IMG/VR virus record: IMGVR_UViG_3300009168_000111
Location: 1-24,050 of that record
Length of the DNA stretch: 24,050 nt
Source: a virus
Strand: one strand, 5' to 3'
Both the position numbers and the translations under genes were made by a program. The notes beneath the pieces were generated by a model, which saw nothing but the letters and a program-made list of their open reading frames with translations, was not told the DNA's origin and made no database searches. Shown piece by piece: positions 1 to 24,050 of this stretch; position 1 is the stretch's first letter; every line of letters starts with the position of its first letter.

Positions 1-71
1 TAGATTATAAGATAAAAAATCTATTGAAACGCGGAATACATCATGGAGCAGAGGGAGATTTTAAGAAATGA
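1..71 (+). CDS. C-terminal end of an upstream gene (partial)
   Basis: The frame starting at base 3 is open from the window edge to a TGA at 69-71 and encodes a basic tail ending HHGAEGDFKK. The other two frames stop within ten bases. The TGA overlaps the ATG of the next gene as ATGA. The same stop/start overlap joins most genes of this cluster, which is the main reason to believe this fragment. Nothing about its function can be said. Confidence 0.5.
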   Translation, partial: DYKIKNLLKRGIHHGAEGDFKK

Positions 72-541
72 AAAGTCTTAAGCAGTACATTTTAGAGGCT
101 CGTCCAAAGGGACAGAAGCGGTACGACAGAGATACCTCAAAGCTTGAGGCTCGTCTGGATCGCATGTACGCCGCTGGTGGTTCTCAGAAGAAAATAGACC
201 GTGCCGAGATGAGACTTGCCAGAAGAACAAATGATGGTGATTATGATGTCGAGGATGTGAATATTCACACCGCTCACGGTCAACTCGGTGTTCCTGTAGC
301 AAACGAGGATGATCCCAAAGTCATGTCTCTGGATGAATTGATGAGAGAAAAGGCAAGGAAAATCTACACCGATAACCATACTCATGAGATGGTAGGACGG
401 GAAATCAGAGATTCTCTGGTTGATCTCTCCATTCCCACGAAGCCATATGAAGGGGTCACTGACCATGAGATTGGAAAGGAAGCCCATAACATACTCATAA
501 AGAGAATGAATTTGATATCAAAGATAAAGAAGAATAAATAA
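68..541 (+). CDS. Putative head-packaged (internal) protein with capsid-targeting-like leader
   Basis: A 157-residue charged, basic protein with no recognised domain. The N-terminus MKSLKQYILEA matches the shape of the T4 internal-protein capsid-targeting sequence (MKTYQEFIAEA), which gp21 prohead protease cuts after (L/I)-x-E. Cleavage here would fall after ILE at residues 8-10. The following 40 residues are rich in Lys and Arg, as expected of a DNA-associated cargo. The start codon overlaps the stop of the upstream gene (ATGA) and has AGGGAG about ten bases upstream. A rho-independent terminator follows ten bases after the stop. Packaging is inferred from the leader alone; the mature function is unknown. 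Confidence 0.8.
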   Translation: MKSLKQYILEARPKGQKRYDRDTSKLEARLDRMYAAGGSQKKIDRAEMRLARRTNDGDYDVEDVNIHTAHGQLGVPVANEDDPKVMSLDELMREKARKIYTDNHTHEMVGREIRDSLVDLSIPTKPYEGVTDHEIGKEAHNILIKRMNLISKIKKNK

Positions 542-550
542 AAATAAAGA

Positions 551-578
551 CAGAGGGCTCAGTGCCCTCTGTTTTTTT
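551..578 (+). terminator. Rho-independent terminator
   Basis: A perfect 8-bp stem CAGAGGGC / GCCCTCTG with loop TCAGT is followed by seven T residues. It ends the upstream operon, and the next late promoter box begins at its last T. Confidence 0.92.
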
Positions 579-585
579 CTAAATA
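578..585 (+). promoter_or_regulatory. Late promoter box (TCTAAATA)
   Basis: TCTAAATA differs slightly from the T4 late consensus TATAAATA, which is bound by the gp55 sigma factor with gp33 and the gp45 clamp. It begins at the end of a terminator T-run and lies six bases upstream of the ATG at 592. Transcription would start at or next to that ATG. Confidence 0.6.
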
Positions 586-591
586 TATCAT

Positions 592-1029
592 ATGAAAAGA
601 TTTAAAGAAAAATTAACTGAAGGTGATGCGAGGCTCGACAGACTCTCGACTTCTGTTGAAAAGGCAAACAGAAGAGTTGAAGCCGCGATGAGGGATATCA
701 ATGTCGTGAATCGAAGAGTTAAATTGGATCCTTCGACACCGACAAAGCAAGCATTCGATGTTATGAGAAAAGCTTCTGAAACATATAATAGTCAACAAAA
801 TTTGCTTGGACCACTCGAAAGAGCAATTGGAAAGGTTCGAAGGCGTGAAGAAAAAATTTCTCATCTTCCGACACAAGTATTGGGTGCAAAACGATCTCTG
901 GGCCTATTCAGAAGTCTAGGAAAACACACTGGAAGACTTGCGGCTGCAAAGGCGGCAGGAGATCCTAAAAGAGAGGCTTTCAGTTCAAAAATGATTGAAA
1001 AAATCAAAAAACAGATGGGTATAGCATAA
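592..1029 (+). CDS. Putative head-packaged protein, basic and helical
   Basis: 145 residues, strongly basic, mostly predicted helix with heptad-like spacing (for example around residues 15-40 and 60-90). No known domain is recognised. The leader MKRFKEKLTEG fits the (L/I)-x-E prohead-protease pattern, with LTE followed by G. The ATG sits six bases after a late-type box and has no Shine-Dalgarno sequence, so its mRNA is probably leaderless. The stop TAA overlaps the next ATG as TAATG, making this the first gene of a six-gene translationally coupled run to 3074. A DNA-binding internal protein is a reasonable guess, but only a guess. Confidence 0.8.
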   Translation: MKRFKEKLTEGDARLDRLSTSVEKANRRVEAAMRDINVVNRRVKLDPSTPTKQAFDVMRKASETYNSQQNLLGPLERAIGKVRRREEKISHLPTQVLGAKRSLGLFRSLGKHTGRLAAAKAAGDPKREAFSSKMIEKIKKQMGIA

Positions 1030-1622
1030 TGAAAAAAACATTTAAACACTACATGGAGGAAGCCAAGAAACAGCCTAAAAGCGACATTCCTCCCCTCGAC
1101 AAGAGATACGGCACTCCGCAGGATCCAAGACTCGATATACACAGCGACGAAGCCTACAAGCAGTCTGGAAGTGGTACTGGAATATTCAGGGCTGGTATGG
1201 GTCACAGTCCTTACATTTATGGGGCTAAAAATTTACCAAAAGAGCCCACAGCACCACTCGAAAAGCCAAAAAGTCAGGTTTTAATCAAAAAAAGCGAAAC
1301 CCCACTCGATACAGTTCAGCCTAGGATGACTTTTCGGGAAATCGGAGATAAGTTTGACATCACCAAAGCTAGAGCAGAACAAATAGCAAAAACAGCTCTT
1401 CAAAAACTTGCCGCTGGTCTTCTAAAAAATAAGTTCAAACCAAGTGATTTTACACCAGAGATTCGAGATCCAACACCAGAAGAAAGTGCGGCAATGATTG
1501 AACGAGGAGAAGCAATAAAGAGGGGTGAAGAGCAATTCGCTAAAAATACTGCAACCAGAGCTCGAAGTGGAAAATTGAGTGGCGGGGAGCAGCATAGACA
1601 AAGAAGACTCAAAGGACAATGA
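1029..1622 (+). CDS. Putative head-packaged protein with sigma-70 region 4-like HTH
   Basis: 197 residues. The leader MKKTFKHYMEEA resembles a capsid-targeting sequence (MEE followed by A). Residues about 14-98 are proline-rich and probably disordered. Residues about 100-131 read MTFREIGDKFDITKARAEQI followed by AKTALQKL, which matches the region 4 helix-turn-helix of sigma-70 factors (typical pattern: T-x-x-E-I-G-x-x-F-x-x-T-x-x-R-x-x-Q-I-x-x-x-A-L-x-x-L). No region 2 is present, so it is not a complete sigma factor. The tail is rich in Arg and Lys. It overlaps its neighbours as TAATG upstream and ATGA downstream. Inference: a DNA-binding or polymerase-binding protein that may enter the cell with the genome. 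A role inside the infected cell only is equally possible. Confidence 0.82.
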   Translation: MKKTFKHYMEEAKKQPKSDIPPLDKRYGTPQDPRLDIHSDEAYKQSGSGTGIFRAGMGHSPYIYGAKNLPKEPTAPLEKPKSQVLIKKSETPLDTVQPRMTFREIGDKFDITKARAEQIAKTALQKLAAGLLKNKFKPSDFTPEIRDPTPEESAAMIERGEAIKRGEEQFAKNTATRARSGKLSGGEQHRQRRLKGQ

Positions 1623-1846
1623 TTTCATTTCTCGATTTCATCAACGAAGAAAGAAACCTAATGAGAGTCAGCCCGACTGAACTCAGGAGAATGCTTCGTG
1701 TTGCATCACAGGAGTCTGGCATCAGATCAAAGGAAGAGATGAATCTTGCCAGAATGATCTACCCGAGAGCATCAAAGAAAAGACCGACTGGATGGTACAA
1801 GTACATCAATCCAGAGCCATCAAATGAAAAAGAGGAGTTAGAATGA
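1619..1846 (+). CDS. Small putative head-packaged protein
   Basis: 75 residues, basic. The leader MISFLDFINEER follows the same pattern as its neighbours (INE followed by E) but lacks the usual Lys at position 2. The remainder, including a Tyr/Trp-containing stretch GWYKYINP near residues 58-65, matches no domain I know. The start overlaps the upstream stop (ATGA) and the stop overlaps the next start (ATGA), so expression should be coupled to the operon. Confidence 0.75.
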   Translation: MISFLDFINEERNLMRVSPTELRRMLRVASQESGIRSKEEMNLARMIYPRASKKRPTGWYKYINPEPSNEKEELE

Positions 1847-2430
1847 AAAGGTTTAATGATTTTCTAAATGAAGCGTCTGGTGGATTTCGTCATCGAGATC
1901 TATTTCACCAGACTATGATGGATGTCACGGAGAATCTTCCATTTGTGGTAAATACCGAAAGAGGCACTCATAAGTTCAGAAATCTACACGTTGCCACATT
2001 GAATCACGGTTCAATGTCAAATTATGTTCGTCACATGGAAAGACGCCCAAGGCACGCAGAGGCTGCTGGAAGACTCGGTGCTGATCATTCTCACTTCACT
2101 CGAATCATAACACCACATGTCGTTCGTGCCACGAAACTCGCCATATCAAAGATGCCAGCTTCGAGTGCTTCATATATGATATCGAAGTTTACTCCAGAGC
2201 AAATGGCCGAAAGATTTCTCAGAACACAGAGACAAACGGCCAGATTTCACCTAAAGGGTCATTTAGGTGATCTTCCCATGTCAAGGCATGTCAGAGCAGT
2301 ATCTGGATATCTTGTAGATAATAGCACCAAGGATCCAGTGCATAACTACTCTAGAGGTGGTCACTTCGGAATGGTGGACGATGATACATCTCAAGAGCAC
2401 ACCGCCGAGTTCTTTACACATATCCGATGA
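1843..2430 (+). CDS. Putative head-packaged protein, histidine-rich
   Basis: 195 residues. The leader MKRFNDFLNEA is one of the best matches in the window to the T4 capsid-targeting sequence, with predicted cleavage after LNE. The body is rich in His and Arg (for example HSHFTRIITPH and HVRAVSGYL), which might suggest metal binding or an enzyme, but no catalytic signature is recognised. It sits between the small 75-residue protein and the PAP2-like phosphatase, with ATGA overlaps on both sides. Function unknown. Confidence 0.8.
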   Translation: MKRFNDFLNEASGGFRHRDLFHQTMMDVTENLPFVVNTERGTHKFRNLHVATLNHGSMSNYVRHMERRPRHAEAAGRLGADHSHFTRIITPHVVRATKLAISKMPASSASYMISKFTPEQMAERFLRTQRQTARFHLKGHLGDLPMSRHVRAVSGYLVDNSTKDPVHNYSRGGHFGMVDDDTSQEHTAEFFTHIR

Positions 2431-3074
2431 AATATTCATTTAAACAATTCCTATCTGAATCGATAACTGATATTCATGATCGTCATGAAAAGAAGATCTG
2501 TATGCAAATGAACGATACGGAAACTGCTCTCGGTCGTTATATTGCTAAAAACCTGACTTTAAAACTACCAGATCACCCACCAGATGATGTTGAGAAGTTT
2601 AAAGTCATGGATATCATGTCAAAATCATCAGAAGCCGATATTAATTTTGGTATTTTAGTTGATTCAATTGATGGACACTATAATACATGGGCTCTGAATG
2701 TAAAAAAATTCACCAATAATAACTATTCTCAAGAATATTTTTATAATATTGGTGAAAAAGTTGATGGTCTAGTCTTGTATTATAAGAAAAAATATGGTAG
2801 AAGTAGACCTTCTCAGGAAGGTGTGAGGCATTATTTGCCATCCAGCACTCCTTCATATCCATCTGGACACACGACAGAGGCATTTGTGTTTGCAAATATT
2901 CTCTCAAAACTTCATCCAGAGCACAAAGAGAGCTTTTTTAAGCTCGCTGAGTTGATTTCTTTGTCAAGAGTGGTATTGGGATTGCATTATCCGAGCGACA
3001 ATGATGCTGGAAAAACTCTCGCAGAGTTCATAATCAATCATCAATTGGTTGATATAGAACCACTAAAGACATAA
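2427..3074 (+). CDS. PAP2-family phosphatase-like protein with capsid-targeting-like leader
   Basis: 215 residues. All three PAP2 / vanadium-haloperoxidase signatures are present in order: K120-x6-R127-P128, PSGH at 145-148, and S180-R181-x5-H187-x3-D191. H187 is the expected nucleophile and H148 the acid/base residue. No strong membrane spans are seen, so it resembles soluble class A acid phosphatases rather than integral lipid phosphatases. The leader MKYSFKQFLSES fits the prohead-protease pattern (LSE followed by S). It is the last gene of the coupled operon. Known of the family: hydrolysis of phosphomonoesters or diphosphates such as lipid phosphates. Inferred: a virion-delivered phosphatase. 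The substrate cannot be read from sequence. Confidence 0.87.
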   Translation: MKYSFKQFLSESITDIHDRHEKKICMQMNDTETALGRYIAKNLTLKLPDHPPDDVEKFKVMDIMSKSSEADINFGILVDSIDGHYNTWALNVKKFTNNNYSQEYFYNIGEKVDGLVLYYKKKYGRSRPSQEGVRHYLPSSTPSYPSGHTTEAFVFANILSKLHPEHKESFFKLAELISLSRVVLGLHYPSDNDAGKTLAEFIINHQLVDIEPLKT

Positions 3075-3110
3075 TTCTTCTTCTCATACCACACAGAAAT
3101 TATAATCACC

Positions 3111-3118
3111 TATAAATA
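3111..3118 (+). promoter_or_regulatory. Late promoter box (TATAAATA)
   Basis: An exact match to the T4 late promoter consensus. Unlike the other late boxes in the window it leaves room for a short leader containing AAGGGG before the ATG at 3137. Confidence 0.75.
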
Positions 3119-3136
3119 TCTTGTCAAGGGGTCAAA

Positions 3137-3373
3137 ATGAAAAAAATCAAAGAAATTTTTGAAGAAATCTACAAAAAGGCTGGTCAGAAGGTTGTTTTTT
3201 CGAAGGGTGAGAAGGAAAATATCCTGAATTTGAAGAAACAAGGCATCAAAATCAGAAAAGCAAAGCATAAGAAGAAGAAAAGGGGTGGAATTTCCATTCC
3301 AAAGCCAAAGTCTTCACAGCATAAGGGTGAAACTCCAAAAACACAGGAGTCATCGAGTGCTGAGAAGAACTAA
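3137..3373 (+). CDS. Small Lys-rich putative head-packaged protein
   Basis: 78 residues, about one third Lys/Arg, with a poly-basic centre (residues about 38-52) and a Ser/Pro/Lys tail resembling histone-like tails. The leader MKKIKEIFEEI resembles the capsid-targeting pattern (FEE followed by I), but less well than its neighbours. It has its own exact late promoter and the SD AAGGGG, with 7 bases to the ATG. The composition suggests nucleic-acid binding. No domain is recognised. Confidence 0.75.
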   Translation: MKKIKEIFEEIYKKAGQKVVFSKGEKENILNLKKQGIKIRKAKHKKKKRGGISIPKPKSSQHKGETPKTQESSSAEKN

Positions 3374-3659
3374 TTTTGCCAGAGTCAACTTGATTCATGA
3401 ATTGACTCTTGGAATTTGCAAAGCATCCTTTCGAAAAGTCTCGAATGGACAGTATCGAAACATGTTTTGCACACTGAACAGTGGTATGATTCCAGAAAAG
3501 TACAAGAATACTCTTCTGGAAATCTATAAAACACAAGAAAATCCAGATATTTTGCCAGTTTTTGACATAAAAGAACAAGCTTGGAAAAGTTTCTACATTC
3601 CCAAGCTTGTTTTATTCATAACTTCAGATGAACTGAAGAAAGACAAGCGATTTACTTGA
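3357..3659 (+). CDS. Small SH3-like (DUF2693-type) phage protein, GTG start
   Basis: About 100 residues from a GTG at 3357 that has a strong SD (AGGAG at 3345-3349, seven bases away) and overlaps the end of the upstream gene by 17 bases. The core shows a pattern seen in small phage DUF2693-type proteins: a short strand, GQYRNMFCTLN, IPEKY, then a domain-closing LPVFDIKEQAWKSFYI. These are predicted small beta-barrels of unknown role. A further upstream GTG at 3285 would add residues but lies deep in the upstream gene and lacks an equally good SD. It converges with the minus-strand gene, overlapping it by 8 bases. Confidence 0.72.
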   Translation: MLRRTNFARVNLIHELTLGICKASFRKVSNGQYRNMFCTLNSGMIPEKYKNTLLEIYKTQENPDILPVFDIKEQAWKSFYIPKLVLFITSDELKKDKRFT

Positions 3660-3870
3660 AGCCAGTGAGTGCTGCGGACGGTATAACTCTCCAACCAACG
3701 ATTGGAACCGTTTCACCGAAGGGTATACAAACATTACAAGTAATTCCTCCGCTAGCCATAGGAAAAACCTGTGCAGTCACAGTTCCTGATGTTGCTGGAT
3801 TGTGAAGTGCTCTGAAATTGGCCGTTATGCCTTCACTTGGTATGGGAAAGCCGTATCTAAAAGGATCCAT
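3652..3870 (-). CDS. Small minus-strand virion-type protein
   Basis: 72 residues with beta-strand character (short T-V-T and V-P-I-V-G-W segments) and a conserved-looking NPATSGTVT segment near residues 25-33. I associate this with small head or tail accessory proteins of T4-like marine phages but cannot name it. The start is well supported: AAGGAGAA lies about six bases upstream of the ATG, and a late box (GATAAATA) lies 17 to 24 bases upstream. It is a single gene on the minus strand between plus-strand genes. Confidence 0.72.
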   Translation of the reverse strand: MDPFRYGFPIPSEGITANFRALHNPATSGTVTAQVFPMASGGITCNVCIPFGETVPIVGWRVIPSAALTGFK

Positions 3871-3886
3871 ATATTCTCCTTAATAT

Positions 3887-3894
3887 TATTTATC
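3887..3894 (-). promoter_or_regulatory. Late promoter box (GATAAATA, minus strand)
   Basis: The plus strand reads TATTTATC, giving GATAAATA on the minus strand, which fits the NATAAATA late consensus. It drives the 72-residue gene. It touches the -35 box of the divergent host-type promoter starting at 3895. Confidence 0.65.
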
Positions 3895-3922
3895 TTGACA
3901 CATAATTATAACATGCTATAAT
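3895..3922 (+). promoter_or_regulatory. Host-type sigma-70 promoter
   Basis: TTGACA (3895-3900), 16-base spacer, TATAAT (3917-3922), with an extended -10 TGC just before it. The predicted start near 3929 leaves only about ten bases, including the SD GGAGA, before the ATG at 3939. Confidence 0.85.
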
Positions 3923-3938
3923 GTTTACGGAGATATTT

Positions 3939-4103
3939 ATGGCAAACACAACGGATAGAGAAGTAAAGGCAAAACATCGCAAGCGTAAGGCAAGAATCAA
4001 GAGAAATGCTCAAAATTCTATTGCAAACCATGCAAAGAAGAAAACTTTAGAAAAGCTATTCAAGGAAGGGAAGCTTCCGAAGATTGCGATGGGAAGGCTC
4101 TAA
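3939..4103 (+). CDS. Very basic small protein
   Basis: 54 residues starting MANTTDREVKAKHRKRKARI, with about 20 Lys/Arg. The ATG at 3939 is chosen over one at 3921, which lies inside the -10 box. GGAGA precedes it by five bases. The stop lies in the loop of the terminator hairpin. It has a consensus host promoter and no capsid-targeting leader, so it is probably early and cytoplasmic, perhaps RNA- or DNA-binding. No domain is recognised. Confidence 0.78.
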   Translation: MANTTDREVKAKHRKRKARIKRNAQNSIANHAKKKTLEKLFKEGKLPKIAMGRL

Positions 4104-4118
4104 GCCTTCTTTTTTTTT
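4093..4118 (+). terminator. Rho-independent terminator
   Basis: Stem GAAGGCT / AGCCTTC with loop CTA, followed by nine T residues. The TAA stop of the upstream gene runs from the loop into the second arm (4101-4103). The late box of the next gene begins at the end of the T-run. Confidence 0.9.
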
Positions 4119-4125
4119 ATAAATA
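4118..4125 (+). promoter_or_regulatory. Late promoter box (TATAAATA)
   Basis: An exact T4 late consensus beginning at the end of the terminator T-run and ending five bases before the ATG at 4131. The predicted +1 coincides with the start codon. Confidence 0.75.
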
Positions 4126-4130
4126 TTAGC

Positions 4131-4514
4131 ATGAAAACATACAAAGAGATTAAATCATTAATTACTGAAAAGATGAGAAGTGATCCAAAGGAAGAGAAGG
4201 CAAGACTCACCGCTAGATTGAAAAATATTGAATCAGAGACTCCAGAGTTGAGTCGAGAAGAGGAAAAGCTGGCTATTGCAACTTCCCCAGAAGTCAAGAA
4301 AAGCAAGGCTGGAAGGGCTGCGAGTGGCAAGCTCTTCAAGAGAACTATGAAGCAGTATCAGGCTGGTGACGTAGATGCCGCATTACAGGGTGTAGAGGAT
4401 GTGATTTCGGGTGCAAAGGGCAAGCAAACATCGGCTCTGGCAAGAGATTTCGGATCAAAGAGCAAGGTCAGGGCATATAAGACCGCAGTATCTCGTTATA
4501 AGAAATCTTATTGA
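4131..4514 (+). CDS. Putative head-packaged protein, basic
   Basis: 127 residues, helical and rich in Lys, Arg and Ala. The leader MKTYKEIKSLITEK begins like the T4 internal proteins (MKTYQEF...), with ITE followed by K as the possible protease site, slightly later than usual. It has an exact late box five bases upstream and no SD, so a leaderless mRNA is likely. The TGA stop lies inside the -35 TTGACA of the next promoter. No domain is recognised. Confidence 0.78.
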   Translation: MKTYKEIKSLITEKMRSDPKEEKARLTARLKNIESETPELSREEEKLAIATSPEVKKSKAGRAASGKLFKRTMKQYQAGDVDAALQGVEDVISGAKGKQTSALARDFGSKSKVRAYKTAVSRYKKSY

Positions 4515-4539
4515 CATGACACATCGGTGATGCTATAAT
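4511..4539 (+). promoter_or_regulatory. Host-type sigma-70 promoter
   Basis: TTGACA (4511-4516), 17-base spacer, TATAAT (4534-4539) with extended -10 TGC: a fully consensus promoter. The predicted +1 at about 4546 is the A of the next ATG. Confidence 0.9.
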
Positions 4540-4545
4540 GTCGAA

Positions 4546-5076
4546 ATGAACATCTTTGCAGTTCACGAAAGTCCGTATGTGGCAGCACATCAACTGTGCG
4601 ATAAGCACGTGGTAAAAATGATCGTAGAAGGCTGTCAAATGCTTTCTACGATCCATCGTATGTCTTCGAGTCATGTTATTCATGCACCTGTAGAACTCTA
4701 TAAGGAATGTTTTCATAATCATCCATGTACAATCTGGGCTCGGCAGACTTCAGAGAACTATTGCTGGCTGGCTGACCACACACTTGAACTTTCGCGCGAA
4801 TACACATTTCGGTATTCCAGAATTCACAAGTCTCATGATATGTGCAAGTGGTTTTCTCTGAACATTCCATGGAATGTACCATTTGGTGCAAGGACTGAGT
4901 TTGCTCAGGCAATGCCCGATAAATACAAGGATCAGTCTTCCATCGTTGCGTATCGTAGGTATTATGTGAACGAGAAGATGAAGTTCGCCAAGTGGAAGTA
5001 TTCTGAAAAGCCAGAGTGGATTGATGATGAAAACTTGAAGGTTAATGATGTGCCAATGCAAGTATTGCAATCGTGA
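4546..5076 (+). CDS. Conserved phage protein of unknown function
   Basis: 176 residues. The pattern MNIFAVHESPYVAAHQLCDK followed by HVVKM, then HPCTIWAR, EYTFRY, and a C-terminal AMPDKYK / AYRRYY / FAKWK, is that of a protein family widespread in T4-like and other large phages. I cannot assign it a biochemical activity with confidence. The conserved His, Cys and Trp/Tyr residues suggest an enzyme. The start codon coincides with the predicted transcription start and no SD exists, so translation is probably leaderless. The HNH gene overlaps its 3' end by 32 bases. Confidence 0.82.
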   Translation: MNIFAVHESPYVAAHQLCDKHVVKMIVEGCQMLSTIHRMSSSHVIHAPVELYKECFHNHPCTIWARQTSENYCWLADHTLELSREYTFRYSRIHKSHDMCKWFSLNIPWNVPFGARTEFAQAMPDKYKDQSSIVAYRRYYVNEKMKFAKWKYSEKPEWIDDENLKVNDVPMQVLQS

Positions 5077-5392
5077 ATTTGTTCCGAGAAAGAAAAAAGG
5101 CTGCAGCGTTTGTTCGTCCTGCGATGTGACAAAGCGTAGGTGGGAATCACGGAAGGAGTTGATCACCAGTCTCGGTGGTAAATGCACCAAGTGTGGTTTC
5201 TCTGGATGTCCAGCCTCCCTGCAATTTCATCATCTTGATCCTACAAATAAAAAATATGGTTTGTTTTCAAAGAATCTTCTGAGGGCAGATCGATTTGTTG
5301 AAGCCAGTAAATGTATTCTTCTATGTGCGAACTGTCATATCGAAGAACACACGAACCAGGAACTTCTCAAAAAAATGGGCGTGGTCGTTTGA
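5045..5392 (+). CDS. HNH endonuclease
   Basis: 115 residues. Zinc-ribbon-like cysteines occur near the N-terminus (C3, C5, C8, and C20/C23/C26). The HNH core follows: C47-x2-C50, LQFHHLDP with H62/H63 and D65, and C94-x2-C97-H98 ending in H102. This is the layout of small free-standing phage HNH nucleases, which nick or cut DNA using one metal ion; many are homing endonucleases. It starts inside the preceding gene, and its TGA lies in the -35 of the following promoter. Whether it is mobile or a phage-encoded restriction/repair nuclease cannot be told. Confidence 0.85.
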   Translation: MMCQCKYCNREFVPRKKKGCSVCSSCDVTKRRWESRKELITSLGGKCTKCGFSGCPASLQFHHLDPTNKKYGLFSKNLLRADRFVEASKCILLCANCHIEEHTNQELLKKMGVVV

Positions 5393-5417
5393 CAAGTGCA
5401 AATACCTAGAGTATAAT
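5389..5417 (+). promoter_or_regulatory. Host-type sigma-70 promoter for tRNA-Lys
   Basis: TTGACA (5389-5394), 17-base spacer, TATAAT (5412-5417). The predicted start near 5424 is ten bases before the tRNA. The stop codon of the HNH gene is inside the -35 box. Confidence 0.85.
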
Positions 5418-5433
5418 AACCACATACAAGTAA

Positions 5434-5505
5434 GCTTTGGTGGCAGACTAGTAATGCAGCACCCTTTTAAGGTGAAGAATGTGGGGGCAGTACCCACCCA
5501 AAGCA
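5434..5505 (+). tRNA. tRNA-Lys (anticodon UUU), atypical
   Basis: A perfect 7-bp acceptor stem GCTTTGG / CCAAAGC, discriminator A, no encoded CCA. D stem GCA/TGC, anticodon stem with loop CTTTTAA giving anticodon TTT at 5466-5468, and a 5-bp T stem GTGGG/CCCAC. The T loop is GGCAGTA instead of the usual TTCRAAT, and the D loop (GACTAGTAA) lacks the GG pair, so the normal D-loop/T-loop contact is missing. It has its own consensus promoter. It is either a functional but structurally unusual tRNA or a decaying one. Confidence 0.72.
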
Positions 5506-5535
5506 TTAGATTAATTTATTATATTTTAATTGGGA

Positions 5536-5564
5536 TTGACTTTTACGGTAATGTATGATACAAT
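5536..5564 (+). promoter_or_regulatory. Host-type promoter, extended -10
   Basis: TTGACT (5536-5541), 17-base spacer, TACAAT (5559-5564) preceded by TGA. It should drive the winged-helix gene through an AT-rich leader of about 140 bases. That leader (about 5571-5709) holds a weak second -10 (TATAAT at 5619) and an imperfect hairpin near 5615-5636, but no gene I can support. Confidence 0.6.
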
Positions 5565-5709
5565 CACAATTAAGACAAGATGAAATTTGCATATAGTTGT
5601 TTTAAGTTAGAGCTAGTCTATAATTATTTATAGTCTAAAAAATATAAAATGTCTGTCATTGCATAAGACTCGATGTAATGATCAAAACCAAGAGTCATGG
5701 AGAATTGTT

Positions 5710-5991
5710 ATGTCAAACAGTGTACTTTCTAAGAAGCGTAAGGTCATCAATTATCTCGCCGCAGGGCGAGGCATCACTGCAGCGGAAGCACGTAGCCGCT
5801 TTGGTGTCAAGAATCTTCGTGCAATGATGAGCGACATTCGCATCCTGGTTGAGCGTTACGGCAACTGGGAAGTAGAGACTGAGGAAACTCGTTCTGGTAA
5901 TACTCGCTACTTCATGCGCGATACCTACAGCGGTAAGCGTAAGTTTACGTTCACCGATTCTGGTTCGCGTCGAATGGCCGTCAGCCGCTAA
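5710..5991 (+). CDS. Small winged-helix/HTH DNA-binding protein
   Basis: 93 residues from the ATG at 5710, which has GGAGA six bases upstream; an earlier in-frame ATG at 5659 lacks a ribosome site. Residues about 3-40 (SKKRKVINYLAAGRGITAAE followed by ARSRFGV) form a helix-turn-helix, then basic MMSDIRILVERYG and a beta wing around NTRYFMRD. The same family is common in cyanophages and marine T4-like phages, where its role is unknown. It is followed at once by a terminator, so it is a one-gene unit under a host promoter. Confidence 0.82.
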   Translation: MSNSVLSKKRKVINYLAAGRGITAAEARSRFGVKNLRAMMSDIRILVERYGNWEVETEETRSGNTRYFMRDTYSGKRKFTFTDSGSRRMAVSR

Positions 5992-5997
5992 TAGGAA

Positions 5998-6026
5998 AGA
6001 GGCGATTAAGTTCGCCTCTCTCTTTT
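5998..6026 (+). terminator. Rho-independent terminator
   Basis: Perfect 8-bp stem AGAGGCGA / TCGCCTCT, loop TTAAGT, then CTC and a run of seven T. The next gene begins only a few bases later. Confidence 0.9.
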
Positions 6027-6029
6027 TTT

Positions 6030-6395
6030 ATGATTCCATCAAAGGAAATTCTGGAATATGCGTTTCCTCTTTGCATTAATGTTCCGAGGCAAAAGAAGCA
6101 CATTTCTCTCATCTTCAACAAGAACCGTCTCATCTCCACGGGCGCAAACTTTTTCAAGACACATCCCAGAGCCCAGAAGCTCGGTTATCTCTACGATGAG
6201 ATGCACTCTGAGTTGGATGCTTATCGAAAAGTTCCCAGATATGAAAGAGACAAAAAGCTTACTCTGGTAAACATTCGTATGAATGCTGATGGAGAACTTC
6301 GTATGTCAAAGCCATGTTCAGTGTGCATGGGTTGGTGTGAAGAAGTATTTGATAAGATTTACTATACGGATAATGAAGGTTTCAAGAAACTATGA
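6030..6395 (+). CDS. Cytidine/deoxycytidylate deaminase-like protein
   Basis: 121 residues with the zinc-dependent deaminase signatures: H59-S-E61 (the HxE motif; His binds zinc, Glu shuttles protons) and P95-C96-x2-C99 (PCxxC). It lies upstream of a Y-x-T-D strand typical of the fold, and STGANFFKTHP near residues 36-46 matches the substrate-side loop of the family. It is shorter than T4 gene cd (dCMP deaminase, 193 residues), so substrate (CMP, dCMP, nucleoside or nucleic acid) is not settled. The ATG follows directly on a terminator T-run with no SD or obvious promoter, so expression may depend on readthrough. The next gene overlaps as ATGA. Confidence 0.8.
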   Translation: MIPSKEILEYAFPLCINVPRQKKHISLIFNKNRLISTGANFFKTHPRAQKLGYLYDEMHSELDAYRKVPRYERDKKLTLVNIRMNADGELRMSKPCSVCMGWCEEVFDKIYYTDNEGFKKL

Positions 6396-6628
6396 GTCAG
6401 TATCGTCTGCATATCGACATTCCTCTCCCATTGACCGAAAGTGATGCCATCATCAAGGCAGAGATGATTATGGCCCTACTCAAGAAGGCTTCACTTACGG
6501 AATTGAGTGTAGAGGAAGTAAACTACAGGCTCGGTCACGATGATGACCGTCAGAAATCTAATTACATGATGAAGAATGAGAACGGACATGTCAACAACAA
6601 GAAGTGCAAGATCAAAGTCCAAGACTAA
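6392..6628 (+). CDS. Hypothetical protein, coupled to the deaminase
   Basis: 78 residues. The start overlaps the deaminase stop (ATGA). The first half (RLHIDIPLPLTESDAIIKAE) looks like a strand-helix unit; the second half is charged and probably disordered. No domain is recognised. Its 3' end overlaps a second small reading frame that begins at 6588. Confidence 0.7.
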   Translation: MSQYRLHIDIPLPLTESDAIIKAEMIMALLKKASLTELSVEEVNYRLGHDDDRQKSNYMMKNENGHVNNKKCKIKVQD

Positions 6629-6731
6629 GTATTTGTTTTTATTTGTTATTTTGCTTGGTTTGCTGATTCCACCAAGAATTTTCATTACCACAAAAATTAG
6701 AAACACTGCAATATGTCTTTGTGATAAATAA
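6588..6731 (+). CDS. Possible small membrane protein overlapping the upstream gene
   Basis: A 47-residue frame: a basic N-terminus (RSARSKSKTK), one hydrophobic stretch YLFLFVILLGLLIPP (residues about 14-28), then a short tail with two Cys. This is a single-span membrane protein pattern. It overlaps the 3' end of the preceding gene by 41 bases in another frame, has only a weak SD-like GGAC just before the ATG, and stops a few bases ahead of the tmRNA. Phage lysis accessory or toxin-like peptides can look like this. Composition is the only evidence. Confidence 0.42.
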   Translation: MSTTRSARSKSKTKYLFLFVILLGLLIPPRIFITTKIRNTAICLCDK

Positions 6732-6737
6732 AAATGA

Positions 6738-7098
6738 TATCGTTGATCTACGTGATCAACCCTTTTGGACGGGGGTGCGAATCCCCCCGACTCCATTCGA
6801 CACTATTGGCGTTCTGACGGAAACGCGGTCTTGACAAGAGATGCGCTTGCGTAAAACGGTAATCGGGTTCACCCGCCTAGACCGACAAAGCAAGATAGAT
6901 GGTGTAATCCATCATGGTGTCACAAACTACGGGGTCGAATAGAATCGACAGGGGGAAGTGAGCGTCAGGGAGATATCCGAGAGGTAGCCAACAACCCTCG
7001 TTAAATGCCAAAGTCGGCAACCACAAAAGCCGCACCAATGCGGATGGCTGCTTGAAGCAGTGGGGAATGGTTCACCCGCATCTGAACGAACCACCCAC
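6738..7098 (+). ncRNA. ssrA: Circularly permuted (two-piece) tmRNA
   Basis: The 3' tRNA half comes first: T arm GGGGG-TGCGAAT-CCCCC (6771-6787), acceptor strand CGACTCC (6788-6794), discriminator A6795. After 135 bases the 5' half follows: acceptor strand GGGGTCG (6931-6937), then AGAATCGACAGG and GATATCCGAGAGG, which align with the conserved GGATTCGACGG and GCATGCCGAGG of E. coli tmRNA. The two acceptor strands pair over 7 bp including G3-U70, the alanine identity pair. A PK1-like fold (CGAG with CTCG, GGTA with TGCC) precedes the tag frame GCA...TGA at 7017-7055, encoding ATTKAAPMRMAA. Order acceptor-spacer-coding is that of permuted ssrA genes of alphaproteobacteria and some cyanobacteria. 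It should rescue stalled ribosomes and tag their products. The 5' end is uncertain (a hairpin starts at 6742), as is the exact resume codon. Confidence 0.93.
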
Positions 7099-7120
7099 CA
7101 GTAATGGTGGGTTTATTTTT
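7094..7120 (+). terminator. Rho-independent terminator of tmRNA
   Basis: Stem CCCACCA / TGGTGGG with loop GTAA, then TTTATTTTTT. Its left arm can alternatively pair with GTGGG at 7060-7064 in the tmRNA body. Confidence 0.88.
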
Positions 7121-7198
7121 TATACATAAATTAGGATGGCGGTATGAATTCTTTATTTTGCTTTAGTATCTCTTTTTACCAAATTTTAGGGGATTTAT

Positions 7199-7528
7199 AT
7201 GCAAAGTAATGATGATTTCCATACGCAACTTCTTAAATACGGCATAGACATAGGATTTCTTCTTTCAGGGTTCTTCGGAGCACTGCTTCTTTCAATAAAG
7301 AAGAAAAAGCAAAAGATAAGCAAATCAATCGGATGCATATTTGCAGGAACGATATGTGCGAACTACTTGACACCGTTCATTCTTCACTTTGCACCTGATT
7401 CAATACAGGAAAAGGGTAAATATGCAGTGGCCTTTATGATGGGATATATCGGCCTTAAGGGGCTTGAGTTCATTGTGGATACAATCGTAGAATATGTTGA
7501 TTCAAGAAAACCCAACCCAAAAGACTAA
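7199..7528 (+). CDS. Probable holin
   Basis: 109 residues with three hydrophobic segments (about residues 17-31, 42-63 and 73-95), a Lys-rich loop KKKKQKISK between the first two, and a charged C-terminus. The pattern GFFGALLLSI, then IFAGTICANYLTPFI, then AFMMGYIGLKG, matches small phage holins that share an 'AxYLTP' middle segment. Holins form the inner-membrane lesions that time lysis. AGGGGA sits about six bases before the ATG. It follows the tmRNA terminator. The gap 7121-7198 holds a late-like CATAAATT (7125-7132) and a 21-codon frame (7144-7209) that overlaps the holin start. No endolysin lies beside it. Confidence 0.68.
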   Translation: MQSNDDFHTQLLKYGIDIGFLLSGFFGALLLSIKKKKQKISKSIGCIFAGTICANYLTPFILHFAPDSIQEKGKYAVAFMMGYIGLKGLEFIVDTIVEYVDSRKPNPKD

Positions 7529-7535
7529 AAGACTC

Positions 7536-7563
7536 TTGACAAAGCCAAGACTTGTGCTATAAT
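7536..7563 (+). promoter_or_regulatory. Host-type sigma-70 promoter for tRNA-Ile
   Basis: TTGACA (7536-7541), 16-base spacer, TATAAT (7558-7563) with extended -10 TGC. Predicted start about 7570, three bases before the tRNA. Confidence 0.87.
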
Positions 7564-7572
7564 TCCCTCAAC

Positions 7573-7647
7573 GCGCTGTGGGAGGTCTTGGTTATCTCAG
7601 CCCGACTTATAATCGGGTAAGACTAGGTTCGATTCCTAGACAGCGTA
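7573..7647 (+). tRNA. tRNA-Ile (anticodon UAU)
   Basis: Acceptor GCGCTGT / ACAGCGT (first pair G-U), anticodon stem CCCGA/TCGGG with loop CTTATAA giving anticodon TAT, T arm CTAGG-TTCGATT-CCTAG, discriminator A, no CCA. UAU reads the AUA codon, which is frequent in this AT-rich genome and usually served by a lysidine-modified CAU tRNA in bacteria. The 3' end is two bases before the next start codon. Confidence 0.88.
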
Positions 7648-7649
7648 TT

Positions 7650-7838
7650 ATGCCAAAGCGAGTCATCGACAGACTGGATATCGAAGCCGAGCGTGAAGGT
7701 CTTGCATTCAAGACACAACTAGGTCAGATATCGCGTGTAGGCTGGGGAAAGGGTATTCTCAAGCAACGGAGAATGCACTTGGATGGGGATAAGAAGATCG
7801 AATGTCGGACGATCAAGGAACGATATTCCAGGATCTAA
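7650..7838 (+). CDS. Small basic hypothetical protein behind tRNA-Ile
   Basis: 62 residues starting MPKRVIDRLDIEAEREG, basic, no domain recognised. The ATG lies two bases after the tRNA discriminator, with no room for an SD, so 3' processing of the tRNA would leave an essentially leaderless mRNA. A longer frame running back through the tRNA is discounted because it would translate tRNA sequence. The stop TAA is part of the late box for the next gene. Confidence 0.62.
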   Translation: MPKRVIDRLDIEAEREGLAFKTQLGQISRVGWGKGILKQRRMHLDGDKKIECRTIKERYSRI

Positions 7839-7841
7839 ATA
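7834..7841 (+). promoter_or_regulatory. Late promoter box (TCTAAATA)
   Basis: Same sequence as the box at 578-585. It lies five bases before the ATG at 7847 and includes the stop codon of the preceding gene. Confidence 0.6.
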
Positions 7842-7846
7842 CTCAT

Positions 7847-8197
7847 ATGAAGATCACTGATATCTTGGAGAAGTTCAAAAATGTGGGTGTCCAGAAAACC
7901 AAAACTGGAGACGATAGGATTTTCTTTTTAGATGAAGAAAATGATGTATTATATTGTTTTGGACCTTCAAAATATGTGAGAAAGGCATTGGAAAACAAAG
8001 ACTCCACTAGAGTTATGATTGTGGAGTACGAAAATGGTCCATACCTTCAAGTTGGTGATAATGTATATGGTGATAAGATTGTGCGTGACTTTGAATTTGA
8101 TGAAGATCATGGAATAGTCATAACAGGAATGATTCTTGAACAAAAGTATCATGAATCAAATGATGTTGAAATTGGGGATATGGGTTTAATTGTGTAA
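7847..8197 (+). CDS. Acidic hypothetical protein under a late-type box
   Basis: 116 residues from the ATG at 7847 (an upstream ATG at 7802 lies inside the preceding gene). Acidic, probably mostly beta: FFLDEENDVLYCFGPSKY, VMIVEYENGPYLQVGD and GIVITGMIL look like paired strands. The N-terminus MKITDILEKF only loosely resembles the capsid-targeting leaders. No domain is recognised. Late-type box five bases upstream, no SD. Confidence 0.72.
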   Translation: MKITDILEKFKNVGVQKTKTGDDRIFFLDEENDVLYCFGPSKYVRKALENKDSTRVMIVEYENGPYLQVGDNVYGDKIVRDFEFDEDHGIVITGMILEQKYHESNDVEIGDMGLIV

Positions 8198-8269
8198 TTT
8201 TATTTAATTTTTTCACCGAGTTTGATTACGCTTCATGCGTCCAAAAAAGGTCAAAATCTTAGGCCCGTC

Positions 8270-8322
8270 ATAGCGAGAATAATCTTATACATATTAGGGA
8301 GGTTCGACTCCTCCCATCCCCA
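8270..8322 (+). other. tRNA 3'-half-like sequence
   Basis: GGAGG-TTCGACT-CCTCC (8298-8314) is a textbook T arm, followed by CATCCCC and a discriminator-like A at 8322. No matching 5' acceptor strand or D arm lies at the right distance; the only near complement, GGGGATA at 8174, is about 150 bases upstream inside a coding region. The rest of 8198-8297 shows a small hairpin (ACGC...GCGT near 8227-8239) and no gene. It may be a degraded or interrupted tRNA. Like the intact tRNAs it directly precedes a start codon (8328). Confidence 0.4.
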
Positions 8323-8327
8323 CTGTT

Positions 8328-8549
8328 ATGAGCAATAATAAAAAACTCTACTACGCAAAATGTGAAGTCGATGGAAGATGCATCGACATGCTTTTAAGTG
8401 AAACTGAAATTGCAAGAGCAAGCAAACGTTTGCTTGCTGATGAGAACAAGAAGTTCATACCTGAAACTTGCAATACTTGTTGGCCGATTGAGCAGCCGCC
8501 AAAATGCTCATTCTGGAATCGAATTATTGGCAATTGTAAATGTGACTAA
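8328..8549 (+). CDS. Small Cys-containing hypothetical protein
   Basis: 73 residues. The C-terminal half has paired cysteines (ETCNTCWP, PPKCSF, GNCKCD at residues about 47-72), suggesting a small zinc- or disulfide-stabilised knot. No family is recognised. The ATG follows the tRNA-like sequence by five bases and has no SD. It is followed three bases later by the Sm-like gene. Confidence 0.68.
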   Translation: MSNNKKLYYAKCEVDGRCIDMLLSETEIARASKRLLADENKKFIPETCNTCWPIEQPPKCSFWNRIIGNCKCD

Positions 8550-8552
8550 ATT

Positions 8553-8882
8553 ATGAGCGACAAAATTTCTATTCTTCGTCTTAACTCTGGTGAAGAGATC
8601 ATCTGCACCTACACCACCAATATCAATAACGATGGTGAATTCATTGTAATCAAGCAGCCAGCCATTCTGATTCCTGGACCCGAGGGTAAGCTTATGTTTG
8701 CCAAGTGGCTTCCCTACATGAAGCAGGACAATGGAATCAGTCTGAAGCGTGAGCATGTTGTCTTTGAAGGAGAGCCAATGGAGGATCTCAAGGATCACTA
8801 CCTCTCGGTTGTCGTCAACAACCTGTTTGTGCCTTCGAAGAAGGTTGCAACCCCAGAACTCAAGTTAGCACTTGACCGCTGA
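8553..8882 (+). CDS. Sm/SH3-like small barrel protein
   Basis: 109 residues. The first 60 (ILRLNSGEEIICTY..., then FIVIKQPAILIP, then LMFAKWLPY) follow the strand pattern of bacterial Sm/Hfq-like barrels: a 'L-x-x-G-x-x-I' turn, a strand leading to 'P-x-x-I', and a closing strand. The C-terminus ends in VPSKKVATPELKLAL. Such proteins are common in marine T4-like phages and their role is unknown; RNA binding is a guess from the fold. No SD; probably coupled to the upstream gene. Its stop lies between the -35 and -10 of the tRNA-Arg promoter. Confidence 0.78.
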   Translation: MSDKISILRLNSGEEIICTYTTNINNDGEFIVIKQPAILIPGPEGKLMFAKWLPYMKQDNGISLKREHVVFEGEPMEDLKDHYLSVVVNNLFVPSKKVATPELKLALDR

Positions 8883-8906
8883 GAAGATGGTGGTATAATA
8901 CCACCA
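8872..8906 (+). promoter_or_regulatory. Host-type promoter with -10 inside a perfect palindrome
   Basis: TTGACC (8872-8877), 16-base spacer, TATAAT (8894-8899), extended -10 TGG. The -10 lies within the perfect 9+1+9 palindrome TGGTGGTAT-A-ATACCACCA (8888-8906), which could be an operator or, in readthrough RNA, a hairpin. No T-run follows, so it is not a standard terminator. It drives tRNA-Arg. Confidence 0.8.
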
Positions 8907-8910
8907 CTGT

Positions 8911-8984
8911 ATTCCCGTAGCTCAGTTGGATAGAGCATCGGTTTTCTAAACCGATGGTCAGGGGTTCGAGTCCCTTCGGGAATG
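8911..8984 (+). tRNA. tRNA-Arg (anticodon UCU)
   Basis: Fully canonical: acceptor ATTCCCG/CGGGAAT, D arm GCTC...GAGC with GG in the loop, anticodon stem TCGGT/ACCGA with loop TTTCTAA (anticodon TCT), T arm AGGGG-TTCGAGT-CCCTT, discriminator G. It reads AGA/AGG, which most Arg codons here use. Confidence 0.95.
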
Positions 8985-8999
8985 TTCAAGGAGAAAACT

Positions 9000-9341
9000 A
9001 TGCGAAACTATTCACTACTTTTTATCGTACTGGCCTTTTCAATTCTCGTTTTCAGTTCACTCTATTCATTCGTGAATGGGGATGAAAAGCTCTTCCATGC
9101 AGGAATCTTCACATTCGGTATTCTTGTATCGTTTGGAGCACTGACCACTGCACTTCTCTCACCCAGTGAGAAGGAGGAACTGGAACGTCAGAACCAGTTG
9201 GATGATCTTTATCGCCACATCGATAATGTATCGAAGGCGTCTAATGATGATCTTGTCACGACTGAGCGTTGGGTGGGCAACGAGCTTGAGCGAGTCGAAA
9301 ATCGAATCGAAGCACTCAAGCCAGCCCGAAAGAAGGCTTGA
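9000..9341 (+). CDS. Membrane protein with coiled-coil tail
   Basis: 113 residues from the ATG at 9000, which has AAGGAG six bases upstream, directly after tRNA-Arg; an ATG at 8982 lies within the tRNA and is rejected. Two hydrophobic spans (residues about 6-24 and 36-55) are followed by a charged helical tail (about 57-113) with heptad spacing, likely a coiled coil in the cytoplasm. No known family is recognised. Roles such as lysis control or superinfection exclusion are only possibilities. A terminator follows. Confidence 0.8.
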   Translation: MRNYSLLFIVLAFSILVFSSLYSFVNGDEKLFHAGIFTFGILVSFGALTTALLSPSEKEELERQNQLDDLYRHIDNVSKASNDDLVTTERWVGNELERVENRIEALKPARKKA

Positions 9342-9350
9342 ATCAACGAG

Positions 9351-9377
9351 AAACCCGATCAGAAATGATCGGGTTTT
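9351..9377 (+). terminator. Rho-independent terminator
   Basis: 11-bp stem AAACCCGATCA / TGATCGGGTTT with a GAAA tetraloop and a T-run. It ends the tRNA-Arg/membrane protein transcript. Confidence 0.93.
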
Positions 9378-9385
9378 TTTATTTT

Positions 9386-9393
9386 CATAAATA
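9386..9393 (+). promoter_or_regulatory. Late promoter box (CATAAATA)
   Basis: Fits NATAAATA; placed just after a terminator and six bases before the ATG at 9400, the same layout as at 578 and 4118. Confidence 0.65.
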
Positions 9394-9399
9394 TTTGCG

Positions 9400-9630
9400 A
9401 TGTACGAATTATACTTCGCATACAACTTTACCACATTTTCAGTTGCCCCTCGAAGGGATATATTGAAAATACCTGAATGTAAAATTAAAAAGTATGATGT
9501 GGCGAATGATAACGTAGAGTTAGTGGTTGTATGTGAATCTCAGGACATTGCTGAGAAGTTAAAACATTATATGCTTATTCGATTTGAGATATTTGCGAAG
9601 AAGGAACTTCCGTTATCTCCTGAAGTTTAG
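9400..9630 (+). CDS. Small hypothetical protein under a late-type box
   Basis: 76 residues starting MYELYFAYNFTTFSVAP. An alternating strand/helix pattern suggests a small alpha-beta domain. No family is recognised. No SD; the predicted transcription start coincides with the ATG. Its last 18 bases overlap the 3' end of the converging minus-strand gene. Confidence 0.68.
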   Translation: MYELYFAYNFTTFSVAPRRDILKIPECKIKKYDVANDNVELVVVCESQDIAEKLKHYMLIRFEIFAKKELPLSPEV

Positions 9631-10623
9631 AGACTGATTAACGAATAAGTTGTCCAATAGTTGATTGTTTTGCTCACTTATTAGGGTCAACTTCTCAATC
9701 GCTGAATCCTCACGAACATTTTCAGTAATCTCTGGGCAGAAAGCATCTTTGGTAAAGGATGCTGTTTGCTTTATCTTTGAATTCTTTCTCAGATAGCATT
9801 GGAGTTCCGATTGATTGTCATAACATGCTGCTGATGTCGAGGAAATGACATTGCATTGTCCTACGATTTCAGTGCTAAATTTGGTCACATCAGTATCATC
9901 TTTGTTTTCGGTGTAGATTACTATATTCGTTAGACTGCTGGTTCTATCCTCATATGATAATGAGCCAGCCACGGTTATTACTTCTTTTCCATCATCCTGA
10001 TATTTTATATCAGTTATTTGATATTTTTTATCTAGATCCGTAATTCCAATGATGTCACCGACCTGAACTCCAAGATAACTGAATGAATTTTTCGAGTTTT
10101 TTCCAAAGATATTGACTATATTCGTATAGAAGTCATTTTCCTGGGTAGTAGAAACAGTCAAATCAAAATTTGGTGTCTGTAGGAAATATTCTTTATCGTA
10201 ACGATTGATCTTGGAATCTAGATTCGAGATACTTACCACGTTTGCAAACAATATATTATTCTCAAACTTTTCAATTGTATAACTTCCATTGAGAGAAACT
10301 TTCAACGAAGTCAATTGAGGATTATACCATTCACCTTCTGTTATGGTAAACGCCGTTGATGTGAGGTTTCTAGTGAAGAATTCTTCTACATCCTTGATGC
10401 TTGTCTTGTTCTTATAATCCGTGAAGTCAACCATCACTTTAGTGTTGCTGGAATAAAATATAAAATTAGGAGATGAAACGAGTCCTCTCTTGAATGATGA
10501 GGACTCGTTTCTCAACTTTTCAAACTTCAACCCATAGAAGGAAGACGATCTTACAGCAATAAAATTCTTATCCTGACCAAGAGGAATATTTTTATTTTTT
10601 GTGTATGATGATCTCGAAAGCAT
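9613..10623 (-). CDS. Putative virion structural protein
   Basis: 336 residues, Ser/Thr/Asn-rich and beta-rich with no membrane segment. Residues about 160-245 (a G-V-Q-V-G-D-I-I-G-I pattern followed by YQITDIKYQDDGKEVITVAG) read like a small barrel domain in which a ligand-binding loop enters a 'V-G-D' turn. The last 90 residues contain four or five Cys and end in a helix. It starts one base after the stop of the 424-residue gene, so the two form an operon. Together they look like a fibre or baseplate-peripheral module, but neither has a recognised homologue. Confidence 0.75.
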   Translation of the reverse strand: MLSRSSYTKNKNIPLGQDKNFIAVRSSSFYGLKFEKLRNESSSFKRGLVSSPNFIFYSSNTKVMVDFTDYKNKTSIKDVEEFFTRNLTSTAFTITEGEWYNPQLTSLKVSLNGSYTIEKFENNILFANVVSISNLDSKINRYDKEYFLQTPNFDLTVSTTQENDFYTNIVNIFGKNSKNSFSYLGVQVGDIIGITDLDKKYQITDIKYQDDGKEVITVAGSLSYEDRTSSLTNIVIYTENKDDTDVTKFSTEIVGQCNVISSTSAACYDNQSELQCYLRKNSKIKQTASFTKDAFCPEITENVREDSAIEKLTLISEQNNQLLDNLFVNQSLNFRR

Positions 10624-10624
10624 G

Positions 10625-11899
10625 TTATGATGCTATGTAATTGACTTTCTGAGCACCAGCCGAGGACAGAACGTATATCTTGTTGAGATTATCTATTTCG
10701 AAGAACAGAGACTCACCAGGATCGAGTGGGAATCCCGACAGGGACGAGGAGGACAGATTGGAGCCTCCGACGTAGATCGTGTTGGTGTTCGTTATAGGGG
10801 CTTTGATGTGAACTCCAGACTTGATCGTAGTTGATGTTGAAACAATTATTGAGGCAACCGTCGAAACATCCTTTGATCCACTGAATAGCTTGGTTGGCTT
10901 TACGATTTCATTGATCTTTGCAGAAACTGTTCCAGCAGTCAGTTTATCATTGATTGTTGATATGACGGCTGTATTCGTCTTGATGCTGGCAAGATTTGAA
11001 ACCAGTGGTTTACTCGTTGACTCAAGAGAATTTATGATGTCTGTATCATTTACATTTACATCACCAGATACTCCAACAGTCAGAGCAGAATAAGAAACTA
11101 CTTCAAGTGCTCCACCACCGATGGTTCCCTTGACCAGAATTGGGCTGTCAGAAGTGACTCCGCTACCTATTACCTTGAGTGGAAGACCATTTCCATTGGT
11201 CACACCAATAACAGGATTGATGGTGATTGAGAAAGTAACTCCCGCGTTGACCAGATTGACATTCAGGGCATCACCAGAATGACCGAGCGTATGACCGTCT
11301 GAGGCGTAGATTCTTCCGAGTACCTTACCCCCTAGATCAGAGCCAAACACGGCCACGCTGTCTGTGCCTGCCGCTAGACCAAAGCCACCACAGATACCAA
11401 CATAACCCTTGACATTTACATAATCGGTGCTCCAAGAAAGATTTCTTCCACCAGTGACGGCCACAGGTACACCGTTGGTTACGCCGACTATGGATGAATT
11501 GCCTATAAGCTTGACACTTCCAGTCACACCGAGTAAAATACCGTTTGTAGCACCTTGAACATGACCAATGACCTGTACAGGTTTATAGTTATCTGGCGTG
11601 TTGCCGCTAGGACCACCGACGATCAAGAATGTTCCAGATCTATTGGAAACCGCCACAGATCCAGTTATGGCAGAGAAAGTGACTCCTAAATAATTATTGG
11701 TGACACCTAGAATCTGAACTGGAAGAGGATAAGTTTCTGAAACTCTAAAACCCTGTGCATCTGCACCCCAGACGAGTTTCTGAAGAGGTAAATGAGCGAG
11801 AGAAAGTCCAGAACCACTTGTAGCATAGTCAGTACCGAGAACCGCAGTTCCATCGTATGTGGTTATGATTATATTGTTATTGGTATCTGCTGTAGGCAT
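10625..11899 (-). CDS. Putative virion/fibre protein with G-V-T repeats
   Basis: 424 residues, very rich in Gly, Ser, Thr and Val. Short repeats of the form I-x-G-V-T-N/G occur near residues 62, 118, 132 and 225, typical of phage fibre or decoration proteins with repeated beta-strands. The C-terminus (FPLDPGESLFFEIDNLNKIY followed by VLSSAG) resembles a small beta-sandwich cap often found at the end of phage structural proteins. The start has AAGGAT about eight bases upstream. The 33-bp gap to the divergent gp33 gene is AT-rich. It probably acts with the 336-residue downstream protein. Confidence 0.78.
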   Translation of the reverse strand: MPTADTNNNIIITTYDGTAVLGTDYATSGSGLSLAHLPLQKLVWGADAQGFRVSETYPLPVQILGVTNNYLGVTFSAITGSVAVSNRSGTFLIVGGPSGNTPDNYKPVQVIGHVQGATNGILLGVTGSVKLIGNSSIVGVTNGVPVAVTGGRNLSWSTDYVNVKGYVGICGGFGLAAGTDSVAVFGSDLGGKVLGRIYASDGHTLGHSGDALNVNLVNAGVTFSITINPVIGVTNGNGLPLKVIGSGVTSDSPILVKGTIGGGALEVVSYSALTVGVSGDVNVNDTDIINSLESTSKPLVSNLASIKTNTAVISTINDKLTAGTVSAKINEIVKPTKLFSGSKDVSTVASIIVSTSTTIKSGVHIKAPITNTNTIYVGGSNLSSSSLSGFPLDPGESLFFEIDNLNKIYVLSSAGAQKVNYIAS

Positions 11900-11932
11900 T
11901 CTAAATCCTTATAAAATTATATATAACAAACT

Positions 11933-12160
11933 ATGATATTCGATATAACAAAAGAACAATTCTCTCGAAAGGTCGAGGGATACGTAAAAACCACCAGATA
12001 CAGCTACATAGAGGCAGTCATACAGTCTCTGGAGGATTTTTCTCTGGATTCTTCGCAGGCTTCTAAGTTGCTAACCCAACCATTACTGGAAAAAATCGAG
12101 CAGGAAGGAATTGAAATTAATCTGATACGAAAGAAGAAAAGCAAGCTTCCTTTTGCTTGA
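11933..12160 (+). CDS. 33: gp33-like late-transcription co-activator
   Basis: 75 residues: MIFDITKEQFSRKVEGYVK, SYIEAVIQSLEDFSLD, then a C-terminal helix ending in IEINLIRKKK. The size, the Y-I-E/D-A-V-I-x-x-x-E segment and the position just upstream of gp32 match gp33 of cyanophage-type T4-like viruses. T4 gp33 binds the RNA polymerase beta flap and links gp55-polymerase to the gp45 sliding clamp, enabling late promoters such as those found in this window. Its TGA stop lies inside the -35 box of the gp32 promoter. Assignment rests on pattern and synteny. Confidence 0.75.
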   Translation: MIFDITKEQFSRKVEGYVKTTRYSYIEAVIQSLEDFSLDSSQASKLLTQPLLEKIEQEGIEINLIRKKKSKLPFA

Positions 12161-12184
12161 CAAATAAAAAACAACTGATATAAT
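12157..12184 (+). promoter_or_regulatory. Host-type sigma-70 promoter of gp32
   Basis: TTGACA (12157-12162), 16-base spacer, TATAAT (12179-12184), extended -10 TGA. Predicted +1 about 12191, exactly the foot of the first leader hairpin. Confidence 0.88.
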
Positions 12185-12190
12185 ACTAAG

Positions 12191-12241
12191 AAGTGGGGAG
12201 TTCCCACTTAGTCAGAGTCCGAAGGAGATCTTCGGGAAAGG
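12191..12241 (+). promoter_or_regulatory. Structured gp32 mRNA leader
   Basis: Two stable hairpins: AAGTGGG-GAGTT-CCCACTT (12191-12209), beginning at the predicted 5' end, and CCGAAG-GAGAT-CTTCGG (12219-12235), which holds an AAGGAG. The likely ribosome site AAAGG (12237-12241) follows, ten bases before the ATG. T4 gp32 represses its own translation by binding a leader pseudoknot and then the adjoining unstructured RNA. This leader has the same general plan, but I could not find a definite pseudoknot pairing. Confidence 0.6.
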
Positions 12242-12251
12242 TAAAAAACAC

Positions 12252-13148
12252 ATGAGCACATTCAAGGATTTCAAGAACAAGTCAAAGAACAGCATTTCGG
12301 ATCTTATGAAGAAGTTGGACGATTCTTCTAAGAAGGATTACAAGGATGATCGTTTCTGGCGTCCAGAACCAGACAAGATGGGAAACGGATTTGCGATCAT
12401 TCGTTTCCTCTCAGCCCCAGAGAATGAGGATTCACCTTGGGTGAAGACTTTCTCTCACGCATTCCAAGGACCAGGTGGTTGGTATATCGAGAATTCTCTC
12501 ACTACCCTCAATCAGAAGGATCCCGTCAGTGAGTTGAATACCCAACTCTGGAATACTGGGTCTGAGGAAGACAAGAACATCGCTCGTTCCCGTAAGCGCA
12601 AGACCACCTACACTTCAAACATCCTTGTGATCAAGGATGAAGCGAATCCCCAGAACGAGGGTAAGGTGTTCCTCTTCAAGTACGGAACCAAGATCTTCGA
12701 TAAGATTCAGGAGAAGATGAAGCCAGAGTTCAAGGATGAGGATCCAATTGATCCTTTCAATCTCTGGACTGGCTGCAACTTCAAGCTGAAGATTCGCAAG
12801 GTCGGAGGATTCACCAACTACGACAAGTCTGAGTTTGATTCTACAAGTCCTCTGTTTGGTGGGGACGACGCTCAGATTGAAAAGCTCTGGCGTTCAGAGC
12901 ACAGTCTCGTTCAGTTCACGACTCCAGACAACTTCAAGTCTTATGATGAACTGAAGAAGCGTCTTCATGACGTACTTGCTGGTGATATTCGTGGTGGTGC
13001 TCCAATGAACGAGAAGACTGCCGAAGACATCGACGAAGATGACTTCAAGCAGAAGCCTCCTCAGATGAAGCAGAAGCCGAAGATTGAGGAGTCCGTCGAT
13101 GAAGAGATGGACGCACTCAAATACTTCGAACAGTTCAAGAACGCTTAA
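12252..13148 (+). CDS. 32: Single-stranded DNA-binding protein gp32
   Basis: 298 residues (T4: 301). A basic, Lys-rich N-terminus (residues 1-29) serves cooperative binding. The OB-fold core runs from GFAIIRFLSAP (46-56) through GGWYIEN (75-81), KRKTTYTSNILVIKD (115-129) and NEGKVFLFKYG. The acidic tail (about 245-298) is the partner-binding region. The zinc ligands of T4 gp32 (H64, C77, C87, C90) align with H69, S82, D90 and S93, so the three Cys are lost. It coats ssDNA in replication, recombination and repair. Its own promoter and a structured leader precede it, and a terminator follows. Confidence 0.95.
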   Translation: MSTFKDFKNKSKNSISDLMKKLDDSSKKDYKDDRFWRPEPDKMGNGFAIIRFLSAPENEDSPWVKTFSHAFQGPGGWYIENSLTTLNQKDPVSELNTQLWNTGSEEDKNIARSRKRKTTYTSNILVIKDEANPQNEGKVFLFKYGTKIFDKIQEKMKPEFKDEDPIDPFNLWTGCNFKLKIRKVGGFTNYDKSEFDSTSPLFGGDDAQIEKLWRSEHSLVQFTTPDNFKSYDELKKRLHDVLAGDIRGGAPMNEKTAEDIDEDDFKQKPPQMKQKPKIEESVDEEMDALKYFEQFKNA

Positions 13149-14462
13149 TCATCCAACATTCGCTCTCCAAACGGGGAGCGATTTGTTTTTCAGATCCTGA
13201 TCGTAATGCAAAGCCTTTCCAACATTTTTAGGAATTGAAATCGCAGCCTGATCTATTACAGGATTATTTGCGGCTCTTTGTCCTCTAAGAATATGCCCAA
13301 ACTCATTTATGATGTTGTCATCGGTTTTTTCCTGTGGAAGAGTTTCTTTTGACTCTGGCTTTTTAAGATTAGCGGAAACCAGATCTGGTTCGGAGTTATC
13401 AACCATTGGTTGACTCTTTGGTTTGAGATCAATGCTAGATTCATTCTTTAAGATACCAGAATTCTGACCAGTCAGCATTTTGGTTTCTTTCTGAGTCAAT
13501 ACAACCTCACCTCTGTGCATCTTACCTATGGTATCACTCTTCAGAGGTCCGTTGGTTCCATCCGCAAATGCTGGTAGAGCATAGACAGCCGTTTTAGTCT
13601 GTGCATTGATGTTCTGGGTTGTGTTGCGATTAATTGTATTGTTGGTGACGGACTCTCTTATATTATTGATTACCGATGATTTTTCGGGTTCAAATGATTT
13701 TTTAGGAGTTTCTCTGAGAACTGTTTCTCGCAACTTCACAAGTTCAGTCTTGCTTGGTATGTAAATTTTTCTTACATCCAATGACTTGCTGTTCGCAATA
13801 TTCGTGACATTTATTTTCTTCAATTCATCTGGAGATTCTATGTACTTCATCTCCAGATTGTTCTTTACCATATTGATGTTAGGTGGAGCTGATCTGTAAT
13901 TTCTTGTCGTATTGACGATATAATTTTTCGTATATTTTTTGCTATTATTGATAACATTTGTATTCTCTTGTTTTACCGTCTCTACATTTGTTATTGGAGT
14001 TTCAAGGTTTATGTTAGAAAATTTATAACTCTTTTCTATATTTACAGAACTGCTCTTAACATTTGCTGATTTTGTTGTTTTAGTCGATTGTTTGCTTTCC
14101 TTTGGCCCACCTAGAGTTTGCACTTCAGTGTTGTTCTTTACGACTGTATTAACCACTTCCTTTGTTTCCGTGGGTTTCTCGATGTAAAGAGTTCTTGGGC
14201 CAGTGGCAATTCTTTCTATGGAGGATGCTTTCTTACCAGATAGCTTGACATAAGAGAGCTTCGAAGGAGCATCTGGATTTTTCATCCAGATGGTTTCCTT
14301 CGTCTTTAATTTTTCAACTGGTGTCAGATTTATCGACTGTTCTGGCTTTTCTGCAACGAGATTGAACTTTACGTTTCTTTTGGATACAACCAAGCCCTTT
14401 TTAAAGTATAGACTCTTCAATCTGCTTTTGAGTGCTTCGAATTGTTTCCTTTTTCTGCTCAT
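13149..14462 (-). CDS. Putative tape-measure-like tail protein
   Basis: 437 residues. A basic N-terminus (1-60), a long Asn/Thr/Lys-rich low-complexity middle (about 90-300), then AVYALPAFADGTNGPLKSDT, IGKMHRGEVVLTQKE (about 305-340) and a short tail. The 'PAFADGT...G..H.GEVVL' segment resembles one near the C-terminus of many phage tape-measure proteins. Its position after gp26 and a small frame-shifted ORF matches the chaperone-chaperone-tape-measure order of other tailed phages. T4's tape measure gp29 has 590 residues and lies in a similar cluster. The ATG overlaps the upstream stop (TAATG). A gp29-equivalent role is an inference. Confidence 0.62.
   Translation of the reverse strand: MSRKRKQFEALKSRLKSLYFKKGLVVSKRNVKFNLVAEKPEQSINLTPVEKLKTKETIWMKNPDAPSKLSYVKLSGKKASSIERIATGPRTLYIEKPTETKEVVNTVVKNNTEVQTLGGPKESKQSTKTTKSANVKSSSVNIEKSYKFSNINLETPITNVETVKQENTNVINNSKKYTKNYIVNTTRNYRSAPPNINMVKNNLEMKYIESPDELKKINVTNIANSKSLDVRKIYIPSKTELVKLRETVLRETPKKSFEPEKSSVINNIRESVTNNTINRNTTQNINAQTKTAVYALPAFADGTNGPLKSDTIGKMHRGEVVLTQKETKMLTGQNSGILKNESSIDLKPKSQPMVDNSEPDLVSANLKKPESKETLPQEKTDDNIINEFGHILRGQRAANNPVIDQAAISIPKNVGKALHYDQDLKNKSLPVWRANVG
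13161..13190 (+). terminator. Terminator of gp32
   Basis: Stem CGCTCTCC / GGGGAGCG (one T-G pair), loop AAAC, then ATTTGTTTTT. It overlaps the 3' end of the converging minus-strand gene, encoding part of its last residues. Confidence 0.85.
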
Positions 14463-14611
14463 TAGTATCTCGCTGTGTGTTTAATTGCCTTATCCTGCAT
14501 TGTCTTGAGATTTTCTTGTTCTATGTACTGCCTCAGTTGCTCCACATAAATGTCTCTTTCCCATGGCATCAGACCTTCTATTTCATTCAGACTGTACTTG
14601 TGATGCTGCAT
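14462..14611 (-). CDS. Small tail-assembly ORF, probable -1 frameshift partner of gp26
   Basis: From its first ATG the frame encodes 49 residues with LNEIEGLMPWERDIYVEQL and QYIEQENLK, a helical pattern I associate with small tail-assembly proteins at the position of T4 gene 51. The frame is open further upstream, without ATG, GTG or TTG, to well inside gp26. The ATG has no SD. A -1 slip at 14668-14674 would fuse gp26 residues 1-233 to 68 residues of this frame, which include QISLSHISLGIIFDLQF ahead of the ATG. This suggests the protein is made mainly as a gp26 fusion. The stop overlaps the next ATG. Confidence 0.68.
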   Translation of the reverse strand: MQHHKYSLNEIEGLMPWERDIYVEQLRQYIEQENLKTMQDKAIKHTARY

Positions 14612-14646
14612 CAGTTGAAATTGAAGGTCGAATATGATTCCAAGAC

Positions 14647-15366
14647 TTATGTGACTGAGGCTAATCTGAAAAAATCTTGAATACCTGATATCTTGATTGA
14701 TCTCTCTACACCATCCGAGGTGGTGTAGTTTACTACATGCTCATATGCTGGAACGGTATTGAAATATTCTATGATCTTCGAAAAATTCTGAGAAGTCATG
14801 TTCTCAAGCATATCGACCACATGACTTCTGTTCACATCGGTGATTTCAAATTCTTCAGTGGGTGTGATTATCTTTAAGATGCACTTTGAAGTCAACTTTA
14901 TGAGATCCGTGTATGTAAGTTCATCGATGTTGATATCAGCCAGATCTGTGTAATTTGGGGGTCTGAATAGAAGCATTAGATTGTCATTTATCTTAACGCT
15001 TGGATTATATTTGTCGATACCCTCAATCTTTATCGACATCAGATCGAGATTCAAGTTTATCTTTTCCTCTGTGTCTGGGCAAGTAAATTTCGCACTGATG
15101 TTCTGTCCGATGGATTTGACTCGAAGATTCACAAAAAGATAATCGAACTCATATGTGGGCAACTTAAGAGAATTCATGTCTTCAAAACAGGAATCAAGAA
15201 CATCCGATACAGCCCTGACTATTTCTTCTTTAGTCGCAAATTCCTGTGCTATGAGCAGTTTCTTTTCTTCCTTGACCAGAATTGGTCTAAACCACAGTGG
15301 TTTATTTGTCGAGGGTCTTTTTATAGTATATTTTGGTAATTGTTTTAGAATAAGATCAGTAAACAT
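14647..15366 (-). CDS. 26: Baseplate hub / tail assembly protein gp26
   Basis: 239 residues (T4 gp26: 208). The pattern matches the T4 gp26 baseplate family: basic N-terminus KQLPKYTIKRPSTNKPLWFR, then FRPILVKEEKKLLIAQE (26-42), FDYLFVNLRVKSIG (near 100), a Cys-containing FTCPD strand and C-terminal helical segments ending GIQDFFRLASVT. T4 gp26 is required for baseplate hub assembly. It starts two bases after the stop of the tube protein. The 3' end overlaps the small frame-shifted ORF and contains the slippery heptamer. Confidence 0.82.
   Translation of the reverse strand: MFTDLILKQLPKYTIKRPSTNKPLWFRPILVKEEKKLLIAQEFATKEEIVRAVSDVLDSCFEDMNSLKLPTYEFDYLFVNLRVKSIGQNISAKFTCPDTEEKINLNLDLMSIKIEGIDKYNPSVKINDNLMLLFRPPNYTDLADINIDELTYTDLIKLTSKCILKIITPTEEFEITDVNRSHVVDMLENMTSQNFSKIIEYFNTVPAYEHVVNYTTSDGVERSIKISGIQDFFRLASVT
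14668..14674 (-). promoter_or_regulatory. Candidate -1 ribosomal frameshift site
   Basis: On the minus strand gp26 reads GAT-TTT-TTC-AGA. The heptamer T-TTT-TTC is in the correct zero-frame register for tandem slippage. The -1 frame then continues CAG-ATT-AGC for 68 codons to the TAA at 14464-14462, whereas gp26 itself stops six codons later. No clear stimulatory hairpin was identified by eye. Confidence 0.6.
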
Positions 15367-15368
15367 AA

Positions 15369-15977
15369 TTAGAAGTTCTCAGCTTTCGGCGGATCGATAT
15401 TTGCTGGATTATCTCCATTAATCTCCATGTTGTAATCCTTGAACGTAAAATTAACGGTGAACACAGTATAACCAGAGTTATCGGATGAAAATTGAGTAGG
15501 TGTAATGATCGAGGGATATGCATCATTCAAGACCACCTTACAATTCGATCTAGAGTCATTTTCGGCCAGTTGTCTTCTCAAGAAAACTATTTCTACAGTT
15601 TTCATCTTTCCAGGAAGATTGTCGATGACATCAGACAGATCATTTGCATTTCCGAATGGAACCGAAGCATTCAATCTGGTATATGGAAGGATGGTATCCA
15701 TCCACTGCTCAAAATAGGCTCGTTCCTTCCAGTCTTGGTGAACAATAAAATTGGCAGACATTTCCCCATACTCTCTTCTGAGAGGCATGGAAAACTCTGG
15801 ACCATAGTAGGAGAATGGCGTATTTATGAAGTTTCTTCCAGGAAGAATGATACTGTCTGGGTAGCAGATAAGATCTTTACCGTCTGGAGAGTAAACTTGA
15901 AGTCTATAGTAGGAAGGATTCTGAACAAAGTTTCTTTTCTTGATGTATTCTCTGTAGGAATCTAATGAGATAGGCAT
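15369..15977 (-). CDS. Tail tube-fold protein (gp19/gp54 family)
   Basis: 202 residues. NPSYYRLQVYSPDGKDLICY, then PGRNFINTPFSYYGPEFSMP, SANFIVHQDWKERAYFEQWM, and a C-terminal TVFTVNFTFKDYNM strand follow the order of strands and the amphipathic helix in the T4 gp19 tube protein. The same fold occurs in gp54, which starts the tube on the baseplate. Length lies between gp19 (163) and gp54 (320). Location in the baseplate cluster next to gp26 and gp4, rather than beside the sheath gene gp18, favours the gp54 role. AAAGGATC precedes the ATG, which overlaps the gp4 stop (TAATG). Confidence 0.75.
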   Translation of the reverse strand: MPISLDSYREYIKKRNFVQNPSYYRLQVYSPDGKDLICYPDSIILPGRNFINTPFSYYGPEFSMPLRREYGEMSANFIVHQDWKERAYFEQWMDTILPYTRLNASVPFGNANDLSDVIDNLPGKMKTVEIVFLRRQLAENDSRSNCKVVLNDAYPSIITPTQFSSDNSGYTVFTVNFTFKDYNMEINGDNPANIDPPKAENF

Positions 15978-16408
15978 TAAAATAGATCCTTTTCTGTTAG
16001 GATTTTGAAGGAAATGTTGTTTTTATCACAAAATTTCTTGGCTGATGCCCATTTTTCCTTATTTATTGCAAAAGTCACAGCCTCGGATATGAAGGTTTTC
16101 TTTTTCTTCTTTCCCATTTCTGGTTCTTTTGTTTGTTTTTCTGGTTTGATCTCTACCAGTATTGTTTCAACTTCGTTATTTGGATTTCTCTTCTCAACTA
16201 GAAAGTCGGGAATGTAGAAATGAACCTGATTATCGACAGGAGAGACATACGGTATTCTGATCGGTTCGAATGACCATTTGACGATATTCTTGTTTTCATC
16301 AAGATATTTGCAAAACTTTCTTTCCCAAAGCGACCTACAAAGGATCTTGGTGGGATCTCCTTCGTACTTGCTGGCATTTTTGGGGAAATATTTTGTTTTA
16401 TAAGCCAT
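15977..16408 (-). CDS. 4: Head completion protein gp4 (TnsA-like nuclease fold)
   Basis: 143 residues from the ATG at 16408 (T4 gp4/gp50: 150). The N-terminus MAYKTKYFPKNASKYEGDPT and SLWERKFCKYLDEN are typical. PD-(D/E)xK-type nuclease residues are E29, D68 in YIPDF, and E86-x-K88 in LVEIKP, with K/R-rich stretches after. In T4, gp4 acts at the portal vertex late in head assembly before tail joining. A longer frame running back to 16543 would overlap gp48 heavily and lacks the family N-terminus. Only 14 bases separate it from the divergent gp48 start. Confidence 0.9.
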   Translation of the reverse strand: MAYKTKYFPKNASKYEGDPTKILCRSLWERKFCKYLDENKNIVKWSFEPIRIPYVSPVDNQVHFYIPDFLVEKRNPNNEVETILVEIKPEKQTKEPEMGKKKKKTFISEAVTFAINKEKWASAKKFCDKNNISFKILTEKDLF

Positions 16409-16422
16409 ACTATATAATATGT

Positions 16423-17313
16423 ATGCTAGAATTACCAAATTCCACCTCAACGCCAGAGAGGATTCTGTTTCCTTCTTCGAGACTTCTGAACTCCAATGAA
16501 CCTTTGGAGAAGAGTCTTTTTTTGAAGATAACTTGCACTCCATGGGAATTATTGAGTGTTGGTCAACAGGTAAATAATTTCACAAATGATCCAAATAATA
16601 TCTATTCTGGAATGGATCCTCTTATCTGCTCTATTTTTATACCAGCACCAAAGCAAATACAATCTCTGACGAACATTAGATACATTGATGATGCAAATGC
16701 AGTTCAGGGGTTCATTAACACCGCATCACAAGTAGGTGGTGCGATTACTGATATTGCTCTTGCACTTCTTCCACCACCATTTAATTTGATTGGCGTGGCT
16801 AGTGCAATAATTGGTGCAGCAAGAACTATTGAAACGGGAAGAAGAGATCTCGATTCAACGGATATGTTGTTTGAGAGTGCAGAGAAAAGAAGTTATAATA
16901 TTTCGTTTACTCTTACCGCCACAACCGATCAAGAGGGAAGAGATATAGCTAAGATTGCCAATATGTTTCACGCATTGGCCCTTCCCCAAAAGAGCAGAAC
17001 GTTCTCCGTTAATGTTGGAGCTCCCATAGCTGATAAAGCATATCCACCACCTCTGTGGAGATTTGGAATTGGAACGGGAGTTGGATCGAACATAGATCCT
17101 TCGTGGCTTGGTCAGACTTCCTTTACCGTTCTCAAGAGCGTAAATATCAATACAGCCGCAGCTGGTTCTCCATACATGATTAAAACAACAAGACCATCTG
17201 CAAGCGTAAAACCACTAATGACCAGCTTTGTGTTGAATTTCATAGACTATGAGCCAGTATACAGAAGCGATGATTCTTATCAGGTCATACCAAGGTCCGC
17301 ATCAATTATCTAA
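16423..17313 (+). CDS. 48: Baseplate tail-tube cap protein gp48
   Basis: 296 residues from the ATG at 16423 (T4: 364). PERILFPSS starts a beta region, a hydrophobic Gly/Ala-rich middle spans about 100-135 (TASQVGGAITDIALALLPPP), then SAEKRSYNISFTLTATTDQE, which aligns with the conserved 'NRT-x-x-F-x-W-x-L-T-P-R-S-x-x-D' block of gp48, and a C-terminal strand pair LMTSFVLNFIDYEPV. T4 gp48 sits on the hub and connects the baseplate to the first tube ring with gp54. It opens the plus-strand baseplate operon. Confidence 0.85.
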   Translation: MLELPNSTSTPERILFPSSRLLNSNEPLEKSLFLKITCTPWELLSVGQQVNNFTNDPNNIYSGMDPLICSIFIPAPKQIQSLTNIRYIDDANAVQGFINTASQVGGAITDIALALLPPPFNLIGVASAIIGAARTIETGRRDLDSTDMLFESAEKRSYNISFTLTATTDQEGRDIAKIANMFHALALPQKSRTFSVNVGAPIADKAYPPPLWRFGIGTGVGSNIDPSWLGQTSFTVLKSVNINTAAAGSPYMIKTTRPSASVKPLMTSFVLNFIDYEPVYRSDDSYQVIPRSASII

Positions 17314-17324
17314 TAAGAGCCGAA

Positions 17325-18263
17325 ATGTACTTCAAATTTTTTCCAGAATTTACCTACACTTTGAGAAACAGAGATTATAGCTTTGCAGATATCTTTCGAA
17401 GAGTTGCATTTTCAACACAGTCTTTGCAGAATCAAAAGCTGTTCATTGAAAACTATGTCATTGATGGAGAAACTTTAGAATCAATTGCACAGAAATACTA
17501 CAACGACCCATCTCTTGGCTGGTTGATATTGCTTGCAAATAATTTGACATCATTTGAAGAGTTTCCAATGAGTGAAGGGGAATTGAATAGAATTGCAAAT
17601 AATAAATTTTCTGGAAATTCATACTTTTTCAATGAATATATGCCAGACCTAAGAGTCGGTGATGTGGCAATCAAAGTAACTATTGTGAACAATGAAGTAT
17701 CGACTATAGACAACTCGAACTATGGTGTGATAAAGGAATACAACTCTTTAATGAGGTATGTCTGGATTAAATCATTGACTGGAACTCTTTCTGTGAATGA
17801 TTATGTCGTATTCAAGAGACTTGCTGGAAATGAAGTAATAGATGTTCCCCATGTTCAGTATACAAATGCAACTCCAACTTCTGTGACTAAATCATATGCT
17901 CAGATCAAGAAAGTCACTACAAATCAGCTTTCACCTGAAGTATTCATAGATTCCAACGGAAACTATGTTTCTGGCTATTACATAGATTCATCGTATGAAG
18001 CAAAGTCATCTGCTCTAGGTTATTATGCCACGGCTACGCTGAGTGATACAAATACCATATACAATACACTTCTATATGACTTCATAAATTCAACTGGAAC
18101 TACAACATACAGAACAAAGCTTGATCAATATATAAGCGATAACAGTAGTAGAAGAATCATAAAGATTCTCAAACCACAATATGTTGGACAGGTGTTCTTC
18201 GCCATACAGGAACTTGTAACAAGCAACGATCAAAGAACACTGAATTTAGTTCTGGAAGAATAA
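17325..18263 (+). CDS. 53: Baseplate wedge protein gp53
   Basis: 312 residues (T4 gp53: 196, so longer). MYFKFFPEFTYTLRNRDYSF followed by ADIFRRV is the family N-terminus. A LysM-like domain covers about residues 42-90 (YVIDGETLESIAQKYYNDPS followed by LGWLILLANN). The extra C-terminal part (about 120-312) is beta-rich and ends with a short helix. In T4 baseplates gp53 clamps neighbouring wedges around the hub. It lies 11 bases after gp48 and one base before the hub gene. Confidence 0.9.
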   Translation: MYFKFFPEFTYTLRNRDYSFADIFRRVAFSTQSLQNQKLFIENYVIDGETLESIAQKYYNDPSLGWLILLANNLTSFEEFPMSEGELNRIANNKFSGNSYFFNEYMPDLRVGDVAIKVTIVNNEVSTIDNSNYGVIKEYNSLMRYVWIKSLTGTLSVNDYVVFKRLAGNEVIDVPHVQYTNATPTSVTKSYAQIKKVTTNQLSPEVFIDSNGNYVSGYYIDSSYEAKSSALGYYATATLSDTNTIYNTLLYDFINSTGTTTYRTKLDQYISDNSSRRIIKILKPQYVGQVFFAIQELVTSNDQRTLNLVLEE

Positions 18264-18264
18264 T

Positions 18265-21200
18265 ATGGATAATCCTGAATTTAATAATAATTTTATCACC
18301 TGTCTTTCAAGTGTTTCGATAATCAAGAATGGTGTCGAATTTACAGTATTTCCTTTTGAACTCAGCAAAGACTTTCCCATGGAAAGTCTTCAGTTCAATG
18401 AAAGCATCAATAGCTCCAACATGGGAGGAATGCTCTTTATAAAGGACATGTTCGGTTGGTCTGAGCAGCTGAACACTCATTCGTTTGAAAAACTCATTAT
18501 CAAGTACACAAGCAAAAAACCATCAAATCAAGATTTATTTGAACTCAAAACTCTTGAGTTTAATATTTTCGCAGTTTCTCAGGTGACCGATAGACCAATG
18601 AAGCTGATGATGACTGATGGTTCAGTTTATACCATAATCAGACTCGACTTCACTACTGATGATATATTTGTAAATAAGCTCACTTCTGAGTTTTTTCCAG
18701 AAGGGAAAGATTTTGTTGGATACATCGCATCTGGAAGAGGCAGTCGTCTGCCAGGTCTGGTAAATTCAATATTCAGTAAATTAAAACTAGATCAATACGA
18801 AATTGAACCAACATTCAATGGTGTGTGGATAAAGTCAAACGAAGTCTCATATCCATGGGCAAAGCATAAAGGTCAGATGACTCTGACTAATCTGTTTCAA
18901 TACATCTGTAATTATGCAATTTCATCTTCAAACGTGAATGCTGTAAATTACTTCATGTGGAGAGATCGTGATGGATATCATTTCAAGTCAGTTGAGAGAA
19001 TGATCAGGGATCAGAAGAACGCAGAACTTGAACAGATTTATTTCACTACTGATACTGGAACAGTGAATGGTGTTCGAAGAATCGAGCAGATGCATGAGCC
19101 AAATATTTATCAGCTCACAAAACTTAACGTATTCCAATCATTCTATGAAAAAATAGTTCCAAACTATGAAGATTATTATCTTGATTTCGTAGATTCATCC
19201 ATATCATTCACAAGAAAAGTGGTAGATATGGATTACCACAAGGATTCTAATCTATGGAGTAGAATCGAAAGATACAAGATAATTCCAGATGCACAGAAGA
19301 CTTCTGTATTTTCTGAAGATTTGGCAGGCAGAAGAACCAATGCGGAAAAAACACCCGTACAGAGTCTTAGAATAGACGATAACATCTACGGCTATTATGA
19401 CGAGAGCAGACTTAATACTCCATTTCCACAACCGTGGGAATACATTGGAAAGACTGCAGATTCAAGATGGAATGATGTCAGCTATATTCCACAATATGAC
19501 ATGACCGATCTGGATGTCATTACATTCCACACCATACACAAGAAGATTCGAGAGCCTCTGAGGGAAAAGAGAGCTCGATACTCATATCTGAAGAATCTCA
19601 AGAGAAAATGGGAAGTGTATCGATGCAAGGTATGCTGCTTAGCCGATAGACTTGGTGGTATTCAGGATCAGCTCGATATCGAGAGACTACAGGCAATTCA
19701 GAATCCAAATGACAATGCAGACTTCCTTGCGCTGTTCGGACCAACTGGAATATTTGCAGATTCAAATATAGAATATCGTATTGCAGCAGCTGGTTCATTT
19801 AGTGATGTTTATAACTTTGATACCACTATAGATGGCAACCGTGGTTTGAGTCTTTCATATGATCTGGGTGGAATCACATACGGTCAGACTATTCGTGAGT
19901 TCTATAACTTTGCCGAATCATTTGATAATTATGAAAAGCATATATTTACCAATGGGTTCAGAACTTATGACATAATGATTGAAAGAAGCCAACAAGTCAT
20001 AACCATGATTGATGAGTGGTTGGCTGTAGTTGACGGATATATTTCTAGTGCCGATGCTTTGTTGGCACAGAATCTGATACCAGATCCTTCAGACACAAGA
20101 ACTAGACTCGGTGATCCAACAACATTGAATCAAGGTCCGATATCACCACCTTTTACACAATTTGATCTATTTGAAATTTTAAGAACACAGATGCCCCAGT
20201 TTGTGAGAGATTGTTCTTCTCAAAAATATGTTTTTTCCAACTTTGAGGAAAGAATAAAGTTTGTTCCACCAATACCAAAACCACCTTATGGTGGTGGGTT
20301 GACTCCTTATGCGTATTACCTATTGACAACTGAGGGGGCTAACTTTACTCCAATTCTCAACGAGACGGCCACAAGTTATCAGGATATTTTAAATTTGGTG
20401 AACAGTGGTGATGTTTATTGCCCAATCTGTATCAATCCAGTTCTTTTGGAAATCAGCAAAAGAATGGCTAAACGACATAGAAAGGTTGAAGAGAATAAAA
20501 TCACACTTCTTCAACACATCAAGACTACCTTGCAGCAAGGAATGCAAGTAAAGTGGCAGCAGGCAAGAGATGAATATTTCAATAGAAAGGCATTCTTCAG
20601 ATCAAAGAAGGAAGCTAAAATAGATGAAAATATTCAGAATCTTCTTGTGAGTAATCTTTCTCTCTTGAATATTAAGAAGATTACAAGAAAGCCAGTTAGA
20701 GGATCAAGATACGAAATACTGGCGAGAAACAGAGGCATCACTGGCGCTGAAGTTGGACCTTACCTCTATAATGTATTCTTCGATGATTATGATCTAGAAG
20801 TTCCTGGTGATATTGAGGGAGTTCATCCTTACTATGATGCTGGATATGATACTTCCATATCAGCGGATGCAAATATTTTTTCAGCATATGTTCCACTGCC
20901 TCAGCCTAGAAGAACTAAAGTAATTAAAGATATTCTCCTGACGAATAACGGTCCTTACGCATCTCAATTTGCTTATACACAATATAGGAACAACAATGAG
21001 TTTCCTGGTTTCGTTGAAATGCATAATCAGGCACCATATGCCCTTTCGGCTAATAACCAAAGCATTATTGATTTAACATTCTCAAATAATACTTTAAGAA
21101 GACTCTCACAGACACATGATGTAAGTCAATATGACACTAGATTCAATCTTTTCAGACCAGATGTTGGATTCATAAAGCCACCAAACATCAAGAGGGAGGA

Positions 21201-23052
21201 GCTCTCCTCCTATGTCAGAATTGAATTCTCTGAACCTATTGGTCTTGACTCAATCGTTGATTTTCCAGATGGATTCGTTCGAAATGCTGGATATGAATAC
21301 TTCCTGCCATACATTGTTTCATTGACTGCTGGCCCAAACGGACGACAAACGATTAATCAGAATGTAGTTGTAATCGGAATGGATCCTTATGGATTTGATG
21401 TCGCCATGAAGAGAATGAAGGAACCAGAGCTAAATGGCAAGTTCTACTGGTGGAACGCTGGTATTGAGTCTCCTGGAATGGATCTATGGCCTGAAATCGC
21501 ATTCGAGACAAGATATCCATATTACACGATGCATCAACCCGATGAGCGAATGTTTCTGATGAATGATGACATTGATGGAAGTCTTTCTGGTTCTCGATAT
21601 TTCACCGTCTCTAATTTATACACCAGAGAAGACAGAAGTAGTGCAGGAACTGCGTTTAATACTTATTCCGAGACAGCCTTTCCACTGAATATTATTTCAG
21701 ATCCATCTAGGGTGTCTAATTATTTTACAAATGATTTTGACCATAATGATGAACAGCCTAATGATAAAATAACTCACTCTAAGTATGAACCATTTCTCAG
21801 AAATACTTTGAATGCTTCGAATTATCTTTTTGATTCACATAGAGTCAAGAAAGTTCAAAGAAACTGGTGGTCATTTCATATACCAGATAATCTTTTAATT
21901 GTACCATATTTTCAAGATGTTTTTGAAAACATTGAAGTTACTCCATCATATGCTTCAGGTGTAGGTGTGGATAATCCATCTGCAAGAGAAAATATATTTT
22001 TCAACGATTATCCACGACCATTTTCATCTCTGGATCCATCTGATTCACCAGTCGAAGATTGCAAATTAAGACTTCGAAGAGTTGGCATCGGAGATACTAA
22101 TTTGAAGACATTGCTTGACAGCTTTGATGCAAATCAGGAACCGATTCAGTTCTTCTTTGAAGAAAGCCATTTTGACTATAAGCTAAACGGATTCAAAGAT
22201 GATTCTGGTATTCTGAATAGCACACATCCAAGTCTGCAGAAATACTTCACGGATATCACAAACTGGTGGATGACTGGAGATCATATCATCTACAGACCAG
22301 GTATTCTCACGGAGGATGTCTGGAAATATGATATATCTGGACATAGCGATTATGGTGTGGTTCATCCCCCAGTACAAGCTAACCACAGCGATATCTTTGA
22401 CAGCAACTTTGCTGCCCAGTTCGTGGTGTTTGCCAGAACCTCAAAGAATTTCTGCCTCAGAAATAATCTCACTTGTATAAATCCAAATGCTCCAGTCTAT
22501 ACCACTGGATGCACGGCAGGCAATCCATATTGCAACTGCCCAGCGCAGGACAGAAAACCAAACGCCCCAGAGCCATCCTATCTGGAACTCTACAAGCTTG
22601 AGCAGGAGCTCAAGGAATGTTCACTGATAGAGCAACACTTGGGTCAAGAATGGCTTGGTTGTGTCTGGTCTAGCCCAGAAAACACGGGAAGCTGCAATTG
22701 CCCAGAGATTGGTGATAAGTTCATGGATTATCTGGCCTATTCGAGAACCTATGCCACTTTCTGGAGTACTCCAGCCAAGACTCCACTTTATAGAAATACT
22801 CAGTATAACTTGCTATTTGCACAAACTCTCCAGGTAATCATTCCAAGAAATGAAAACATCAAGATCGGATCAATCGTATCCGTGGAGGATAGAAGTGAAA
22901 TCAATGAAGAGAAATATAGAAGATTTGGTGGCAAATGGCTAGTAACGGAGATTTCTAATATTTTCTATGCAAATAAGGATTTCATGAGTCTGACCTTAAA
23001 CAGAGATTCATTCAGCAACAACCCAAACAGAACAAATCAACCAGAGGTTTAA
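18265..23052 (+). CDS. Giant baseplate hub protein (gp27/gp5 position)
   Basis: 1595 residues. Residues about 1-270 show two gp27-like hub domains (SVSIIKNGVEFTVFPFELSK, NSSNMGGMLFIKDMFG, then WAKHKGQMTLTNLFQYI). The last 90 residues (LQVIIPRNENIKIGSIVSVE, then GGKWLVTEISNIFYANKDFM) look like the closing barrel of a hub protein. Between them lie over 1000 residues without a recognised domain. They include a helical part (about 435-480 and 720-790), CxxC pairs (454-458, 719-722) and a Cys-rich block (about 1402-1480) with two CNC motifs. No lysozyme motif like that of T4 gp5 was seen. Gene order 53 - this - 25 - 6 places it at the hub locus. The hub role is well supported by context; the insert is unexplained. 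Confidence 0.82.
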   Translation: MDNPEFNNNFITCLSSVSIIKNGVEFTVFPFELSKDFPMESLQFNESINSSNMGGMLFIKDMFGWSEQLNTHSFEKLIIKYTSKKPSNQDLFELKTLEFNIFAVSQVTDRPMKLMMTDGSVYTIIRLDFTTDDIFVNKLTSEFFPEGKDFVGYIASGRGSRLPGLVNSIFSKLKLDQYEIEPTFNGVWIKSNEVSYPWAKHKGQMTLTNLFQYICNYAISSSNVNAVNYFMWRDRDGYHFKSVERMIRDQKNAELEQIYFTTDTGTVNGVRRIEQMHEPNIYQLTKLNVFQSFYEKIVPNYEDYYLDFVDSSISFTRKVVDMDYHKDSNLWSRIERYKIIPDAQKTSVFSEDLAGRRTNAEKTPVQSLRIDDNIYGYYDESRLNTPFPQPWEYIGKTADSRWNDVSYIPQYDMTDLDVITFHTIHKKIREPLREKRARYSYLKNLKRKWEVYRCKVCCLADRLGGIQDQLDIERLQAIQNPNDNADFLALFGPTGIFADSNIEYRIAAAGSFSDVYNFDTTIDGNRGLSLSYDLGGITYGQTIREFYNFAESFDNYEKHIFTNGFRTYDIMIERSQQVITMIDEWLAVVDGYISSADALLAQNLIPDPSDTRTRLGDPTTLNQGPISPPFTQFDLFEILRTQMPQFVRDCSSQKYVFSNFEERIKFVPPIPKPPYGGGLTPYAYYLLTTEGANFTPILNETATSYQDILNLVNSGDVYCPICINPVLLEISKRMAKRHRKVEENKITLLQHIKTTLQQGMQVKWQQARDEYFNRKAFFRSKKEAKIDENIQNLLVSNLSLLNIKKITRKPVRGSRYEILARNRGITGAEVGPYLYNVFFDDYDLEVPGDIEGVHPYYDAGYDTSISADANIFSAYVPLPQPRRTKVIKDILLTNNGPYASQFAYTQYRNNNEFPGFVEMHNQAPYALSANNQSIIDLTFSNNTLRRLSQTHDVSQYDTRFNLFRPDVGFIKPPNIKREELSSYVRIEFSEPIGLDSIVDFPDGFVRNAGYEYFLPYIVSLTAGPNGRQTINQNVVVIGMDPYGFDVAMKRMKEPELNGKFYWWNAGIESPGMDLWPEIAFETRYPYYTMHQPDERMFLMNDDIDGSLSGSRYFTVSNLYTREDRSSAGTAFNTYSETAFPLNIISDPSRVSNYFTNDFDHNDEQPNDKITHSKYEPFLRNTLNASNYLFDSHRVKKVQRNWWSFHIPDNLLIVPYFQDVFENIEVTPSYASGVGVDNPSARENIFFNDYPRPFSSLDPSDSPVEDCKLRLRRVGIGDTNLKTLLDSFDANQEPIQFFFEESHFDYKLNGFKDDSGILNSTHPSLQKYFTDITNWWMTGDHIIYRPGILTEDVWKYDISGHSDYGVVHPPVQANHSDIFDSNFAAQFVVFARTSKNFCLRNNLTCINPNAPVYTTGCTAGNPYCNCPAQDRKPNAPEPSYLELYKLEQELKECSLIEQHLGQEWLGCVWSSPENTGSCNCPEIGDKFMDYLAYSRTYATFWSTPAKTPLYRNTQYNLLFAQTLQVIIPRNENIKIGSIVSVEDRSEINEEKYRRFGGKWLVTEISNIFYANKDFMSLTLNRDSFSNNPNRTNQPEV

Positions 23053-23058
23053 ATATTA

Positions 23059-23066
23059 AATAAATA
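23059..23066 (+). promoter_or_regulatory. Late promoter box (AATAAATA)
   Basis: Fits NATAAATA and ends five bases before the gp25 ATG, in the short gap after the hub gene. Confidence 0.6.
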
Positions 23067-23071
23067 CAATT

Positions 23072-23455
23072 ATGATCATTCAGAAAGACGTATATACCGA
23101 TTTACCGATGTTCATAAGCCCGAATCCTTTCACGGGTGATTTGTCTATTAAGAAGAATCAAAACGCTATTCAGGAGTCGGTGAGGAATATAGTTCTGACA
23201 GCTATAGGAGAAAGACCATTCGATAGGTCGTTTGGTACAAATATATACACTGTTTTGTTTGAACAGCCAGTTCTACTGCAGTTTTATGCTGACAGCATCA
23301 TCAGTGTTGCAATTAATACAAATGAGCCAAGAATCCGTGTCGAAGAAATAAAATTTGATGTTACTGAAAAGCTCGTTGCAGTATCAATAACATATGTCAT
23401 CAAGGATCTTGACGTAACAGATAGCCTAGTAATAACCCTAGAGAGAACAAGATGA
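23072..23455 (+). CDS. 25: Baseplate wedge protein gp25
   Basis: 127 residues (T4: 132). DLPMFISPNPFTGDLSIKKN is the family start. AIQESVRNIVLTAIGERPFD followed by RSFGTNIY carries the conserved 'G-E-R-x-F-x-x-x-F-G' core of the gp25-like (GPW) family. In contractile tails gp25 binds the gp6-gp7 wedge core and nucleates the sheath. A late box lies just upstream. The stop TGA overlaps the gp6 ATG (ATGA). Confidence 0.93.
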   Translation: MIIQKDVYTDLPMFISPNPFTGDLSIKKNQNAIQESVRNIVLTAIGERPFDRSFGTNIYTVLFEQPVLLQFYADSIISVAINTNEPRIRVEEIKFDVTEKLVAVSITYVIKDLDVTDSLVITLERTR

Positions 23456-24050
23456 GCAATAATCAGGTCAATCTCGGTAAACTTGAATTCGAACAAATCA
23501 AAGATGGTTTGATCGAATATATGAAATCACAGACTCTTCTGAAGGACTACAACTTCAAGGGGTCCATAATGAATTCCGTGATTGACCTGTTGGCATACAA
23601 TACATTTTATTATGCATTGTATTCCAATATGTTAGCCAATGAAATGTTTTTGGACACTGCGCAGCGAGAGGAATCACTTGTATCCCTGACCAAACCACTT
23701 GGAGTCACCATACCAACAAGAACCTCCGCAAGAGCAAATATACGAGTAGGTGGTTCAGCCACTATACCACAATTCACACGTTTTACTGGTATCAATAATG
23801 ATGGTGTAATTTATAATTTCTACACATATAAACTCTATGAGGCTGGAGATGGTATAGATTTCATCGACGATGTTGAACTTATCGAGGGTTCTGAACTCAT
23901 TGAGCATAGAAATATCACCACCTCTCTCGATTTGACTCGACAGACATATTTTATTCCAAATATAAACATTGATGTTTCCACTATTATAGTTGAAGTTGAT
24001 TCGGGCGACGGCATATGGAATCTTTGGAACAAGATGGATAACATTGGTGA
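23452..24050 (+). CDS. 6: Baseplate wedge protein gp6 (N-terminal part)
   Basis: The first 199 codons, cut by the window end (T4 gp6: 660 residues). MSNNQVNLGKLEFEQIKDGL starts a helical region. SIMNSVIDLLAYNTFYYALY and NEMFLDTAQREESLVSLTKP are the conserved baseplate gp6/J-like N-terminal helices, followed by beta-rich sequence. gp6 dimers form the inner iris of the baseplate with gp53 and gp25, both encoded just upstream. Translation is coupled to gp25. Confidence 0.92.
   Translation, partial: MSNNQVNLGKLEFEQIKDGLIEYMKSQTLLKDYNFKGSIMNSVIDLLAYNTFYYALYSNMLANEMFLDTAQREESLVSLTKPLGVTIPTRTSARANIRVGGSATIPQFTRFTGINNDGVIYNFYTYKLYEAGDGIDFIDDVELIEGSELIEHRNITTSLDLTRQTYFIPNINIDVSTIIVEVDSGDGIWNLWNKMDNIG

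Follow-up and report, generated by a model that had tools for sequence, protein, structure and literature searches.

The window, by which we mean the whole 24,050-nt stretch of DNA analysed, carries T4-like genes, including those for gp32, a gp33-type late coactivator and gp53- and gp25-like baseplate proteins. Its sequence holds a permuted tmRNA gene with its helices, a tag reading frame, a conserved RNA element in the spacer and a promoter box, and the gene lies in an inserted block together with a holin-like gene (Table 1). A sequence-only reading had proposed a permuted tmRNA gene in a T4-like phage here. The match to the Rfam model RF04321 and the T4-like gene set confirm the observation at this locus, and a permuted phage tmRNA is very likely. 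That reading was supported in part; it missed the published two-piece tmRNAs of phages, the conserved spacer RNA and the association with a promoter and a holin gene.

Table 1. Features of the tmRNA locus in the window
Feature	Position	Strand	Basis or remark
Inserted block with tmRNA and holin genes	6613..7530	+	Absent in closest relatives; 84% identical in L105
T4-late-type promoter box GATAAATA, predicted start 6736	6723..6730	+	TAAATA at fixed spacing in relatives
Acceptor RNA (3′ tRNA-like piece)	6736..6795	+	RF04321; covariation
Intervening spacer, 135 nt, predicted to be excised on maturation	6796..6930	+	Spacer of 6–205 nt in relatives
Conserved cloverleaf-like RNA element in the spacer	6799..6921	+	Model R1; covariation; single-sequence folds
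Coding RNA (5′ tRNA-like piece)	6931..7092	+	RF04321; covariation; PK2 strands vary together by eye
Tag reading frame ATTKAAPMRMAA and stop	7017..7055	+	Frame kept in 35/36 relatives
Intrinsic terminator	7093..7118	+	Predicted
Holin-like gene (phrog_2359) of the tmRNA block	7199..7528	+	Relatives at other loci
gp33-type late-promoter coactivator (phrog_254)	11933..12160	+	Supports T4-type late transcription

RF04321 is Rfam's merged alpha/beta/cyano permuted-tmRNA model (described in PMC11915505). Its match spans positions 6736–7055 of the window and scores 80.8 bits, the gathering cutoff being 47 (E = 2.6e-14 for a search of the window). When 150 Burkholderiales genomes were searched with the same model for calibration, the matches below the cutoff, presumably standard tmRNAs, reached at most 44 bits, and four matches exceeded it, three with 156–166 bits and one with 51.4 bits. 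The lineage-specific models fitted the window gene weakly, the best being beta_tmRNA (RF01850) with 40.6 bits, below its cutoff of 84. By lineage, the RNA lies nearest the beta models, yet far from the bacterial beta genes. Default ARAGORN, which is unreliable here, did not report the gene in the window, and relaxed settings returned AAPMRMAA* with misplaced ends.

The 3′ tRNA-like half precedes the 5′ half, as had been claimed, with 6736–6795 lying before the piece that starts at 6931. The acceptor RNA comprises a P2 strand, the T arm, the 3′ strand of the acceptor stem and A73 (6795), after which CCA is not encoded. The coding RNA comprises the 5′ strand of the acceptor stem, the D-loop core, the second P2 strand (6972–6977), PK1 (6978–7009), the tag and PK2 (7060–7092). 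All the elements named earlier, that is, the tmRNA core blocks, a PK1-like fold and a tag frame ending in AA, were found. The proposed piece ends, 6795 and 6931, agree with the sequence; the gene as a whole is somewhat wider than first described, with its 5′ end likely at 6736, the end of PK2 at 7092 and a terminator behind it.

The window gp32 has 396 relatives in IMG/VR, and among the best 80 of these records 8 carry a permuted tmRNA above the cutoff. Further contigs were found by the tag pattern and by spacer patterns, giving 36 unique genes that were dissected (single records are cited by L numbers); their kinship inflates the formal counts. The acceptor stem pairs GGGGUCG (6931–6937) with CGACUCC (6788–6794) over 7 bp including G3-U70, and this pairing is supported by its covariation in the 36 relatives, where the variants are GGGGUCG/CGACUCC, GGGGAUG/CAUCUCC, GGGGCUG/CGGCUCC and GGGACCG/CGGUUCC. 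Pairs 4–6 covary; none of the 36 genes departs from G-U at pair 3-70. Variation in the T stem leaves all cells but one paired. P2 (6736–6741 with 6972–6977), which joins both RNA pieces, pairs in every gene with changes on both sides (GAUAUC/GAUAUC, GAUAUU/GAUAUC, GGUAUU/GAUACC, GACAUU/GAUGUC, and GGCAUU with GAUGUC or GAUGCC); the lone five-pair row, in L145, comes from a strand misassigned by the search pattern, the true strand being GGUAUU. These changes on both sides of P2, the acceptor stem and the T stem show that the assembled two-part RNA is under selection. No full-length match to the window gene was found among 50,697 deposited phages, and the gene is a lineage separate from the published phage two-piece tmRNAs.

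The tag frame begins with GCA at 7017 and reads GCA ACC ACA AAA GCC GCA CCA ATG CGG ATG GCT GCT TGA. In 35 of the 36 genes a 12-codon frame precedes UGA or UAA and ends in A-(A/G)... A-P-M-R-(M/R)-A-A, and the changes in the last codons are mostly at third positions. Because the sample was partly picked by the tag pattern, it leans towards the APMRMAA-type ending, and among genes found by other routes there are different ones (for instance ANLIANNLAMAA in L286, as judged by eye). As to the earlier suggestion of a different tag, dozens of related phage genes share the APMRMAA ending; its pattern gave 20 matches in 84,980 bacterial and archaeal genomes, none of them with tmRNA context. Six genes of the GGCAACAUAAAU type are in frame only with resumption on GGC, and their preceding sequence is nearly as in the GCA group. 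A stop interrupts the tag frame of L138, and at the same spot before the tag a single A sets L284 apart from L286. More generally, one-nucleotide differences just before the tag shift the resume phase among otherwise similar genes (L284, L286, L138 and the GGCAACATAAAT genes). In this lineage, the phase of resumption may be flexible, or it may be set by some unseen factor.

T4-late-type boxes are enriched in the window. In T4, transcription from late promoters starts about 6 nt after the TAAATA box. Of the 36 genes, 20 have TAAATA 5–6 nt before P2 begins, the background rate being 0.0009 per position, a comparison whose formal probability overstates the case since the genes are related; several genes without the box, such as L037 and L038, sit directly after a tRNA. 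Taking the position of the box together with the T4 spacing, the predicted start coincides with the 5′ end of the acceptor RNA, its first paired base. The one-piece tmRNAs of the sister phages L295, L296, L298 and L299 have TATAAATA just before their 3′ acceptor part, at the place that the promoter box occupies in the permuted genes; this may be chance in an A/T-rich helix. It possibly hints at how the permuted form could arise.

Model R1 of the spacer element matches 17 tmRNA spacers, one tag-less gene and one free copy, and the spacers without the element are 6–11 nt long or have another structure. Folded one at a time, four divergent copies each give the same cloverleaf, to which a fifth helix resembling a variable arm is added. 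Over 17 distinct rows, 99.6% of cells are paired in an alignment that was fitted to the model, which favours high pairing; both sides changed in 12 of the 32 pairs, and pairing fell to 28–49% when the partner was shifted. The like folding of the four copies and the covariation both speak for a cloverleaf secondary structure. Across 14 genes, the mean pairwise identity of the spacer is 87%, that of the acceptor and coding pieces 73–77%. Between copies, the stem of the central hairpin switches from GUCUU/GAGAU to GAGUU/GACUC, yet the loop stays GANAA; pentaloops of this kind may resemble the boxB loops of phages. As a conserved structure, the spacer RNA is well supported by these comparisons of sequence. 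In one lineage (L117 and L121) the acceptor piece and the element are kept, the coding piece is degraded to a hairpin, and a terminator follows (L117, minus strand, 112–235 and flanks; L121, around 2640–2860). L127 has a shorter, free-standing copy where a tRNA array ends, and the tmRNA spacer of L192 also holds a tRNA-Pro.

Even with the threshold relaxed to E ≤ 10, nothing in Rfam matched the spacer element convincingly, and R1 had no match in T4 or Melnitz, a phage with a published two-piece tmRNA. A tRNA with an anticodon was considered and rejected: RF00005 did not match the window element or the L127 copy at E ≤ 10, and the central loop, UGANAAG, has G in place of U33. Relaxed ARAGORN calls the free copy in L127 a tRNA-Cys. 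A riboswitch, suggested by analogy with Melnitz, was likewise dismissed, given the lack of an Rfam match and the position of the Melnitz glutamine riboswitch after the tmRNA. In another group of tmRNAs (L141, L143, L127, L076 and others), spacers of 71–97 nt show a second structured type with two hairpins and an optional third, and a possible pseudoknot, CUGC/GCAG, in which both sides are changed in L143 (CUGU/ACAG).

The closest kin in the gp32 tree (L003, L009, L011 and L012) are collinear with the window on both sides and lack the ~0.9 kb of the block, in place of which L009, L012 and L003 have 38, 0 and 240 bp. Fragment L002, 98.6% identical over 7065–13200, supports the right-hand junction, and the tmRNA-holin block is present in L105, L038 and L071. 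In 17 of 36 loci a holin relative follows 120–236 nt after the tmRNA stop. Standard one-piece tmRNAs were found in ten related-phage records, several at the same place upstream of gp32, and those carriers with a place in the gp32 tree fall together in a single supported group. The permuted form may have arisen within these phages or have been acquired from a bacterium. Elsewhere in the window, Rfam, but not ARAGORN, finds a tRNA at 5434–5505, whose anticodon position carries UUU as judged by eye and whose unusual T loop, GGCAGUA, is shared with the Melnitz tmRNA; identity to L003 is 95% across this tRNA and ~75% in the flanks. A pyrimidine-dimer glycosylase-like gene (4546–5076) overlaps an HNH endonuclease gene (5045–5392), and 18265–23052 encodes a tail protein of 1595 aa in which the match to a known tail family (phrog_350) is confined to the final part.

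A search for SmpB found none in 40 records of up to 157 kb (the window fragment and 39 related or reference records), most of which are fragments, so that this count is provisional. The phage RNA would therefore need the SmpB of its host, and the claim that the phage supplies its own ribosome rescue holds for the RNA part only. The window RNA would likewise have to use host alanyl-tRNA synthetase and nucleases, and a rescue function with host SmpB is likely. The same 40 records, mostly fragments, gave no psbA, which argues against typical marine cyanobacterial hosts.

The whole is best explained by a T4-like phage having a functional permuted ssrA gene, which we regard as highly probable. For processing, two-piece maturation, charging, tagging and timing, we infer the following course. 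Phage late transcription would start at 6736 and stop at the terminator. Host RNase P and 3′-processing enzymes would cut out the 135-nt spacer, and the host CCA-adding enzyme would finish the 3′ end of the acceptor RNA. Held together by the acceptor stem and P2, the two-piece RNA would be charged by host AlaRS via G3-U70, and host SmpB would bring it to stalled ribosomes, which would add ATTKAAPMRMAA. The block of tmRNA and holin genes would be exchanged among related phages. Two points count against a working gene: the resume phase differs by one nucleotide within the family (GCA or GGC), and CCA is not encoded.

Other readings of the gene were weighed against a working ssrA gene. A decayed or decoy tmRNA that blocks trans-translation of the host has a precedent in the tag-less tmRNA of phage DS6A, which inhibits the host tmRNA (PMC11915505), and the tag piece has been lost in L117/L121; however, the window gene has an intact tag frame, acceptor stem, G3-U70, PK1 and PK2, all of them under selection in the relatives, which makes this reading improbable. 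Fragments of host ssrA left by prophage excision, or attachment sites, are known in temperate phages (discussed in PMC9004378), but the gene here is complete, has its own promoter box and terminator and occurs in T4-type phages, and neither an integrase in the window nor a bacterial copy of the tag was found; such an origin is very unlikely. Chance resemblance to a tmRNA, with which the silence of default ARAGORN would fit, has a negligible probability, being refuted by the covariation over 36 relatives in addition to the E value on RF04321.

The cloverleaf RNA of the working gene could be released as a third stable RNA or could serve as a processing module. As a mere processing aid or passive spacer, it would serve as a substrate for RNase P and 3′ processing between the pieces and then be degraded. 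Its place exactly between the two pieces fits this role, as does the use of other spacers, one with a real tRNA-Pro, by sister genes. However, genes with spacers of 6–11 nt manage without the element, the spacer is more conserved than the pieces that it separates, and the element is kept where the coding piece has degraded and stands as a lone copy by the tRNAs of L127; we give the processing role a real but less than even chance. Alternatively, the spacer may be a third stable, tRNA-shaped RNA with a fixed GANAA loop that is exchanged with tmRNAs and acts independently in infection, for instance by engaging a host translation or tRNA-binding factor as its ligand or decoy, a proposal that we put tentatively at close to an even chance.

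This lineage makes it possible to test why lytic phages carry a tmRNA: here the gene is linked with late transcription and with a holin and moves as a block, sister phages show standard and permuted forms, and the tag can be searched for in proteomes. The spacer of two-piece tmRNAs has been treated as discarded, being described as 'absent in mature tmRNA' (PMC11915505), and here it holds RNAs under clear structural selection. T4 itself has small stable RNAs in its tRNA cluster, rnaC and rnaD (139 and 119 nt); as kin of the spacer element they were rejected, since the model has no match in T4 and the sequences and predicted folds differ.

Two-piece tmRNAs are known from the T4-like phage Melnitz and about 50 other phages, with 53 two-piece phage genes found by ARAGORN (PMC9004378), and the tmRNA database holds 79 phage sequences as well as 72 permuted genes that lack a tag frame (PMC11915505). 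Among our relatives L117/L121 are likewise without the tag piece but keep the spacer element, whereas the window gene is intact. Betaproteobacterial RF01850 is the best lineage model for the window and most relatives, with a similar P2/PK1 layout; the bacterial genes differ in reaching 156–166 bits on RF04321, compared with 80.8 for the window, and, in those beta genes whose sequences were inspected, in short spacers and an ANDEHFAIAA-type tag. Melnitz (Methylophilales phage EXVC044M) resembles the window in having a permuted gene a few kb upstream of gp32 in a T4-like genome and, as a likeness in the promoter box, TATAAATA six nucleotides before the acceptor piece; its authors argued for early tmRNA expression (PMC9004378). 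The Melnitz gene is, however, of the alpha type (alpha_tmRNA, 106.7 bits), with CCA encoded, the canonical tag ANDNYVPVDYALAA and another spacer, whereas the window gene has the tag ATTKAAPMRMAA, no CCA and the cloverleaf element. The Melnitz spacer (L194, 9223–9361) starts with AAACACTT, ends with AAGTGTTT and shows by eye a small open frame (MFKWLSKTRLVVITRDYF...). In the open-licence literature we found no description of a structured spacer RNA, a late-type promoter on the first paired base or a tmRNA-holin block. Given the published two-piece tmRNAs of phages, the kind is not new, and the window gene represents a new lineage and variant of it.
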